Shown here in pieces: positions 1 to 64,000 of a DNA stretch of 64,000 bases. The stretch spans positions 930,001 through 994,000 of the forward strand of contig NZ_CP024047.1 of assembly GCF_003430825.1 (NCBI RefSeq), written 5' to 3'. Made by a program: the position numbers and the translations under genes. The notes under the pieces were generated by a model, which saw nothing but the letters and a program-made list of their open reading frames with translations, had not been told where the DNA came from and made no database searches. The DNA is from Natrarchaeobaculum sulfurireducens (lineage in GTDB: Archaea > Halobacteriota > Halobacteria > Halobacteriales > Natrialbaceae). Positions within the stretch are counted from its first letter, which is position 1; each line of letters starts with the position of its first letter.

Positions 1-115
1 TGCGAAGGACGCCCTCGCCCGGATTTTCCCGCCCGTAAACGAACGCGTCGACGGCGTCTTTCGGTGAAATCGCGAGTGAGCGGATCGTCGTCGGGTCCCG
101 GTCGGCTTCCCCCAT
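1..115 (-). CDS. Conserved haloarchaeal protein of unknown function (N-terminal part only)
   Basis: An ATG at 115 opens a minus-strand frame that runs off the left edge, so only about 38 residues are visible. They begin MGEADRDPTTIRSLAISP and continue with a DAVDAFVYGRENPGE-like segment. The acidic composition and lack of stops suggest a real gene. The start lies 66 nt downstream of the cbiZ stop, and a CTAAACC sequence about 27 nt upstream could be its own TATA element. I do not recognise a function. The position right after the cobalamin genes could mean co-regulation, but the gap is larger than between the other genes of that operon. Confidence 0.55.
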   Translation of the reverse strand, partial: MGEADRDPTTIRSLAISPKDAVDAFVYGRENPGEGVLR

Positions 116-181
116 GAGGCGATGGTTGGGCCCGAGACGGTTTAGCTGGAAGGGATCTGCCGCCGACGCTCCATCCGTTCT

Positions 182-958
182 TTACTCGAGGGTTGGCGGC
201 TCGAACACGGTCGCCCGAACGTCCGTCGAAACGCCGTACGTTGCCTCTTCGACCGACGCCGGGCAGCCAACGTCGTGGTCCTCGTAGTGAGCCGAAAGCG
301 AGGCGCGGACGGCCTCACGGACGCAGGCTCGCGTCGCGGCGCCGACGGCCGTTCCGCTGCCCGAAAATCGGGTGGACCGACCGTCGGGATCGTGTCCAAC
401 TACGACGGCGTCGGTCGTCGTTCCGGGGAAGCCGGTCGTCTCGAGCAGCGTGGCCGCTTTCGCTTCGGCAGTGACCGCGATCAGGTTCGCGAGCGCGCCG
501 TCGGGCAACGAGCGAGTCGTGCCGACGACGACGTTCACGGTGCCGGGCGTCGAGTGATCGTCGTCAGTCGCGGGCTCGAGATCGGTGGGGAGCGAGCCGC
601 CGGGTGGCTCCATCGGCAACGCGGCCGGGTTCGAGACGCCGGCGGTCGCGTAGGCCGTGACCGGACCGCAGCGGGCGCCGCGGGCGTCCGCGATGTCGAC
701 ACCGGTGAGCAATGCCGGCGGTCGCTCGCCGCTCGCGTCGGCGTCGCCGACGTCGAAGCCCGCCCGCTCGAGGCGTTCGTCGACGTAGGCTGCGAGGTCG
801 GTCCGGGTCCACCCTTCCGGGACCGAGACGTTGTACGCACACTCGCCACGGGTGCGGCCGCCGTCGGCCCCCGTCGAGAGCCACTCGGTCCCCTCGCGAC
901 GGACCCTGAGGACACCGTCGCGACGGCACGCCTCGTAGTCGGGGATCGGTTCGGTCAT
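182..958 (-). CDS. cbiZ: Adenosylcobinamide amidohydrolase CbiZ
   Basis: This 258-residue cytoplasmic protein matches the CbiZ family, which removes the aminopropanol side chain from adenosylcobinamide to give adenosylcobyrate for re-entry into cobalamin assembly. Family-type features include a TAYATAGVSNPAALP stretch near residues 100-115, a Gly/Thr-rich VNVVVGTTRSLPDGAL segment near 140-155, TAEAKAATLLE shortly after, and the C-terminal SGSGTAVGAATRACV segment. The ATG shares ATGA with the cobD stop, so it is the last gene of a translationally coupled chain. CbiZ is typical of archaea that salvage incomplete corrinoids. CbiB, CobD, CobY and CobS next door supply the following steps. Confidence 0.92.
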   Translation of the reverse strand: MTEPIPDYEACRRDGVLRVRREGTEWLSTGADGGRTRGECAYNVSVPEGWTRTDLAAYVDERLERAGFDVGDADASGERPPALLTGVDIADARGARCGPVTAYATAGVSNPAALPMEPPGGSLPTDLEPATDDDHSTPGTVNVVVGTTRSLPDGALANLIAVTAEAKAATLLETTGFPGTTTDAVVVGHDPDGRSTRFSGSGTAVGAATRACVREAVRASLSAHYEDHDVGCPASVEEATYGVSTDVRATVFEPPTLE

Positions 959-2013
959 CGCTCGCGGTCGTCCTCGCGGTCGGCCTTATCGAGCACCTCG
1001 AGCGCTGCGAGCAACTGGTCGTTTGCGGCGCGGTTCTTGACGGCGACACGGACGTGGCCCTCGAGGCCGCGGAAGGTCGTCGCATCACGGATCGCAACGC
1101 CGCGTTCGCGGGCCGTTCCGACGACGTTCGAGACGTCGCGGTCGCCGACGTCACAGAGCAGATAGGGCGCGTCGGATGGGTGAACGTCGAAGCGGCCTTC
1201 GAGCGCTCGAGCCATCCGATCGCGCTCGCTCGCGACGCGCTCGCGCGTCTCTATGACGAACTCCTTCTGGCATAGACAGTACGCGCCCACGCGAGCGGCT
1301 GGCGTTCCGAGCGACCAGGCGCGACGGGCCGTCTCGAGTGCGGCGAGGGAGTCGCCAGATGCGACGGCAAAGCCCGCTCGAAGCCCCGGCAGGCCGAACA
1401 GCTTGGTGAGCGAGCGAGCGACGACGACGTGCTCGCGCTCGAGAGACGCCGCCGACGGGAGGTCGGTAAACCCGAGAAATGCCTCGTCGACGAGCAGAGT
1501 CGTCCCCGCGTCGGCACAGCGGTCCGCGAAGGCCTCGAGGGTGTCGAGGTCGCTCGCCTCGCCAGTCGGGTTGTTCGGCGTACAGACGACCGCGAGCGCA
1601 CAGTCTTCGAGGACGTCTACGCCGGTCGACAGCACTTCGTCGTGGGCGACGAACCGGGGAGTCGCTCCCTGCAGCTGAATCTCGCGGGCGTATTCGCCGA
1701 AACTCGGATACGGGACGAGCGCTTCGTCGCCGGGCTCGAGGGTGACCGCCACGATGAGCCGAATCGCGGCCAGCCCGCCCGCTGTGGGGACGACGCGTTC
1801 GGGCGCACAGCCGGCGAAATCGGCCGCAGCCGCCCGAAACTCGGGATGTTCGTCGTCGGGGTATCGCCGGGAGTCCTCGAGCGCGTCGGCGTAGACAGCC
1901 TCGACGCCGTCGGGGGCGAACGGGTTAGTGTTGGCCGAGAAGTCGAGCACGTCGGAATCGGACTCGCCGCCGTGGGGGACGCGCTCGCTTTCCCGAACCG
2001 ACTCAGGGTCCAC
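955..2013 (-). CDS. cobD: CobD-like PLP enzyme (threonine-phosphate decarboxylase / aminotransferase fold)
   Basis: This class I/II PLP enzyme resembles histidinol-phosphate aminotransferases and, in this operon, most likely decarboxylates L-threonine phosphate to (R)-1-amino-2-propanol phosphate for CbiB. Visible features are DFSANTNPFAPDGV near the N-terminus, the VVCTPNNPTG motif, the LVDEAFLGF strand with the PLP-contacting Asp, and RSLTKLFGLPGLRAGF holding the Schiff-base Lys. The frame is open further upstream, but that extension is Arg/Ser/Pro-rich out-of-frame translation of cobT. The GTG at 2013, overlapping the cobT stop by 11 nt, gives 352 residues, the family size. A true HisC is not excluded by sequence alone. 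Confidence 0.85.
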   Translation of the reverse strand: MDPESVRESERVPHGGESDSDVLDFSANTNPFAPDGVEAVYADALEDSRRYPDDEHPEFRAAAADFAGCAPERVVPTAGGLAAIRLIVAVTLEPGDEALVPYPSFGEYAREIQLQGATPRFVAHDEVLSTGVDVLEDCALAVVCTPNNPTGEASDLDTLEAFADRCADAGTTLLVDEAFLGFTDLPSAASLEREHVVVARSLTKLFGLPGLRAGFAVASGDSLAALETARRAWSLGTPAARVGAYCLCQKEFVIETRERVASERDRMARALEGRFDVHPSDAPYLLCDVGDRDVSNVVGTARERGVAIRDATTFRGLEGHVRVAVKNRAANDQLLAALEVLDKADREDDRER

Positions 2014-3067
2014 CGTCGGCCCCCGCAGCCGCGTCAGTGCCGTCGCCCGCGGCGTCGCTCCCGGACTCGGGGTCGACGCCGTTTTCGTCGATCCCCAGTC
2101 GGGCACAGACGGCCTCGAACCGGTCTCGGACCGCCGACATTTCGCCGTCAGGAACGAGCGAGAGGACGCCACCCATCCCGACGCCCTCTTTCGCCTCGCC
2201 GGCGCAGTAGCGCTGCATCGAGACGTGCTCGCGGCCGTCGAAGCCGGGATCGGTAACGGTCAGCTCACAGTCGAGTCGGTCACAGGCGGCCTCCAGGTCG
2301 GCGCTCGGATCGTCGGCGACGAACGAGGTCGTCGCGAGCGACAGCGGCTCATCGACGCCGGCGTGGCGCAAGACGGCCGCGATGGCGACCATCTGGGTCC
2401 CCCCACCGAGGGTCACGTCCGTGCCGGACTCGAGTGCGCCCGCGGCGATGCCGGCGATCGTCGGCTGGACGGGGTCACCAACTGCGCGGATCGCTGCGAG
2501 TGGTTCAGCCCCGCAAGCCCCCGGTTCGAGGTTGCTCGCCTCGAGCGCCGTCTCGACGACGCGTTCCTTGCGCTCGAGGGGATTGTCGGGGAGCGACGAG
2601 GAGACGCCGGCGGGTTCGCCGAGCGCGGTGAGCACGCCGAGTGCGGTCGTCGTCCCGCCGGGCACGGTCTCGCCGAGCAGGAGCGCTTCGTCGGGGAGGC
2701 TGGCGCCGAACTCGCGAGCGCGCTCGAAGATCGCCGCGGCGTCGGCGACGGCAGTCGGCTCGCGGACGTCGGTTCCGGCCGGGACTTCGAGGTCTACCGT
2801 CGGCGAGCCGGTCGGCCGTGCGAGGCCGGCATCGACGATGGTCAGGTCGAAGTCGACGACGTCGCGGACCGCGCGGGTGACTGCCGCGGGCGTCGGACAG
2901 CCCGTCGGGGACACCGGCGTCACCGGCGAGACCGTCGGCCGGCCGTACTCGAGGATCTCGACGTCCGCAGAGGGTGTCTGGGCCATGAGTTCGGGCGCAG
3001 CACCGGCCGCGCTGATGCCGTCGATCAGGGCCGTTTCGGTCGTGCCGGCAGCGAGGATTACGCGCAT
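2003..3067 (-). CDS. cobT: Nicotinate-nucleotide-dimethylbenzimidazole phosphoribosyltransferase, archaeal (UPF0284) type
   Basis: This 354-residue protein matches the archaeal CobT/UPF0284 group, which activates the lower-ligand base as alpha-ribazole phosphate. Typical stretches are MRVILAAGTTETALIDGISAAG at the start (shown here without its last residues), PTGCPTPAAVTRAV, GETVPGGTTTALGVLTALG around residues 130-150 and VTLGGGTQMVAIAAV near 225-240. The C-terminus carries a low-complexity Gly/Ala/Asp tail beyond the catalytic domain. The ATG at 3067 overlaps the cobY stop by 10 nt. The tail overlaps the cobD start, so the tail length may reflect the compact gene packing rather than function. 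Confidence 0.88.
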   Translation of the reverse strand: MRVILAAGTTETALIDGISAAGAAPELMAQTPSADVEILEYGRPTVSPVTPVSPTGCPTPAAVTRAVRDVVDFDLTIVDAGLARPTGSPTVDLEVPAGTDVREPTAVADAAAIFERAREFGASLPDEALLLGETVPGGTTTALGVLTALGEPAGVSSSLPDNPLERKERVVETALEASNLEPGACGAEPLAAIRAVGDPVQPTIAGIAAGALESGTDVTLGGGTQMVAIAAVLRHAGVDEPLSLATTSFVADDPSADLEAACDRLDCELTVTDPGFDGREHVSMQRYCAGEAKEGVGMGGVLSLVPDGEMSAVRDRFEAVCARLGIDENGVDPESGSDAAGDGTDAAAGADGGP

Positions 3068-3669
3068 GGGTCGCCCCCTCGCTGTAAGTGCTTCGCCGCA
3101 GTGTTGGCATCTGTACGTCGGTTCACGTTGACCGCGAGTCGCGGATCGTAGCTCACGTCTATCATGGATTCGTCAGTGGTGCCGACGACGTTCACCCCCG
3201 TCGGCGCGAGGTGGTCGGTCGGCTCGAGCGTCGTCTCGACGCTGACGCCGAGCCGGCGTTTCAATGCGACGGGGACACAGACCGTGCGCGAGGCGTTCCG
3301 GCCGCCATGGGCCCTAAGCACTCGATCGACCGCAGGTGCCTCGAGCAAGGGCAGATCCGCCGCCACGGTGAGGATCGGCGGCTCGATGGCCGGACGCTCG
3401 AGCACGTCAAGCAGGTCGGCGACGTAGCCCTCGCCAGGTGTCTCGAGAACCGAAAGTTCGTCTCGGCCGTCGATCGCTCGCTTCTCGAGGTGGCGACGGG
3501 TCGCCGGTGCGTTCGGCGAGACCGCCGCGTAGACCGTCTCGACGCGGCTCCCCTCGAGCGCCCGAGAGACTCGGTCGACCATCGAAACGCCCTCGATCGG
3601 GAACAGCGGCTTCTCGTGGTCGCTCTCGAGGCGGGTTCCCTTCCCGCCACACATCACAACAGCGTCCAC
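3058..3669 (-). CDS. cobY: GTP:adenosylcobinamide-phosphate guanylyltransferase CobY
   Basis: CobY transfers GMP to adenosylcobinamide phosphate; it is the archaeal, non-orthologous replacement of bacterial CobU and lacks the kinase activity. The sequence begins VDAVVMCGGKGTRL, the nucleotidyltransferase signature, followed by a HEKPLFPIEGVSM segment and a TVAADLPLLEAP strand carrying the metal-binding Asp region. The frame is open far upstream into cobS, but that extension is Arg-rich shadow sequence. The GTG at 3669 overlaps the cobS end by 16 nt and gives 203 residues, the usual CobY length. The product is the activated substrate for CobS. Confidence 0.88.
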   Translation of the reverse strand: MDAVVMCGGKGTRLESDHEKPLFPIEGVSMVDRVSRALEGSRVETVYAAVSPNAPATRRHLEKRAIDGRDELSVLETPGEGYVADLLDVLERPAIEPPILTVAADLPLLEAPAVDRVLRAHGGRNASRTVCVPVALKRRLGVSVETTLEPTDHLAPTGVNVVGTTDESMIDVSYDPRLAVNVNRRTDANTAAKHLQRGGDPCA

Positions 3670-4415
3670 GCGATCACCCCCACGTGGACGCCGGCGACGC
3701 GTCCGATCTCGTTGGCGGCGCCGAAGATATCGCCGTTGATCCCGCCGAGGTGACGGGTCGCCCAGGCCCAGGGGAGCGCGATGGCGGCGACTGCGGCGAC
3801 GACTGCGACCCCGGCGGCGGGGTGGGGCCAGGTGAGTGCGACCGCGGGCAGTGCCAGGGCCGCGGGCGCGACGAACGAGGCCGGACTGGTGGCGGCCGTA
3901 AACCCCTTGCCCATCCCGTCGGCGCTCGCTCGGCCGAAACAGGCCATTGCGGCCATGCCGAGTTTCGTCCCGACCTCCGCGGCGATTGCGACACCGACGG
4001 CAGCCGCGACCGGAAGTCCGGCCAGCCCGAGTCCGCCGAGTCCGAGACCAACGACGACGACCCCGACCGCCAGAATCGCTCCGACGCCGGTCGTCGTGTC
4101 TTTCAGGACCTCGCGTCGACGGTCCACATCGCCGTGGACGACGAGCGCGTCGCCGAGGTCCGCGACCCCGTCGAGGTGGTGAATCCCGGTCACGGCGTAC
4201 ACCGCGAGCAGGTACGCGAACGCCACCGTCGACGCCGGAACTGCGTCGCTCGCCAGTAGCGGGAGCGCCGCGAGCGCGCCGACGACGAATCCGACGATTG
4301 GAAACGCCGCCGGTGTCCGTCGTAGCGCGTCCCAATCCCCGTCTCGAAAGCCGACGGGAAGTCTGGTCAGGAATCCGAGGCCGCCGCGAACCGCGCCGAT
4401 CCAGCGGCTACTCAC
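3654..4415 (-). CDS. cobS: Adenosylcobinamide-GDP ribazoletransferase CobS
   Basis: CobS is the membrane enzyme that joins adenosylcobinamide-GDP to alpha-ribazole (phosphate), closing the nucleotide loop. The 253 residues contain six or so hydrophobic segments and the family hallmarks GFLTRLPVG near the start, the HHLDGVADLGDAL metal-binding motif near residues 78-90, RRREVLKDTTTGVGA after it, and ATRHLGGINGDIFGA near 215-230. The start is GTG at 4415, and GTGA is shared with the cbiB stop, indicating translational coupling. It lies between its substrate makers CbiB and CobY. Confidence 0.93.
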   Translation of the reverse strand: MSSRWIGAVRGGLGFLTRLPVGFRDGDWDALRRTPAAFPIVGFVVGALAALPLLASDAVPASTVAFAYLLAVYAVTGIHHLDGVADLGDALVVHGDVDRRREVLKDTTTGVGAILAVGVVVVGLGLGGLGLAGLPVAAAVGVAIAAEVGTKLGMAAMACFGRASADGMGKGFTAATSPASFVAPAALALPAVALTWPHPAAGVAVVAAVAAIALPWAWATRHLGGINGDIFGAANEIGRVAGVHVGVIAWTLL

Positions 4416-5467
4416 AGTCTCACCCCCGGAATCGCCACCGTGGTGGCACCAGTCGTCGGCATCGGCGCTAGGATGGTGACAGCAGGCGTCGGTATCGGCG
4501 CTGCGACGGTGACAGCGGTCCCGTTCAGGACCGACGCCTCGAGCACCGCCGCACTCACAGCCGCGAGGACGACGGCGAACACCACTGCAACGGCCGCTGC
4601 GAACCTGACGAGTCTCACCGCGCGGTCGCCGTCAGCGCGCGTCGGGAGACCGGCCTCGGGGTTCAGGTCGTAGGCACCCGCCTTGACCAGCCGGACCGAG
4701 AGCGCACAGGCCAGCGTCGCCATCGGCCAGCCGGAGTTCGGCGACGACGGTGTGCGTGCCCAGGCTCGAGCGCGCCGGAGTGACCCGACATCACCGGCCG
4801 CGAGGGCGATCGCGAGCGCGGACACCCTGGCCGGGAGCCACATCACCAGGTCGTCGAGCCGGGCGCTCGCCGTCCCGATCGGTTTCGAGGGGTAGCCGAG
4901 CATCGAGTCGAGCGTGTTGACGCCCTTGACCCAGGCGGCTGCGGCTGCGGCGACGGGAAGCGACAGCGGCGCGAGCACGGCGAACGGGAGCATCGTCGCG
5001 ACCAGCCCGTCGGCGAGGTTCTCGCTCGCGCTCTCGAGCGCCGCGCTGCGAAGCTCCGCCGGCGAGAGCGTCGAGACGTCGCGGCCAACCAGCCCACGGA
5101 TCTCGTGGCGAGCCGTCTCGAGGTCGCCCTCGGTCGCCTCGAGCACCGTCTCGGTGAGTTCGAGGAGCGACCGCAGGCTGCTCGAGACGAAGAGGACGAC
5201 GCCGGCGACGGCCGCGCCAGCGAGGGGATGAACCGCGGTCGCCAGGAGGACAGCCCCACCGGCGGCCCCCGCGGGAATCAGTGGCGCGAGGATGGCGACG
5301 GCGAGCCCGACCAGCCGTTGTCCCCGGTCGCTGTCGGCCCACTCGCGGTCGAGTACCCCCACGAGACGGCCGAACCACGCGACGGGGTGAAAGGCGTTTC
5401 GCGGCTCGCCGATCAGCGCATCGAGGCCGAGCGCCAGAGCGATCATCGCGACCGTCGTGGCCGTCAC
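4412..5467 (-). CDS. cbiB: Adenosylcobinamide-phosphate synthase CbiB with proline-rich C-terminal tail
   Basis: CbiB attaches (R)-1-amino-2-propanol phosphate, made by CobD, to adenosylcobyrate. This integral membrane protein of 351 residues shows LGLDALIGEPRNAFHPVAWFG at the start (one residue beyond the first 20 omitted here in analysis), LDSMLGYPSKPIGTASARLD in the middle and the SPNSGWPMA motif near residue 235. It begins with GTG at 5467 and has a GGAGG-like site about 12 nt upstream. About 30 residues at the C-terminus exceed the usual family length and contain an 11-residue Pro/Ala/Thr repeat (AVTVAAPIPTP, then AVTILAPMPTT). Confidence 0.92.
   Translation of the reverse strand: MTATTVAMIALALGLDALIGEPRNAFHPVAWFGRLVGVLDREWADSDRGQRLVGLAVAILAPLIPAGAAGGAVLLATAVHPLAGAAVAGVVLFVSSSLRSLLELTETVLEATEGDLETARHEIRGLVGRDVSTLSPAELRSAALESASENLADGLVATMLPFAVLAPLSLPVAAAAAAWVKGVNTLDSMLGYPSKPIGTASARLDDLVMWLPARVSALAIALAAGDVGSLRRARAWARTPSSPNSGWPMATLACALSVRLVKAGAYDLNPEAGLPTRADGDRAVRLVRFAAAVAVVFAVVLAAVSAAVLEASVLNGTAVTVAAPIPTPAVTILAPMPTTGATTVAIPGVRL
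4452..4517. repeat. Imperfect 33-bp tandem repeat in the 3' end of cbiB
   Basis: Two adjacent 33-bp units, 4452-4484 and 4485-4517, share GTCGG-ATCGGCGCT and GGTGACAGC segments. The period is a multiple of three and encodes the 11-residue Pro/Thr repeat of the CbiB tail, so it looks like a small in-frame duplication. Confidence 0.75.
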
Positions 5468-5537
5468 GGCTGTCGCCCCTCCGCTCGGCTCGCTCGCGGC
5501 GGATCGCTCGCTCGCTCGCGGTGTCTCCGTCTGTCGA

Positions 5538-6185
5538 TCATCGTTCGTCGTCGGCCTCTGTAAGTGTCGCCAGTCGGTTGGGAACCTCGAGCAACGGGGT
5601 CTCCTCGAGTATCACTGCAGTACCGCCAACGCGTTCGACGCCGCCGTCGGTTCGCGGGTCGTCGCCGACGTGGACCAGCTCCGCGGTCGAGACGCCGAGC
5701 CGGGTCGCCGTCAGCTCGAAAATTTGTGGGGCGGGCTTTCGCCAGCCACAGCCGACGCTGGTGACGATCGCGTCGACGTCGTCGCGGCCGAAATCGGCCC
5801 GGACGAGCGTCCGGCCGACGAGTTCGGGAACGCTGCAGTTCGAACAGATTGCGACCGGGCCGTGCTCGCGAGCCGCGTCGAGGGCCTCGAGCGCGCCGTC
5901 TCGCGTTCGTACTTCGGGGTCGAACGCCGCCACGACGGCGCGTCTGGCCGCGTTTTCGGTCCCCTCGAGGTCGACACCCCGGCTTCGGAGTGCGTGGGCG
6001 ACGTGTGCAGGTAACGGCACCTCGGCGCCCTCGGGGGCGTCTATGTGTGGCTCGGCGTAGGCGTCGGCCCAGTCGTCTGGGACGGCGACGCCCCGGCGCT
6101 CGAGTTCGCGCGCGACGGCTTCGGTTGGGTCGGTCGGGCGATCGACGCTGACGAGGGTTCCAAAGAGATCGAACGAGACTCCCAC
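5538..6185 (-). CDS. HAD-superfamily hydrolase
   Basis: A haloacid-dehalogenase-type phosphatase of 215 residues. The motifs are FDLFGTLVS (motif I; the usual second Asp is replaced by Phe-Gly context, as in many FDLFGT haloarchaeal members), ICSNCS (motif II), GWRKPAPQIFE (motif III Lys) and HVGDDPRTD (motif IV). The upstream extension of the frame crosses the promoter region, so I place the start at GTG 6185, 7 residues before motif I. It heads the cobalamin operon, with 70 nt to cbiB. The dephosphorylated substrate is unknown; removal of the phosphate from alpha-ribazole phosphate or cobalamin phosphate is a guess from context only. Confidence 0.8.
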   Translation of the reverse strand: MGVSFDLFGTLVSVDRPTDPTEAVARELERRGVAVPDDWADAYAEPHIDAPEGAEVPLPAHVAHALRSRGVDLEGTENAARRAVVAAFDPEVRTRDGALEALDAAREHGPVAICSNCSVPELVGRTLVRADFGRDDVDAIVTSVGCGWRKPAPQIFELTATRLGVSTAELVHVGDDPRTDGGVERVGGTAVILEETPLLEVPNRLATLTEADDER

Positions 6186-6346
6186 GAATGTGTGACTAGC
6201 ACAAACTACCTTTACTTTCGCGGTTCGCCGAACTCGGATGGGCGATTCCCGGTCGGAGCCCGTCAAGATGGTCCTGACTCACTGCCAGGCAAGCGCCTGG
6301 CTGTTCGTCGATGTGATCGTCGTGAAAATATGGTCCGTTCGAACGC

Positions 6347-6958
6347 TCAGGCGAGTCGAGCGAACGCCAGATTGCCGGAGATGTTCTTGATGTAGATTTC
6401 GACTACGTCGCCCTCGTTGGCGCCAGGGACGAAGATCGTGTAGCTGCCCTTCTCGGCGACTCCATCGCCTTTGCGGCCCGTGCCGGTGATCTCGACGGTG
6501 TACGTCTTGCCCTCCTCGACGGCTTCCTGCTGTTGTTGTTGCTGGCTGCTCGCAGAGCGCTTGGTAACGGGACGGAACGCACCACAGGCGTCACAGCGAA
6601 GCATCGGCGTCCGGTCTTCACGGACGAGACGGGTGTCCGGCAGGCCACACTCCGTACAGAGAACGTATTCGTCGACGTAGGCGTCGACTGCCGCGTTGAA
6701 GTCCTGCTGGGAGAACGTCCCGTTGTAGCGTCCGCGACCATCCTCGAACTTGCCGCTGGTCCCCATCTCACGCTGGACGAATCGGTGGAGGTGTTCGTCC
6801 TCACGCGAGAGGACGTCGGCGATCTCGTCAAGGTTCTTGAATCGCGTGAAGGCGCCGTCCTTCTGGGTCTCGGCGTCGGGAATCTGCAGTCGCTCTTCGT
6901 CGCCCCCGATGTCCGGGACCTCGTCCATCGCTCGGTCGAGACTCGACTCGTAATCCAT
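6347..6958 (-). CDS. Translation initiation factor aIF2 subunit beta with C-terminal TRAM domain
   Basis: This is the beta subunit of the archaeal ternary initiation complex (aIF2), which carries initiator tRNA. Residues 1-100 form the aIF2beta core, and a zinc ribbon is formed by C101/C104 and C122/C125 (CTEC and CDAC). A run of six Gln at about 139-144 acts as a linker. Residues 148-203 form a TRAM-type RNA-binding domain (TGTGRKGDGVAEKG, then VPGANEGDVV), a fusion seen in haloarchaea. The ATG at 6958 is 27 nt from a GATTTACG box, consistent with a leaderless transcript. Confidence 0.95.
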   Translation of the reverse strand: MDYESSLDRAMDEVPDIGGDEERLQIPDAETQKDGAFTRFKNLDEIADVLSREDEHLHRFVQREMGTSGKFEDGRGRYNGTFSQQDFNAAVDAYVDEYVLCTECGLPDTRLVREDRTPMLRCDACGAFRPVTKRSASSQQQQQQEAVEEGKTYTVEITGTGRKGDGVAEKGSYTIFVPGANEGDVVEIYIKNISGNLAFARLA

Positions 6959-6980
6959 ACTCGAGGACAGACGATGCGAA

Positions 6981-6988
6981 CGTAAATC
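6981..6988 (-). promoter_or_regulatory. TATA-like box of the aIF2 beta gene
   Basis: On the minus strand GATTTACG is centred about 27 nt before the ATG at 6958, the spacing expected when transcription starts at or next to the start codon. Confidence 0.55.
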
Positions 6989-7598
6989 CGTTCTGCTATC
7001 CGGGTCGGGGCCAGCGGCGGGACGTGATCGCCCCGGCCGCAGAGCACGTTACCGTCCCGTTCGCTCGGGGACCCCTGGTTCGCTTCGTCGAGAGCGGTGA
7101 GGTCCCGTTCGGAATTGGGCTCGTTCGGGCCTCCTGTCTGTCCCGCGAGTTCGCTGTAGACTCTCGTGTTCGCCGACCTGTTATCGGCCGTTCGCCACCA
7201 CTGCTTTGATCGATTTGACTCCCTGCGAGGGGACCGTTTCCTTTCCAAATCAGGGTTACTTATATTCTAGGAGTGTTGCGGTGTAAACGCACTGCGGTAG
7301 TCTCGAAACCATCACCACCTACCTACCGCAGTTGCGACTTAGGCATCGGTTTGACACTGTCGCTTCGATGGGGCCACTTCGACTCGCGGTATTCGTTTTC
7401 GAGCAGGCACACCTCCCGGTCACGACCACTGTGACGCAAGGCGATTCGCCCGGACGGTATCGACTTGCGCAACTCTCGAGGGGTGTTTATGTGTTTCTGG
7501 CACGAAGTCGCTCGTGACCCTGGCACACGGTGGCGCGTTGCCCAGCGGCCATCCGTTTTTTCAGGGTCCCTTTCCATCCGTAGCCGTCGGTCCGATCG
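6989..7598. other. 610-nt gap without a supportable protein gene
   Basis: Open frames here (for example 7323-7577 minus and 7332-7517 plus) have no recognisable motif, poor codon bias and overlap each other, so I do not call them. The stretch has an isolated TTATAT box at 7260-7265 followed, 28 nt later, by a perfect 10-bp inverted repeat (7291-7332), described separately as a possible small RNA. Confidence 0.5.
7288..7336 (+). ncRNA. Possible small structured RNA (10-bp hairpin behind a TATA box)
   Basis: ACTGCGGTAG at 7291-7300 pairs perfectly with CTACCGCAGT at 7323-7332 around a 22-nt loop rich in ACC repeats. TTATAT at 7260-7265 lies at the right distance for a transcription start near 7290. 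There is no T-run after the hairpin, so it does not look like a simple terminator, and no gene ends upstream on this strand. Transcription is inferred, and the 3' end is unknown. Confidence 0.35.
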
Positions 7599-8249
7599 TC
7601 ATCGATCCCCCTCGAGGTACGCGATCGCGTCGGCGTCGTTCACCTGACCGAACTGTCGGTAGTACTGTCCGACGGCGCGGAAATCTGCCGGCGTCTGGAG
7701 CGCGATCACCTCGTCGGCTTCGGACGCGAGATCGTCGACCGACTGGGGCGAGCCGACGGGGACCGCGAGTACGACGTGCTCGGCACCGGCCTCGTGGACC
7801 TGTCTGAGACAGGCGATCGCCGTCGCCCCCGTCGCGACTCCGTCGTCGACGACGGCCACGCGTTTCCCGTCGAGGTCGGGGATGCTCGCCCCATCGCGGT
7901 ACTGGTCTGCTTTCCGACTGGCGTTTTCGGCTTCCTCACGCTCGATCTCCTCGAGGTAGTCCGCCGAGACGCCCAGCTGGGCGATCAGGGCGTCGTTGTG
8001 CCAGACGCTTCCGTCGCTCGCAACGGCGCCGATAGCGAGTTCCGGGTTCCCGGGGGCACCGAGTTTGCGGGCTACCACCACGTCCAGTTCGGCCTCGAGT
8101 GCGTTCGCAACTGGTCGAGCGACCGGCAACGCACCCCGTGGGATGCCGAGGACGACGTCGACCTCGAGGCCGCGGCGCTCGAGTTCCGCTGCGAGTCGTT
8201 CGCCGGCGTCGGTTCTGTCGTCGAACATGGTCGCCTCTACGTGCGCCAC
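7599..8249 (-). CDS. Phosphoribosyltransferase-family protein
   Basis: A 216-residue type I PRTase-fold protein. The PRPP-binding loop is VAVVDDGVATGATA (about residues 130-143), preceded by a short acidic/basic linker region, and an N-terminal VLGIPRGALPVARPVA segment forms the substrate/flexible region. These proteins are often annotated only as predicted phosphoribosyltransferase, and the nucleobase is not predictable. The longest frame starts at GTG 8249; ATG at 8228 (MFDDRTDAG) is an equally good start and would give 209 residues. It stands alone between two gaps. Confidence 0.85.
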   Translation of the reverse strand: MAHVEATMFDDRTDAGERLAAELERRGLEVDVVLGIPRGALPVARPVANALEAELDVVVARKLGAPGNPELAIGAVASDGSVWHNDALIAQLGVSADYLEEIEREEAENASRKADQYRDGASIPDLDGKRVAVVDDGVATGATAIACLRQVHEAGAEHVVLAVPVGSPQSVDDLASEADEVIALQTPADFRAVGQYYRQFGQVNDADAIAYLEGDR

Positions 8250-8442
8250 CCACTATGCTTTGGCGTGGCATACGTCGGGTTCGACTCGTGTTGGGATCGG
8301 TGTGGCCGGGTTCCGAACCCGATCAGGTATGGGCACAACTGAAACTGGTCGCACACCGATCACGTAGCGGTCGTGCGATCGGCCGCAGTCGAGACGCGAC
8401 GACGGCAAAACGGTTTCCCCACGGCTCGTTGTACCCACAGGT

Positions 8443-9168
8443 ATGAATGACTCGCCTGTTGCCTCACCGGATCGCCACGAGTACGAGTGCGATCACGAGC
8501 ACGAGCACGAAATCGCCCACCCGGTCTTCGCTACACTGTACGACCTCCTCCCCGAGTCGACGCTCATGGGTCCCCACCGAGAGTACCTCACAGCGGGCCT
8601 CTCGGGGCGAATCCTCGAGATCGGCTGTGGCAACGGTGAGCTGTTTTCTTTCGTCGCGGCGGGCGGCGACGACCTCGAGTACCACGCCATCGAACCCGAC
8701 CCGCACATGCGACGACGCGCCGTTCGCAACGCCCGCGAGGAGGCGGTCGCAGTCGACCTCCGCGATGCCCGCGCGGAATCGTTGCCCTATCCCGACGACG
8801 CTTTCGACGTCGTCATCTCGAGTCTCGTTTTCTGCACCGTCCAAGAGGTCGAGACAGCGCTCTCCGAAGTCGCGCGAGTGCTGAAACCCGGCGGCGAGTT
8901 CAGGTTCCTCGAGCACGTCCGCGCGGACGGCTGGCGCGGGGCCGGTCAGGACGCCCTGACGCCGCTGTGGGAACGCGTTGCCGCTGGCTGTCAGCTCAAC
9001 CGAAACACGATCGATCGGTTCGTCGGCCACGAGGCGTTCGAGGCCGTCGACGTCGAGCGACTCGAGTTCAGTCTCTTCCCGGTGACGCCGATCGTCCGCG
9101 GACGGCTCCAACGCCGACGCACGGAGCGAGTGGGTTTATCGGCGTTCGGCGCGCCGTTCGATCCGTGA
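8443..9168 (+). CDS. Class I SAM-dependent methyltransferase
   Basis: A 241-residue Rossmann methyltransferase of the UbiE/Methyltransf_11 type. Motif I is ILEIGCGNGELF (about residues 56-67), followed by an acidic YHAIEPDPHM strand (ribose-binding) and a DVVISSLVFCTVQEVE motif. The N-terminus has a His/Glu run (HEYECDHEHEHEI) that might bind metal. The substrate is unknown; a GCGNG motif with EFRFLEHVR is typical of small-molecule or lipid quinone methyltransferases. The TGA stop overlaps the GTG start of the next aminotransferase. Confidence 0.85.
   Translation: MNDSPVASPDRHEYECDHEHEHEIAHPVFATLYDLLPESTLMGPHREYLTAGLSGRILEIGCGNGELFSFVAAGGDDLEYHAIEPDPHMRRRAVRNAREEAVAVDLRDARAESLPYPDDAFDVVISSLVFCTVQEVETALSEVARVLKPGGEFRFLEHVRADGWRGAGQDALTPLWERVAAGCQLNRNTIDRFVGHEAFEAVDVERLEFSLFPVTPIVRGRLQRRRTERVGLSAFGAPFDP
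9135..9140 (+). promoter_or_regulatory. TATA-like box inside the methyltransferase gene for the downstream aminotransferase
   Basis: TTTATC lies about 27 nt before the GTG at 9165. It is an A/T island in coding sequence and supports both the GTG start and an independent leaderless transcript. Confidence 0.45.
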
Positions 9169-10274
9169 ACGAAGCCAGACTGCGGATGACGCCGGGGCCG
9201 ACGGAAGTGCCCGCCGCCGTCCGTGACCGGATGGCCGAACCGACGGCGAACCCCGATATCGAGTCGTCGTTTCTCGAGTGCTACCGATCGGTGACCGACG
9301 CCGTCGAGACGATCGCCCTGACCGGCGCTGACGGCGACCCTACCCACCCGGACGCGTCCAGGGACGTCGTCGTCCTCGGCGGCGAGGGGATACTCGGGCT
9401 CGAGGCTGCCGTCGCCTCGCTGGTCGAGCCGGGCGATCGCGTGCTGTGTCTCTCGAACGGACTGTACGGCGATGGCTTCGCCGACTTCGTCGCGGACTAC
9501 GGCGGCGAGCCCGTCACCTGCGAGGTGCCCTGGCGCGAGACGCTCGACGCCGATACCGTCCGAGCAATGCTCGAGGATGCCGACGAGCCGTTCGACCTCG
9601 CGACGATGGTCCACTGCGAGACGCCGACCGGGACGCTCAACGATCTCGAGCCGATCCTCGACGTGCTCGAGGCGTTCGACGTCTGCAGCGTCGTCGACGC
9701 GGTCTCCTCACTCGGCGGTACGCCCGTTCCGACCGACTCGATCGACGTGTGTCTCGGTGCGAGCCAGAAGTGTTTCAGCGCCCCGCCGGGGCTGACCACC
9801 TGCGCTATCAGCGACCGCGCGTGGGACCGCATCGACGCCGTCGAGAACCGGTCGTACTACCTCGACCTCGAGGCCTGGCGGACCGTCGTCGACGACGAGT
9901 GGTTCCCCTACACCCACCTGTCGGCCAACGTCGCCGGACTCGAGACCGCCCTCGAGTTGCTACTCGAGGAAGGTCTCGGATCCGTCTTCGACCGCCACGA
10001 ACGCGTCGCTGCCCGCTGTCGTGACCGCGCCACCGACCTCGGACTCGAGACCTTTCCGGCCGACGAGGCCGACTGCTCGCCGACCGTCACCGCCCTCGAG
10101 GTCGACGGCCGGGCGGCCGAGCTACAACAGGCGGTGCTCGCCGAACACGACATCGTCCTCGCAACCGGGTTAGGCGACCTCGCCGATGACGTGCTTCGAA
10201 TCGGTCACATGGGTCATAACGCCCGCGACGACCGCGTCGACCGAACCATGGACGCGCTGGCGGACGTGTTGTAG
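9165..10274 (+). CDS. Class V PLP aminotransferase (alanine-glyoxylate / serine-pyruvate type)
   Basis: A 369-residue small PLP aminotransferase. It begins with the family pattern LRMTPGPTEVPAAVRDRMAEP, has VVLGGEGILGLEAA in the cofactor-binding half, the VHCETPTGTLNDLEP loop and VVDAVSSLGG, and the Schiff-base Lys in GASQKCFSAPPGL. The C-terminal GHMGHNA segment is also typical. These enzymes interconvert glyoxylate, alanine, serine and pyruvate; the exact substrates are not set by sequence. GTG at 9165 fits the overlap with the upstream stop; ATG at 9186 would drop seven residues. Confidence 0.88.
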   Translation: MNEARLRMTPGPTEVPAAVRDRMAEPTANPDIESSFLECYRSVTDAVETIALTGADGDPTHPDASRDVVVLGGEGILGLEAAVASLVEPGDRVLCLSNGLYGDGFADFVADYGGEPVTCEVPWRETLDADTVRAMLEDADEPFDLATMVHCETPTGTLNDLEPILDVLEAFDVCSVVDAVSSLGGTPVPTDSIDVCLGASQKCFSAPPGLTTCAISDRAWDRIDAVENRSYYLDLEAWRTVVDDEWFPYTHLSANVAGLETALELLLEEGLGSVFDRHERVAARCRDRATDLGLETFPADEADCSPTVTALEVDGRAAELQQAVLAEHDIVLATGLGDLADDVLRIGHMGHNARDDRVDRTMDALADVL

Positions 10275-10420
10275 GGGCCTCGAGGGAGTGCCTCGGTGTG
10301 GGGCCCGTCGGCGTCTTCGCGCCGATCGCGGAGACCGAAACCCAGCAATGGGGCGTCGTCGGCCCCCTCGTACTCGCCTGGCTCGTCCTCGCCGAATTGA
10401 GGTGGAACGCGGCCGTTGGC

Positions 10421-10504
10421 TATAGTAGCCACTGCACGTCAGTTCGCACCACCTCGCCGGACGGACCGGCGATCAGTGTGTGACTCGGTGCAGTTGTCAC
10501 CATA
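10421..10504 (-). repeat. 84-bp palindromic element, family 2, copy A (inverted relative to copy B)
   Basis: The reverse complement of this segment aligns without gaps to 11133-11216, with about 11 mismatches in 84. Each copy has imperfect inverted ends of about 17 bp (TATAGTAG-CA-TGCAC pattern at one end, ATAGTAACAACTGCAC-like at the other) and a G+C-rich centre. The architecture resembles a MITE or a mobile hairpin element. No coding capacity. Confidence 0.8.
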
Positions 10505-10598
10505 CCGTCGTCCGATCTCGAGTCCGTTTTCAGGATCGCAACCATCCAGGGCTCTGACGACGAATATAGACTCGTCGAACGCCACAACGACGTGTTTT

Positions 10599-10680
10599 CA
10601 TACTGCCGGACAGAACGAGTGTGAGAATTCGCCGCCCCCGCCCGGCGAATGCCCCTCGGTGACTTCTATCCGACAGTATC
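10599..10680 (+). repeat. 82-bp palindromic element, family 1, copy 1
   Basis: The ends CATACTGCCGGACAG (10599-10613) and, reverse-complemented, GATACTGTCGGATAG (10666-10680) match at 12 of 15 positions. The interior GGACAGAACGAGTGTG and CCGGCGAATGC segments recur in the copy at 41293-41375. It sits immediately 3' of the zinc-finger gene, where it could also act as a transcript end structure. Confidence 0.8.
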
Positions 10681-10685
10681 ACGCC

Positions 10686-10991
10686 CTATCGACAGTACGA
10701 GAAGTCACGCGGGCCGTCGGTTCGGGTGACCGTTTCTGCTCGCGATTGTTCCGGAAAACACTCCTCGCTACAGTAGTGTGCTTCGACGGTCGTGACGGCC
10801 GTCTCGACGATCCGACTCAGCCGGTAGTCGTCGGTTTCGATCGGCTCTCCACAGGTCACACAGCGGTCGATCGACCGGTCGTGGTCGGGGGCGTCCTCGA
10901 GGAAACGACTCGAATCGTCGACCTCGGTCTCGGAGTCGCTCGTCGGTGACCCGGCGGGGACCGGCGCCGAATTCGCGCTTGAATCCACCAT
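10686..10991 (-). CDS. Small zinc-finger protein, haloarchaeal
   Basis: A 101-residue protein with a disordered acidic N-terminal half (SSANSAPVPAGSPTSDSE) and a C-terminal zinc-ribbon-like half: CVTCGEP with two Cys, then HYCSEECF with one His and two Cys. The frame extends to an ATG at 11015, but a TATTTATG box at 11013-11020 covers that codon, so ATG 10991 is preferred. The last three codons (Tyr-Cys-Arg) and stop lie in a sequence resembling the end of the neighbouring repeat. The gene is bracketed by two inverted 84-bp elements. The function is unknown; protein or nucleic-acid contact through zinc is plausible. Confidence 0.7.
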   Translation of the reverse strand: MVDSSANSAPVPAGSPTSDSETEVDDSSRFLEDAPDHDRSIDRCVTCGEPIETDDYRLSRIVETAVTTVEAHYCSEECFPEQSRAETVTRTDGPRDFSYCR

Positions 10992-11012
10992 ACTCGAGCC
11001 ACCATGCGCCAG

Positions 11013-11020
11013 CATAAATA
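11013..11020 (-). promoter_or_regulatory. TATA box of the zinc-finger gene
   Basis: TATTTATG on the minus strand, centred 26 nt before ATG 10991. This decides the start codon in favour of 10991. Confidence 0.6.
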
Positions 11021-11132
11021 CGTCAGCGTGACTGTCAGTGTGTGATGACCCTCTCTCGTCTCAGAACCTCTTGAGACTAGGACGATCTCACCGAACAAAG
11101 GGTACCGCTCGAAGACACCCCTCGCGGTGGCC

Positions 11133-11216
11133 GATAGTAACAACTGCACCGAGTCACACACTGATCGTCGATCCGTCTGGCGAGCAGGTTCGCACTGACG
11201 TGCACTGGCTACTATA
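11133..11216 (+). repeat. 84-bp palindromic element, family 2, copy B
   Basis: The partner of copy A at 10421-10504 in inverted orientation, so the two bracket about 0.63 kb containing the family 1 element and the zinc-finger gene. The left end GATAGTAACAACTGCAC and the reverse-complemented right end TATAGTAGCCAGTGCAC agree at 12 of 17 positions. Confidence 0.8.
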
Positions 11217-11396
11217 CCCCGCCTTATCGGCGCGTATCAGCGCGTATCGTCAGACGGGCCTCCGTGCTCTCGCCGCGTCCCGAACGACCACTCGACCAGC
11301 AGGATCTGCCGCCGTCCAGTGCTTTCGACCGATCGACCGGTTCGCTCCAGCCGTGTCAAGACGAACCATATCACGTCGGAACTGGAAGGAAACCCG

Positions 11397-11402
11397 TTTA
11401 AT
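11397..11402 (+). promoter_or_regulatory. TATA box of the YchF-like GTPase gene
   Basis: TTTAAT lies about 25 nt before ATG 11425. An ATG at 11418 is in another frame and would give only an Arg-rich shadow product. Confidence 0.55.
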
Positions 11403-11424
11403 CGGACTCTCCCTGGAATGAGTA

Positions 11425-12624
11425 ATGAGTCGGAGTTACCGGATCGGACTCGTCGGCAAACCCTCTGTCGGCAAGTCTTCCTTTTTCAATGCGGCGACGA
11501 TGAACGACGTCCCCGAGGGGGCCTACCCGTTCACGACCATCGACCCCAGCGTCGGCGAAGCGTACGTCCGCGTCGAGTGTGCAGCACCCGAGTTCGACGA
11601 GGAGTGTACCCCGAACGTCGGCTACTGCGATCACGGCACCCGGTTCGTCCCCACGAAACTCGTCGACGTCGCCGGGCTGATCCCCGGCGCTCACGAGGGT
11701 GCAGGGCTCGGGAACCAGTTCCTGACCGACTTAAACGAGACCGACGTGCTCGTCCACGTCGTCGACTTCTCCGGTACGACGGACCTCGAGGGGGAAGCCA
11801 CCGAGGGCCACGACCCGCGCGAGGACATCGCCTTCTTAGAGGAGGAACTCGACCAGTGGTACCTCGACATCTTAGAGAAGGGGATCAACCGATACGAGTC
11901 GGGCTACACCACCGAAGACGACGCGATCGAAGAGGAACTCGCCGAGCAGATGAGCGCGTTCAAGACGAACGAAGACGAGATCAAACGCCTCATCCGCCGA
12001 ACCGACGTCGGCTTCGACCCCGCCGAGTGGGAGGCCGAAGACAAACTCGAGTTGGCCCGCGAGATCCGCAAGGAGACCAAGCCGATGGTCATCGCGGCGA
12101 ACAAGATGGACACCCCCGAGGCGCAGGCGAACTACGAGGAGATCACGACCGATCCCGACTACGAGCACCTGACGATCGTCCCCTGCAGCGCCCACGCCGA
12201 GAAGGCGCTCAAGTCCGCGGACAACGCTGGCGTCGTCGACTACCGTCCCGGCGACGACGATTTCGAGATCGTAGACGACATCTCCGACGAACAAGAAGAC
12301 GGCCTCGAGCAGATCCGTGCGTTCCTTTCGGAGTACGGCGCGACTGGCGTGCAGGCGGCCCTCGAGACCGCGTTGTTCGACGTCCTCGGCGTCGTGCCCG
12401 TGTTTCCGGGCGGTGCGAACGGCCTCGGTAACGAACGCGGCGAAGTGCTACCCGACTGTTATCTGATCCCGCCGAACTCGACCGCGGAGGACTTCGCCTA
12501 CAGCCTTCACTCCGACATCGGCGACGGCTTCCTCCACGCCATCGACTGCCGATCGAATCGGCAACTCGGCAAGGACTACGAGGTCGAGTCACGCGACGTG
12601 ATCGAAGTCATCACGACGAACTGA
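11425..12624 (+). CDS. YchF/Obg-type redox-regulated GTPase (ATPase) with TGS domain
   Basis: A 399-residue TRAFAC GTPase of the YchF/DRG neighbourhood that is universal in archaea and linked to ribosome function. G1 is GLVGKPSVGKSS at residues 8-19, the G3 region is KLVDVAGLIPGAHEGAGLG, and G4 is AANKMD. After the G domain there is a long helical acidic insertion (EDIAFLEEELDQWYLDILEK region) and a C-terminal TGS-like domain (VLPDCYLIPPNSTAEDFAYS). The hydrophobic residue after the P-loop region suggests the HAS-GTPase class. Promoter and start are well placed, and the gene is probably monocistronic. Confidence 0.9.
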   Translation: MSRSYRIGLVGKPSVGKSSFFNAATMNDVPEGAYPFTTIDPSVGEAYVRVECAAPEFDEECTPNVGYCDHGTRFVPTKLVDVAGLIPGAHEGAGLGNQFLTDLNETDVLVHVVDFSGTTDLEGEATEGHDPREDIAFLEEELDQWYLDILEKGINRYESGYTTEDDAIEEELAEQMSAFKTNEDEIKRLIRRTDVGFDPAEWEAEDKLELAREIRKETKPMVIAANKMDTPEAQANYEEITTDPDYEHLTIVPCSAHAEKALKSADNAGVVDYRPGDDDFEIVDDISDEQEDGLEQIRAFLSEYGATGVQAALETALFDVLGVVPVFPGGANGLGNERGEVLPDCYLIPPNSTAEDFAYSLHSDIGDGFLHAIDCRSNRQLGKDYEVESRDVIEVITTN

Positions 12625-12636
12625 GCCGTCGCGGCG

Positions 12637-12864
12637 TCAGCGATCGCCCCAGGTGAGTCGGTCGACGCTCGAGCCGACCCGATCCGAAATCCGCGAGAGC
12701 CACGCACCGGGCGAGACGGCGCGCAACTGGCGCTCGTCGACTTCGATTCGGGCGTCGCCGAACGGATCGCGGTCGGACCCGTCTCCTTCTTCCCGGCCCG
12801 CGCTCGCGACGTCGACGGCCGTCGACATCGAACAGCGCCCGCAGGCTTCCCGGTCGGTCGTCAT
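12637..12864 (-). CDS. Small acidic haloarchaeal protein
   Basis: A 75-residue protein starting MTTDREACGRCSMST, with a CGRC pair near the start that could bind zinc or sense redox and no other motif. The frame is open upstream to 13032, but that part is Arg/Ser-rich sequence covering the promoter and the divergent gene. ATG 12864 follows an ATCGTATACCAT sequence also present before the divergent gene at 12967. The function is not known. The convergent neighbour is the YchF-like gene. Confidence 0.6.
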   Translation of the reverse strand: MTTDREACGRCSMSTAVDVASAGREEGDGSDRDPFGDARIEVDERQLRAVSPGAWLSRISDRVGSSVDRLTWGDR

Positions 12865-12867
12865 ATG

Positions 12868-12969
12868 ATGGTATACGATCTCACGAGACCTAAACGCTCG
12901 GGTCGAGAGCAACGAGCCCCTCCCCGACGCCGACGAACTTTTACCACGGCCGTGGAATCGTATACCATG
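12868..12969. promoter_or_regulatory. Divergent promoter region with a shared 12-mer and a 12-bp palindrome
   Basis: ATCGTATACCAT occurs at 12957-12968 on the plus strand and, inverted, at 12868-12879, directly before the start codon of each divergent gene. On the plus side a CTTTTACC box (about 12938-12945) runs into CCACGGCCGTGG, a perfect palindrome at 12944-12955. On the minus side a TTTAGG box precedes TCTCGTGAGA. Shared regulation of the two genes is inferred from this symmetry. Confidence 0.5.
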
Positions 12970-13017
12970 GATGGAACCGACGGGCGAGACGGGCGGACTA
13001 TGACGCAAGCGCCATGA
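12967..13017 (+). CDS. Possible 16-codon leader peptide coupled to the next gene
   Basis: ATG 12967 lies about 27 nt after the CTTTTACC box, where a leaderless transcript would begin, and opens a 16-codon frame rich in Gly, Asp and Arg. Its stop shares ATGA with the start of the 212-residue gene at 13014. The coupling suggests it may serve to deliver ribosomes to the downstream start. Peptide function is not implied. Confidence 0.4.
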   Translation: MDGTDGRDGRTMTQAP

Positions 13018-13652
13018 GCGGAGGCTCAGCACCGCCCGAGGACGCTGACGATCAACTCGAGGAGCGAGCGCTCCCGGCCGAGGTGCTCGAGGAAGTCCCC
13101 GACTGGGACGACGAGTATCTGGACCGAGTGAGCGACCGACTCTTGCACAGTTACGACCTCGAGAAGGACGTCCGAGCGGGCCGAGAGCGCTTCGAGATGT
13201 ACGGGGAGCTGCGTGTCGAGAGCAGCAAACACCTCTTTCACCCGTCAGTTCAGTACGCGAATCACCATATGCGGGAGTTCCTCTATGCGGACCGTCGCGA
13301 CCGCGTCTCGGTGGCTGACCTCGAGCGACTGGTCGAGCTAGGCCACGAGTTGGCCGACGACCGAGTCGAACCGAACGATCAACACCGAGCGACCGAGTTC
13401 ACGTTCGTCCTGGTCGTCCCGGATATTCCAGACGACGTCCGCGCGTTCGTCGAGGGGTTCACCGACCGGACGCTGCTGAAATTTGGCTTTTACGGTCACT
13501 ACGAGATCCACTGTTGTGTCGTCGCGCCCGATACAACGGACGTCGTCTCGAGTGCGCGAACGGAGGTCGACAGCGCCTTCGCTCTCTGGGAGCCGCTCGA
13601 GGAGCCACGGCGTGGACTTTTCGGGCGACTCTCCGGACTCCTTTCGCGATAG
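13014..13652 (+). CDS. Conserved haloarchaeal protein of unknown function
   Basis: A 212-residue acidic soluble protein. A central part (about residues 45-110) is helical, with KHLFHPSVQYANHHMREFLY rich in His and aromatic residues. A C-terminal half has FTFVLVVPDIPDDVRAFVEGF and then LLKFGFYGHYEIHCCVVAPD, suggesting an alpha/beta fold. I recognise it as a protein widespread in haloarchaea but without known function. The start at 13014 overlaps the stop of a short leader frame; the true translation start could be there by coupling. Confidence 0.75.
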   Translation: MSGGSAPPEDADDQLEERALPAEVLEEVPDWDDEYLDRVSDRLLHSYDLEKDVRAGRERFEMYGELRVESSKHLFHPSVQYANHHMREFLYADRRDRVSVADLERLVELGHELADDRVEPNDQHRATEFTFVLVVPDIPDDVRAFVEGFTDRTLLKFGFYGHYEIHCCVVAPDTTDVVSSARTEVDSAFALWEPLEEPRRGLFGRLSGLLSR

Positions 13653-13812
13653 GTGACCGCTAGCGCGTTCGACGTGACCGACTTCATCTCGAACGGACCA
13701 GTGGCAGTTTGTCGGGTACGCGACGCTCAGAAGTGAATTAGCCGAGACGTCGAACGGTATCTATCGAGTTCCGCTGCTCCCAATCCGTTCTCGAAACCGG
13801 ATCGGCGGTGGA

Positions 13813-15657
13813 TCAGTCGTCGTCGGATCCGACCGCCGGTTCCTCCGTTGAAATGAGACTATCGCGAGCCTCGGTGAGGTTTTCGTAGGCCATCTTGATG
13901 ATCGCAAGCGCCAGGAAGATCAACGCGAACGCGAGGACCATCCGGAGTCCGCTCGAGATGAGTTCGACGGTTCCGGCCTCTGCTCGCCACGCGGCGTCGA
14001 GCAACTGACGCTGCAGGTTCTCGACGATTGCGAGCCAGAGCAGCCCGGACACGGTGATGATGACCATGACCGCGACTGGCAGCCCTGTAGTCAGGAGCTG
14101 CTTCGTGTCCTTCCAGTTGGCGAGCCAGACGGTCGCCGTCAGCAGTGCAAGCGCCGCGAGCAACTGGTTGGCACCGCCGAATAGCGGCCAGAGTTCTTCC
14201 CACTGGCCACTCGAGACGAGCAGGAAGGCCGCGAACGTTGTAAGGCCGGTGTTGACGTACTTGTTTGCTGCTACGTTTTCGACGCCGCTCTCGGGGGTGC
14301 CGACGAGTTCTTCCATCATGTATCGGCCGAGTCGGAGGCCGGTGTCGAGGCTCGTCAACAGGAAGCTAACGAACACGAGCGCCATGAAGACCTCCCCGAT
14401 GAGCAACGGGATTCCGAAGCTGGTGAGGATGAGCCCACCACCCTCCGCGAAGTTGGGAAGTGCAGCAGCGATCCCGTCGACGCCAGCGTCAGTTACGGCG
14501 ATGACCGAGACGGCTGCGAGTGCGGTTGCTGCGAGCAGCCCTTCCGCGAGCATCCCACCGTAGCCGATCAGGCGGGCGTCGCTTTCGCGATTGAGCTGTT
14601 TCGCCGTCGTTCCCGAGGAAACCAGCGAGTGAAAGCCGCTGATCGTCCCGCATGCAATCGTGATGAACAACAACGGGAACAGCGGCATGGCCACGGCGAC
14701 GAGGTCGCCGCCGAAGAAGCCGGTGTACGCGGGAAGTTGGATCGAAAGCGCTTCCGAACCGCCTTGGGTCGTTCCGAGGAACGTCCCGACGATGACGGCG
14801 AGCAACGTCCCGCCGACCCCCGTATAGAGGAGGAACGACGAGAGGTAATCACGCGGCTGTAACAACACCCAAACCGGTAGAATGCTGGCCACGAAGGCGT
14901 AGCCCAACGCGACGAGGATCCACGTCGCGGTGTTCGCGCCGAATAGTGCTGCACCCGGCACCCACATCCCGTCGCCTGAGAACAGAACAATCGCCTCGTC
15001 GGCGAAGCCACTCGGTTCGAACAACGCGATGGGGAACTGGAGGCCCACCCAGACGCTCGCGAAGACGCCAGCAACGAAAACGCCAGTGCCCGCGAGGAAC
15101 GGCAGGTTAAGCTGGTACAGCCAGACGCCAAACACCAATGCCAACCCGATGTAGAGCAGGCTCGCGGTCGCTGCCTGCGGATAGGCGTCCAGAATAATCG
15201 CCACCAGCAGCGAGAACACTGCCACCACGAGGATGATGACGAGGAACGCAAACCAGAGGAACATGTTCTTCCCCCGCTCGCCGATGTACTCCCCGATGAT
15301 GTAGCCGATCGATTTGCCCTCGTGGCGAATGCTCGAGGACAGCGCCATGAAGTCGTGGACGGCTCCCATTAACGGGTTTCCGATCGCGACCCACAGCACC
15401 GCCGGGACCCATCCCCAGATGAGTGCTGCGGTGATCGGGCCAGCGATCGGTGCGCCGCCCGCGATACTCGAGAAGTGGTGCCCGAGCAACACCGGTTTCT
15501 TTGCCGGTACGTACTCCTGTCCGTCTTGATACTTGTGAGCGGGTGTCTCTCGAGAGTTGTCGAGTTCGACGAATCGTGAGAGGTACCGCCCGTATCCGAC
15601 GTAGCCAACGGTAAACAGCACCAACACCGTAGCCACGATCCAGATTACCCCTGTCAT
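13813..15657 (-). CDS. cstA: CstA-family carbon starvation / pyruvate or peptide transporter
   Basis: A 614-residue integral membrane protein with about 16-18 hydrophobic segments. Family hallmarks are the early GHHFSSIAGGAPIAGPI segment (residues about 60-75), SIRHEGKSIGYIIGEYIG, ACGTISGFHSLVSSGTTAKQ in the middle, and TSLDTGLRLGRYMMEELVG with the LFGGANQLLAALAL segment later. CstA proteins are induced on carbon limitation and take up peptides or pyruvate. No small YbdD-like partner was seen alongside. The ATG at 15657 leaves a 139-nt gap to the ArsA-like gene end. Confidence 0.93.
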   Translation of the reverse strand: MTGVIWIVATVLVLFTVGYVGYGRYLSRFVELDNSRETPAHKYQDGQEYVPAKKPVLLGHHFSSIAGGAPIAGPITAALIWGWVPAVLWVAIGNPLMGAVHDFMALSSSIRHEGKSIGYIIGEYIGERGKNMFLWFAFLVIILVVAVFSLLVAIILDAYPQAATASLLYIGLALVFGVWLYQLNLPFLAGTGVFVAGVFASVWVGLQFPIALFEPSGFADEAIVLFSGDGMWVPGAALFGANTATWILVALGYAFVASILPVWVLLQPRDYLSSFLLYTGVGGTLLAVIVGTFLGTTQGGSEALSIQLPAYTGFFGGDLVAVAMPLFPLLFITIACGTISGFHSLVSSGTTAKQLNRESDARLIGYGGMLAEGLLAATALAAVSVIAVTDAGVDGIAAALPNFAEGGGLILTSFGIPLLIGEVFMALVFVSFLLTSLDTGLRLGRYMMEELVGTPESGVENVAANKYVNTGLTTFAAFLLVSSGQWEELWPLFGGANQLLAALALLTATVWLANWKDTKQLLTTGLPVAVMVIITVSGLLWLAIVENLQRQLLDAAWRAEAGTVELISSGLRMVLAFALIFLALAIIKMAYENLTEARDSLISTEEPAVGSDDD

Positions 15658-15796
15658 AAGTGCCCAAGAACCAAATTACCTCAGACTCATATAAATCATG
15701 TGGGAACGGCACGTCTGTCTTACCGGGTAGGCGTCGACAATTCCATCCACAGCGGTAGAGGAGACCCCGACTCCAGGCCGCAGCCGGAAGCGTCTG

Positions 15797-16771
15797 TCAG
15801 GACGTCGGGCGTCGTGTCCGGTCGACGTCGATCTCGAGTTCATCGGCGACCGACGCGAGACGGTCCGTCCGCACCTCCTCGACGTACGTCTCGATCGTGG
15901 CGAGGATCGGCGGTGAGAGCTCCCCCCGTGCCGTCTCGAGTCGCTCGCGTTCGGTCTCGACGCGCGAGCGAAGGTAGGTTGCCCCACGTCCCTCTTCGTC
16001 GGGGTCGGGTGCCGGCGTGAATCGATTGGCGACGAGCCCCCGAACCGATAGCCCCTGCTCGTCGAGTCGGTCGATCGCCCGCTCCGTCTCCCGAATCGAC
16101 AGCGAGTCGGGGTTGAACACGAGGAAGAACGCGGCGTCTTCCCGGAGCATCCGTCCGGCGTCCTCGAAGAACTCTTTGCGCGCTCGCAAGTGCGCCAGCA
16201 CGGGATCTCCCTCGAGAACGCGACGAGGCTCCCGGCCACCGATCGCGGCCTTCTCGAAGAGATCGATGCTCTTTCGTCGTTTCGCCAGCAGCCGATCGAT
16301 CCACCCCTCGAGGTACTCCGGCAGCGAGAGCAGTCGCAGGGTGCCACCGGTCGGTGACGTATCGAAGACGATGCGGTCGTAGGCGTCGCCGTCTCGCATC
16401 ACGTCGACGAAGCGATCGAACAGGGCCGCCTCGTAGGCACCGGGGGTTCCGTGGGCCATCTCGATCTGCCGATCGACTGCGTTGACCATCGCCGCCGACA
16501 CCTGATCCGAGAGCTTTCGCTTGACGTCCTGGAGGTGTCTCGAGACCTCCTCGTCGGGGTCGATCTCCATCGCCGAGAGGTGTTCGACTCCCTCGACGGC
16601 TCTGGGATCGTCGTCGAACGACTGCTCGAAGAGGTCGCCAACGGAGTGCGCCGGGTCCGTCGAGACGAGCAGCGTCTCGAGCCCCGCCGCGGCACACTTG
16701 TACGCGTACGCCGAGGAGACGGTCGTCTTGCCGACGCCGCCTTTGCCGCCGAAGAAGACGTATCGATCCAT
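15797..16771 (-). CDS. ArsA/Get3-family ATPase
   Basis: A 324-residue deviant-Walker P-loop ATPase. GGKGGVGKTT at residues 8-17 is the ArsA/MinD-type P-loop with the signature Lys, LVSTDPAHS is the switch I region, and FDTSPTGGTLRLLSLPEYL is the Walker B/switch II region. No Cys triad for arsenite is visible, so a tail-anchored-protein or other chaperone role is more likely than arsenic export. The frame continues upstream as shadow sequence of the partner gene; ATG 16771 shares ATGA with that gene's stop. Confidence 0.88.
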   Translation of the reverse strand: MDRYVFFGGKGGVGKTTVSSAYAYKCAAAGLETLLVSTDPAHSVGDLFEQSFDDDPRAVEGVEHLSAMEIDPDEEVSRHLQDVKRKLSDQVSAAMVNAVDRQIEMAHGTPGAYEAALFDRFVDVMRDGDAYDRIVFDTSPTGGTLRLLSLPEYLEGWIDRLLAKRRKSIDLFEKAAIGGREPRRVLEGDPVLAHLRARKEFFEDAGRMLREDAAFFLVFNPDSLSIRETERAIDRLDEQGLSVRGLVANRFTPAPDPDEEGRGATYLRSRVETERERLETARGELSPPILATIETYVEEVRTDRLASVADELEIDVDRTRRPTS

Positions 16772-17067
16772 CAGAAGTGATACTGCTGTCCCTTTCGCTC
16801 GACGAGCGTACTGCGGTCCCACAGGCGTCGTTCCCACGCCTCGAACTCGTCTTGTAAGTACGGTAGGAGTTCTGCCGTGTAGTACGACACCGGCGACGGA
16901 ACGCCGAAGGCGTCGGGGAAACAGGCGAGCATGAACTCGTCTTCTAGGTCCTCCGCTTCGGCCTCGATCTTCTCGTACGCCGGGTGTGAGATCATCCCGT
17001 GATAGAGCCCCCGGAGCCACTCTTCGAGTGTGGCTCGATAACTGGCGATCCGCTCGGCGAGTGTCAT
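16771..17067 (-). CDS. Small partner protein of the ArsA-like ATPase, unknown function
   Basis: A 98-residue protein, mostly helical, with aromatic-rich segments (YRATLEEWLRGLYHGM, then SYYTAELLPYLQDEFEAWERR). It starts at ATG 17067, 27-30 nt after a TTTTTTCACG box, and its stop overlaps the ATPase start by ATGA, so the two are translationally coupled. I do not recognise the family by function; the linkage suggests it works with the ATPase. Confidence 0.75.
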   Translation of the reverse strand: MTLAERIASYRATLEEWLRGLYHGMISHPAYEKIEAEAEDLEDEFMLACFPDAFGVPSPVSYYTAELLPYLQDEFEAWERRLWDRSTLVERKGQQYHF

Positions 17068-17304
17068 CGTCGGTCATGCTCGTGCGTGACGTGAAAAAAG
17101 TGTCGCGGCCCGGCCGCCCGAAGTGGTCGGGTCCGTGAGCCGAGGGCAGCCGGGCGGACGCCTATCGACCCGAGTTCTCGGTGCGTCGAAGCCGCTGAAA
17201 TCTGATTTAGTAGTGCGGTATGTAGTTTATGATGGTGCCATCACCGTCCAATGGGTCGGGCGTGAGTCGACGCTTCTTTTCCTCGGAAGCCCCACGTGGT
17301 GTGT

Positions 17305-18639
17305 ATGCACACGACGATCCCGGTTACCGTCCTCTCGGGAAGTCTGGGGGCTGGAAAGACGACGCTGCTCAATCACCTGTTGCGAACCGCCGGTGACCGC
17401 GACCTCGCCGTCCTGGTCAACGATATGGGCGACGTGAACGTCGACGCCGACCTCGTCGCCGAGGGGTCGGACCTCGACGTCGAAGGGGGCGTCGCGGAGC
17501 TCTCGAACGGGTGTATCTGCTGTGAACTGCAAGCGGACCTCGAGACGGCCGTCGTTCGGCTGGCTCGCGAGCGGGAGTTCGATCACCTGATCGTCGAATC
17601 CTCGGGCATCTCCGAACCGGCACCCGTCGCACGGCTGTTCACCACAGCATCGAGAGTCGCCGCGCGGTACGAGATCGACGCGCTGGTCACCGTTCTCGAT
17701 ACGCGGCTCTTCCTCGACGCCTTCGCGGGCCAAGACGTGCCCGAACGCCACGGTGAGGCGGACGACGAGGATGTCCGTCCGCTCTCCGATCTGCTGATCG
17801 AGCAACTCGAGGTGGCGAACGTCGTCCTGTTAAACAAGACAGACTGCTGTGAGCCGGACGAACTCGAGGAGGCCGAGGCGCTGGTCGAGGCGCTCCAGCC
17901 GGACGCGACGACGATCCGGACGGAGTTCAGCGCCGTCGACCCGGATCGACTCCTCGGACTCGAGCGATTCGACCCCGATCGGATGGGCGAACTCGCCGGC
18001 TGGCAGCGGGCGCTCGCCGAGGTCGACGACCACCACGAGGGTGAGGGCCACGACGGGCACGAACGCGAGGACCACGAGGACGACGGGCACGAACGCGAGG
18101 ACCACGAGGACGACGAGCACGAACACGGGGGTCACGAGCACGGCCATGAACACGACGGCCACGACGAGCACCATCACCGCCACCCGGACGAGGTCTACGG
18201 TGTCGACTCGTTCGTCTTCCGGGCGCGTCGGCCGTTCCACCCCGGGCGGTTCGCGACGTTCCTGCGGGACCTCCCTGCCGGGATCGTCCGATCGAAGGGG
18301 ACCGTCTGGATCGCCGGCAACGATGGCAAGGTCGACGTCTCACAGGCCGGTCCCTCGATCCGGGCGACCGTCCGCGGGCCGTGGATCGCTTCGCTCCCTG
18401 CGGTCGATCAGGACCTTTACCGGTCGAATCGGCCGGGACTCGAGTGGCACGACGACCACGGCGACCGGCTGACGGAACTCGTGTTCATCGGGACCGAGTA
18501 CGACGAGTCCCGGCTTCGCGGACAACTCGAGTCGTGTCTGGTCGACGACGAAGAGTGGGGGGCGGCGTCGCTCGAGGACTCGAATCAGTTCCCAGTCGAA
18601 CAGGGTGAGGAGGCCGTGGTCCGCGAGCCAGCCGACTGA
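17305..18639 (+). CDS. CobW/COG0523 GTPase metallochaperone with histidine-rich insert
   Basis: A 444-residue G3E-family GTPase. SGSLGAGKTTLLNHL at residues 11-25 is the P-loop, ELSNGCICC carries the metal-binding CxCC (C70, C72, C73), and LLNKTDC is the NKxD motif. Residues about 238-293 form a His/Asp/Glu/Gly-rich insert with more than twenty His, partly built from two identical 10-residue repeats. A CobW C-terminal domain follows. Such proteins deliver zinc or another metal; cobalt chelation is also possible given the cobalamin genes, but they are 11 kb away. I prefer ATG 17305 to the GTG three codons earlier. Confidence 0.9.
   Translation: MHTTIPVTVLSGSLGAGKTTLLNHLLRTAGDRDLAVLVNDMGDVNVDADLVAEGSDLDVEGGVAELSNGCICCELQADLETAVVRLAREREFDHLIVESSGISEPAPVARLFTTASRVAARYEIDALVTVLDTRLFLDAFAGQDVPERHGEADDEDVRPLSDLLIEQLEVANVVLLNKTDCCEPDELEEAEALVEALQPDATTIRTEFSAVDPDRLLGLERFDPDRMGELAGWQRALAEVDDHHEGEGHDGHEREDHEDDGHEREDHEDDEHEHGGHEHGHEHDGHDEHHHRHPDEVYGVDSFVFRARRPFHPGRFATFLRDLPAGIVRSKGTVWIAGNDGKVDVSQAGPSIRATVRGPWIASLPAVDQDLYRSNRPGLEWHDDHGDRLTELVFIGTEYDESRLRGQLESCLVDDEEWGAASLEDSNQFPVEQGEEAVVREPAD
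18052..18111 (+). repeat. Two identical 30-bp tandem repeats coding for the His-rich insert
   Basis: 18052-18081 and 18082-18111 are identical and in frame, each coding for ten residues with three His. A third degenerate unit follows. Expansion by slippage is likely. Confidence 0.85.
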
Positions 18640-18656
18640 CCGGCGGAGAAAGCGAC

Positions 18657-19829
18657 CTACGATTCCGGCTCGAACGCGACGAGTCGATTCTCGAAGCCGT
18701 CGACGACGAAGATTCGGCCGGCGCCGACGGCGACGCCGCCGTAGGTCGTCGCGTGGTGGTCGTCACCGACCCGGAACACCTCGCCGCTTGAGGCCAGGCC
18801 GGGGCCGTCGCGATCGACCGCGAGCAGGTCGTCGTCGGCCATCAAAACGGCATCGCCGACGATCGCGGGCTGACCACGGTAGATCTCGTTTCCTGCGCTG
18901 ACTTCCCAGGCGGCGTCGCCGTCGGCGACCGACCGCGCTGAGAGCCCGTTCCGGGCGAGCGTGTAGACGTGTTCGTCGGCGGCCGCGATCGCCCCCCAGC
19001 CGCCGCGGTCGATCCGCCAGCGTTCCGTACCATCAGCCTCGACCGCGACGGTCTCGTGCACGCCGAGTGCGACGATCGCGCCGTCGATCGCGACGGGGCT
19101 CGAGATCGCACCGTGGAGGTCGACGCGCCAACGTTCGGTCCCGTCGTCGGGGTCGAGACAGACGAGGGCGTCGTGGTCGGGGACGGCCACCGCATCGGCG
19201 GTCACCGCGGGGGCGATCGTCGACGTGAGGTCGTCCGCGTCGGGGACGTTGTACTCGTCGTAGGCGAGTTGGTCCAGTTCGGTCCGCCACAGGATTTCAC
19301 CCGACTCGACGGCGAGACACGCCTCTTGCGTGCGACAGACTACCCGCCCGTCGGCGACGCTCGGTGCAAAGGGTCGACTCTCGAACTCGAGTGTCCAGTG
19401 CGCTTTGCCATCCTCGAGATCGAGCGCTCGTAACCGGTCCGGATCGTCGAGGCGGTGCTCTGGAACGAGTACCACGTCGTCGGAGACGGCGAGTCCCGCC
19501 GCGATTCGCCCCTCGAGAATCCGGTGCCACCGCTCGGTTCCGTCGCGTGCCTCGAGCGACCGGACGCTGTCAGAGGCAGCGAGGAAGACGGCGTCCGTCG
19601 CAACGATGGGGGGAACGTACGGCCAGCGGTCGGTCGGGGCCGTCCACGCCGTGGCGACTGATCCGGGGACCGTTCGGTCGAGCGCGGCGTTTCGGTTCGT
19701 CGCGTCGTAGCCAAGTTGTGTCCACTCCCCGGAGAGGTTCGGCGTTCGGTCGTCGGGGGCTGCACAGCCAGCGACGACGCCTGCACACGCCACAGCGGCC
19801 GACGTGAGCATCGTTCGTCTGGAAGGCAT
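18657..19829 (-). CDS. PQQ-type beta-propeller lipoprotein
   Basis: A 390-residue secreted lipoprotein. The N-terminus MPSRRTMLTSAAVACAGVVA has a twin-arginine pair and a lipobox ending in Cys (VVAGC), so Tat export and lipid anchoring on the outer face are expected. The mature part has repeated blades containing DGTERWR, LDLEDGKAHW, SGEILWR and DGDAAWE, typical of PQQ-like/YVTN repeats. No quinoprotein catalytic residues are evident, so a scaffold role is more likely than dehydrogenase activity. The long upstream frame is not used. Confidence 0.85.
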   Translation of the reverse strand: MPSRRTMLTSAAVACAGVVAGCAAPDDRTPNLSGEWTQLGYDATNRNAALDRTVPGSVATAWTAPTDRWPYVPPIVATDAVFLAASDSVRSLEARDGTERWHRILEGRIAAGLAVSDDVVLVPEHRLDDPDRLRALDLEDGKAHWTLEFESRPFAPSVADGRVVCRTQEACLAVESGEILWRTELDQLAYDEYNVPDADDLTSTIAPAVTADAVAVPDHDALVCLDPDDGTERWRVDLHGAISSPVAIDGAIVALGVHETVAVEADGTERWRIDRGGWGAIAAADEHVYTLARNGLSARSVADGDAAWEVSAGNEIYRGQPAIVGDAVLMADDDLLAVDRDGPGLASSGEVFRVGDDHHATTYGGVAVGAGRIFVVDGFENRLVAFEPES

Positions 19830-19988
19830 CGTTCTGACGTTATCCTCTGTGAGAATATCCGTTCCGGTGCTCTCGTCTCGACTTCCGGCTACACGTACTC
19901 GCCCCGTCCGTCGAACGCACCTTCTGACTCGCTCGGGTGCTCGGGCGTCAGGGAAATGGCTAAGTGAGCCACGTTCGCTGTTCTTGCT

Positions 19989-20213
19989 ATGACAGGGCCC
20001 GACGGCGAACGCGAGGGATTCAAAGCTGGACTCGAGTCTTCGGACGGCCATCCGGTAGTATTGGTTCTCATCAATGCCGTGCTCTCGGTGACGTTCGCCT
20101 GGCTGCTCGTCTGGGGGGCGTCGTTCGTCGATATCGTCCAGTTCTCGCTCACGAACGTCGCGGGCGTCGCGATCGCCGTCTTCGTCTTCACCTTCGTCGT
20201 GAGTCGACCCTGA
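19989..20213 (+). CDS. Small haloarchaeal membrane protein
   Basis: A 74-residue protein with a charged N-terminus (about 22 residues) followed by two hydrophobic segments, VVLVLINAVLSVTFAWLLVW and VAGVAIAVFVFTFVV. The topology suggests a hairpin in the membrane with both ends on the cytoplasmic side. The function is unknown. It is divergent to the lipoprotein gene and 95 nt upstream of the spermidine-synthase-like gene. Confidence 0.65.
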   Translation: MTGPDGEREGFKAGLESSDGHPVVLVLINAVLSVTFAWLLVWGASFVDIVQFSLTNVAGVAIAVFVFTFVVSRP

Positions 20214-20307
20214 AGGCGGATTCACTCGGCGGCGTGCGCTCGATCCGACCAGTTTCTGTGTCCGTGTTGAGGCGACAGGTACTCACCGCCCGACCTGTTC
20301 CGTTTGG

Positions 20308-21909
20308 GTGATGGAGTTGCGGCCCGTCGCCGGCTACCGACCGACCAAGCCCGAACTCGCGGTGTTCGTCTCTGGGATCACCAGCATGGGCCTCGAGATC
20401 CTCGCGGTCCGTATCGTCGCCCCACAGTTTGGCAGCCATATCTACACTGTCGGCGGTATTCTCACGGTGTTTCTAATTGCGTTGAGTCTCGGCTACTGGC
20501 AAGGCGGCAAGCGTGCCGGCGGTGCGAGCAATCGCGAGATGAGCTGGATCATGCTCGCGACGGCCGTCTACGTTGCCGTCGTGATCTACGCGAGTGACCT
20601 CCTGTTGACGTACACGTCGACGCTCGCGTTGCCACCGCGGTACGCCTCGCTACCCGCCGTGATCCTCCTGTTCGGCCCGCCGACGTACCTGCTCGGGTTC
20701 ATCAGCCCCTACGCGGCCGAACTCTCGCACAAACAGGGCACCGGTGAGGCGTCGGGCCACGTCTACGCGCTGGGGACTATCGGCAGCATCGTCGGCGCAG
20801 CGGCGACTACGTTCGTCCTCATCCCCGCACTGAGCGTCGACGCGATCGGCCTGCTGTTCGGTGGTGCCCTCGTCGGAACAGCCGTCGCCCTTCTGGCACC
20901 TGATCTCACGCGACGATCGGCCGTCTCGAGCGTGCTCGTCGTCCTCTTGCTCGTCGGCGCGGCGGGGGCGACCCCCGTGGACGTCGACTACCGCGGCGAC
21001 GTCGTCTCCGAGACCCAGACACCACATCAGCAACTCGAGATCGTCGATGACGGCACAGAACGGACGATGTACCTAGACGGTGCCAGACACAGCGCGATGG
21101 ATCTCGAGGACCCCGAGCGACACGTCTTCACCTACACGAAGTATTTCCACCTGCCGATGCTCATGGCCGACGACCCCGACGACGTCGACCGAGTGCTGTT
21201 CGTCGGCGGCGGTGGCTACACCGGCCCACAGGACTTCGCCGACCGCTATGACGCCCACGTCGACGTCGTCGAAATCGACCCCGAGGTGACCGCCGCCGCC
21301 GAGGCGTACTTCGGCCTCGAGCCCGACCGCGAGGACATTTCGATCTACGAAGCGGACGGCCGCCAGTTCCTCGAGGGCACGAACGACACCTACGACGTGA
21401 TCGTCCTCGACGCGTACAAGCAGGATCAGGTTCCGTTTCACCTGACGACCGTCGAGTTCATGGAGCTGGCCACGGAGCGACTGGCTGACGATGGCGTCCT
21501 CCACGCGAACGTCATCTCTTCGCCGTCCGGTCCGGCCGCCGAGTTCTACCACGCCCAGCATCGAACGATGGCGTCGGTCTTCCCAGATACCTACAGCTTC
21601 CGGACAGCTGACTCGAGCGCGGTCCAGAACATCCAGGTCGTCGCGACGAACGAGCCGACGGGGTTCTCCGACGCCGACCTCGCCGAGCGAAACGACGCTC
21701 GCGATCTCGGCGTCGATCTCGAGGGGGCGATCGACAACCGGATGGCCGATCCCGACACCGAGGACGCGCCGGTGCTTCGAGACGACCGCGGCGAAGTCGA
21801 CAGTCTGCTCGATCCCATGCTCGGCCAGCGGTACGTGATCGAGGAAACCGACGGCGAACCCTACGATGACGCCACCGAGACCGCTGTGATCGGAGAAGAG
21901 CGGTCCTGA
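20308..21909 (+). CDS. Membrane-fused spermidine-synthase-like protein
   Basis: A 533-residue protein with two parts. Residues about 15-225 hold seven or eight transmembrane segments (FVSGITSMGLEILAVRIVAP at the start). Residues about 240-470 are a Rossmann domain of the polyamine synthase fold, with VLFVGGGGYTGPQDF, VDVVEIDPEV and VIVLDAYKQDQVPFHLTT. The aminopropyltransferase Asp region is partly kept, but the substrate is unknown; the membrane part suggests a lipid or surface substrate. The start is GTG 20308 or ATG 20311, differing by one residue. Confidence 0.82.
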   Translation: MMELRPVAGYRPTKPELAVFVSGITSMGLEILAVRIVAPQFGSHIYTVGGILTVFLIALSLGYWQGGKRAGGASNREMSWIMLATAVYVAVVIYASDLLLTYTSTLALPPRYASLPAVILLFGPPTYLLGFISPYAAELSHKQGTGEASGHVYALGTIGSIVGAAATTFVLIPALSVDAIGLLFGGALVGTAVALLAPDLTRRSAVSSVLVVLLLVGAAGATPVDVDYRGDVVSETQTPHQQLEIVDDGTERTMYLDGARHSAMDLEDPERHVFTYTKYFHLPMLMADDPDDVDRVLFVGGGGYTGPQDFADRYDAHVDVVEIDPEVTAAAEAYFGLEPDREDISIYEADGRQFLEGTNDTYDVIVLDAYKQDQVPFHLTTVEFMELATERLADDGVLHANVISSPSGPAAEFYHAQHRTMASVFPDTYSFRTADSSAVQNIQVVATNEPTGFSDADLAERNDARDLGVDLEGAIDNRMADPDTEDAPVLRDDRGEVDSLLDPMLGQRYVIEETDGEPYDDATETAVIGEERS

Positions 21910-21986
21910 CGGAAAAGTGGTAAGCGCCGAACAGTGGGGTGACGGTGCACGCGTTGGAGGGACGGACCGGAGTGAGCCGAGAGCGG

Positions 21987-22409
21987 CTACTCGTCGTGTC
22001 CGCCGGTGACGACGACCGGTCGGTCGGCGCTGAGGATGACCGACTGGGTGACGCTCCCGAAGACGGCTTTCCCGACCGGCGAGCGCTTTCGCCCGCCGAG
22101 AACGATCGCATCGACGTCGAACTCCTCAGCCGAGTCGATGATGTCGGCTTCCGTGTCACCGCTGTCCTCGAGGACGGTGACGTCGACGCCCGCTTCCTCG
22201 AGGCGTTCTTTGGCCCGCCGGACGGAGCCGATCCGCGAGGCGGACTTGAACTGCTGGAACTCCTGTGGCAGCTCCTCGCTGTCGTCGGTGAAGACGAACA
22301 GGAGGTGGGCCTCGACGTCGTCGCTCGCATGCGGGATAGAGGTGACGTACTCCGCCTGTGCGAGCGCGCGGTCTTCGTTGGTGTCGACTGGAACAAGAAC
22401 GCGGTACAT
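21987..22409 (-). CDS. Universal stress protein (UspA family)
   Basis: A 140-residue single-domain USP. It starts [13 protein letters not shown] and ends with the nucleotide-binding signature [20 protein letters not shown] followed by the RPVVV strand. The ATP-binding G-2x-G-9x-S/T pattern is intact, so an ATP-binding type is likely. The upstream frame to 22454 is promoter sequence: ATTTATAATT at 22431-22440 lies 26 nt before this ATG. Confidence 0.9.
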
Positions 22410-22430
22410 AGCGATGTGTTCGTAAAGCCG

Positions 22431-22440
22431 AATTATAAAT
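22431..22440 (-). promoter_or_regulatory. TATA box of the universal stress protein gene
   Basis: ATTTATAATT on the minus strand, centred about 26 nt upstream of ATG 22409. A strong haloarchaeal TATA match that fixes the start. Confidence 0.65.
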
Positions 22441-22574
22441 CCGTCCGTTAGCACCCCTGTACGTCGTCGAACGTGTGCGAACCGGTCGTGTGCCCGGCCG
22501 TCACGGCTGAATCGGTGCGTCTCGAACCCACTCGAGCGAGCAGCCTTATGTGGGCCGGGGACGACCCTCGAACT

Positions 22575-23702
22575 ATGTCAGGAGACGTGCTCGAGCGCGA
22601 CCTCTTCGATCGTGCGCCGGACGATCGAATTCAGGTGCTCGACGCCGAGGGACACGTGGTCGAACCGGACCTAGAGCCCGACCTCGAGACGGAAACGCTG
22701 CGCTCGATGTACCGGGACATGCGCTTTTGTCGACGCTTCGACGAGCGAATGATCAGTCTACAGCGGCAGGGACGGATGGGGACCTACGCCTCGCTTGCGG
22801 GCCAGGAAGGGTCACAGATCGGATCGACGTACGCGCTCGCCGACGACGACATGGTTTCGTTTCAGTACCGTGAACACGGCGCGCTCGTCGCCCGAGAGTT
22901 GCCCTGGGAGTACGTCCTCTACTGGATGGGCCACGAAGACGGGAACGCGGCGCTCGCCGACGTAAACGTCTTTCCGCTGAACATCTCGATCGGCGCACAC
23001 GTCCCCCACGCGGTGGGCTGGGCGTGGGCCTCGAAACTCAAGGGTGACGGGGCGGCATCCGTCGTTCACTTCGGCGAAGGCTCGACGTCGGAGGGCGACG
23101 TCCACGAGGCGATGAACTTCGCGGGCGTCTTCGATACGCCGACCGTCTTCTTCTGTAACAACAACCAGTGGGCGATCTCGATACCACGCGAACGTCAGAC
23201 GGCCAGTGCGACCATCGCACAGAAAGCGACCGCCTACGGCTTCGACGGCATCCAGGTCGACGGGATGGATCCCCTCGCAACCTACGTCGTCACGAAAGCG
23301 GCACGCGAGAAAGCCCTCGCGAGCGACGGCGAGCGACCGCGCCCGACGCTTATCGAGGCCGTCCAGTACCGGTTCGGCGCTCACACGACGGCCGACGATC
23401 CATCGGCCTACCGCGACGAGGCCGAGGTCGAGCGCTGGCGCGAGCGCGACCCCCTCGAGCGATTCGAAACCTACCTCCGCGAGCGATGGATCCTCGACGA
23501 CGATCAACTCGACGCCATCGACGAAGAGATCGAGACGACGCTCGAGGGCCTGATCGACCGCGCCGAGGCGGCTGACGCCGATCCGTCAGCGATGTTCGAG
23601 CACGTCTACGAGGAACCGACACCGCGGCTCGAGGAACAACGTGAGTCTCTCGAGGCGCTGCGGGCCGAACATGGAGACGACGAGTTACTCGACTACGAGT
23701 AA
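22575..23702 (+). CDS. Thiamine-diphosphate E1 alpha subunit of a 2-oxoacid dehydrogenase
   Basis: A 375-residue E1 alpha protein of the pyruvate / branched-chain 2-oxoacid dehydrogenase type. Features are [31 protein letters not shown], the [13 protein letters not shown] loop and [20 protein letters not shown] leading to CNNNQWAIS (diphosphate and Mg binding), and a [18 protein letters not shown] phosphorylation-loop-like segment. The frame is open to 22473, but ATG 22575 fits a TTATGTGG box about 30 nt upstream. No E1 beta, E2 or E3 gene is adjacent, so the partner must be elsewhere. Confidence 0.88.
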
Positions 23703-23779
23703 CTCTATCGATCGATACATAAAGAACACAGTAGCACAGGCGAACGGCTATACTATCGTCGTCCCGACCCACGCTCGAA

Positions 23780-24283
23780 ATGCAACTCGAACAGCGGTCT
23801 CGAACGACGGAGGCCGACTGGAGCGGCACGATACCGAACGCATTCGACGGGCGAATCGTGGGCGTTGTCGTCGTACTCGCGGGACTCGCGGCGTCGCTGA
23901 ACGTTCCCTACGGTGGGCTTTCGCTCGGTGTCGCCGCGTTCGTTCTCCTTCTCGCTGGTGGTGTCATCGGACACGTCCTCGGCGAACGGCAGTTACGTCG
24001 GCTTACCGACGGACTCGTTGCACACTGGAGTGCGGCTGGCGGCACCGTCGACGGCGTGACGCGGTCTGCAAACGGCATGCGAACCGAATGGACGGTCCAC
24101 ACGTCGGTCGGCGACGTGACGGTCGGTGGTATCGCACTCGTTCCCATCGCTCGCCTTTCAGTAGAGTATCAGGGCGTCGGTGATTCGGTCGACGCCAGTG
24201 ACGCCGAGGCGAACTTCGACACGATCGCAGACGAACTCTACGAAGAAATTTTCGAGTTCGGAGCCTCCGCTCGCGGTCGTTGA
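23780..24283 (+). CDS. Haloarchaeal membrane protein of unknown function
   Basis: A 167-residue protein. Two hydrophobic segments at about residues 27-70 (GVVVVLAGLAASLNVPYGGL, then a Leu/Gly-rich helix) are followed by a soluble alpha/beta domain with GVTRSANGMRTEWTVHTSVG and an acidic tail. No family with known function is recognised. It is preceded by a TATACTAT element about 30 nt upstream and stands alone between E1 alpha and the R2-like oxidase. Confidence 0.65.
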   Translation: MQLEQRSRTTEADWSGTIPNAFDGRIVGVVVVLAGLAASLNVPYGGLSLGVAAFVLLLAGGVIGHVLGERQLRRLTDGLVAHWSAAGGTVDGVTRSANGMRTEWTVHTSVGDVTVGGIALVPIARLSVEYQGVGDSVDASDAEANFDTIADELYEEIFEFGASARGR

Positions 24284-24324
24284 CCGTCCGCGACGAACTC
24301 GGACAGCCTGGGTCGGCGGTGAAA

Positions 24325-24330
24325 TTTAAT
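24325..24330 (+). promoter_or_regulatory. TATA box of the R2-like oxidase gene
   Basis: TTTAAT is centred about 27 nt before ATG 24355, consistent with a leaderless transcript. Confidence 0.6.
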
Positions 24331-24354
24331 AGTTGGCTGGTGTAGGCTGGCTCC

Positions 24355-25290
24355 ATGTCAACATCCTACACCCCATCGGACGTGATGGACCGGGAGTCGC
24401 GCTCGAATCGATACTACCGAAACGCCGTCGAACGCCACTGGGACCCCGGCGAGATCGACCTCGAGGCTGACGCCGAGAACTTACTCGCACACGTCGAGGC
24501 AACCCCCGACTACGATCAGCGTCGATGGGACCAGACCGTAAACGGCATCGCGAAGTTCGGCGCGGGTGAAGACGCCGTCACGGAGGACCTCGCGCCACTG
24601 GCGACGGTGCTCGAGGACATCGATGACCAGCTGTTTCTGACGACCCAATTGTACGAGGAGGCCAAACACGCCGACTTCTTCGACCGGTACTGGCGCGAGG
24701 TGATCTGGACCGTCGAGGACGAACTCGGCTGGGACCGGTCGAACCCCCGCGACGAAAAGTGGTTCAACGAGCCCTACCTCGAACTGTTCGACCGGAACAA
24801 GAACGCCCAGTTCCGACTGCTCGAGGCGGACACCCCCGAGAACCGTGCGAAGGCTTACTGTCACTATCACCTCACCGTCGAAGGAATTCTCGCCCAGACG
24901 GGCTACTACGGGATGCAGACCTCCTACGGCGGTGAGTTCGAGGCGCTCCCTCATCTGCCGGGACTCGTCGAGGGTTTTACGAAGATCAGAAGCGACGAAG
25001 GTCGCCACGTCGGCTTCGGCATGAACCAGCTCAAGACGCTCATTCGTGAGGACGGCGTCGATCCCAAGCTAATCGAGGAGACGGTCCACGACCTCCTCCC
25101 ACTCGTCCAGGGGATCACCGAAGACGACCGGTTCCAACCCAACGACCCGGACGAACAGGTCGGCCTCGAGCAGGGCGAACTGGCCGCTTACGCGGTCGAC
25201 AAACACACCGACCGGATGCGACAGATCACCGACGCCGCAGCCGACATTCCAGACGTCGAAGAGTTGGTACGACTCGACGGCGACGATTGA
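24355..25290 (+). CDS. R2-like ligand-binding oxidase (ribonucleotide reductase beta-like)
   Basis: A 311-residue ferritin-like di-metal protein of the R2lox group (often annotated as RNR beta subunit). Metal ligands can be assigned as E72 (GEDAV), E102 and H105 (YEEAKH), E176 (LTVEG), E215 and H218 (DEGRH). The Val and Tyr that form the family's ether crosslink are at V75 and Y171 with the expected spacing to E72 and E176. This favours R2lox over a true class I RNR subunit. R2lox proteins assemble Mn/Fe cofactors and bind a long-chain fatty acid; the fatty-acid genes downstream fit that. Confidence 0.85.
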   Translation: MSTSYTPSDVMDRESRSNRYYRNAVERHWDPGEIDLEADAENLLAHVEATPDYDQRRWDQTVNGIAKFGAGEDAVTEDLAPLATVLEDIDDQLFLTTQLYEEAKHADFFDRYWREVIWTVEDELGWDRSNPRDEKWFNEPYLELFDRNKNAQFRLLEADTPENRAKAYCHYHLTVEGILAQTGYYGMQTSYGGEFEALPHLPGLVEGFTKIRSDEGRHVGFGMNQLKTLIREDGVDPKLIEETVHDLLPLVQGITEDDRFQPNDPDEQVGLEQGELAAYAVDKHTDRMRQITDAAADIPDVEELVRLDGDD

Positions 25291-25459
25291 GACGGATGAC
25301 TGTAACGAGTTACCGGCGCAATCGCCGGACAGGTCGTGGTTACCCCGGAACCGACGTACAGTAGTGCGTATGACACGACTGCGGCGGTGCAGTGGCGAAC
25401 AGCCAATCGGATCGACTCGGTGGCCTGAATCTTAAGCTCCCGCAGACGGTCGTTGAAGC

Positions 25460-26680
25460 ATGGTAGCAAGCAACATAAGCGGCGTCCGGTTCGACGTCGA
25501 TGAGGAGACCGCACTGATCCTCGAGAGTATAGACGAGTTCGTCGAACGGGAGGTCGACCCGATCGTCGAGGAACTCGGCGACCTGGCCACCAATCCCCGA
25601 CGGGGATACCACGAGGACGGCCGTTGGACCGACGAACTGCTCGAGGCGCGCGAGGAGATCCGCCGCCGGTCGGCCGAGGCTGGCTTCTACGCGATGACCC
25701 TCCCCGAGGCCTACGGTGGCGAGGGAGTTTCCACGGTCACGTGGTATCTCGCGAAAAAGCGCCTCGCGAGTCACGGCCCTGGGCTGGCCCGTTACGTGCT
25801 CGCTGGCCCCGAAGGGCCCAAGCCGCTGTTGTTACAGGCCGAGGGCGAACAGATCGAGCGCTACCTCGAGCCCACGATCCGCGCGGAGAAATCGACGGCG
25901 TTCGCCCAGACCGAACCCGGTGTGGGCTCGGACTCGCCGAACATGGCGACCACCGCCAGCAGAGAGGGCGATGAGTGGGTGATAAACGGCCGCAAACAGT
26001 GGATCACCAACGCGCCCTACGCCGACTTCGTCCAGGTGTTCGCCCGGACGACACCGCAAGAAGAAGCCGGCCGATACGGCGGCATCACTTGTTTTCTCCT
26101 CGAGCGCGACGAGTACGAGCTCGGCGCGTTCAACAACGCCGTCGGCTCGCCGGGTGCCCAGGCCGAAATCGTCCTCGACGACGTTCGCGTTTCCGACAGT
26201 CGCGTCCTCGGCGAGGTCGACGGGGCGTTCTACGCCGCCATGGAGTTCCTCTCGCTCGGCCGCCTCGAGCTCGGGGCCGAAGCCGTCGGCTACAGTGAGT
26301 TCGCGCTCGAGGCGGCCGCCGAATACGCGGGCCAGCGTGAGGCGTTCGGCCGCCAGGTCGGTCGGTTCCAGCAGGTGTCGGCACCGCTGGCTCGCGGGAA
26401 GGCCAAAACCTACGCAGCCGACGCTGCAGGGCTGAAACTCGCCTGGAAGATGGCCCAGGACCAGCGGACGGTGATGGAATCGTCGATCTTCAAGTGGTTC
26501 GCGACGACCGTCTTCTGGGAGGTCGCCGACGCGGCGGTCCAGATCCACGGCGCGAACGGGCTAGCCGAAGAGAACCCGCATATGGACCTGCTCCATCAGG
26601 CCCGCATCCTGCGGATCGTCGAGGGGACCGACGAGATCCAGCTCAACACGATCGCGAAGTCGATGGGGCTGCTCGACTAG
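25460..26680 (+). CDS. Acyl-CoA dehydrogenase
   Basis: A 406-residue flavoprotein that introduces the alpha,beta double bond in acyl-CoA. Features are AEAGFYAMTLPEAYGGEG near residue 75, FAQTEPGVGSDSPNM (FAD/substrate contact), ITNAPYADFVQVF, QREAFGRQVGRFQQV and the C-terminal RIVEGTDEIQLNTIAKSMG, where Glu in VEGT is the likely catalytic base. A TCTTAAGC box lies about 28 nt upstream of the ATG. It is the first of a group of fatty-acid/CoA genes (SDR, thiolase, CoA-transferase). Confidence 0.92.
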   Translation: MVASNISGVRFDVDEETALILESIDEFVEREVDPIVEELGDLATNPRRGYHEDGRWTDELLEAREEIRRRSAEAGFYAMTLPEAYGGEGVSTVTWYLAKKRLASHGPGLARYVLAGPEGPKPLLLQAEGEQIERYLEPTIRAEKSTAFAQTEPGVGSDSPNMATTASREGDEWVINGRKQWITNAPYADFVQVFARTTPQEEAGRYGGITCFLLERDEYELGAFNNAVGSPGAQAEIVLDDVRVSDSRVLGEVDGAFYAAMEFLSLGRLELGAEAVGYSEFALEAAAEYAGQREAFGRQVGRFQQVSAPLARGKAKTYAADAAGLKLAWKMAQDQRTVMESSIFKWFATTVFWEVADAAVQIHGANGLAEENPHMDLLHQARILRIVEGTDEIQLNTIAKSMGLLD

Positions 26681-26683
26681 CAG

Positions 26684-27469
26684 CTAGAAGCTAAACAGAT
26701 CGACGCCGCCCGTGACGCCGACGATCTGGCCGGTGACGTACGAGGCCTGCTCCGAGCAGAGATACGCGACCATGTTGGCGACGTCGTCTTCGGTGCCGAG
26801 GTGGCGCATCGGCGTCGCTTCGGCGATTCGGGCGAAGTACTCGTCGACGTGCTCGCGCAGTTCGTCCGGGCTCATCTCTGCCCACGCGTCGACGACGATG
26901 TTCGGCGCGATGACGTTCGAGGTGACGCCAGCCTGGGCACCCTCGAGCGCCATCGTCCGTCCGAGGCCGATCATCGCGGCCTTCGTCGCCGAGTACGAGA
27001 GCTGGCCGAAGCCGCCGTACCAGCCGGCCATCGAGGACATGGTGACGACCCGGCCCCAGCCGCGCTCGCACATCTGCGGGAACACCTCTCGACTGATGTT
27101 GTACGTCCCGGTCTGGTTGATCGCTACGTCGCGGTCCCAGAGGTCGTCGTCGTAGTCGGCGAGTCGCGACCGGGCGTCGACCATCGCAGCGTTGTTGACC
27201 AGAATGTCGACGCCGCCGAAGCGCTCGCGGACGGCGGCCATCGAGTCGGTTACGTCCTCGCGATCGGTCAGGTCGCACTCGAGAGCCATCGCTGCCCCAC
27301 CGCCGGCGGTCTCCTCGATTTCCCCGGCGACCTGTTGGGCTCCGTCGGCGTCGACGTCGAGGACGACGACGTTCGCGCCCTCTTCGGCCAGGATTCGACA
27401 GTCTGCGCTCCCGATACGGCCAGCGCCGCCCGTGACGACGGCGGTCCGGTCGGTGATCCCGAGATCCAT
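26684..27469 (-). CDS. Short-chain dehydrogenase/reductase (3-oxoacyl-reductase-like)
   Basis: A 261-residue classical SDR. The cofactor motif TGGAGRIGSA lies near residue 15, NNAA near 95, and the Ser-Tyr-Lys set is in MSSMAGWYGGFGQLSYSATK. The acidic residue at the end of beta 2 (VVLDVDADG) suggests NAD preference. It lies convergently after the acyl-CoA dehydrogenase, four bases from its stop, and divergently from the thiolase. A 3-hydroxyacyl-CoA dehydrogenase or keto-reductase role in the same pathway is likely but not proven. Confidence 0.88.
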   Translation of the reverse strand: MDLGITDRTAVVTGGAGRIGSADCRILAEEGANVVVLDVDADGAQQVAGEIEETAGGGAAMALECDLTDREDVTDSMAAVRERFGGVDILVNNAAMVDARSRLADYDDDLWDRDVAINQTGTYNISREVFPQMCERGWGRVVTMSSMAGWYGGFGQLSYSATKAAMIGLGRTMALEGAQAGVTSNVIAPNIVVDAWAEMSPDELREHVDEYFARIAEATPMRHLGTEDDVANMVAYLCSEQASYVTGQIVGVTGGVDLFSF

Positions 27470-27626
27470 CGCCGATTCGGTTGAACGCGTTGACAGTTAG
27501 TTCTTTGGCAGCTATCGACACACATGCGAGAAACCCAGAAGTTGCCTTGTAGCCTGCAAGCGATGCGATCGTTTCCCAGCCTACGACGGGCTCGAGAGAG
27601 TATCCGGCCGCCTCCGGCTTCCCAAC

Positions 27627-27651
27627 AGCTATGTTTTCCGTTGGCATAGCT
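27627..27651. promoter_or_regulatory. 7-bp dyad flanking the thiolase TATA region
   Basis: AGCTATG (27627-27633) and CATAGCT (27645-27651) form perfect inverted arms around GTTTTCC, the likely TATA element for the thiolase start at 27662. A repressor binding there would block TBP. Confidence 0.5.
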
Positions 27652-27661
27652 CCGTCCAGCA

Positions 27662-28831
27662 ATGAACTCCGCAGTCATCGTCGACGCCGTCCGAACGCCG
27701 TTTGGCAAGCGCAGCGGCTCGTTTAGCGACACGCACCCACAGGACCTCGCAGCCGAACCGTTACGCGCACTCGAGGAGCGCAACGGCTTCGACCCCGAGA
27801 CGATCGAAGACGTCATCTACGGATGTGTGACGCCGATCGACGAGCAGGGGCTGAACATCGGCCGACTCGCGCCGATGATCGCCGGCTGGGGCGACGGCGT
27901 TCCCGGCGTCCAGCTCAACCGGATGTGTGGGTCCGGCCAGCAGGCAGTTAATTTCGCCGCAACGAACGTGATGGCCGGCCAGCACGACGTCCTCGTCGCC
28001 GGTGGCGTCGAGCACATGACCCGCGTTCCGATGGGGTCGGATGGGGCCGACGGTATCGATGGCTCGAGCACCGTCAGCGAGACCTACTTCGAACAGTTCG
28101 ACGAGTTGACCCACCAGGGCGAAGGGGCCGAACGGATCGCCGAGGAGTACGGCTTCTCCCGATCGGAACTCGACGAACTCGCCGTCGACTCCCAGCGCCG
28201 CTGGAAGGCCGCCTGGGACGACGACCGGTACGACGACCAGGTCGTTCCCGTCGAGACGGAACTCGACGGCGAATCCGTCGTCGTCGAGCGCGACGAACAC
28301 CCTCGTCCCGGAACCGACCTCGAGACGCTCGAGTCGTTACCACTGTCGTTCCGTCCGGAAGGCGAAGGCGTCCACCACCCCGGCAACTCGTCGGGAATTG
28401 TCGACGGCGCGAGCGCCCTGTTGATCGCGAGCGAGGAGGCCGCCGAGGCCCACGGCTGGGAGCCGATGGCTCGCATCGTCCAGACCGAGGTCGTCGGCGT
28501 CGACCCGATCACGATGCTCACGGGGCCGATTCCCGCGACCGAGCAGGTCCTCGAGAAGGCCGACATGGACCTCGAGGAGATCGACCTGTTCGAGGTCAAC
28601 GAGGCCTTCGCGTCCGTCGTCGCCGCCTGGCTCGAGGAGACCGGCGTCTCCTGGGAGGACGTCAACGTCAACGGCGGCGCGATCGCCCACGGCCACCCGC
28701 TCGGCGCGACCGGTGCGATGTTGCTGACGAAACTGGCCCACGAACTCGAGCGAACGGGTGTCGACACCGCCCTCTCGACGATGTGCATCGGCTTCGGTCA
28801 GGGGATCGCGACGATCATCGAGCGCGTGTAA
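27662..28831 (+). CDS. Acetyl-CoA C-acyltransferase (thiolase)
   Basis: A 389-residue thiolase. The nucleophile is C89 in NRMCGSGQQAV, the His motif is in GGAIAHGHPLGATGAM, and the second Cys lies in TMCIGFGQG. Together with the acyl-CoA dehydrogenase and SDR it could complete a beta-oxidation-like spiral, although no enoyl-CoA hydratase is present in the window. A dyad surrounds the presumed TATA box. Confidence 0.92.
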   Translation: MNSAVIVDAVRTPFGKRSGSFSDTHPQDLAAEPLRALEERNGFDPETIEDVIYGCVTPIDEQGLNIGRLAPMIAGWGDGVPGVQLNRMCGSGQQAVNFAATNVMAGQHDVLVAGGVEHMTRVPMGSDGADGIDGSSTVSETYFEQFDELTHQGEGAERIAEEYGFSRSELDELAVDSQRRWKAAWDDDRYDDQVVPVETELDGESVVVERDEHPRPGTDLETLESLPLSFRPEGEGVHHPGNSSGIVDGASALLIASEEAAEAHGWEPMARIVQTEVVGVDPITMLTGPIPATEQVLEKADMDLEEIDLFEVNEAFASVVAAWLEETGVSWEDVNVNGGAIAHGHPLGATGAMLLTKLAHELERTGVDTALSTMCIGFGQGIATIIERV

Positions 28832-28911
28832 GCGGGACTCGAGTCAGCGACCACTCGTCGGCGGATTCGGCGACCCCCACGGTAAAGTACCGGTGTGACC
28901 ATGCTCGCCGT

Positions 28912-30087
28912 ATGCGATTAGATGGCATACGCGTGCTCGACCTCACGCGGCTGTTGCCCGGCCCGTACGCGACGCAGTTGCTCGCCGATTCCGGGGCTGA
29001 GGTCGTGAAGGTAGAAGACACCGGCGCTGGCGACTACGCACGGCACATGGAGCCATACACCTCACGAGACGTCGGCGCGATCTTCGACGCGGTCAACCGG
29101 GGCAAACGCAGCGTCGCGATCGATCTCAAGCGAGCGGACGGACGCGAGGCGTTCTACCGCCTCGTCGAGGACGCAGACGTCGTCTTCGAGGGGTTTCGCC
29201 CGGGCGTCGTCGACCGCCTCGAGATCGACTACGAGACGCTCACTGCGTACAACGACGACCTCGTCTACTGCTCGCTGTCGGGGTACGGCCAGGACGGCCC
29301 CTGGGCCGACCGGGTCGGCCACGATTTGAACTACGTCGCGGTCGCCGGCCTCCTCGATATGACCAGGGAGTCCGCAGACGCGAAACCCCAGGTCCCCGGC
29401 TACCCGATCGGCGACATGGCCAGCGGGCTGTTCGCCGCGTTCGCTATCGTCGGCGCGCTGCTCTCGCGCGAACTCGGCACCACCGGCGGCGAGTACGTCG
29501 ACGTCGCGGTGACCGACGTGGTCGCCTCGTTCTCCCAGGCCGTCGCAACGCAGGCGTTCACCGGCGACCCCGAAACGCCACGACCGGGTGAAACGCCGCT
29601 TTCCGGCGCGTTGCCCTGGTACGACGTTTACCGGACCGACGACGACGAATGGATAACGCTCGCCGCACTCGAGCCGAAGTTCTGGCGAGCGTTCTGTGAG
29701 GCCGTCGACCGGGAGGACTTACTCGACGCTCACGGCTCGAGCGATCCCGACGTCCGTGCCGCGTTGCGCGCCGAACTGGACGATCTGTTCGCCTCCCGAA
29801 CGCGCGAGGAGTGGGCGGCCCGCCTCGAGTCCGTCGACGCCGCCGTCGGGGCCGTCTACTCCCCTGCTGAGATGGTCGAGCACCCACAGCTGTGCGCCCG
29901 CGATCTATTTGAACGATCGCCCGAGGCACCTCCGCGAGTTGGGTTTCCGGCCCGCTCGAGCGAGCCGTCGGCGACTGACGACGAGTCCGTGCCGGCCCAG
30001 GGTGAACACACGCGCGAGTACCTCACCAGCGCGGGCTACGACGAGGAGACGATCGACGCCCTCCTCGAGGACGACGTCGTTCGCTGA
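28912..30087 (+). CDS. CaiB/BaiF-type (family III) CoA-transferase
   Basis: A 391-residue family III CoA-transferase. Motifs are VLDLTRLLPGPYATQLLADS, VFEGFRPGVVDRL, YCSLSGYGQDGPWADR and GHDLNYVAVAGLL; the Asp in HDLNY is the probable catalytic Asp that forms the acyl anhydride. The frame is open upstream into the thiolase, but ATG 28912 lies about 28 nt after a GGTAAAGTA box. The donor and acceptor CoA pair is unknown. The gamma-carbonic-anhydrase-like gene that follows in opposite orientation recalls the CaiB-CaiE pairing of carnitine gene sets. Confidence 0.88.
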   Translation: MRLDGIRVLDLTRLLPGPYATQLLADSGAEVVKVEDTGAGDYARHMEPYTSRDVGAIFDAVNRGKRSVAIDLKRADGREAFYRLVEDADVVFEGFRPGVVDRLEIDYETLTAYNDDLVYCSLSGYGQDGPWADRVGHDLNYVAVAGLLDMTRESADAKPQVPGYPIGDMASGLFAAFAIVGALLSRELGTTGGEYVDVAVTDVVASFSQAVATQAFTGDPETPRPGETPLSGALPWYDVYRTDDDEWITLAALEPKFWRAFCEAVDREDLLDAHGSSDPDVRAALRAELDDLFASRTREEWAARLESVDAAVGAVYSPAEMVEHPQLCARDLFERSPEAPPRVGFPARSSEPSATDDESVPAQGEHTREYLTSAGYDEETIDALLEDDVVR

Positions 30088-30225
30088 TCGGTCGTCGGCC
30101 ACTTCTCGATCAATAAGCCTGTAGACAAAACTCTTGAGCTGTCATTACTAGTACATTAACCAGAGCGTGGCCGCTCGAAACCATGGCCCACTCGACCAGT
30201 GGGGACCGTGCATCCGACCCAGTGA

Positions 30226-30744
30226 CTACTCGAACAACTCGCCGTGGCGCTGGGCGAGGTTGGTGTAGTCGCCCGAAGAAAACTCCTCGAAGATCGCCTC
30301 GGGGTCGATCGTCGTCTCCTCGAGTGGGGTGATCTCTGCGGGCACGCCGCGAACGAACGACTCGGCTGGAATGTCGTACTCATCGGGGATGACCGTTCCT
30401 GCAGCGACGACGGTTCCGGACCCGATCGTGGCACCGGTGTTCACCGTCGCGTTGAAGCCGACGAGCGTCCCTGCCTCGACGGTCGCCTCGTTGAGGACGA
30501 CGCCATGGCCGACCATCACTCGTTCCTCGAGCGTCGAGGCGTGGACTGTGGCGTTGTCGCCGACGTGGGTCTGACGGCCAATTCGGACCGGACCGATGTC
30601 ACCCCGGAGGACGACCCCCGGCCAGACGCTCGCTTCCGCGGCGATCTCGACGTCGCCGACCAGGACCGCCTCGCGACTCACTTCGGCTGATTCGTCGATC
30701 GTCGGGTCCGTTCCCTCGAACGTGTAGGTTCGGCTGTCGACCAT
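30226..30744 (-). CDS. Gamma-carbonic-anhydrase-like left-handed beta-helix protein (CaiE/PaaY group)
   Basis: A 172-residue hexapeptide-repeat protein, with repeats such as AVLVGDVEI, SVWPGVVLRGD and TVNTGATIGSGTVVAA. Two of the usual metal His are seen, H68 (TVHAS) and H80 (MVGHG). The third, expected five residues after H80, is Asn85 (GHGVVLNEA). The loop between the first two is short. It may therefore not be an active carbonic anhydrase. I place the start at ATG 30744 (MVDSRTY); five more codons are available. Confidence 0.82.
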   Translation of the reverse strand: MVDSRTYTFEGTDPTIDESAEVSREAVLVGDVEIAAEASVWPGVVLRGDIGPVRIGRQTHVGDNATVHASTLEERVMVGHGVVLNEATVEAGTLVGFNATVNTGATIGSGTVVAAGTVIPDEYDIPAESFVRGVPAEITPLEETTIDPEAIFEEFSSGDYTNLAQRHGELFE

Positions 30745-30994
30745 ATTCGACCGGTCCACGACCGGCCAGATAACAGTAGTTCACGAGAACGTGAACGTCG
30801 GTTAGGTGGCCGCTCGCGGAGGAGTGATGTGGTGGCCGCAACGATGCCGTATTTGTTTTCTCCACATTATTATCGTTAGGTTGTCAATTGGTCCTATTTC
30901 CGAAGCCGACCGGCCGGCTTCGACTCGAGTAAGAGAGTTCGGTCTTCCCCTCGGGCGATACGTTCTGTCGACGATCGGTGTGGATCCGAGAAAG

Positions 30995-31000
30995 TTTTAT
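30995..31000 (+). promoter_or_regulatory. TATA box of the class III aminotransferase gene
   Basis: TTTTAT is centred about 28 nt before ATG 31026, which decides against the longer frame starting at 30978. Confidence 0.55.
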
Positions 31001-31025
31001 CAGACAGGCTACCGCTGCGAGTGGC

Positions 31026-32369
31026 ATGGAGCGTCAGAACAGTGTCTTCTACAAGTGGGGCGGCGGGCTCGAGCCCGACTTCCCCGAGATCGTGCGGGCG
31101 TACGACGAGTTCCTGGTCACCGCGGACGGTCGCGAACTCGTCGACGCGGCCGCGGGTGCCGCGGTGGTCAACCTCGGTCACTCCGTTCCGGGACTCGGGG
31201 ACGTCGTCGCTGACCAGTTAGCCGATATTTCGTACCTCAGTCTCTCACACTTCACCAACGAAGCTCCCGAACGACTCGCCGACCAGTTAACGGAGCGGGC
31301 GCCGGGCGACCTGAACGCCGCCTTCTTCGTCAACTCCGGGAGCGAAGCCAACGAGTCCGCGTTCAAGCTCGCTCGAGCCTACCACCGCGAGCGCGGCGAC
31401 GAGGGCAAACACAAGATCGTCGGCCACTGGCAGTCCTACCACGGAGCGACCCTCGGCGCACTCTCGGCATCCGGGAACACCTCGAGACGGACGGCCTACG
31501 AGCCACAACTGCACGGCTGGCCACACATCCCGCCAGCGTATCCCTACCGGTGGGCGTACGACGGCGCGCCGGAAGAGCAAGCGATCGCCGCAGCGCGGGA
31601 ACTCGAGACGACGATCAAACAGGAGGGCCCGGAGACCGTCGCAGCCTTCGTCGCCGAGCCGGTATCGGGCTCGAGCGTTCCCGCCGCACATCCCCACGCG
31701 GCGTACTACCAGGAAGTACGACGGATCTGTGACGACTACGACGTGCTGTTCATCGCCGACGAGATCATGACCGGATTCGGCCGGACGGGGCCGCTGTTCG
31801 CCGTCGAACGCTTCGACGTCGTGCCGGACGTGCTGACCGTCGGAAAGGGACTCTCCGCGGGCTACACCCCGATCAGTGGAGCGCTCGTCCGTGACGCGAT
31901 CGCCGAGACGTTCACAGCCGACGGCGACGCCTCGTTCGATCACGGCCACACGTACACCGGAAACCCGCTGTCGGCGGCGATCGCCTCGCACGTCATAGAG
32001 CGCTACACTGACTCGGTGCTCGAGACGGGCCGCGAACGCGGCCGGCAACTCGTCGACGCGCTCGAGCCGCTTCGGGACCACCCCATGGTCGGCGAGATCC
32101 GCCACGCTGGCGCGATGATCGGCCTCGAGTTCGTCGCCGACCGAGCGACGAAAGAACCGTTCGATCCCGACCTGGAGGTCTCCCGTCGTGTCTACGACCA
32201 CGCGATGGACCGGGGCGTCTACACGTATCCGGGATCGGGATCGGTCGACGGCGTCGCGGGCGACCACCTCATGCTCTCCCCGCCGCTGACGATCGGCGAG
32301 GACACCGTCGAAACCGTCGCCAGCGTGGTGGTCGACGCCGTTGAGACCGTCGCCGACGAAGTGCAGTGA
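31026..32369 (+). CDS. Class III PLP aminotransferase
   Basis: A 447-residue aspartate aminotransferase superfamily member. Features are FFVNSGSEANESAFKLAR (PLP phosphate), the HWQSYHGATLG segment, LFIADEIMTGFGRTG with the Asp contacting PLP, TVGKGLSAGYTPISG holding the Schiff-base Lys, and HTYTGNPLSAA. Family members act on omega-amino acids, GABA or ornithine; the substrate here is unknown. It is convergent with thrC, leaving 18 nt between the stops. Confidence 0.9.
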   Translation: MERQNSVFYKWGGGLEPDFPEIVRAYDEFLVTADGRELVDAAAGAAVVNLGHSVPGLGDVVADQLADISYLSLSHFTNEAPERLADQLTERAPGDLNAAFFVNSGSEANESAFKLARAYHRERGDEGKHKIVGHWQSYHGATLGALSASGNTSRRTAYEPQLHGWPHIPPAYPYRWAYDGAPEEQAIAAARELETTIKQEGPETVAAFVAEPVSGSSVPAAHPHAAYYQEVRRICDDYDVLFIADEIMTGFGRTGPLFAVERFDVVPDVLTVGKGLSAGYTPISGALVRDAIAETFTADGDASFDHGHTYTGNPLSAAIASHVIERYTDSVLETGRERGRQLVDALEPLRDHPMVGEIRHAGAMIGLEFVADRATKEPFDPDLEVSRRVYDHAMDRGVYTYPGSGSVDGVAGDHLMLSPPLTIGEDTVETVASVVVDAVETVADEVQ

Positions 32370-32387
32370 GAGCACCGCAGGCGGCGA

Positions 32388-33572
32388 TCAGCGGTCGACG
32401 ACCGATTCGACTTCGTCGGCGAGTGCCTCGAGCGCGATCGTCCTCGTCCGCGCGTCGACGTCGGTGTCGAAGCGTTCCTTGTAGCCCGACCCAGTGAGGA
32501 TCGTCACGACCTCCTCGTCGGCGTCGATCTCGCCGTCTCGAGCCAGTGCCCGGACGCCGGCGAGGGCGACGGCGCTCGAGGGTTCGACGGAGAGGCCCGC
32601 GGTCGTCGCGAGCAGGGCCATGGCGTCGCGGGTCTCGTCGTCGGTGACGGAGACGGCCGCGCCGCCAGTGTCTCTGACGGCGGAGAGCGTGCGGGTCCCA
32701 CTCGGCGGGTCGCTGTTGGCGATCGAGACGGCGATGGTGTCGCCGCCGTCGACGGGCGTCACCTCGTCGCGACCCTCGCGGAACGCCGTCGCGATCGGAT
32801 CGCAGGCGGCCGCCTGAACGACGTAGAGTCGTGGGGGGTCGTCGATCAGGCCCGCCGTCTCGAGTTCGCGGAGTGCCTTCCAGACGCCACTGGCCTGTCC
32901 GCCGCTGCTGACCGGCAGGGCGATGGCGTCCGGGACGTCCGGCGCGAACGCCTCGAGGATCTCGTAGGCGACCGTCTTCTGACCGGCGACCCGCAGCGGC
33001 GTATCGGAGTTGACGAACCTCACGTCGGTCTCGAGTGCGAGTGTGTCGGCGTACAGCTGGCCGTAGTGGCCCTCGACGCGGAAAATGTGTGGCTCGTGAC
33101 GGGCCATCAACTCGAGTCGCTCGGCGGGCGTGTCGGTCGGGACGAAGACGGCACAGTCGAGGCCGGCGGCCGCGGCGTACGCGCTCGTGCTCAGCGCCAT
33201 GTTGCCGTGGGAGACGGTGCCGATCCAGTCGGTGCCCGCCTCGAGCGCGTAGCCGACGCCGACCGCTGTGCCGCGATCTTTGAAACTCCCCGTCGGGTTC
33301 TGGCCCTCGACTTTCACCGAGAGCCGGCAGCCGACGTCCGCGTCGAGCCCTTCGGCTCGGTGGAGTGGCGTTCCTCCGGGAGCGACGCCGGGGCCGCTCG
33401 AGACCGGAAGTACGTCCCGGTAGCGCCACATCCCCTCTGCTGTGTCGCCGTCGGGCCACTCGAAGTTGGCGGCGTCGACGTTGAACCAGCGCGGTTCGCC
33501 ACATACACATCTTTTTCCGTCCTCGAGCGCAGCCGTCCTCCCACAGTCGTAACACCGGAGTGAGGTGGTCAT
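32388..33572 (-). CDS. thrC: Threonine synthase-like PLP enzyme
   Basis: A 394-residue fold type II PLP enzyme with an N-terminal zinc ribbon (LRCYDCGRTA, then CVCGEPRWF). The Schiff-base Lys is in NPTGSFKDRGTAV near residue 97, with SGGQASG and VTILTGSGYKERF as phosphate-binding and C-terminal segments. This is the usual pattern for archaeal threonine synthase, which converts O-phosphohomoserine to threonine. A cysteate-synthase-like paralogue cannot be ruled out. Threonine would also feed CobD via threonine phosphate. Confidence 0.85.
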   Translation of the reverse strand: MTTSLRCYDCGRTAALEDGKRCVCGEPRWFNVDAANFEWPDGDTAEGMWRYRDVLPVSSGPGVAPGGTPLHRAEGLDADVGCRLSVKVEGQNPTGSFKDRGTAVGVGYALEAGTDWIGTVSHGNMALSTSAYAAAAGLDCAVFVPTDTPAERLELMARHEPHIFRVEGHYGQLYADTLALETDVRFVNSDTPLRVAGQKTVAYEILEAFAPDVPDAIALPVSSGGQASGVWKALRELETAGLIDDPPRLYVVQAAACDPIATAFREGRDEVTPVDGGDTIAVSIANSDPPSGTRTLSAVRDTGGAAVSVTDDETRDAMALLATTAGLSVEPSSAVALAGVRALARDGEIDADEEVVTILTGSGYKERFDTDVDARTRTIALEALADEVESVVDR

Positions 33573-33633
33573 CTACGGGAACGCTCTCGTCGGAGCGACA
33601 AAACCGTTCGTTCGTGCGACGTGCGTCCGACGA

Positions 33634-33870
33634 TCACCCGCGTGGGATGCTGAGGTCGCCCGCCCCTTTCACGACGAAGACGTAGATCATGACCCCGACT
33701 CCGATGAGGACGCCACCGCCGACGGCGACGGCGATTCCGAGGGTCTCGTCCACCTGGAGGACGGAGAACACGACGAGCGTAAACGTCGCGTACAGGAGTG
33801 CGAGGACGACCCCGAACCGAAACCACCCCCGTTCCACTTGCACGGCCGCCGGATCCCCGTCGGGTTGCAT
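33634..33870 (-). CDS. Small two-helix membrane protein
   Basis: A 78-residue protein with a hydrophilic N-terminus and two transmembrane segments, FGVVLALLYATFTLVVFSVL and an Ile/Gly/Val-rich second helix ending in KGAGDLSIPRG. No function is recognised. It lies between thrC and the FAH gene on the same strand, with gaps of 60-105 nt, so co-transcription with the FAH operon is possible. Confidence 0.65.
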   Translation of the reverse strand: MQPDGDPAAVQVERGWFRFGVVLALLYATFTLVVFSVLQVDETLGIAVAVGGGVLIGVGVMIYVFVVKGAGDLSIPRG

Positions 33871-33975
33871 GCGTGGACCGACGTAGGGGCCGACGCTACC
33901 TGTAGCTTACCCGCCCGGCAATGGGTCGGTCGGGCCGCCGTGATGGCGAAAACGGAACCGGGTCGGCGTAACCGA

Positions 33976-34797
33976 TCACCGAACGACCGGGGCGTCGACC
34001 GAGCCGATCCGTTCGACGCTCGCGCGAACGTGATCACCCGGTTCGATCGGTTCGGCACCCGGCGTCCCCGTGCTGAAGAGGTCACCCGGCTCGAGGGTCA
34101 TCACGCCCGAGTGGAACGAGACGATCTCTGCCGGCGGGAACAGCATGTTTCTGATCTCGTTTTCGGCCGCCACCTCATCGTCGACGATCGTCCGGACCGA
34201 AAGCTCCTCGAGTGGGAGTGGCTCCTCGGGGACGGCGATCGACGGCCCGACGACGAGAAACGAGTCGAAGCTCTTCGCTCGCGTCAGGAATCGCGGATTG
34301 CGCTGGAGGATGTCTTCGGCGGTCATGTCGATGACCGGCAGGTACCCCGCAACGACGTCGTCGACTGCCGCCTCGTCGACGTTTCGGCAGGTCCGGCCCA
34401 TCACGACCGCGAGTTCGGCTTCGGCCGTGACGCGTTCGCTCCGGTCGGTCGGGGGGAGCCTGATCGGCCCGCCCGGCCCCGTCACGACGGATGGTGGCTT
34501 CATGAAACTCGCTGGCTCCTCGGGGCGCTGTTCGTCTAGATCGCCCGCGTGTTCCTCGTAGTTCAGGCCGATCCCCCAGAGCTTGCCGAAGCGCTCGAGC
34601 GGCGGGCCGAATCGGACGTGTTCGGCCTCGAGACGGTCGGCGGTGGCGTCTTCGGGGTCAGGAAGGGTCCCCGCTGCGGCCCGTGGCAGGGCGTCGCGGA
34701 CGGTCTCGAGGTCGAGGTCGGCGGCAGCGAGCGGGACGAACCCCTCGTCGTCGCCGAGGAGGGCGGTCCCGTCGATCGTGCGTGCCAGACGTTTCAT
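33976..34797 (-). CDS. Fumarylacetoacetate-hydrolase family protein
   Basis: A 273-residue FAH-fold protein. Metal-binding and catalytic segments are GIGLNYEEHAGDL near residue 75, FMKPPSVVTGPGGPI, AEAELAVVMGRTCRNV with the Glu pair, and DMTAEDILQRNPRFLTRAKS. A C-terminal GVMTLEPGDLFSTGTPGA completes the signature. FAH proteins hydrolyse or decarboxylate beta-diketo acids or act as sugar-acid/homoprotocatechuate enzymes. It is the last gene of a coupled SDR-cupin-FAH operon, which suggests catabolism of a sugar acid or aromatic ring product. Confidence 0.9.
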   Translation of the reverse strand: MKRLARTIDGTALLGDDEGFVPLAAADLDLETVRDALPRAAAGTLPDPEDATADRLEAEHVRFGPPLERFGKLWGIGLNYEEHAGDLDEQRPEEPASFMKPPSVVTGPGGPIRLPPTDRSERVTAEAELAVVMGRTCRNVDEAAVDDVVAGYLPVIDMTAEDILQRNPRFLTRAKSFDSFLVVGPSIAVPEEPLPLEELSVRTIVDDEVAAENEIRNMLFPPAEIVSFHSGVMTLEPGDLFSTGTPGAEPIEPGDHVRASVERIGSVDAPVVR

Positions 34798-34799
34798 GC

Positions 34800-35150
34800 T
34801 CAGTCGTCCCGATCCGTCCAGAAGTCGAACGACCGGCCGGGCGCGAAGACGTCGAGGCCGACCGCACGTTCGTCACCGGTGTTTTCGACTTTGTGGGGTT
34901 CGTCGGACTCGAGGAGGACCGAATCGTACTGCTCGAGCGTGACCGACTCGCCGTCCTCGGTGGTGACCGTCAGCTCGCCCTGCAGGCAGAGACAGACCTG
35001 CTCGTTCTCGTGATGGTGCATCGGGGAGCTGTGGCCTGGGGGCTTCTCGAACCACTCGAAGGAAAACTGGTCGCTGCCGGCGAGCGCACGTCGCTGCCAG
35101 CCCTCGTCTGGCTCGTACGTCTCGGCGTCGTCGAAGTCGACGGGCTTCAT
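34800..35150 (-). CDS. Cupin-domain protein
   Basis: A 116-residue single cupin. The metal motif is GHSSPMHHHENEQVCLCLQG (His-His-Glu), with the second motif DEPHKVENTG providing another His. It may be a small isomerase or a binding protein for the pathway intermediate. The start shares ATGA with the SDR stop, and two bases separate its stop from the FAH start, so the three genes form one coupled operon. Confidence 0.85.
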   Translation of the reverse strand: MKPVDFDDAETYEPDEGWQRRALAGSDQFSFEWFEKPPGHSSPMHHHENEQVCLCLQGELTVTTEDGESVTLEQYDSVLLESDEPHKVENTGDERAVGLDVFAPGRSFDFWTDRDD

Positions 35151-35935
35151 AGGTTCGCCCCCGTCGAGCCGCCGTCGATCAGGATGCTCTCGCCGTTGAT
35201 GAACCCGGAGGCCGGCGAGGAGAGGAAGGCAACGGTGTTACCGAGTTCCATCGGATCGCCGACGCGCTCGAGTGGGTTGCCGGCCCAGTCGGCCAGCCCC
35301 TCCTCGTAGGAGTCATAGTCGCCGCGGTCGACCGCCTGATTCACCAGGCTCTCGATGCGGGCAGTCTCGTGTGGGCCGGGAAGGACGGCGTTCGTCCGGA
35401 CGTCGGGGGCGAACTCCTTCGAGAGCGTCTTCTCTAAGCCGATGACGCTCATCCGGACCGAGTTCGAGAGGACGAGGCTGTCGATGGCTTCCTTGACGCT
35501 GCGGGAGGTGATGTTGACGATCGTCCCGTGGTCGCTTGCTTTGAGGTGGGGTTCGGCCTCGCGGGCGAGGCGAACGACGCTCATGACGAGCAGGTCGTAG
35601 GCGTGATACCAGTCGTCGTCGTCGGTCTCGAGGAACGGGCCAGAGGGCGGGCCGCCCGCGCTGGTCACGAGGTGGTCGAGGCCGCCGAACTCGTCGACGG
35701 TCGTCTCGACCAGCGTCTCGATGTCGTCCTCGTCGGTGAGGTCACCCGATTGGGCGACCACATCGCCCGTCGCGACCGCTTCGATCTCCGCTTTTGCCTC
35801 CGCGAGTCGCGCTTCGTCGCGTCCGTTGATGACGACGTTGACCCCTTCGCGCGCGAGCGCTTTGGCCGACGCCTTCCCCAGGCCGCTCGAGGATGCCGTT
35901 ACCAACGCCGTGTTGCCGTCGATCTGTAGATCCAT
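35147..35935 (-). CDS. SDR-family protein lacking the catalytic Tyr
   Basis: A 262-residue SDR starting MDLQIDGNTALVTASSSGLG with the TxxxGxG cofactor motif, TSAGG in place of NNAG, and a final GESILIDGGS. In the active-site helix the usual YxxxK is absent: ITSRSVKEAIDSL is followed by VLSNSVRMSVIGLEKTLS, with Ser-Asn-Ser where Tyr is expected. A divergent 3-oxoacyl-reductase subgroup with this trait exists, so it may still be an enzyme. It heads the SDR-cupin-FAH operon. Confidence 0.86.
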   Translation of the reverse strand: MDLQIDGNTALVTASSSGLGKASAKALAREGVNVVINGRDEARLAEAKAEIEAVATGDVVAQSGDLTDEDDIETLVETTVDEFGGLDHLVTSAGGPPSGPFLETDDDDWYHAYDLLVMSVVRLAREAEPHLKASDHGTIVNITSRSVKEAIDSLVLSNSVRMSVIGLEKTLSKEFAPDVRTNAVLPGPHETARIESLVNQAVDRGDYDSYEEGLADWAGNPLERVGDPMELGNTVAFLSSPASGFINGESILIDGGSTGANL

Positions 35936-36012
35936 TTCGTTCGTACACCCCGAGGAAAAGGCCAAAAAGGTTGCCGTTTCGGTAACCGCGTGGGGGGTCC
36001 GCACCGATCGTA

Positions 36013-36525
36013 TCACTCCTCGATGAGATTCGCGATCATCTCGTCGGACATGGCGGCGACCGTCTCACCGCCGGTTTTCAGCTCCTTCATGACGAACGTC
36101 GAGGAGGTCTCGTTGACGCCGTCGATACTGACGATTTCGTCGATGAGGGCGTTGAGTTGCTCGCGATTCTGGACCCGCGAGAGCACGACGAAGTCGACGT
36201 CGCCCATCGTGTAGTAGACCTGGACAGTGCCGTCGATCTCGGTGAGTTCGGTGCCGATCTCGTCGGCGTAGCCGGACTCGTGGACGACGGACACCTCGGT
36301 GATGACCAGCGTGGTGAGTCCGAGCGCGAGCGGATCGACGTCGGCCGAGACGGCAGTGATGACGCCAGCGTCTTTGAGCTTGTTCAGACGATAGTGGACG
36401 GCCGACTTCGAGAGGTCGAGTTCGGCAGCGAGCTCGGTGAGGTTCACGTCGTCGTCGCGCTCGACGCGCCGCAAGAGCGCGAGGTCCGTCTCGTCTACGT
36501 CGACGTCCGTTCGTTCGTCGTCCAT
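36013..36525 (-). CDS. Lrp/AsnC-family transcriptional regulator
   Basis: A 170-residue one-component regulator. The winged helix occupies residues about 10-65 (ERDDDVNLTELAAELDLSKS, then VHYRLNKLKDAGVI). The RAM ligand-binding domain occupies about 70-150 (LVITEVSVVHESGYADEIG, VYYTMGDVDFVVLSR). It lies just upstream of an aminotransferase gene transcribed the same way; the aminotransferase is divergent from the semialdehyde dehydrogenase, whose shared promoter holds a candidate operator. Confidence 0.9.
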   Translation of the reverse strand: MDDERTDVDVDETDLALLRRVERDDDVNLTELAAELDLSKSAVHYRLNKLKDAGVITAVSADVDPLALGLTTLVITEVSVVHESGYADEIGTELTEIDGTVQVYYTMGDVDFVVLSRVQNREQLNALIDEIVSIDGVNETSSTFVMKELKTGGETVAAMSDEMIANLIEE

Positions 36526-36587
36526 GTGTAGCGATCGGTGGCTGGGTACGTAACGGTCACGTCCGAGGTCCGTCCCCGGCGAGTTGG

Positions 36588-37895
36588 TCAGTCGAACACG
36601 GCCGCGATAGCCTCGCTTACCGCGTCGACGGCCGTCGTAACGTCGTCCTCGTCGGCGACGAGCGGTGGCGAGAGCACGATCTGGGTCTTGGGTCGCCCGC
36701 CACCGAGGAGGACGCCCCGGTCGGCCGCCTCACCGAGGACGTCGACCACCGGGTTGTGGCCGTCTTCGACCCACGGGTTCATGAACGGCTCACCGGTCTC
36801 CGGATCGGTAAACTCGACCGCCCAGTGGAACCCTCGGCCGCGAACGGTGCCGACGGCCTCGTGTTCGTCCTCGAGTGCGGCCAGTGCCGACTCGAACGTC
36901 GGCTCGACGGCCCGGACGTTCTCGATGAGGCCGTCTTCGTACGCCTCGAGTGCGGCGTTTCCGGCCGCACAGGCGACGGGGTGGCCGCCGAACGTCTGGC
37001 CGATCGGGAAACCGTCCTCCCGCAGCGAGTGGGTGATCTCGGGGCGAGCGAGAACGCCAGCCAACGGTGCGTAGCCGCTCGTGACTGCCTTGGCGAACGT
37101 CATCATGTCGGGTTCGACGCCCTCGGTATCGATGCCGAACCACTCGCCACAGCGGCCGAAGCCGGCAATGACCTCGTCAGAGATCAACAGCACGTCGTAC
37201 TCGTCACAGAGTTCTCGAACGCGCTCGAAGTACCCCGGCGGCGCGGTGTAGGCCCCGCTCGTTCCGCCGATCGGTTCGGTCAGGATCGCCGCCACGCTGT
37301 CGGGTCCCTCGTTTCGAATAACGTACTCGAGGTGGTTCGCCGCCTGTTCGGCGAGTTCCTCGGGCGTTTCGGCCTCGAACGGCGAGCGATGGGTCAACGG
37401 TGGCAAGAACTTCACTACACCCGTCGTCGCGGCGTGGGATTCGACGGCGTTTCGCGTCTCGGGATCGCCGGTCAGCGCGCCCGCCGCGTACGTCGAGCCG
37501 TGATAGGACTGGTAGCGGGTGAGGATCTTCGAGGCACCGGTGTACTCGCGAGCGAACTGGATTGCGAGTTCGTTCGCCTCGCTGCCCGTCACCGAGAACA
37601 CCACGTCCGAGAGCGGATCGGGAGCGACGTCGACGAGACGATCCGCGAGTTCGGCCCGGACGGGCGTCCGTTTCGACGGCGAGACGTACTGTACGCGCTC
37701 GAGTTGCTCGGTCATTGCATCGACGATCGCTCGGTTGCCGTGGCCGGCGTTGACACAGTACAGCTGTGAGAGGAAATCGAGGTACTGAGTACCCTCGTCG
37801 TCGGTTACGGTGACGCCGTCGCCGTCTCTGATCGAGATCGGCGGGCGCTCCGGTGCGTACCAGTGTGGAATGGTTGCATCGTCGGAACCTGCCAT
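36588..37895 (-). CDS. Class III omega-amino acid:pyruvate aminotransferase-like
   Basis: A 435-residue PLP enzyme. Motifs are FSVTGSEANELAIQFARE, RYQSYHGSTYAAGAL, LISDEVIAGFGRCGEWF and TFAKAVTSGYAPLAGV with the Schiff-base Lys, followed by GQTFGGHPVACAAG. The neighbouring malonate/methylmalonate semialdehyde dehydrogenase suggests that it makes that semialdehyde from beta-alanine or 3-aminoisobutyrate. The open frame extends far upstream through the promoter; ATG 37895 is the sensible start, with an ACATTATTG box about 30 nt before it. Confidence 0.88.
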   Translation of the reverse strand: MAGSDDATIPHWYAPERPPISIRDGDGVTVTDDEGTQYLDFLSQLYCVNAGHGNRAIVDAMTEQLERVQYVSPSKRTPVRAELADRLVDVAPDPLSDVVFSVTGSEANELAIQFAREYTGASKILTRYQSYHGSTYAAGALTGDPETRNAVESHAATTGVVKFLPPLTHRSPFEAETPEELAEQAANHLEYVIRNEGPDSVAAILTEPIGGTSGAYTAPPGYFERVRELCDEYDVLLISDEVIAGFGRCGEWFGIDTEGVEPDMMTFAKAVTSGYAPLAGVLARPEITHSLREDGFPIGQTFGGHPVACAAGNAALEAYEDGLIENVRAVEPTFESALAALEDEHEAVGTVRGRGFHWAVEFTDPETGEPFMNPWVEDGHNPVVDVLGEAADRGVLLGGGRPKTQIVLSPPLVADEDDVTTAVDAVSEAIAAVFD

Positions 37896-37960
37896 GGTAC
37901 TCGACACCTCGAGCCGAGGGTCAATAATGTTTTTCCAGATGGGAATAGAAACCATTATAA

Positions 37961-38028
37961 TTCGACCAGATAACGATTCTATCGAACCAGTTTCAACTGT
38001 ACTCCGAATTCGTATAACTATGGTCGAA
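37961..38028. promoter_or_regulatory. Inverted TTCGACCA pair in the divergent aminotransferase/dehydrogenase promoter
   Basis: TTCGACCA at 37961-37968 and its reverse complement at 38021-38028 are 60 bp apart centre to centre, about six helical turns, and each is followed by an A/T-rich arm (GATAAC or TAGTTATA). This spacing fits a dimeric or wrapped regulator such as the Lrp protein encoded nearby. Confidence 0.45.
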
Positions 38029-38040
38029 AAGTCCGAACGC

Positions 38041-38046
38041 TTATTT
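38041..38046 (+). promoter_or_regulatory. TATA box of the semialdehyde dehydrogenase gene
   Basis: TTATTT is about 27 nt before ATG 38070. Confidence 0.5.
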
Positions 38047-38069
38047 CGAGCCTCGGTGTACCACATCGC

Positions 38070-39551
38070 ATGGTCCAGCGAGAACCGCTTTCGACGGGCG
38101 AAACAGTACGGAACTACGTCGACGGCGCCTGGGAACGGCCCGACGGCGAGACGGAACACGAGGTGGTCGATCCGGCAACCGGCGAGGCGCTCGCGACGAT
38201 CCCCTACAGCTCCGCGGCCGACGTCGACCGCGCCGTCGAGTCCGGCCACGAGGCGTTCCTCGAGTGGCGCTCCCGACCGGTCGAGGAACGTATCCAGCCG
38301 CTGTTCGAACTGAAGGGGCTGCTCGAAGAGCATCAGGAGGAACTCGCAGAGATACTCGTCAGGGATCACGGGAAGACGCTCGCGGAAGCCCGTGGGGAAC
38401 TACGCCGGGGGATCGAGAACGTCGAGGTAGCCTGCGGGATGCCGTCGATGATCCAGGGCGGGACGGTGGCCAACGCCGCACCGGAGATCGACGAACGGGC
38501 GATTCGTGAACCGCTCGGCGTCTTCACGGCGATTACACCGTTCAACTTCCCCGGCATGATCCCCCTGTGGTTTCTGCCATATGCCGTCGCGACCGGCAAC
38601 AGCTTCGTCCTGAAACCCAGCGAGCAGGACCCACTGGTCCCCCTGAAACTCTTCGAACTGATCGACGAGGCCGGTTTTCCAGACGGCGTCGTCCAGCTCG
38701 TCAACGGCGGTCCCGACACGGCCGCCGCGCTCATCGAGCACGACGACGTCGTCGGCGTCTCGTTCGTCGGGAGTACGCCCATTGCAAAGCACGTCTACGA
38801 GACCGCCGCCGCGAACGGCAAGCGCGTCCAGGCTCAGGGCGGCGCGAAGAACCACGTTATCGTCACCGAGACCGCCGACCTCGCGTTCGCGGCCGAACAG
38901 ACGGTCAGTTCGTCGTTCGCCTGTGGGGGCGAGCGCTGTCTCGCGAACGACGTCGCGCTCGTCGAGGCCTCGGTGTACGACGAGTTCGCCGACCTGGTGC
39001 TCGAGGAAGCCCGTACCCAGACGGTCGGCTACGGTCTCGACGAGGAGACCGATATCGGGGCACTCATCACACCGGATCACGAAGGGCGGGTCCGCGAGTA
39101 CGTCGAGAGCGGAATCGACGAGGGGGCCGAACTTCTGCTCGACGGCCGTGACGTCGCTGTCGAGGGCTACGAGGACGGAAACTTCCTCGGGCCGACCGTC
39201 TTCGGCGACGTGAGCCCCGAGATGCGCATCGTTCGCGAGGAGATCTTCGGGCCGGTGCTCGGTCTCGCGCCCGTTGACGGCATCGACGAGGCGATCGAGA
39301 CGATGAACCGGAGCGACTTCGGAAACGCCGCGAGCCTGTTTACCGGCAGCGGGGCCGACGCCCGCGCGTTCAGACACCGAGCCGAAGCCGGCAACCTCGG
39401 CGTCAACGTCGGGACGGCCGCGCCGATGGCCTTCTTCCACTTCGGCGGCCGGAAGGACTCGTTCTTCGGCGACCTCCACGCACAGGGCCAAGACGCGATT
39501 CAGTTCTACACCGACGAGACGATCTACCTCGAGCGCTGGCCGGACCGCTGA
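38070..39551 (+). CDS. mmsA: CoA-acylating methylmalonate/malonate semialdehyde dehydrogenase
   Basis: A 493-residue ALDH of the CoA-dependent MMSDH type. Features are ITPFNFPGMIPLWFLPYAVA with the oxyanion Asn, KPSEQDPLVP for NAD binding, FVGSTPIAKHVYETA, the catalytic Cys in SFACGGERCLAND, and FGPVLGLAPVDGIDEAI. CoA-acylating members differ from other ALDHs in not using a general-base Glu. The product would be acetyl-CoA or propionyl-CoA from malonate or methylmalonate semialdehyde, as in beta-alanine, valine or inositol degradation. Divergent aminotransferase and Lrp genes support an amino-acid catabolic unit. Confidence 0.9.
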   Translation: MVQREPLSTGETVRNYVDGAWERPDGETEHEVVDPATGEALATIPYSSAADVDRAVESGHEAFLEWRSRPVEERIQPLFELKGLLEEHQEELAEILVRDHGKTLAEARGELRRGIENVEVACGMPSMIQGGTVANAAPEIDERAIREPLGVFTAITPFNFPGMIPLWFLPYAVATGNSFVLKPSEQDPLVPLKLFELIDEAGFPDGVVQLVNGGPDTAAALIEHDDVVGVSFVGSTPIAKHVYETAAANGKRVQAQGGAKNHVIVTETADLAFAAEQTVSSSFACGGERCLANDVALVEASVYDEFADLVLEEARTQTVGYGLDEETDIGALITPDHEGRVREYVESGIDEGAELLLDGRDVAVEGYEDGNFLGPTVFGDVSPEMRIVREEIFGPVLGLAPVDGIDEAIETMNRSDFGNAASLFTGSGADARAFRHRAEAGNLGVNVGTAAPMAFFHFGGRKDSFFGDLHAQGQDAIQFYTDETIYLERWPDR

Positions 39552-39642
39552 GTTCCGGAGTGTGAAGCCGTGTTCGTACGCTTTCGATTACGCCTATTTC
39601 GAGCTACCTCGGGACCAACGCGGCCGATGATGGGTCTCACCT

Positions 39643-39676
39643 CGTAAGAAATTACGCCAGTATGGGTGTAAACCCA
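39643..39676 (+). terminator. Two adjacent short hairpins with GNRA-type loops between convergent genes
   Basis: CGTAA-GAAA-TTACG (39643-39656) and TGGGT-GTAA-ACCCA (39663-39676) are perfect 5-bp stems with tetraloops of the GNRA form on the plus strand, followed by CTTTGC. They lie between the stops at 39551 and 39774. A transcript-end or stabilising structure for the plus-strand gene is inferred. Confidence 0.4.
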
Positions 39677-39773
39677 CTTTGCTATTGGTCCGTCGGTTGG
39701 CCACGAGTAGTCCGTTTCCCGGAACCCTTCGAACTGCACGTCCGAGGACTGATCGGGCCAACGCCGGAGTACG

Positions 39774-41084
39774 TCACGGGAACCGCTCGAGCGGCTCGAA
39801 CGTCGCCGTTCCCTCGTCGAACGCGAGGCGTTCGCGCTCGAGAACGGTCGCCTCGTCGGGGAGCGACTCGAGCAGCGCCTCCGAAACTCGGAACTCGGCG
39901 AGGTCGGTGGTGTTTTCGATCCAGGCGAGACGGACAGTCTCGGGATCGTCGCCGCCGAGTGCGTTCAAGGCGACTCGGAGCGCCAGTTCGTCGGTCGGTG
40001 CGACGGGTGGCAGCTTCGCCTTGGCCAGCGAGCCGCTCGTCAGGGCGTTGGCGTATGTCTTCTGGAGATCGAGTTGCTCGATGGCTGCCCGTCGCGCGAT
40101 ATCGGCCAGGCCGATGCCGTTGCCGTTGCCTTTCGTCCCCTCGGTGAGCCCGCGGGCGTAGATCAGGTCGATCGCCGGCGTCTCCGGATCGGGCGCGTTC
40201 AGGACGCGATAGCGCCCGATCACGTTGGTGTCCATCCCTGCGCCGGAGATCTCCTTGCCGAGTTCGTCGACGACGAGCAGATCGAGGTCTTCGAACGGCA
40301 GCGTCGCCATCTCCTCGCGTGCGACCTCGAGCAGGGCCGGTTCTCGCTCTTCGAGCGATTCGCCCGGCACGGCCTCGACGACCCCTGTCTCCTCGTAGAA
40401 GTTCTCGACGAGCGCCAGCCCCCCGAGCAGTGACACTGACTCCCTGACGGCCTCGATCATCGCCTCGAGTGTGGGGACGTAGCCCTCCGCGAGCGCTGTC
40501 GAGTGGAAGGCCTGGGCACCCCGCTGTTTGCCCAGGCCAACGGTGAGCATCTTACAGAGCCCGCTTTCGAGCCGCCCCGTGAAGTTCGTATGTGGTTTCA
40601 CCCGGTTGATGGCCATGACGGCGTCGGCCTCGAGGGCGGCACGGGCGACGTACACCGACGCCGTCGTCCCGCCAACTTCGACCTCGGAAACAGGGTCGGC
40701 CTCCATCCGCGCGTCGATCGGCACTCCAATGCGTTCTTCGGTGATTCCGAGGGTCTCGAGGATCTCGAGCTGGCCCGCGGGTGTCGCGCCGCCGTGACTT
40801 CCCATCGCCGGAACGAGAACGGGATCGAAGCCGCGACCGTCGAGAAATGCGACCGTCTCGGCGACGATCTCGTCGATGTCGTGGATACCGCGGCTTCCGA
40901 CGCCGACGGCGATCGTCGCTCCCGCGTCGAGTCCGGACAGCGGGAGCTGTTCGAGTTCCGTTCGCGTCGTCGCGAGGGGGTCCTCGAGCGTCTCAGTCTC
41001 GGGTTCGTATCGGACCGACGCGACCGACGGGTAGGTGGGTCGATCGATCAGGGCTTCGAGATCGTCCGCGGCTGGGAACTCCAT
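39774..41084 (-). CDS. LarA-like (DUF2088) protein
   Basis: A 436-residue protein with the lactate-racemase N-terminal domain fold. Segments are IAVGVGSRGIHDIDEIV near residue 62, VPAMGSHGGATPAGQLEIL near 92, INRVKPHTNFTGRLESGLCK around 165 and TVGLGKQRGAQAFHS. LarA is a nickel-pincer racemase, but here the His/Lys set is only partly recognisable, so racemase activity is uncertain. The frame extends upstream, but a TTTATATA box at 41109-41116 fixes ATG 41084. No Lar accessory genes are nearby. Confidence 0.8.
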   Translation of the reverse strand: MEFPAADDLEALIDRPTYPSVASVRYEPETETLEDPLATTRTELEQLPLSGLDAGATIAVGVGSRGIHDIDEIVAETVAFLDGRGFDPVLVPAMGSHGGATPAGQLEILETLGITEERIGVPIDARMEADPVSEVEVGGTTASVYVARAALEADAVMAINRVKPHTNFTGRLESGLCKMLTVGLGKQRGAQAFHSTALAEGYVPTLEAMIEAVRESVSLLGGLALVENFYEETGVVEAVPGESLEEREPALLEVAREEMATLPFEDLDLLVVDELGKEISGAGMDTNVIGRYRVLNAPDPETPAIDLIYARGLTEGTKGNGNGIGLADIARRAAIEQLDLQKTYANALTSGSLAKAKLPPVAPTDELALRVALNALGGDDPETVRLAWIENTTDLAEFRVSEALLESLPDEATVLERERLAFDEGTATFEPLERFP

Positions 41085-41106
41085 ACGACGAGGTATCGAT
41101 GCCCGA

Positions 41107-41117
41107 CATATATAAAC
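41107..41117 (-). promoter_or_regulatory. Strong TATA box of the LarA-like gene
   Basis: GTTTATATATG on the minus strand is centred about 28 nt before ATG 41084, a textbook haloarchaeal spacing. Confidence 0.65.
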
Positions 41118-41292
41118 ACAGGAATGGGTCGGAATGGGAGCCGACGCCGTCACAACGCCTCGAGCCCGCTAATCGCGTTCACGGACGCGACGGCCTGATC
41201 ATCGGAACAGGGCTCAGGTGGGCGTCCGCAGCCGAGTCTCGGTTTATACACGAACTTTCGGAGCAGGATCGCAACGTCGGCTTCGGACTCAT

Positions 41293-41375
41293 CATATTAT
41301 CGGACAGAACGAGTGTGGGAGTTCTCCGTTCCGGTCCGGCGAATGCGCTTCACCCCACATCTGTCCGATAGTATC
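41293..41375 (+). repeat. 83-bp palindromic element, family 1, copy 2
   Basis: The ends CATATTATCGGACAG (41293-41307) and, reverse-complemented, GATACTATCGGACAG (41361-41375) match at 13 of 15 positions. GGACAGAACGAGTGTG and CCGGCGAATGC are shared with the copy at 10599-10680, 31 kb away. Confidence 0.8.
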
Positions 41376-41607
41376 GGGGCGGTGCATCTGGTGTTTGGTT
41401 CCCTGGGTTCTGTCGCGGCGGGTTTCGTTACAGATTGCGTCGGCTGGGCGGTGTCGGTCGGCGTCGACTCGGGAAACTGGGTTGAACGCCTGCATCCGAT
41501 CCCAGTAAACTACAAGATGGTATACAAAATCCAACGGCTGCGTTCGTCCGCGGTCGGGAGACACTATCACGCGCCAGTTACATATCGTGTTTTCGCCTAC
41601 GTGGGGT

Positions 41608-42963
41608 ATGGACGCTATCGAGGTCGAAGAGTACGACTCGGTCGCGAAGACGACAGGACACGAGGTCGCACTCGAGTGCCTCGTGTCCGGGATCGAGGCC
41701 GCACACCCCGCTGCTCGTGTCGAACGGACGATCTCGGTTCGGGGTGGGCAGCTATCGGTCGAGACGGACGACGACGGCGGCCAGTACGACCTCGACCGGT
41801 TCGACGAGGTCGTGGTGGTCGGTGGTGGCAACGCGGCGGGACAGTTCGCCGCTGCGCTCGAAGACGAACTCGGCGACCGCCTGTCCGGGGGCGCCGTCGT
41901 CACCGACGATCCGACCTCGACAGACACGGTCGATGTCCTCTCGGGCGATCATCCGCTCCCGAGTGAGACTGGTGTACGTAGCGCCCGTCGGGTTCTCGAA
42001 ATCGCAAACGCAGCCGAAGCGAACGATCTGGTCCTTGCCGTCGTCACCGGCGGGGCGAGCGCGCTGCTCGCGGCTCCCGCGGACCCGCTCACACTGTCTG
42101 CTCTCCGGGCAGTGACCCAGGAACTGCTCGCCTGCGGCGCGTCGATCGACGAGATCAACGCCGTCCGCAAGCACTGTTCGGCGATCAAGGGTGGGCAACT
42201 CGCCCGGGCCGCGTCACCGGCGACCGTCGTCACGCTCGTCCTGAGCGACGTCGTCGGTGACGATTTCAGCGTGATCGGGAGCGGCCCGACGGTCCCTGAT
42301 CCGTCGACCTACGCCGACGCCGTCGCGGTACTCGAGCGCTACGATCTCGACGTTCCAGACGGCGTCGAAGCGTACCTCGAAGCCGGCGTCGAGGGCGACC
42401 ACCCGGAGACGCCAGCGACCGGCGACCCGGCGTTCGACGACACCCGTACCCACCTCGTCGGGAACGGGCGAACGGCGCTCGAGGCTGCACAGATCGCCGC
42501 GGAAGACAGAGGCTACGAGTCATTGTTGCTCTCCTCACGCGTCCGCGGCGAGGCTCGTGAGTCGGCACTCACACACGTCGCGATCGCAGAGGAGTGTCGC
42601 GAAACCGGAACACCGATCGAACCGCCTGCTGTCTTGCTCTCCGGTGGCGAAACGACAGTGCAGCTCTGTGATGATCCGGGCGATGGCGGCCCCAATCAGG
42701 AGTTCGTCCTCAGTGCGGCCCTCGCACTCGAGGCGGACGGGATCGTGGTCTCGAGCGTCGATACCGACGGAATAGACGGCGCAACCGACGTTGCCGGGGC
42801 GGTCGCTGACGTGACGACGGTCTCTGACGTCGACGGGCAGTCGGCGTTAGCGCGCAACGACGCGTTATCCGTGCTGGCCGACACAACAGCCACCATCGAG
42901 ATGGGGCCGACCGGGACGAACGTCAACGATCTCCGGGTGATCGTCGTAGATTCGACCGAGTGA
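41608..42963 (+). CDS. Glycerate 2-kinase (GckA/DUF4147 family)
   Basis: A 451-residue kinase-like protein of the MOFRL/DUF4147 family that phosphorylates glycerate at position 2, the kinase step of non- or semi-phosphorylative sugar degradation. The N-terminal domain shows VVVVGGGNAAGQFAAAL and VVTGGASALLAAP, and DEINAVRKHCSAIKGGQLA lies mid-protein. The C-terminal MOFRL part has LLSGGETTVQL, GGPNQEFVL and SSVDTDGIDGATDVAGA. ATG 41608 is preferred over 41587. Confidence 0.88.
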   Translation: MDAIEVEEYDSVAKTTGHEVALECLVSGIEAAHPAARVERTISVRGGQLSVETDDDGGQYDLDRFDEVVVVGGGNAAGQFAAALEDELGDRLSGGAVVTDDPTSTDTVDVLSGDHPLPSETGVRSARRVLEIANAAEANDLVLAVVTGGASALLAAPADPLTLSALRAVTQELLACGASIDEINAVRKHCSAIKGGQLARAASPATVVTLVLSDVVGDDFSVIGSGPTVPDPSTYADAVAVLERYDLDVPDGVEAYLEAGVEGDHPETPATGDPAFDDTRTHLVGNGRTALEAAQIAAEDRGYESLLLSSRVRGEARESALTHVAIAEECRETGTPIEPPAVLLSGGETTVQLCDDPGDGGPNQEFVLSAALALEADGIVVSSVDTDGIDGATDVAGAVADVTTVSDVDGQSALARNDALSVLADTTATIEMGPTGTNVNDLRVIVVDSTE

Positions 42964-43300
42964 GGGGATCTGCAGTGTCGAGACACCGATTCGACAACAG
43001 TTCGGTTGCAGTGCAGTCGTCTCGGGACTGACTGGCAGTAGTCGATGCGAGGGCGTCGGCCACCCGGTGTAAAGCGGTTCCCTATCGAAAGGAGTGGAAG
43101 TCAAATAACTAACTGCAGTACTGATTGTGATTATATAATAATGCCTTTTTACTCTGTTCCTGACACTCTACAACGGTGGGCTAATTTCGATCGCCATCGG
43201 ATCGCCTTACGGACGCATTCGCGTAAAGCACGTTCTGCGGTGAACGACCCGTGACCACGTGCGGAATACTTTTGGGACCGAACTGAGTTTAGTCTGGGTA
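42964..43300. other. 337-nt gap with an A+T-rich patch
   Basis: The gap has an A+T-rich patch at about 43101-43155 with a TTATATAATAATG stretch, but no frame or repeat that I can support. A weak ACTTTTGGG element at about 43268 is the likely promoter of rdfA. Confidence 0.5.
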
Positions 43301-43939
43301 GTGAGCGAACGTACATCGGAAACAGCGACTGGATCGTCGTGTTGTAAGGTTGGCCGCAATCGGGACCAGTACGGCCTCGGGGACCTCGACGACGAACTCG
43401 TTCGCTTCTGGACGGACCGAACCGAAGACCGATACAGCACGCGGGATCTCGCACAGCACGTAAACGAGCAAATCCTACGGGCAGCACTCGACGACGCTGG
43501 CTTACAGTACAAAGAAGGCGAGGTCGCCAACACCTACCGCTTGCTCACCGACGACGACGTCAGCAGCGGGACCAGAGTGCAGACCCGAAAGGAACTCGAG
43601 CGCGACGGTGTCCCGGTCGAGGACGTCGAGCGCGATTTCGTCTCCCACCAGACCGTTTACAACCATCTGACGGACTGCCTCGAGGCCTCTCTCGAGTCGC
43701 CCAGCGACGAGGAGCGCCTCGAGCGCAGTCGCGACAAACTCGGCGCGCTCCGCAACCGGACCAGCGCCGTGACCGAGGATACGATCGCCCAACTCGTCCG
43801 CAACGACGTCCTCGACATCGGCGAGTTCGACGTCCTCGTCTCCGTCAGCGTGACCTGCAAGGACTGTCGCCAACAGTATACCGTCCGCGACTTACTCGAA
43901 CGCGGCGGCTGTGACTGTGAACCCGGAGCGGGCGACTGA
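43301..43939 (+). CDS. rdfA: Rod-determining factor A (RdfA)-like protein
   Basis: A 212-residue haloarchaeal protein resembling RdfA of Haloferax volcanii, which is needed to form rod-shaped cells. The conserved stretch includes CCKVGRNRDQYGL at the start, RDLAQHVNEQILRAAL, GEVANTYRLLTDDDVSSGTR, RDFVSHQTVYNHLTDCLEA and a C-terminal Cys-rich VTCKDCRQQYTV and GGCDCEPG tail. The tail could bind zinc. GTG 43301 places the start about 30 nt after an ACTTTTGGG element; the longer ATG frame from 43259 would include that promoter. Confidence 0.8.
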   Translation: MSERTSETATGSSCCKVGRNRDQYGLGDLDDELVRFWTDRTEDRYSTRDLAQHVNEQILRAALDDAGLQYKEGEVANTYRLLTDDDVSSGTRVQTRKELERDGVPVEDVERDFVSHQTVYNHLTDCLEASLESPSDEERLERSRDKLGALRNRTSAVTEDTIAQLVRNDVLDIGEFDVLVSVSVTCKDCRQQYTVRDLLERGGCDCEPGAGD

Positions 43940-44212
43940 CCTGCCGCCCGAGCGCGGTTTCCCGTTTCGTAGCGTCTCTGCCCTTTGCGGTCCCGACCGC
44001 ACGTTCTCTCACAGGCTCTCGTTCGTGGACGACGAGCGCGTTCGAACGGTACCAGCCACGGCAGCGCCGTCTCGGATCTCTCGCTATCTTCTCAATCTCG
44101 AATGATGTATTCGAAAGTTGGGTTTTCGTGGCGGTTGCGGAGCTAGCGCTCGTCGCTTTGCCCGTTCAAAATTACCGGCGGCTGACTGGGTCCGTGAGTC
44201 AGTCGACAGCGA

Positions 44213-45445
44213 TCACTCGACGAACTGGTCGAGCGTCGCGTCAAGTCCGTCCCGGACCTCACTCACGAGAGCGCCGTCGATGTCGAGCCCCAACACTGCA
44301 ACGGCGGCCCTGCCGACGCGCTCGCGAGCAGCCTTGGGAGAGTAGACGCCCAGTCGCCACTGGGAGTACTGGGCCGCCCGAAGCGCTCCCACGAGCGGCG
44401 ACTGCTGGCCGAGTTCTCGAATCTCACCGTTGACCAGCACACGGGAGGTCGACTCCGTCATCGAGGGCCTACTTGGCACGTCGACGATCACAGCCTCGGG
44501 GTCGACGTCGGCTTGGTCAGCGACCTCGCGCTCGAACGCCCGAATCGCGTCGTGGTCCGCTTCGATGATTCCACCGGGTACGTCGTCTATCTCCGCCCAG
44601 ACGGCCCGCTTGAACAGGTCTCGTTGGTCGAGTCGGTGGGCGAACCCGCTCGTCGCCTCACTCGAACGCAAGGCGACGGTCAGATCCGAGTCGTCCATCC
44701 GCTGGAGGGTGGCCGCGTCGACGGTCGCATCGGGCGCCTCGAGCAGTCGTTCGGCCGCCCGTCTGAGCATCGCCTTGCTGATCCGGGCGACGCTGTGGCT
44801 GTAGACGGTCGGATTCATGAGCGCGCGGGCGACCAGCAGACTCTCCGCGGTCTGAACGTTCCCTTCGTCGAGGACGAGCTCGCCGTCGGCGAACGTGAGT
44901 TCTCGGACCAGCCGCCCGTGGTCGATCGTTCCGTATGGAACGCCGGTGTGGTGGGCATCACGGACGAGGTAGTCCATTCGGTCGACGTCGAGTTCACCGG
45001 AGACGAGCTGGCCGAACCGACCCTCGCCGGCGACGAGCCCTGCGATCACCTCGGGCTCGAGGTCGTGGTCGCGAAGGACGTCCCCCACCGCTCCCTCGCC
45101 GAGGAGGTGGCCGACGTCGTCGTGATACCGACCGGTACGACGGTAGGTGAGGGTCTCGAGGTTGTGACTGAACGGGCCGTGACCGACGTCGTGTAAGAGT
45201 GCGGCGGCCTGGACACGCTCGGCCTGCGTCCCTTCGATACCGAGTTGCTCGAGGGCTTCGCAGGCGAGGTGGTAGACGCCGAGGCTGTGTTCGAACCGAG
45301 TGTGATTGGCAGATGGGTAGACCAACGAAACGGTGCCAAGCTGGCGAATGCGTCGAAGACGCTGGAGCTCCGGCGTATCGAGGAGGTCACGTGCCACACC
45401 ATCGACCTGGATGTGGTCGTGGACGCTGTCTTTGATTACCTTCAT
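44213..45445 (-). CDS. HD-domain phosphohydrolase (dGTPase/SAMHD-like)
   Basis: A 410-residue HD-superfamily protein. The metal site includes H53 (TRFEHSLGVYHLA), H85 and D86 (ALLHDVGHGPFSH), and a later Asp in SGELDVDRMDYLVRDA. The N-terminal MKVIKDSVHDHIQVDG is typical of the group annotated as HD phosphohydrolase or dNTPase-like. The substrate is probably a nucleotide, unproven. Upstream codons extend to 45565, but these belong to sequence between divergent genes; ATG 45445 is the family start. Confidence 0.88.
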   Translation of the reverse strand: MKVIKDSVHDHIQVDGVARDLLDTPELQRLRRIRQLGTVSLVYPSANHTRFEHSLGVYHLACEALEQLGIEGTQAERVQAAALLHDVGHGPFSHNLETLTYRRTGRYHDDVGHLLGEGAVGDVLRDHDLEPEVIAGLVAGEGRFGQLVSGELDVDRMDYLVRDAHHTGVPYGTIDHGRLVRELTFADGELVLDEGNVQTAESLLVARALMNPTVYSHSVARISKAMLRRAAERLLEAPDATVDAATLQRMDDSDLTVALRSSEATSGFAHRLDQRDLFKRAVWAEIDDVPGGIIEADHDAIRAFEREVADQADVDPEAVIVDVPSRPSMTESTSRVLVNGEIRELGQQSPLVGALRAAQYSQWRLGVYSPKAARERVGRAAVAVLGLDIDGALVSEVRDGLDATLDQFVE

Positions 45446-45555
45446 ACGTGGTGTTCGTCCGGATCGCACAAAAACCGTCGTACGGCTCAGGTAGTCTCGA
45501 GGCTCGAGGCGTCGGCGACCGGTACGGCTTTGAGCGACGCGTTCGAATTCCAGGT

Positions 45556-45651
45556 ATGGTCGCACCTCGGATCATGACGATTGCCCTGTTTGTCATCGTG
45601 ATCCTCTGTCTGATCGCGTTGCTCTACATTTCGACCCAGTGGGAAGAGTAG
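45556..45651 (+). CDS. Possible 31-residue single-span membrane microprotein
   Basis: ATG 45556 opens a short frame whose product has one hydrophobic helix, IMTIALFVIVILCLIALLYI, and an acidic C-terminal end (STQWEE). GGCTTTGAG about 29 nt upstream could be a TATA element. An ATG at 45574 would give 25 residues. The strong single-helix pattern supports it; nothing else does. Confidence 0.4.
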   Translation: MVAPRIMTIALFVIVILCLIALLYISTQWEE

Positions 45652-46598
45652 CCGACGGCGTCACTGTTGACGATGTCGGTGGACCGTCGACTGCTCCGAG
45701 CCGCTGGTTACCACTGTTCGACTTTCGGTATACTCGCCAGCCATTTGTCACTTCAAAGATTTATACAGAAATAGTATGTGTCAGAACGCGTATTGTTGCC
45801 GGAGAGTAATTAAACCGGTCACCTGTTGTGGGTCGAATTGACTGTGAGGTTGTCTGTGCTGTCCTTCCGGTTGCGGATTGTTCTACTGACCTCGAGTGGT
45901 CTTACGACAACTCTATCGTTTATTTACCGCATGCGTGGCCGTAATTCGTTTTGTCAATGCCGGGAATCGGTGTACATCCATCACTAACCGATTGTGTTAG
46001 TGCGGCGGCGGTCGATTCTGATCGGCCAGCTCGAAATGTAACAGAGCGTTTCTGAATGCGATTTTTACAAGATGGGGTACCGACAATTCCTGAGTGCAAT
46101 CAACGTCGGTCTCGAAACGGGGGGTGTGCCCCCATAGACGGACTTCAGGTACCGTTCGGAAGAGGTGAATACTCGAACGGCAACTGCGGCTATGGGCGAC
46201 ACAAGAGTAAACGTCGTGGTACGGTACTCGAATCCGGGAACCGTCGAAACGTGCCCTGTGAGGATTTCCCTCAGCGTTTGTACGATGGGTTGTACTGTCG
46301 GTATCGCCTCGAAGCCTACGGTGAAAGCGCGTCTTTCGTGGGAGGAATGCCATCCACTACAGCTTTCGATCTGAAGCTTTCTACTCCGCCAGTCTGTCAG
46401 CGTGTGCCCGCTCCGCTCGAAGAGGCCGAAATAGTTGCTTCATTTTGCCCGCGCTTTAAGCCCGTACTATTGTAAATCACTCGTAAATATTGGTGGTATC
46501 TTCCTCAGCGATACTGACTCTGGGTGACGTTCGTCGGCATGTGCCCGCCGTGCGAAAGAACTGTATAGGTTACTGCCCAAGTTCGTATTAGACCGATT
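45652..46598. other. 947-nt gene-poor, A+T-richer stretch
   Basis: Base use changes here: A/T-rich words such as AAAGATTTATACAG and GTTTATTTACC appear, and codon bias is lost in all frames. Two overlapping frames (46056-46475 plus, 45997-46353 minus) lack motifs and G/C in third positions. A GGGGGGTGTGCCCCC hairpin lies at 46119-46133. It may be decayed mobile DNA at the border of the sulfur region, but I recognise no transposase. Confidence 0.5.
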
Positions 46599-47693
46599 AT
46601 GGCGGCAAACCAATCCGACGACGCGCTCCAGGACCTACCGCCGAGTTCAAAGTTCATTTATAAGACTCTCGAGGACTCGGGTCCAATGACGCTGAAGGCG
46701 TTGACCGAGGAGACGTTGCTCTCGTCGCGAACGGTTCGGTACGGATTAGACCAGCTCGAGGACGCCGGATTCGTCGACTCGTCGCCGGCTCTCCACGACG
46801 GGCGACAGACGTGCTATCGACTCAGCACGTCGGAGGAGAGTACGACCGGAAGCGAATCGGCGGTCGTGTCGCCCGAGTGGGTCAAAGCGCGACTCGAGGA
46901 GTTTCAGCGTGACGATCCATCGCTTCGGCTCGTCGAAGCCGACTGTGAGTACGAGTGTGGCCACATTCCGGGAGCGGTAGCGATCGACGTCCTCTCCGAT
47001 CTCGTCGACGTCAACGGCTGCGGTATCGCTGACAAGCGCTGTTTCGAAGAGTACGTCGGCTCTCGAGGTATCACGGAGGACAGCACGGTCGTGATTTACA
47101 GCATCGACGAGAACCAGTACGCCGCGTATCTGTATTGGTTGTTCAAGTACTACCGTCATACGGACGTACGGTTACTCGATGGTGGCAAACAACGGTGGAA
47201 AGACGTCGGTGGCCTGTTGACGACCGACCGACCAGACGTTACCGAGCAGACGTACGTCGCCCACTTGCCCGACGAGCGGATTCGAGCCTACCGGAGCGAC
47301 GTCGAGTCCGCCCTCGCGAGCGAGATAACGCTCGTCGACGTTCGCTCGACAGCGGAGTATCACGGCGAGAAGACCCAGCCACCGAACAAAAGCCTCCCCG
47401 AGGCACGAACCGCTGGCCACATCCCGGGGACGATCCACATCGTCTGGTCGGACGTGATCGACGACGATGGGCGGTTCAAAGACGAACCGGAACTCGAGCG
47501 GCTGTTCACCGAACACGACGTCCGCCCGGACAGAGAAACGATCGTCTACTGCCACGTCGGCGAGCGGTCGTCGATCGTCTGGTTCGTGCTCTCGGAACTG
47601 CTCGAGTTCGACGGCGTGGCCAACTACGATGGGTCATGGATCGAGTGGGGCAATCTCATCGACGCTCCCGTCGAGAAGGCAGGGGACAGTTGA
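46599..47693 (+). CDS. Winged-helix domain fused to tandem rhodanese domains
   Basis: A 364-residue fusion. Residues about 15-75 form a winged helix (PPSSKFIYKTLEDSG, then TLLSSRTVRYGLDQLEDAGF). Residues about 88-205 form a rhodanese domain whose catalytic Cys position is Ser168 (VIYSIDENQ). Residues about 225-360 form a second rhodanese domain with an intact loop, Cys318 in YCHVGERSS. The C-terminal half looks like a thiosulfate sulfurtransferase. A protein that senses persulfide or thiosulfate sulfur and controls the SQR and related genes downstream is inferred from domain order and position. Co-opted sulfurtransferase function alone is the alternative. Confidence 0.85.
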   Translation: MAANQSDDALQDLPPSSKFIYKTLEDSGPMTLKALTEETLLSSRTVRYGLDQLEDAGFVDSSPALHDGRQTCYRLSTSEESTTGSESAVVSPEWVKARLEEFQRDDPSLRLVEADCEYECGHIPGAVAIDVLSDLVDVNGCGIADKRCFEEYVGSRGITEDSTVVIYSIDENQYAAYLYWLFKYYRHTDVRLLDGGKQRWKDVGGLLTTDRPDVTEQTYVAHLPDERIRAYRSDVESALASEITLVDVRSTAEYHGEKTQPPNKSLPEARTAGHIPGTIHIVWSDVIDDDGRFKDEPELERLFTEHDVRPDRETIVYCHVGERSSIVWFVLSELLEFDGVANYDGSWIEWGNLIDAPVEKAGDS

Positions 47694-47789
47694 CGCTGCA
47701 AACGCCCCGATCGGCGACCGTGACCCCACGTTCTCAGCCCGACGGAGGGAGTTGCGTAATCGCGCTTTCGGTAGGTGGGTCGTAGTCGA

Positions 47790-47813
47790 TTGACGCAATA
47801 ATTGCATGGTCAA
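47790..47813. promoter_or_regulatory. Nested dyad upstream of sqr
   Basis: TTGAC-GCAAT-A-ATTGC-ATG-GTCAA: outer arms TTGAC/GTCAA and inner arms GCAAT/ATTGC are both perfect. It lies between the HTH-rhodanese stop and the SQR TATA box, about 50 nt upstream of the latter, a plausible activator or repressor site. Confidence 0.5.
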
Positions 47814-47863
47814 CTCACGCCGCGGCCGTCTCCGATCATAATCTCTCCTATATACAGACTTAG

Positions 47864-47888
47864 GTATAATAGGTCCTTCATTCGAAGG
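47864..47888 (+). promoter_or_regulatory. SQR core promoter and CCTTC/GAAGG dyad
   Basis: GTATAATA (47864-47871) lies about 24 nt before ATG 47892, and CCTTC-ATTC-GAAGG (47875-47888) sits between the box and the start, over the probable transcription start. Confidence 0.5.
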
Positions 47889-47891
47889 TGT

Positions 47892-49064
47892 ATGGACCAC
47901 ATTGTGGTTGTGGGTTCAGGATCCGGCGGGACGATGGCGGCGAACATTCTCCGTCGAAAACTGGACTCCAAGGCGGTCGAGGTGACCGTAATCGACAAAC
48001 GCACAGAACACTACTACCAACCGTCGTTTTATTTGATCCCGTTCGGCTATCTCGAACCGGAGCAGTCCAGACATATCGATGAGTTGCTCAAATCCGGCGT
48101 CGAGTTCGTCAACGACGCTGTGACGGAGATCGATCCCGACGAGCGAACTGTCACGCTTGCCGAGGGCGACGACCTCGAGTACGACTACCTCGTGGTCGCG
48201 ACGGGCCACCGGCTCGACCCGAGCGCGACGCCAGGCCTCGTGGAGGCCTGGCAAGAAGGCGACGACGTCTATCCGTTCTATCACTACGACGCCGCGCTCG
48301 AACTGCGTGAGGCGCTCGAGAATTTCGACGGTGGGACCTTCCTCGTCACCCAGCCAGATACGCCGATCAAGTGTCCGGGCGCGCCGCTAAAACTCACGAT
48401 GCTTGCGGAGGACTACTTCCGACGGCGAGGCATCCGCGACGATGTCGAGGTCATCATGACGCGCAACGCCGAGCACCACTTCGGCGTGCAGCCGTACCGC
48501 GACGCGCTCTATGAGATCTGGGACGATCGCGACATCGAGTTCAAATCGAACGTCTCGGTCGACCGGATCGATCCCGACGCGGGCGTCGTCCACTCTGCGG
48601 ACGGCGAGCAGATCGAATACGATCTCTACGCACCGGTGACGCCACAGTTCGGCCAGGAAGCGATCACCGACGGGTCGCCGCTGGCCGACGGCTCAGAAGA
48701 CGGCGAGTACGTCACGATCGACCAACACACCTGCCAGCACGACGAGTACGACGAAATCTTCGCGCTCGGGGACTGCGAGAACGCACCCCATTCGAAGACG
48801 GCAGCAGCCGCTCGCAAGCAGGCTCACGTCGTGGCAGACAACCTCGAGGCGCTGGTCGAGGACAAACCGCTGCGTGCGAACTACGACGGCTACGCCGCTT
48901 GCCCGCTACTGACGGAGAAAGGCAAAGCGATGATCGCCGAGTTCGACTACGAAGACTCGATCTCTGCGCCCGTCGAGAGCAAACTGAACTGGATCATGGA
49001 CGTCAACGTCCTCCCGACCGTCTACTGGGATGCCTGGATGAAAGGCTACGACCCACTTCCGTAA
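47892..49064 (+). CDS. sqr: Sulfide:quinone oxidoreductase (SQR), copy 1
   Basis: A 390-residue FAD disulfide-oxidoreductase that oxidises sulfide and passes electrons to quinone at the membrane. The dinucleotide fold is VVVGSGSGGTMAAN, the second FAD motif is EIFALGDCENAP, and the sulfide-active Cys are C161 (TPIKCPGAPLKL) and C337 (YAACPLLTEKGK). Additional C281 and C295 are present. The C-terminal half (KLNWIMDVNVLPTVYW) is the amphipathic quinone-side region. ATG 47892 is set by the promoter; the frame is open to 47802. The DUF1641 gene follows after two bases. Confidence 0.93.
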   Translation: MDHIVVVGSGSGGTMAANILRRKLDSKAVEVTVIDKRTEHYYQPSFYLIPFGYLEPEQSRHIDELLKSGVEFVNDAVTEIDPDERTVTLAEGDDLEYDYLVVATGHRLDPSATPGLVEAWQEGDDVYPFYHYDAALELREALENFDGGTFLVTQPDTPIKCPGAPLKLTMLAEDYFRRRGIRDDVEVIMTRNAEHHFGVQPYRDALYEIWDDRDIEFKSNVSVDRIDPDAGVVHSADGEQIEYDLYAPVTPQFGQEAITDGSPLADGSEDGEYVTIDQHTCQHDEYDEIFALGDCENAPHSKTAAAARKQAHVVADNLEALVEDKPLRANYDGYAACPLLTEKGKAMIAEFDYEDSISAPVESKLNWIMDVNVLPTVYWDAWMKGYDPLP

Positions 49065-49066
49065 GC

Positions 49067-49921
49067 ATGGCAGGAAACGACCAATCGATCGACGGATCCT
49101 TCGACGAAACGCCGTTCGAGCCCGCCGAGGCCGACGAACTCGCACGAGTCATCGAAAAACACGACGCAGAACTGGCGGAGTTGCTCGAGTTGCTCGTCGT
49201 CGCCCAGGAGCTCTCGGCGGACCTCGCCCCTGAGCTTCGCGAGGCCGCTGGCGACTCCCGTGAGCCGATCCGCGAGATTCGGCTCGCTCTCGAGCGCGAG
49301 GAGACGCTGGTGCTCATCCAGCGCGTCGGGGAGAACGCTGATACTCTCGTTGAACTCCTCGAGGTGCTCGAGGTAACCGACGAACTCGTGACCGACCTCG
49401 TCCCGGAGGTACAGACGATCGTTCACGAGAACCGGGAGACGCTCGCCCGACTGCGGCTCGCACTCGAGCGCGAGGAGACGCTCGTCTTGCTCGAGCGACT
49501 GGGCGAGAACGCCGATACGATGGCGGAGCTGCTCGAGTTGCTCGACGTGACTCACGAGCTTGCGTCCGATTTGGTTCCAGAGGCTGTCGAGGTGGCCCAG
49601 GAGAACCGCCAGCCGATCGCCGAACTTAGAGTGATGTTCGCCGGGCTCGCCGGTACGTACGCACAATCAGACCTCGAACCCGAGCGACTGGGACAAAACC
49701 TCGGCAACATGCTCGTCTTCGCCTGTCAGCTCGGTGATGACCAGTTCATCGATGCCATGGAATCCGGGTTCACCGCGTTTACCGATCCTGAACCCCCGAA
49801 GAAGGTCGGATTGTTGGGGATGATCGGGGCCCTTCGTGACGACGACGTTCGACAGGGCCTCGGCGTCCTGATGGAATTCCTCCGTCGGATGGGGGCCTCT
49901 CGAGCCACTGACGGTGAGTGA
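49067..49921 (+). CDS. DUF1641 protein with three helical repeats
   Basis: A 284-residue protein two bases after sqr, hence co-translated. Residues about 15-72, 73-130 and 131-188 form three repeats of 58 residues, with LALEREETLVL at 73-83 and again at 131-141, followed by LGENADT/VGENADT and EL-TDLVPE segments. The C-terminal part (190-284) is the DUF1641 region (KVGLLGMIGALRDDDVRQGL). DUF1641 proteins are commonly linked to SQR and formate dehydrogenase genes. Membrane docking or complex assembly of SQR is an inference. Confidence 0.82.
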   Translation: MAGNDQSIDGSFDETPFEPAEADELARVIEKHDAELAELLELLVVAQELSADLAPELREAAGDSREPIREIRLALEREETLVLIQRVGENADTLVELLEVLEVTDELVTDLVPEVQTIVHENRETLARLRLALEREETLVLLERLGENADTMAELLELLDVTHELASDLVPEAVEVAQENRQPIAELRVMFAGLAGTYAQSDLEPERLGQNLGNMLVFACQLGDDQFIDAMESGFTAFTDPEPPKKVGLLGMIGALRDDDVRQGLGVLMEFLRRMGASRATDGE

Positions 49922-50146
49922 TTCGGTACGATCGCACGTTTTTGACTGACGACGTTGCAACCAGGGTCCGACATCGCATGATGACTCAGATCTATCAGTG
50001 CCGACGCCCTCGTGACCTATTTTGTGCTTGACGGGAACCCGGTATCGTAGCCGTCTCACTGTGTAACTCGGAGCTGTGTACACCGTCACCGCTCTAGTCG
50101 GGGTGTGGTACCGAGACGTATGCCAGTGTCGAGAGAAGGCGGCGGT

Positions 50147-50169
50147 ATTTTTCTCACGAAGCGAAAAAT
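50147..50169 (+). terminator. T-rich hairpin ahead of the peroxiredoxin promoter
   Basis: ATTTTTC (50147-50153) and GAAAAAT (50163-50169) pair perfectly around a 9-nt loop. It may end transcripts from the DUF1641 side. Confidence 0.4.
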
Positions 50170-50181
50170 GAGTCAGAAGTA

Positions 50182-50192
50182 GAAATAATTTC
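50182..50192. promoter_or_regulatory. AATAATT dyad upstream of the peroxiredoxin
   Basis: GAAAT-A-ATTTC is a perfect 5-bp dyad with a single central A, the same design as GCAAT-A-ATTGC upstream of sqr. It lies about 13 bp before the TATA-like palindrome, the position of an activator or extended BRE site. Confidence 0.45.
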
Positions 50193-50204
50193 TTGGTGAA
50201 GAGG

Positions 50205-50214
50205 AACTATAGTT
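50205..50214 (+). promoter_or_regulatory. Palindromic TATA-like element of the peroxiredoxin gene
   Basis: AACTATAGTT, a perfect 10-bp palindrome, is centred about 29 nt before ATG 50239, where the TATA box is expected. Confidence 0.5.
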
Positions 50215-50227
50215 GCTAGTGCCATAA

Positions 50228-50248
50228 CTACAGATACAATGTCTGTAG
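50228..50248 (+). promoter_or_regulatory. Inverted repeat enclosing the peroxiredoxin start codon
   Basis: CTACAGA-TACAATG-TCTGTAG: perfect 7-bp arms with the ATG at the end of the 7-nt loop. As RNA it could form a hairpin presenting or masking the start codon; as DNA it could be an operator. Confidence 0.45.
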
Positions 50249-50913
50249 ACCAACCCGCGGAAAGCGGCTTTCCGCTCATCGGGGATCAGTTCCCCGAACT
50301 CGAAGTCGAAACGACGCACGGAACGAAAGCGATCCCGGACGACTACGAGGACAGGTGGTTTGTCCTCTTCAGCCACCCCGGTGACTTTACGCCGGTCTGT
50401 ACGACCGAGTTCGTTGGCTTCGAGCAGCGCCGCGAGGCGTTCGAGGAACTGAACACTGAACTGATCGGGCTTTCGATCGACCGCGTCCACTCGCATATCA
50501 AGTGGACCGAGTGGATCGACGACGAGATTGACGAGGATATCGGCTTTCCGATCATCGCCGACGAGAGCGGTACCGTCGCCGAAAAACTCGGAATGGTCCA
50601 CCCTGGACAGGGTACGTCGACCATCCGTGCGGTCTTCATCGTCGACCCCGACGGGATCACTCGGCAGGTCCTCTACTACCCCAAAGAGATCGGCCGAAAC
50701 GTCGACGAAGTACTTCGCTCGCTCGAGGCACTGCAGATCAGTGACGACGAAGACGTCGCGCTCCCGGCAAACTGGCCGGAAAACGAGAACTTCGGCGACA
50801 AGGCACTGCTCTCGCCACCAGGGACTGTCGAGGAAGCCGAGGCCCGACTGGCCGAAGCCGACGAAGAGGGGTACGAATCGTACGACTGGTGGTTCACGCT
50901 GAAAGACCTCTAA
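50239..50913 (+). CDS. 1-Cys peroxiredoxin (Prx6-like)
   Basis: A 224-residue thiol peroxidase. The peroxidatic Cys is C54 in SHPGDFTPVCTTEFVGF and is the only Cys in the protein, so it must be reduced by an external thiol. The C-terminal domain (YYPKEIGRNVDEVLRSLEAL and onward) and length are of the Prx6/AhpC-like archaeal type. It lies between SQR and a thioredoxin-reductase-like enzyme, which could be its electron donor system. Its promoter carries a dyad, a palindromic TATA element and a start-codon hairpin. Confidence 0.92.
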   Translation: MSVDQPAESGFPLIGDQFPELEVETTHGTKAIPDDYEDRWFVLFSHPGDFTPVCTTEFVGFEQRREAFEELNTELIGLSIDRVHSHIKWTEWIDDEIDEDIGFPIIADESGTVAEKLGMVHPGQGTSTIRAVFIVDPDGITRQVLYYPKEIGRNVDEVLRSLEALQISDDEDVALPANWPENENFGDKALLSPPGTVEEAEARLAEADEEGYESYDWWFTLKDL

Positions 50914-51220
50914 GCAAGTCGTCATTTTCGTTCTCCGCCTGTCGACCGGTCGGGAATCCGTCGTGACCGCCCGACGCTATCCAACTGCCGACAGCACGGT
51001 CCAGTCATCAGTCGTCTCTCGAGCTGGCTGCCCCATCGAGTGACGCTTGTATCGGTTCGTACGCCACATTTTTGAGCGGCGTGGCTGCCCGGTCGATCTG
51101 TTCGTTGATGGGGTGCCGTCGTCGATTCCGTACGTATTAGTAGCGTTCCAAGTGTCGACTGACGAGCCGAACCGCCCCTCAGGACGTGGTTTACCGCATC
51201 AGCTCAGGACTGGACCGCCA
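50914..51220. other. 307-nt gap, nothing recognised
   Basis: No frame with acceptable codon use, no repeat and no clear promoter were found in this convergent gap between the peroxiredoxin and the acidic protein. Confidence 0.5.
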
Positions 51221-51547
51221 CTAGACGGTACACTCCTCGATGAGCGTCGCGACCGTCTGTGCAGAGACGTTCGACCGACCTGTTGCGGTCATGAGCGTTG
51301 AAATCCACGCGGGCGTCAGTCCGAGTTCGGCGAGTGCGACGGCTTCGGCTGCGGCGTCCGAACAGCCTGCCTCGTAGTACAGTTCGTTGATTCGGTCGTG
51401 TCGGTGTCTAACGAGTTCGAGACCAAGATGCTCGAGCGACACGTCTTCGGCTGGCTCGAACGATTCGCTCGCGGTGTCGAGGGACGCGAGACTGTCGAGG
51501 TCGTCGAGTGAGACGACGGATTCGTCGCTATCGAAACTGTTCACCAT
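51221..51547 (-). CDS. Small acidic haloarchaeal protein
   Basis: A 108-residue protein with an Asp/Ser/Leu-rich N-terminal 40 residues (SFDSDESVVSLDDLDSL) and a helical C-terminal half (LGLELVRHRHDRINELYY, then an Ala/Glu-rich helix and LTPAWISTLMTATGRSNVS). The last part could form a small three-helix domain. A TTAAGTAAATC box lies about 27 nt upstream of ATG 51547, supporting expression. Function unknown. Confidence 0.65.
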   Translation of the reverse strand: MVNSFDSDESVVSLDDLDSLASLDTASESFEPAEDVSLEHLGLELVRHRHDRINELYYEAGCSDAAAEAVALAELGLTPAWISTLMTATGRSNVSAQTVATLIEECTV

Positions 51548-51691
51548 ACGTGTTCGTCCGAATTCGATTTACTTAATCACGACGGTGTCCTGAGCTGGAC
51601 CGTTTGTACTCGATCCCCCGCCGTATGACGGTTCGATCGGCGTCTCGAGCCACGAAGACAGGCTTTTGCCTCCTGCGACGTAGCATCAGAT

Positions 51692-52768
51692 ATGTATACG
51701 GACGACGGATTCGATTACGACGTTGCGGTCGTCGGCGGCGGGCCGGCAGGACTGACGAGTGCGCTGTACGCGACTCGACTGGGGCTCGACACGCTAGTCG
51801 TCGATCGTGGCGGCGGCCGCGCCGCTATGATGCAGGAAACCCACAACGTCATCGGCATCGAAGAACACGTCTCGGGCAACGAGTTCCTTCAGACCGCCCG
51901 TGAGCAGGTACAGGGATACGGTGCCGACGTCGAACGTGGGCTCGTCGAGGACGTCACCCCGATCGACGGCCTTGACTCGAGTCCGGTCGACGGTGGCTTC
52001 CGCGTTTCGTTCAACGACGAGACGGTCGACGTTTGTCGGGTCGTCCTCGCAACGGGATTCGCTGACGAGCGCCCAGATCCACCGCTTCCACGAACTGGGC
52101 GGGGGCTGCATTATTGTTTGCACTGTGATGCGTTCATGTTCGTCGACGAACCCGTCTACGTGATGGGAACGACCGATGCGGCCGCCTACGTTGCGATGAT
52201 CATGCTGAACTACACCGACGACGTCGATGTGCTCACCCGTGGTGACGCACCCGAGTGGAGCGAGGAGACGGCGACGATGCTCGAGGCCCACCCTGTCGAC
52301 GTCGTCACCGAGGAGATCACAGGCATGACCAAACGCGGCGATGGATGGCTCGAGTCCTTCGAGTTCGAAGACGGGACGACGCGGCAGTACACCGGCGGGT
52401 TCCCGATGTACGGGTCGAACTACCACGACGACCTCGTCGAGTCACTCGGCCTCGAGCGAACCGACGATGGTACCGTCGCCGTCGACGACCACGGACGGAC
52501 GTCGGTCGACGGCGTCTACGCCGTTGGCGACCTCACACCCGGACACAATCAGGTCCCAATCGCGATGGGCGAGGGTGCCAACGCGGGTATCGCGGTTCAC
52601 AAAGACCTGCGTGCGTTCCCGCGCTCGCTCGAAGCGATCGAAGAATACGGAGCCGTCTCGGACGCCGACGTTCCAGCGGTCTCCGCGGGCCTGAAAGCGA
52701 CAGCGGTCGACCACGATGGACATGCCGGCTATCCCGACGAGCAGTCCGAAACTGTCGCCGACGACTGA
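51692..52768 (+). CDS. Thioredoxin-reductase-like FAD/NAD(P) oxidoreductase
   Basis: A 358-residue flavoprotein. VAVVGGGPAGLTSALYATRL near residue 12 binds FAD, the redox pair is C142/C145 in HYCLHCDAF, and GVYAVGDLTPGHNQVPIAMG is the C-terminal FAD signature. NAD(P) binding by the middle domain (VYVMGTTDAAAYVA) departs from the usual GxGxxA, so its electron donor is uncertain. It could reduce a thioredoxin-like partner for the peroxiredoxin, or persulfides. A GCTTTTGCC box lies about 28 nt upstream. Confidence 0.87.
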   Translation: MYTDDGFDYDVAVVGGGPAGLTSALYATRLGLDTLVVDRGGGRAAMMQETHNVIGIEEHVSGNEFLQTAREQVQGYGADVERGLVEDVTPIDGLDSSPVDGGFRVSFNDETVDVCRVVLATGFADERPDPPLPRTGRGLHYCLHCDAFMFVDEPVYVMGTTDAAAYVAMIMLNYTDDVDVLTRGDAPEWSEETATMLEAHPVDVVTEEITGMTKRGDGWLESFEFEDGTTRQYTGGFPMYGSNYHDDLVESLGLERTDDGTVAVDDHGRTSVDGVYAVGDLTPGHNQVPIAMGEGANAGIAVHKDLRAFPRSLEAIEEYGAVSDADVPAVSAGLKATAVDHDGHAGYPDEQSETVADD

Positions 52769-52865
52769 GATCGGCTCCTGTCCCTGCTTGTCGGAGGCCG
52801 CCGGAGAGTCGCGGCAACTTCCGTAGGTTCTTTCCGGGAACCGAGCACACGATCGTCGAATGGAA

Positions 52866-52895
52866 CAATAATTCTGGGTGCTCGAATTCTTAAGA
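52866..52895. promoter_or_regulatory. AATAATT element and palindromic TATA-like box of the rhodanese-dioxygenase gene
   Basis: CAATAATT (52866-52873) precedes TCTTAAGA (52888-52895), an 8-bp palindrome centred about 30 nt before ATG 52921. The arrangement parallels that of the peroxiredoxin promoter. Confidence 0.45.
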
Positions 52896-52920
52896 TTAGA
52901 CGGTACGAACGATCTCTCGT

Positions 52921-54096
52921 ATGGTAGAAGCCATTTCGGCAGCAGACTTACGAGACCGGATCGAAGCCGATGCGTTCGACGTGCTCTTCGACACGCGAGC
53001 GCCCGAGGATTTCGAAGAGTGGCACATTGCCGAGGCCGAGAACGTCCAGTACTCGGGCTCAGACGACGAACTCGTCGGCGAGTTCGACCCCGAGGCCTAC
53101 GACCCCGAAGCCGCGGTCATCATCACGTGTGCAACCGGCAACTCGGCCGGTGCGTTCGCCGAGTACCTCACCGAGGTCGAAGGCTTCGAAGACGTCGCCT
53201 ACGTTGACGGTGGAATGGAAGATTGGAGTCTGGTCTACGACGTCGTTCCGATCGCGACCGAACGCGACGAACTCGAGATCCTCCAGCTCCAGCGCCGTGC
53301 GAAGGGGTGTCTCGGCTATCTCGTCGGCTCGAAGCGTACCGGTAAAGCCGCACTCATCGACGTCACGCGTGCGACCGGTGCCTTCGAGTCCGCTGCAGCC
53401 GACCGTGGCTACGAGATTGCCCGCGTCTTCGATACACACATTCACGCGGACCACATCTCTGCGGGCCGCATGCTCGCCGACAAGTACGACACCCCCTACC
53501 ACCTCGGCGAACCCGCTACCACGCGGGATCCGCAGTTCGAATTCGACGGCCTCGAGCCAAACGAAGCAGTGCTTGTTGGCGACATCGCCATCAAGGCAGT
53601 TCATACGCCGGGTCACACCACGGGTATGACCTCCTACCTCGTCGAAGATGAGGCACTGGTGACCGGCGATACGCTGTTCGTCGAGTCGATCGGCCGCACC
53701 GAGCTCCAGTTCGCTGGCGAGGATGCGAAAGCCGGTGCTCGAGTCCAGTACGAGACGCTCCACCACAAGATCGGGACCTTGCCGGACCACGTCAAGATCC
53801 TCCCTGGACACTTCTCGCTGACCAACTGCGGTGAGTACATCGACGTCCAGCCCGGCGCACCGATGTTCTCGACCGTCGGCGAGATCTGGGCGAAAAACGA
53901 GATCATCCAGCTCGAAGAAGACGAGTTCGTCGAGCACATGTTCGACAACCTGCCATCGAAGCCGCCGAACTACGAGAAGGTTATCGAGACGAACCTCGGC
54001 GTCTACGAGCCAGCGGGCGAAGACGAGCGTAACGAACTCGAGCTTGGCCCCAACCGCTGTGCAGCCACCGAAGATAGCGCCGTCGCGGACGACTGA
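52921..54096 (+). CDS. Rhodanese-persulfide dioxygenase fusion
   Basis: A 391-residue protein. Residues 5-108 form a rhodanese domain with catalytic Cys70 (IITCATGNSAGA). Residues about 120-355 form a metallo-beta-lactamase-fold domain with H173, H175, D177 and H178 (THIHADHIS), H228/H232 (HTPGHTTG), D250 (VTGDTLF) and H297 (LPGHFS), as in ETHE1-type persulfide dioxygenases. It would oxidise glutathione- or other low-molecular-weight persulfide to sulfite while the rhodanese moves sulfur to thiosulfate. Rhodanese at the N-terminus is the reverse of many known fusions. It is the first gene of an operon ending with the antiporter. Confidence 0.9.
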   Translation: MVEAISAADLRDRIEADAFDVLFDTRAPEDFEEWHIAEAENVQYSGSDDELVGEFDPEAYDPEAAVIITCATGNSAGAFAEYLTEVEGFEDVAYVDGGMEDWSLVYDVVPIATERDELEILQLQRRAKGCLGYLVGSKRTGKAALIDVTRATGAFESAAADRGYEIARVFDTHIHADHISAGRMLADKYDTPYHLGEPATTRDPQFEFDGLEPNEAVLVGDIAIKAVHTPGHTTGMTSYLVEDEALVTGDTLFVESIGRTELQFAGEDAKAGARVQYETLHHKIGTLPDHVKILPGHFSLTNCGEYIDVQPGAPMFSTVGEIWAKNEIIQLEEDEFVEHMFDNLPSKPPNYEKVIETNLGVYEPAGEDERNELELGPNRCAATEDSAVADD

Positions 54097-54121
54097 TTCG
54101 AGGGAACCTATCGCTACGCAT

Positions 54122-54265
54122 ATGCTCGGAATCGAAGGCGGACTGCTCGGCGCGTTCGCGGTCGTCGGGTTCATCACCGCCCAGGCAGTCGTCCTCTACG
54201 TCGCCTACGGCTGGCTCGAGTCGCTCGTCCAGAAAGTAGTTGCACGCGTCCAGCGGGTGACCTAG
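54122..54265 (+). CDS. 47-residue membrane protein
   Basis: A 47-residue protein with one hydrophobic helix (LGAFAVVGFITAQAVVLYVA) and a basic end (VQKVVARVQRVT). The gene starts 25 nt after the dioxygenase and ends three bases before the TauE start, so it belongs to the operon and may assist the exporter. Longer frames through this region are shadow sequence of the dioxygenase. Confidence 0.7.
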   Translation: MLGIEGGLLGAFAVVGFITAQAVVLYVAYGWLESLVQKVVARVQRVT

Positions 54266-54268
54266 TCG

Positions 54269-55294
54269 ATGGAACTCGTTGGGCTCAGCCTGCCACTGCT
54301 GGCGTTGTTCGTGGGCTTCGGCTTTATGGTCGGCGTGTTGTTCGGCTTTTTCGGGATGGGCGGGTCGTTCCTGATCACGCCTACCCTGTTGATCCTCGAT
54401 TATCCCGCGTCAGTCGCGATCGGCTGCGGGCTCGCGTTTTATTTCGGCACGTCGGTTATCGCCGTGATGAAACACTACGACGTCGGGCAAGTCGACTACA
54501 AACTCGGCGCGGTGTTGTTCGTCGTGCTCTCGATCGGTATCGAACTCGGGAGCCGCCTCGTCTTCGCTCTCGAGGCGCTAGGGATCGCCAACCTCGTCAC
54601 CGGGATCGCATACGTGCTCCTGTTGGCGGGGATTGGTGCGCTCTTCTTGCGCCGGGCGTACAATCTCGACGAGGACGATGAGGACGACGATGGCGTCGAC
54701 GATGAGGAGATACCGGCGGTCGGCCAGAGGATTCAGTCGTACACCATTCCTCCGATGATCTCGCTGACGTCCGGCGGCCGGGCGTCGCTGTGGACGATTT
54801 CGGGTGCCGGCGGGGGCGTCGGCCTCGTCTCCGGACTCATCGGCGTTGGCGGCGGCTTCATGCGGATGCCCGCGATCTACTACCTGATCGGGACGCCGCT
54901 GACTGCCGCCGTCGGGACGAGCCTGTTCGCCGGGCTGTTCTCCGGCGCGTTCGGCACGTTCACCTACGGGGCGTCGGGCAGCGTCGACCTCGCGGTCGTC
55001 GGAACGCTGCTCGTCGGCAGCGCGATGGGTGCACGGATCGGCTCGGCGGCGACAACGATCGTCGAAGAAGACGACGTCATCATCTACTTCGGCATCATGA
55101 TGGTGCTGGCCAGCGCCGGCATCGCGTTGAGCGAACTCGCAAACTGGCTGGGAACGGACGCACTCGACGTGCTAAGCGTGGTCTTGCTCGTCGGTTCGTC
55201 GTTCTTCGTCGGGCTGATGATCCTCTATCAGGCCGCTCAGAACGTCGAAATGGACGGATCGCACACGAAAGCGACTCCCGACGGAGGTGACTGA
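54269..55294 (+). CDS. TauE/SafE sulfite exporter-family protein
   Basis: A 341-residue membrane protein with about nine hydrophobic segments. The two-fold family repeat is seen in FGFFGMGGSFLITPTLLIL and GLIGVGGGFMRMPAIYYLIG, each with the glycine-rich turn. A cytoplasmic acidic loop (NLDEDDEDDDGVDDEE) separates the halves. The family exports sulfite or other sulfur-containing organic anions. The position after the persulfide dioxygenase, with a GGGTGA ribosome site, supports export of the sulfite produced. Confidence 0.88.
   Translation: MELVGLSLPLLALFVGFGFMVGVLFGFFGMGGSFLITPTLLILDYPASVAIGCGLAFYFGTSVIAVMKHYDVGQVDYKLGAVLFVVLSIGIELGSRLVFALEALGIANLVTGIAYVLLLAGIGALFLRRAYNLDEDDEDDDGVDDEEIPAVGQRIQSYTIPPMISLTSGGRASLWTISGAGGGVGLVSGLIGVGGGFMRMPAIYYLIGTPLTAAVGTSLFAGLFSGAFGTFTYGASGSVDLAVVGTLLVGSAMGARIGSAATTIVEEDDVIIYFGIMMVLASAGIALSELANWLGTDALDVLSVVLLVGSSFFVGLMILYQAAQNVEMDGSHTKATPDGGD
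55283..55290 (+). promoter_or_regulatory. Strong Shine-Dalgarno sequence before a mini-ORF
   Basis: GGAGGTGA is a full 8-nt match to the haloarchaeal 16S 3' end, unusual in a genome of mostly leaderless genes. It precedes the ATG at 55294 and is close to the end of tauE. Confidence 0.55.
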
Positions 55295-55371
55295 TGCCTC
55301 CGCGGAGTCGACGGGACAGCGCTGACACACCCGGAACCATCGCTACTGCGCTATCACGCGTTTCATCGTGA
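55294..55371 (+). CDS. Possible 25-residue coupling peptide between tauE and the antiporter
   Basis: ATG 55294 overlaps the tauE stop by ATGA, follows a strong GGAGGTGA, and its TGA shares bases with the ATG of the antiporter (55371). The peptide is Arg/Ser-rich and has no motif. The exact joining at both ends suggests a translational relay rather than a functional peptide. Confidence 0.4.
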   Translation: MPPRSRRDSADTPGTIATALSRVSS

Positions 55372-57221
55372 TGCTCGTCACCGTCGTCGCCGTTATCTTA
55401 GCTCTCGGCGTTGCCTCCCGCGTACTCGCCGATCGACTCCGCATCCCGAGTGTCCTCTTTCTGATCTTCGCCGGGATCGCCATCGGTCCCGAAGTCCTCG
55501 GGCTCGTCTCGAGTGAGACCTTCGGGAGCGGACTCTCGGCGATGGTCGGCGTCAGCGTCGCGATCATCCTCTTCGAGGGTGGCTACCACCTCCGCGTCGA
55601 GAAGCTCCGGGAGAGTCCAACGGCGCTCTCCAGGCTCACCACCGTCGGTGCGCTGATCACGTGGCTGGGGACGGCCGCTGCGGTCGTCCTCTTTCTCGAG
55701 ACCAGTCTCGAGGTGGGGCTGTTAGTCGGTGCGCTATTGATCGCCACCGGACCGACGGTGGTCGGCCCCATCCTGCAGGTCGTCACCGTCCGCGATCACG
55801 TGGCCTCGGTCCTCGAGGGCGAGGGCGTGATCAACGACGTGACGGCGGCGATCCTGGTGGTCGCGGTCTTCGAGGTGCTGATCGCCGGCGATGGCGGTCT
55901 CATCTCCCTTGTCGGCGACTTCGCGTGGCGATTACTCGTTGGACTGGCATTCGGCGCACTCGTCGCTGCCGCCGTCTGGCTTGCGCTCAATCAGCGGGAG
56001 TTTACCCCGGAAACTGGACCGTTGCACGCCAGGTTGATCGTCCTCGCCGGCGTCGTCGTCGCCTATGCGGGCGCGGAAACGATCGCCAGTGAGACAGGCA
56101 TCGCCGCGGCTGCGATGGCCGGGTTCGTCCTCGGGAACGTCGACCTGCCCTACCACGAGGACGTGATCGGTTTCCTCGACGACCTCTCCGTGGTCGTCCT
56201 CTCGTTTATCTTCGTCGCGCTGGCGGCGCTGATCGATTTTCAGGACATCATGGCACTCGGGCTGGCCGGGCTCGCCATCGTCGTCGCGATCACGATGGTG
56301 ATCCGGCCCGCCGTGATCTACCTCTCGACGACCAGCGAGCGTTTTACGCACACCGAACGGCTCTTTCTCAGCGCCGTTGGCCCCCGCGGGATCATCCCAG
56401 CGAGCGTCGCCACGCTGTTCGCGGTCGAACTCCAGGCGCTCGGGCGGCCACAGGAAGCCCAGTTGCTCGCTGGAACCGTCTTTCTGATTATCTTCGCGAC
56501 AGTCGTCCTCCAGGCCGGCTTCGCACGACAGATCGCGAACGCACTCGAGGTTTCACCAATGCGCACCATCATCGTTGGCGGGGGACGGGTCGGCCTCTCC
56601 CTCGCAGAGCGGCTCGAACAGGACGGAGAGAACGTACTGCTCGTCGACGAGGCTCCAGATGCGGTCGAAACCGCCCGCAAACGGGGCCTCCGTGCGATCG
56701 AGGGAAACGGCACCGAGGCGAACGTCCTCGAGCGTGCCAGTGTCAGCGAGGCGAAGACGGTGATCGCGGCGACGCCGGACGACGACGTCAATCTCCTGGT
56801 CTGTCAGCTCGCTCAGACCACCTTCGACATCGAGACGGTCGCTTCGCGGGTCAACCAGCCCGAGAACGTCGAGGCGTTCGAAGCCCTCGGCGTCCGCGCC
56901 ATTGACCTCTCGATGGCCACCGCCTGGTCGCTCGAGAACGTCCTCGAACGGCCGTCGCTGTCGGCGTGGATGAACGAACTCGGCCGGACCGGCGACGTCC
57001 AGGAGATCGAAGTGACGGCGTCGGATCTGGTGGGAAAGCCCATCGCCGAGCTCAATGCCGAAATTCCAGACGAGTGCATCGTCGGGTTGCTGACCCACCG
57101 GGATGGAACGACGGAGGTGCCGACGGGTGGTCACCGACTTCGGGAGGGCGACCGGGTCACCTTCCTCGGTCAAATGGACGCTGTCGATCGAGCTATCAAG
57201 CGATTCCACCCTCACGATTGA
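55371..57221 (+). CDS. CPA-type cation/proton antiporter with TrkA-N/C regulatory domains
   Basis: A 616-residue protein. The first ~390 residues are an Na/H-exchanger-like core with 12-13 hydrophobic segments (including FEGGYHLRVEKL and ATGPTVVGPILQVV). A Rossmann TrkA-N domain starts at about 400 (TIIVGGGRVGLSLAERLEQD) and a TrkA-C domain at about 540-610 (EVTASDLVGKPIAELNAEIP). The domains bind NAD(H) and nucleotides and gate the transporter. Its place in the sulfite operon suggests pH or ion balance during sulfite export. GTG 55368 is an alternative start. Confidence 0.9.
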   Translation: MLVTVVAVILALGVASRVLADRLRIPSVLFLIFAGIAIGPEVLGLVSSETFGSGLSAMVGVSVAIILFEGGYHLRVEKLRESPTALSRLTTVGALITWLGTAAAVVLFLETSLEVGLLVGALLIATGPTVVGPILQVVTVRDHVASVLEGEGVINDVTAAILVVAVFEVLIAGDGGLISLVGDFAWRLLVGLAFGALVAAAVWLALNQREFTPETGPLHARLIVLAGVVVAYAGAETIASETGIAAAAMAGFVLGNVDLPYHEDVIGFLDDLSVVVLSFIFVALAALIDFQDIMALGLAGLAIVVAITMVIRPAVIYLSTTSERFTHTERLFLSAVGPRGIIPASVATLFAVELQALGRPQEAQLLAGTVFLIIFATVVLQAGFARQIANALEVSPMRTIIVGGGRVGLSLAERLEQDGENVLLVDEAPDAVETARKRGLRAIEGNGTEANVLERASVSEAKTVIAATPDDDVNLLVCQLAQTTFDIETVASRVNQPENVEAFEALGVRAIDLSMATAWSLENVLERPSLSAWMNELGRTGDVQEIEVTASDLVGKPIAELNAEIPDECIVGLLTHRDGTTEVPTGGHRLREGDRVTFLGQMDAVDRAIKRFHPHD

Positions 57222-57340
57222 GCGATCGGTTCGCAGACAGAACCCAGTGATCAGAACTACCGCAAATTCAAACCAATGAGACGAACACAATGGTACCACC
57301 GTGCGAGGTCCAGTGAGCGACGATGGCCAGACCGAAACCG

Positions 57341-57361
57341 CAGTTCGGACGAACTGATCAG
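57341..57361. promoter_or_regulatory. Overlapping palindromes upstream of the APC-USP gene
   Basis: CAGTTCG-GA-CGAACTG (57341-57356) and CTGATCAG (57354-57361) overlap. They are 125-145 nt upstream of the ATG at 57485, an operator candidate. Confidence 0.4.
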
Positions 57362-57484
57362 TTGGCCATCCTGTAGTCACTGCCATCGTCAACACCGGAG
57401 CGAGCGGATGAATCATCGACAGCAACGGTTGCCAAGCGTCCGGACAGCCTCGACGATCAGTACTGAGCGAGGTGATACCGAGAG

Positions 57485-59812
57485 ATGACGAGCGATTTAC
57501 AGCGCGATCTCGGATTGCCCGCGACCACAGCGATCGCTATCGGCGCGATGGTCGGCAGTGGAATCTTCATCCTGCCCGGAATCGCGTACGCGACCGCCGG
57601 TCCGGCAGTCGTTGCGGCGTACCTGATCGCCGGCTTGCTCGTCTTGCCGGCGGCGCTATCGGCCTCCGAGATGGCGACGGCAATGCCGGAAGACGGCGGC
57701 TCGTACGTATACGTCGAACGCGGGATGGGGCCGCTGTTAGGAACGATCGCCGGTATCGGCAACTGGTTTATGCTCTCGTTCAAGGGTGCACTGGCGCTTA
57801 TCGGCGGCGTTCCGTATCTCGTGTACGTTGCACCTGGACTCGCCGAGTACGTCGTTCCGATCGCGCTCGCGCTCGCGATCGTTTTCACCGTGTTGAACGT
57901 CGTCAGCACGAAGAGCACCGGCGCACTCCAGTTTGCGATCGTCGGCGTGATGATCCTCGCGATGGCGTACTTCGTCGTCGGCGGCTTCCCGTCGGTCGAG
58001 CCCGCACAGACGGCCGGCTCGTTCGACCTCACTTCTGAGGGCATTCTCGCGGCGACCGGGCTCGTGTTCGTCTCCTACGCTGGGGTGATCAAGGTCGCCG
58101 CCGTCGCCGAAGAAGTGAAAGATCCCGGCACAACCATCCCCCGGGCGATGATCGGCTCGTTGCTGGTGACGACAGCACTGTACGTACTCATCGTCTACGT
58201 CGCCATCGGTGTCGCACCCGATCTCTCCACTGGAGGCGAGTTCGTCCCCGAAGGCGGCGAGGAAGTCGCCTCGATCGCGTATGCCGCCGAGGCAGTCCTT
58301 GGCGAACTCGGTGCGTTGATCATCGTCCTCGCGGCGCTGCTGGCGCTCGCGTCGACGGCGAACGCCGGCTTGCTGTCGGCCTCGCGGTTCCCGTTCGCGA
58401 TGGCTCGAGACGGGCTCGTCCCCGGACAGTTCGAGCAGCTCCACGCACGGTTCAAGACGCCTGCACTCGCGGTCGTCGTGACCGGCGGAGTGATGATGCT
58501 GATGATCGCGACGTTACCGATCGAGCAGGTCGCGAAGTTCGGCTCGGCGTTCCAGATCCTCGTGTTCATCCTGGTGAACCTGGCGGTGATCGGCTTTCGC
58601 GAGGGGGTCGTCGACGACTACGACCCCGAGTTCGTCTCGCCGCTGTACCCCTGGACACAGCTCGTCGGGATGGCTGGTGGGCTGGTCGTTCTCACGCAGA
58701 TGGGGACCGTGCCACTTGCCGGTGCGGTGGCGATCACGATCGTCGCCGTCGGCTGGTACGTCTTCTACGCCCGGCCCCGCATTGAGCGTGAGGGCGCTGC
58801 CAGAGTCGGCGCTCGAGAGAACGTCAGCCAGCGGGCGACCGGCCGAACCAGGGAGTTGTTCGACTCCGACGCGAAGTACGATGTGCTGGTCGCGGTTACC
58901 GAGGAGACGTCGGCTGACGCCAGACGAGACATGCTTCGGATGGCGACGGACATGGGTCGGCTCCGGACCACGTCCGTGTCGGTCGTCGAGTTCGTCGACG
59001 TCCCACACCGCGTGTTCGCCGAGGACCACCCGGAGGTGTACGCGGGGACCGTCCCCGACTGGTTGCCCGCGGATTCGGAGGACGCGCCGTCGTGGTTCCC
59101 CGACGGCTGTTCCGTTTCGCTCCCGGTTCGATCCTCCGGCGGCGTCGAGCAACGTTCAGTCGAGAGTCAGACCGATGACGTCCACGTCGAGTACCGGCGA
59201 ATCGACAGCAAAGACCACAAACAGACCATCGTCGACGTCGCCACGTACGGCTACTTCGACCTGGTGATCGCCGAACGACGACAGGCCGACTTCCACGAGC
59301 GACTGTTCGGCGGTGAGACCGACTGGCTGCTTCGAAACGCCCCCTGTGACGTGTTGCTCGTCGACGATAATGGATTCGACGGCGCAAACGAGATGGCCGT
59401 CGTCGCCAACCGCGGGGCGTACGATCCGTTGAAGCTCCTCTTTGCAGACGCCGTCGCCGAGGAGACCGGTGCACAGCTCAATCTCCTGCAGGCGATTCCG
59501 GAGAACGCACCCGAAAGCCAGCGAGAATCGATCGAGCGCTACCACGAGGAACTCATCTCGATCCTGACGGTGCCGGCGCGCTCGACGATCATCGAGACCG
59601 ACGACGAGACGGCCGGTTTGACCAGGTTCGTCGGTGACGCCGACTTGCTGGTAACCGGCGTCGACCGGACCGGGCTGAGTGCCCGCCTGCTCGGGCGACC
59701 CGGCAACCGACTGGTCGACTCCGTCGACACGACCGCCGTCATGGTCCAGACCCACGACGGCCGCCGTCCCGGCCTCGTAGAGCGGTTCGTGATGAATCAC
59801 CTGTTCAACTGA
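57485..59812 (+). CDS. APC-family amino-acid permease fused to tandem universal stress domains
   Basis: A 775-residue protein. Residues 1-430 hold about 12 hydrophobic segments of the APC fold, beginning with LPATTAIAIGAMVGSGIFIL, which has the glycine-rich substrate-site signature. The C-terminal part (from about 455) has two USP-like domains (YDVLVAVTEETSADARRDM and later EMAVVANRGAYDPLKLLFAD, with GLSARLLGRPGNRLVDSVDT). Fusion to USP domains suggests nucleotide-dependent control of uptake or of a cation-linked transport. The substrate is unknown; cationic amino acid permease is the closest guess. Confidence 0.88.
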   Translation: MTSDLQRDLGLPATTAIAIGAMVGSGIFILPGIAYATAGPAVVAAYLIAGLLVLPAALSASEMATAMPEDGGSYVYVERGMGPLLGTIAGIGNWFMLSFKGALALIGGVPYLVYVAPGLAEYVVPIALALAIVFTVLNVVSTKSTGALQFAIVGVMILAMAYFVVGGFPSVEPAQTAGSFDLTSEGILAATGLVFVSYAGVIKVAAVAEEVKDPGTTIPRAMIGSLLVTTALYVLIVYVAIGVAPDLSTGGEFVPEGGEEVASIAYAAEAVLGELGALIIVLAALLALASTANAGLLSASRFPFAMARDGLVPGQFEQLHARFKTPALAVVVTGGVMMLMIATLPIEQVAKFGSAFQILVFILVNLAVIGFREGVVDDYDPEFVSPLYPWTQLVGMAGGLVVLTQMGTVPLAGAVAITIVAVGWYVFYARPRIEREGAARVGARENVSQRATGRTRELFDSDAKYDVLVAVTEETSADARRDMLRMATDMGRLRTTSVSVVEFVDVPHRVFAEDHPEVYAGTVPDWLPADSEDAPSWFPDGCSVSLPVRSSGGVEQRSVESQTDDVHVEYRRIDSKDHKQTIVDVATYGYFDLVIAERRQADFHERLFGGETDWLLRNAPCDVLLVDDNGFDGANEMAVVANRGAYDPLKLLFADAVAEETGAQLNLLQAIPENAPESQRESIERYHEELISILTVPARSTIIETDDETAGLTRFVGDADLLVTGVDRTGLSARLLGRPGNRLVDSVDTTAVMVQTHDGRRPGLVERFVMNHLFN

Positions 59813-60041
59813 CGACGACCGCCACACGGCGGTTTTCCGTTTGTTTTCGATCCGACTGGTCGGGTCGATTTCCGGACAGTAACTCGGGCCCCCAGCAACG
59901 TCCGTCGTGTGACTGTGCCGATCCAAACACAGTGAGCGGAGGACGATTTGGCCAGTCGAAACTACACATTCGAGACCAGCCCTCCGGCGTCCCTGGCTGC
60001 CGGGTCGTGGCTCGGCCGACACCGACGGCTGGTGATCCCTC

Positions 60042-60893
60042 TCAGGCTGTCCGGTTCGGCGGAACGAGGAAGACGTTGCCGCGGGCATTCGCGACGATGG
60101 ACTCTGAGACGCTCCCGAGTAACAGCCGTCGAAGTCGACTCTGGCCGCGCGAGCCGAGCAGCGTCGTCGTCGGCTCGTACTCGGCTTCCGCTGTGATGAT
60201 CTCCTCGGCCGGATCGCCCGCTCGGACCTCGACGGTCGCATCGACGTCCCACGACTCGAGCCGAGTCGCCAGTTCGGCGAGTCTGTCGCCGGGAGCCTCG
60301 TCGCCGGTTGGCTGGGGGCTATTCGGCGTCTCGACGTGAACGAGCGTCGCCTCGCGGGTCGCGTGACGGAGATATGAGAACGCCTCGAAAGCACGCTCGG
60401 CGTTCTCGGAGAAGTCGGTCACGTACAACACTCGTCGGAACAGCTGGCCCTCGATGAGCACCGGGTCGTCGGTCTCGCGTTCGATCCGGTTGACCAGCAG
60501 CGGTACGACCGTCGTCCGCGCGAGGTTCCGCGTCGTCGAGCCGATGAGCCGGTTCTCGAGCGTGCGTTTACCCCGCGAGCCGACGATCGTCAGGTCCGCA
60601 CCGACGGTTTCGGCGATGCCGTTGATTCGGCGGTGTGGCGTTCCCCGGACGACGTGCGATTCGACCTCGAGGCCCGCGGCCTCGATCGTCTCGCGATAGC
60701 GGCGAAGCGCGCGTCTGCGCCGTTTTTCGTGATCGATGCCGGGCGTTCCGGCGTGGACGTTGGCCGGCACGACCGTGACGAGGTGGAGGGTATCGACGCC
60801 GATTCGGTCGAGACACTCGAGGCAGGTGTCGGTCTCGATGGCCGCTTCGCTGGCTGCAGACAGGTCTGTCGCGTAGACCGCTTTCATACCCAT
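60042..60893 (-). CDS. Tandem-domain universal stress protein
   Basis: A 283-residue protein with two USP domains. The first ends with GSRGKRTLENRLIGSTTRNL, and the second with GSRGQSRLRRLLLGSVSES, both with the ATP-binding G-2x-G-9x-G/S pattern. Starts at ATG 60893 or 60887 differ by two residues; the longer upstream frame is shadow sequence. It lies convergent to the APC-USP gene and divergent from SQR2, which fits a stress-response neighbourhood. Confidence 0.88.
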   Translation of the reverse strand: MGMKAVYATDLSAASEAAIETDTCLECLDRIGVDTLHLVTVVPANVHAGTPGIDHEKRRRRALRRYRETIEAAGLEVESHVVRGTPHRRINGIAETVGADLTIVGSRGKRTLENRLIGSTTRNLARTTVVPLLVNRIERETDDPVLIEGQLFRRVLYVTDFSENAERAFEAFSYLRHATREATLVHVETPNSPQPTGDEAPGDRLAELATRLESWDVDATVEVRAGDPAEEIITAEAEYEPTTTLLGSRGQSRLRRLLLGSVSESIVANARGNVFLVPPNRTA

Positions 60894-61044
60894 CGATGCG
60901 GCCGGCCAGCCCCTATCGCTGTTGGTTCGGTCGTCGAAGGATCGATCGGCGAACCCGCCGTCGTGTATCGACACGACGGTGGTGACTGCGACCTTGGCGA
61001 TCACCAACGGAACGTTGATGGCCCAGTAGCAATCACTACCGACA

Positions 61045-62223
61045 ATGTCTGCAACACCGCACGTCGTAGTGCTCGGTGGCGGCGCAGGTGGGTTGATGAC
61101 GGCCAACCGGCTCTCCCGGAAACTCGACCACGTCGACGTCACCGTCGTCGACCGAAGCGAGTACCACTACTACCAGCCGTCGTACTACCTCATCCCGTTC
61201 GGGTACAAAGAGCCTGACCAGCAGCGCCGGCCGATCAGGGACCTCCTCCGCGAGGAGATCACGTTCCGCCAGGCGACCGTCGAGGGCGTCGACCCGGACG
61301 ACCGAATCGTTCAGACCGACGACGGCGACGTCGCCTACGACTATCTCGTCGTCGCGCTCGGGAACGCACTTCGTGACGACGCCGTCGACGGCCTGGTCGA
61401 CGCCTGGGAGGGGACCGACTCGGTTTTCCCGTTCTACCACTACGAGGCCGCCCTCGAGTTGGGTGAGGCGCTCGAGGAGTTCGACGGCGGCCGGTTCGTC
61501 GTCTCGGTGCCGGAGACACCGATCAAATGCGGCGGCGCGCCGCTGAAGCTGACGATGCTCGCCGAGGACTACTTCCGGCGACAGGGGATGCGCGACGAGG
61601 TCGACCTCGTCATGACCAAACCGATCGAGGTTCCGTTCGGCACGACACCCCAGAAGGCGCCGTACAACGAGAAGATCGAGGAGATCTGGGCGGACCGTGA
61701 CATCGAATTCGTCCCCGAGTTCACCGTCGCCGAGGTCGACGGCGAGGCGAAGGAGATCCACTCGACGGATGGCCGAACGGTCGAGTACGATATGTACGCA
61801 CCCGTGACGCCACAGTACGGCCGCGAGGCACTGACCGAGCGCTCGCCGCTGACCGGCGATGGCGAGTACGTCACCATCGACGAGGAGACCCTCCAGCACG
61901 ACGCATACGACGAGGTGTTCGCCCTCGGCGACTGTAGCAACCTCCCGACCTCGCGGACGGCGTCTGCGGCCCGCAAACAGACGCACACACTGGTCGACAA
62001 TCTCGCCGCGTTGATCGAGGAGCGCTCGTTCACCGCCTCCTACGACGGCTACACTGCCTGCCCGCTGCTGACCGAGAAGGGGAAGGCGATGATCGCCGAG
62101 TTCGACTACGAGAAACCGATCTCGGCGCCGATCAACAGCAAGATGAACTGGATCATGGACGTCAACGTTATTCCGTCGATGTACTGGAGCACCTGGATGC
62201 GCGGCTACGATCCGGTACCGTGA
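61045..62223 (+). CDS. sqr: Sulfide:quinone oxidoreductase (SQR), copy 2
   Basis: A 392-residue FAD oxidoreductase highly similar to the copy at 47892 across the whole length, including HYYQPSYYLIPFGY and MNWIMDVNVIPSMYW. The sulfide-active Cys are C162 (TPIKCGGAPLKL) and the Cys in YTACPLLTEKGK. The third Cys found at residue 281 of copy 1 is absent (ETLQHD instead of HTCQHD). It lacks an adjacent DUF1641 gene. The close tie to a cysteine-rich HTH regulator and cydA suggests a separate role in sulfide-linked respiration. Confidence 0.92.
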   Translation: MSATPHVVVLGGGAGGLMTANRLSRKLDHVDVTVVDRSEYHYYQPSYYLIPFGYKEPDQQRRPIRDLLREEITFRQATVEGVDPDDRIVQTDDGDVAYDYLVVALGNALRDDAVDGLVDAWEGTDSVFPFYHYEAALELGEALEEFDGGRFVVSVPETPIKCGGAPLKLTMLAEDYFRRQGMRDEVDLVMTKPIEVPFGTTPQKAPYNEKIEEIWADRDIEFVPEFTVAEVDGEAKEIHSTDGRTVEYDMYAPVTPQYGREALTERSPLTGDGEYVTIDEETLQHDAYDEVFALGDCSNLPTSRTASAARKQTHTLVDNLAALIEERSFTASYDGYTACPLLTEKGKAMIAEFDYEKPISAPINSKMNWIMDVNVIPSMYWSTWMRGYDPVP

Positions 62224-62523
62224 GCATCGTCGAGGCGAGCCTCGTCACGACCGAGTGATTGAGGTACGATACGAACCGGAAGGCTCGAGCGTCCGCCCTA
62301 GCCTCGAGAGGATGCATCACGGATGGTCGTCGCAATATTTTCCGCAGTGATCGACGAGTCCGTCGTTCCCCGCCAAAACCACGTCGTTCGACTCCTTTAG
62401 GCGAATCCGGCCCCTCCTTCCGGACGGGATGGCAGCCACCGTACCGTTCGCGACCCAGTCGGGGAATCGCTACAGCCACACGGTCGAACTGCCGACGACG
62501 TCTCGGGGGGCGCAATCGGGCCT
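62224..62523. other. 300-nt gap, nothing recognised
   Basis: A frame crossing this gap (62259 on) overlaps the regulator gene and is Arg/Pro-rich shadow sequence. There is an ACTCCTTTAGGCG element near 62390, but it is too far from the regulator start to be its simple TATA box. Confidence 0.5.
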
Positions 62524-63285
62524 ATGACCCACCAGCGTCGCCTTCGCGAGGTCACGTTCACCCTGGCGTACGAGCGTGGCGTCGATCCGGTCGCGGACGT
62601 CCTCCACGAACATCCGACGCTCCAGGCCTCGAAGATTTCCGTCACGCTCGGGCCGATGTCGGCCGTCCAGCTCGTTCGGCTCACTGGCCCACCAGAAGCC
62701 GCCGATCGGCTCCAGACAGTCCTCGAGGACCGCGAGTTCCGTCCGCGACCGATCGGCATCGAACCCTGTCGAGCCACGAACACGGTGTACCCGCTCGAGT
62801 GTACGCCGCGGCGACGGCTGTGTTGCGTGTACGTCGACGAACTCGACGACTGTCCATCGATCGACTCGGCGATTGCGGCTGCGTCGGGGACGGGGACGAT
62901 CTGTGAGTGTAACGCCCATGCGGGGCGCGAACAGTGGCGCGTACTGTTGCGATCCGACGAGTGCGTCGGCGATCTGTTCGACCTCGTCGAGGAAACCTGC
63001 ACTGCGGGCATCGACGTCGAACTGGGCCACATCGGCGAGGCGACGACGTGGCACGGCGACGACTTCGTCGGCTCGGATCTGACTGGGACACAGCAACAGG
63101 CGATCGCCGAAGCGGCCGCAAGGGGGTACTACGAACGCCCCCGGGAGGTCACGATCGGCGAACTCGCAGCCGAACTCGACGTACCGGAGTCGACGCTTTC
63201 TTACCGGCTCCGCATGGCCGAATCGCAACTCGTCAAACGCTACCTCGAGCGACACGCCGAACTCGAGGACGCACCCCTCGCCTGA
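62524..63285 (+). CDS. Cysteine-rich HTH_10 (bacterio-opsin-activator-like) regulator
   Basis: A 253-residue transcription regulator. The C-terminal HTH_10 domain is at about residues 190-245 (ARGYYERPREVTIGELAAEL, then DVPESTLSYRLRMAESQLVK), typical of Bat/DmsR-type haloarchaeal activators. The N-terminal half has nine Cys (82, 93, 100, 101, 110, 127, 129, 147, 159), including paired CC and CEC, which is exceptional for a haloarchaeal protein of this size. Metal or thiol/sulfide sensing is inferred. The flanking genes are SQR2 and cydA, and it may activate one or both. Confidence 0.85.
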   Translation: MTHQRRLREVTFTLAYERGVDPVADVLHEHPTLQASKISVTLGPMSAVQLVRLTGPPEAADRLQTVLEDREFRPRPIGIEPCRATNTVYPLECTPRRRLCCVYVDELDDCPSIDSAIAAASGTGTICECNAHAGREQWRVLLRSDECVGDLFDLVEETCTAGIDVELGHIGEATTWHGDDFVGSDLTGTQQQAIAEAAARGYYERPREVTIGELAAELDVPESTLSYRLRMAESQLVKRYLERHAELEDAPLA

Positions 63286-63360
63286 GCGGCCGACCCCGAA
63301 CCCGGACGATTCTTCCAGCAGAATAAATTGGCCGTTCGTCCACTACACTCTGGTTTATCA

Positions 63361-63424
63361 ATCGAACTGTATCGCTAAAAGGCGATAAAGGCTCTGGTTC
63401 GATGGTAAAAACTTGGCTATAGCC
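63361..63424. promoter_or_regulatory. Nested inverted repeats and palindrome upstream of cydA
   Basis: ATCGAAC (63361-63367) and GTTCGAT (63397-63403) enclose TATCGC (63370-63375) and GCGATA (63382-63387). GGCTATAGCC, a perfect 10-bp palindrome, follows at 63415-63424. All lie 55-120 nt upstream of the cydA ATG and are probably operator sites. Confidence 0.5.
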
Positions 63425-63432
63425 GAACATGA

Positions 63433-63473
63433 GTTTACCCATCGGTCGTCCCTAACTGTGACTCACTGGTGAG
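63433..63473 (+). promoter_or_regulatory. cydA promoter element and ribosome binding site
   Basis: TTTACC (63433-63438) would start transcripts near 63462, and GGTGAG (63468-63473) is a ribosome site 6 nt before ATG 63480. This supports 63480 over the ATG at 63498. An 8-codon frame (63429-63455) overlaps the box and is probably fortuitous. Confidence 0.45.
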
Positions 63474-63479
63474 CACGAT

Positions 63480-64000
63480 ATGTACGCAAGCCGACTGATG
63501 ACCGACCCAACACTCACGACGGCACTGTTCGAAGTCGGGCCGTGGCTGTCGTTTCTCTCGCCGGAGCTGGCGAGCCGAGCCCAGTTCGGCTGGGCGATCA
63601 CGATTCACATCGTGTTCGCGGCCCTCTCCGTCGGACTCGCACCGTTTCTCGTCTACTTCACCGTCCAGGAGGTTCGGACGGAAAAGGAACGATACGCCCG
63701 ACTCAGAAAGTTCTGGACCAAACTGTTCGCGATCGGGTTCGTCATGGGAACCGTCACCGGCATCCCGATGGGCTTTATGTTCGGGACGAACTTCGCGGCC
63801 TTTTCGGAAACCGCCGGCGAACTGATCGGGGGGCCGCTCTCGTTCGAGGCGAAGATGGCGTTCATGCTCGAGGCCGTCTTCCTCGGCGTGTTACTGTTCG
63901 GTCGTGAGCGGGTGTCCGAGTGGTTCTACGCGCTCTCGTCGGTGATGGTCGCGCTGGGCGCGTGGCTTTCTGCGTTCTGGATCCTCGTCGTCAACTCCTG
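63480..64000 (+). CDS. cydA: Cytochrome bd-type ubiquinol oxidase subunit I (N-terminal part)
   Basis: About 173 residues are visible before the window ends. After MYASRLMTDPT come SRAQFGWAITIHIVFAALSV (with the His expected to ligate heme), TGIPMGFMFGTNFAAFSE and AKMAFMLEAVFLGVLLFGRE, the strongly conserved CydA stretches. The enzyme reduces oxygen with quinol electrons, and bd oxidases are generally resistant to sulfide, which fits SQR nearby. The remaining residues and the cydB gene should lie to the right. Confidence 0.9.
   Translation, partial: MYASRLMTDPTLTTALFEVGPWLSFLSPELASRAQFGWAITIHIVFAALSVGLAPFLVYFTVQEVRTEKERYARLRKFWTKLFAIGFVMGTVTGIPMGFMFGTNFAAFSETAGELIGGPLSFEAKMAFMLEAVFLGVLLFGRERVSEWFYALSSVMVALGAWLSAFWILVVNS

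Follow-up and report, generated by a model that had tools for sequence, protein, structure and literature searches.

SurR of the Thermococcales is an archaeal sulfur-responsive winged-helix regulator with a CxxC sensor, a different regulon and no rhodanese domain, and was missing from the sulfur regulators listed in the sequence-only reading of the locus described here. Bacterial ArsR-rhodanese fusions such as Rv0324 join an ArsR HTH to a single rhodanese domain, and may be a precedent for the protein of interest, a winged helix fused to a tandem thiosulfate sulfurtransferase (TST) and hereafter called HTH-TST. In trigger enzymes such as BirA and PutA, a DNA-binding domain is carried on an enzyme that doubles as the sensor, although the enzymes and signals involved are unrelated to HTH-TST.

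Among the regulators already known to sense sulfur (CstR, SqrR, BigR and FisR; PMC9774590), SqrR and BigR (ArsR family) and CstR (CsoR family) control sulfide-oxidation genes through cysteine sulfur chemistry, as is proposed here for HTH-TST, but employ thiol pairs in small, rhodanese-free regulator folds. FisR is a sulfane-sulfur-responsive activator (PMC9774590), again as proposed for HTH-TST, yet belongs to the Fis family, uses cysteine cross-links and likewise lacks a rhodanese. The haloarchaeal OxsR is a thiol-based single winged helix (PMC9426492) and in this respect similar to what is proposed for HTH-TST, but differs in its Cys24 disulfide, its CG-rich site and the absence of an enzyme domain. 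The tandem TSTs of Thermus (1uar) and Mycobacterium (CysA2, CysA3, SseA) share with HTH-TST an inactive N-domain and an active C-domain Cys, to which HTH-TST adds an N-terminal winged helix whilst the Arg after the Cys is gone. Within the open-access literature searched, which is only part of the whole, we found neither a complete TST acting as the sensor part of a regulator nor a matching description of HTH-rhodanese regulators.

A winged helix fused to a complete tandem TST

Analysis of a 64,000-nucleotide stretch of Natrarchaeobaculum sulfurireducens DNA (the window) identified the fusion as a real, conserved ORF of 364 aa, with the following features.

46599..47693 (+): HTH-TST fusion gene; Pfam MarR and two Rhodanese matches, 19 homologues aligned, model pLDDT 85
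46641..46823 (+): winged helix, residues 15-75; Pfam, AlphaFold2 model and Foldseek
46812..46814 (+): Cys72 codon, in wing strand 71-75; alignment of fused and stand-alone proteins
47100..47102 (+): Ser168 codon, inactive first rhodanese loop; alignment, Gly in unfused TSTs
47550..47567 (+): active loop C318-H-V-G-E-R; Cys kept, Arg next to Cys gone in all readable fused proteins

The order of an HTH followed by two rhodanese domains, as read earlier from the sequence, was borne out by Pfam, which returned a MarR match at residues 23-70 (PF01047, 25.7 bits against a cut-off of 24.6) and two Rhodanese stretches (E 1.1e-25), and by an AlphaFold2 model of the full protein (pLDDT 85, pTM 0.80). 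The protein comprises the winged helix (residues 15-75), a disordered linker near residues 78-85 and a complete tandem TST (residues 88-361). The earlier reading had staked its claim on the N-terminal 80 residues folding as an HTH, and such a fold is indeed predicted: the model displays helices at 15-27, 32-39 and 43-55 and wing strands at 59-63 and 71-75, and the isolated HTH (pLDDT 85) gave Foldseek matches to MarR regulators, some of them solved bound to DNA. In Pfam, the ArsR-type HTH_5 fell below cut-off and no CsoR match was returned. A single N-terminal helix (residues 3-11) is present in the model and the TST follows the HTH, compared with the dimerization helices that flank the HTH on both sides in MarR.

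The solved structures nearest to the TST part were the Thermus and mycobacterial TSTs; structure alignments covering residues 88-361 gave 39-42 % identity. HTH-TST displays the tandem TST trait of two rhodanese domains of which the second alone carries the Cys, and the live second rhodanese claimed previously was confirmed in that Cys318 is present in YCHVGERSS. Ser168 was also found in the first rhodanese as claimed, but the 'dead' domain is not a special feature, as tandem TSTs generally have an inactive N-terminal domain (PMC10135228) and the HTH-less relatives carry Gly at this position; Ser168 was rejected as a substitute for a lost catalytic Cys on the same grounds.

Two residues distinguished the fusions from their relatives. 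Fusions retain the Cys and most of GERS but do not fit the CRxGERS loop pattern of the nearest TSTs: the residue next to the catalytic Cys was His, Asn or Gly (C[HNG]xG) in 36/36 readable fusions and Arg in 0/36, whilst Arg occupied it in all 95 of the 95 readable unfused TSTs (84 CRIG, 10 CRVG, 1 CRIA). Two seemingly unfused exceptions (L186 and L081) proved to be cut fusion genes. No role for this Arg in these TSTs was found in the papers examined; its loss may change the donor preference of the TST. The HTH domain of the fusions has only one conserved Cys, Cys72, compared with the two sensor Cys of SqrR/BigR. Cys72 was present in 35/37 fusions, as opposed to 0/34 stand-alone HTH relatives with that position aligned, and was missing from L194, which lies away from SQR, and L085, which lies beside an SQR. 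Leu24 was found in 37/37 fusions; the thiol switch of OxsR, Cys24 in its N-terminal helix, may correspond to a different position. As the fused proteins form one clade, these residue changes and the gene co-occurrence described below may reflect few independent events.

Distribution and origin of the fusion

The approximately 37 full-length fused homologues constitute one clade that is so far known in Halobacteria only. In a tree of TST parts the fusions fell on one side of a branch (SH-aLRT 97), the simplest reading of which is a single origin, within the limits set by a quick tree method and by the long branches of L085 and L194. Full-length fusions were carried by 17/194 Halobacteria genomes, some with two copies, and the fusion was present in 25/125 genomes of the window's family, one of these a partial copy. 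At a strict cut-off (E 1e-70), a 295-genome sample of the phylum contained full-length fusions in Halobacteria only. A scan of genome contigs returned Natrinema hispanicum as the sole full-length case among the matches listed, and carries little weight regarding distribution. The source of the HTH is a haloarchaeal family marked by the motif LPPSAKLV, stand-alone members of which were present in every genome examined (3-5 per genome). Records from Natronosalvus, Natronorubrum and a Salarchaeum plasmid label the fusion in NCBI only as 'rhodanese-like domain-containing protein'.

Some copies were atypical. One fusion copy (L041, 303-1367; G021:C25) has in-frame stops and is a probable pseudogene, and the same genome (G021) keeps another copy, L049. 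Second copies with no SQR nearby were found at L039 (9362-10453) and L205 (10774-11853); that of L039 adjoins a CPA antiporter gene, has lost Cys72 and may have another role. The cluster is plasmid-borne in Natronorubrum bangense (L248), Salarchaeum sp. JOR-1 (L249) and Natronosalvus amylolyticus (L032), a location that may explain its patchy spread.

The fusion is associated with sulfide-oxidation genes

The genes downstream of the fusion in the window are as follows.

47892..49064 (+): SQR/FCSD-like flavoprotein, predicted target; Pfam Pyr_redox_2 and FCSD_central, NCBIfam type III SQR model below cut-off
48953..49921 (+): DUF1641 protein after SQR; Pfam and homologues, true start probably near the SQR stop
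50239..50913 (+): peroxiredoxin (Prx), predicted target; NCBIfam NF009668 above cut-off
51692..52768 (+): TrxR-like flavoprotein; Pfam, no upstream dyad
52921..54096 (+): rhodanese-MBL (Rhd-MBL) protein, probable persulfide dioxygenase; Pfam and homologue loci, divergent from HTH-TST in group B
54269..55294 (+): TauE/SafE sulfite exporter family

The proposed placement of the fusion gene in a sulfide-oxidation locus held across the collection, since nearly every fusion adjoins an SQR-like flavoprotein, a DUF1641 protein, a peroxiredoxin and a rhodanese-MBL protein. Group B fusions are oriented divergently from the rhodanese-MBL gene and in most cases lie upstream of SQR. Within the window, the rhodanese domain precedes the MBL domain in the 52921-54096 product, and a small ORF on the minus strand (51221-51547) lies between Prx and TrxR; the majority of group A loci contain this ORF, in one orientation or the other, and it has only a weak HTH_31 match.

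Co-occurrence of the fusion with the neighbouring SQR type was almost complete. Among the 194 Halobacteria, this SQR was present in 17/17 fusion genomes and the fusion in 17/19 SQR genomes (Fisher 1.6e-22, a test that ignores shared ancestry), whilst in the family sample of 125 the SQR was found in 25/25 fusion genomes and the fusion in 25/26 SQR genomes. The SQR genomes lacking the fusion (G171, G013 and G439) have an SQR that is less closely related (about 55-57 %). In G010, the SQR and the fusion share a plasmid, at a separation of ~100 kb.

A conserved dyad precedes the predicted target genes

Inspection of relatives' promoters revealed a recurrent, AT-rich, 11 bp palindrome, GMAATAWTTKC. 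Its positions in the window are given below, together with that of a TATA-like box.

46428..46438 (+): dyad GAAATAGTTGC, 1 mismatch; starts 171 bp upstream of the HTH-TST start
47795..47805 (+): dyad GCAATAATTGC; starts 97 bp upstream of the SQR start codon
47835..47845 (+): position of the second dyad, 57 bp upstream of the SQR start; poor match here, better in relatives
47859..47865 (+): TATA-like box, ~33 bp before SQR
50182..50192 (+): dyad GAAATAATTTC; starts 57 bp upstream of the peroxiredoxin start

The two sites previously put forward for binding (47790-47813 and 50182-50192) thus contain exact dyad matches that are position-conserved in related promoters. In 33/34 SQR promoters from genomes with the fusion, the best match lay 95-100 bp ahead of the start codon; the matches of L040, L044 and L217 were weak (9/11 positions) and the SQR promoter of L049 had none. 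Using a symmetric matrix derived from the SQR sites, the second-best dyad was found 39-42 bp downstream of the first in 29/34 SQR promoters. As the TATA-like box, TTYAGRT or TTAGGT was present at -34 to -32 in 24/34. Weak dyad-like sites near -17 were also evident in some SQR promoters. Immediately ahead of the TATA-like box, some SQR promoters additionally carry an inverted repeat, in the form CCTA-N10-TAGG in the window (region 47845-47865) and CTACCT-N8-AGGTAG in group B.

Applied to other promoters, the SQR-derived matrix gave counts that, like every dyad count here, are inflated by kinship among the sequences: 25/27 for Prx, at the same -98 and -57 places (2.5 in shuffled sequence), 30/38 for HTH-TST (3.3 in shuffled sequence) and 19/35 for Rhd-MBL (3.8 in shuffled sequence), the last two being non-independent because the intergenic DNA is common to both genes in group B. 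It was in promoters of SQR and HTH-TST that the motif was first spotted, and the cleanest independent test is therefore that provided by Prx. The same matrix found the dyad in 0/59 promoters of control genes (DUF1641, TrxR, TauE, CPA and APC), and none was present in the 2 SQR genes without a fusion that were checked, a small control. A consensus search returned no strong dyad in group C fusion promoters. The flanking DNA has diverged whilst the dyad sites are unchanged.

The window's own genome contains eight exact dyad sites, three of them inside the 16 kb sulfur region. Reading the ORFs around the five sites outside this region revealed no evident sulfur genes, and the genome-wide list was dropped as a regulon. 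The 61045-63998 part of the window holds another SQR-like gene, which shares 62 % identity with the first. Downstream of it come an exact dyad (GCAATATTTTC, at 62332), an HVO_2928/HTH_10 regulator gene and a cytochrome bd gene; the second SQR of G064 is likewise followed by the same dyad. The Salarchaeum cluster (L249, 8138-10544) is again linked to cytochrome bd, with the peroxiredoxin gene followed by cydA and cydB.

Proposed mechanism and alternative explanations

The interpretation we favour, with moderate confidence, is that HTH-TST is a one-component transcriptional regulator of sulfide oxidation that binds the dyads, activates transcription and uses its TST persulfide as the sensor. The MarR-like winged helix would bind GMAATAWTTKC before SQR, the peroxiredoxin gene and the fusion gene itself, with Rhd-MBL as a further target in certain lineages. 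At SQR and Prx, the paired dyads (~98 and 57 bp before the start) are separated by about four turns of the helix and both precede the TATA-like box; they could hold two dimers on one DNA face. Cys318 of the TST part would accept sulfur from a sulfane-sulfur donor to form a persulfide, which we infer to be the signal to HTH-TST and which would alter DNA binding, possibly via the fusion-specific wing Cys72. A more tentative extension, which we regard as doubtful, is a self-writing sensor in which Cys318 passes donor sulfur to Cys72 in its own or its partner's wing, such that the enzyme reaction would directly set transcription.

HTH-TST probably acts as an activator, given that dyads upstream of a TATA-like box occupy the activator placement in archaea: sites upstream of BRE/TATA go with activation for TrmB-family regulators (PMC4158304), and OxsR activates from such sites (PMC9426492). 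The same strong, position-fixed placement argues against a repressor released by reactive sulfur in the manner of SqrR, BigR and CstR, a reading with some appeal in that several known bacterial sulfane-sulfur sensors repress (PMC9774590) and that some SQR promoters hold the weak matches near -17, but one that we consider somewhat unlikely. A bifunctional trigger enzyme, in which a working pathway sulfurtransferase also binds DNA and substrate occupancy sets transcription, would explain the intact TST fold, the retention of Cys318 with most of the GERS loop and the place of the gene in a sulfide pathway, to which a TST would be of use. The Arg that follows the Cys in all readable unfused TSTs and in no readable fusion speaks against it, as does the unfused TST present in the same genome, and we judge this explanation unlikely.

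The dyads could instead belong to another regulator, for example a stand-alone LPPSAK-type HTH, with the fusion an enzyme bearing an idle HTH. Each genome examined offers several such relatives, yet these occur everywhere whereas this SQR and the dyads follow the fusion, and the HTH has been kept in fusions down to 42 % identity, making this account improbable. An ordinary TST whose N-terminal extension arose by chance or was misread would suit an annotation that reads rhodanese-like only, but is very hard to reconcile with an HTH in 37 full-length homologues of one clade and with confident models; a chance HTH was rejected on this conservation and the structure models.

Implications

If HTH-TST is the activating regulator favoured here, a transcription factor would have adopted a catalytic persulfide site as its sensor, an arrangement unlike the bare thiol pairs of CstR, SqrR and BigR. 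The question is directly testable via two residues (Cys318 and Cys72) and one 11-bp site. Haloarchaeal sulfide oxidation would thereby gain a regulator, a DNA site and a small, testable regulon.
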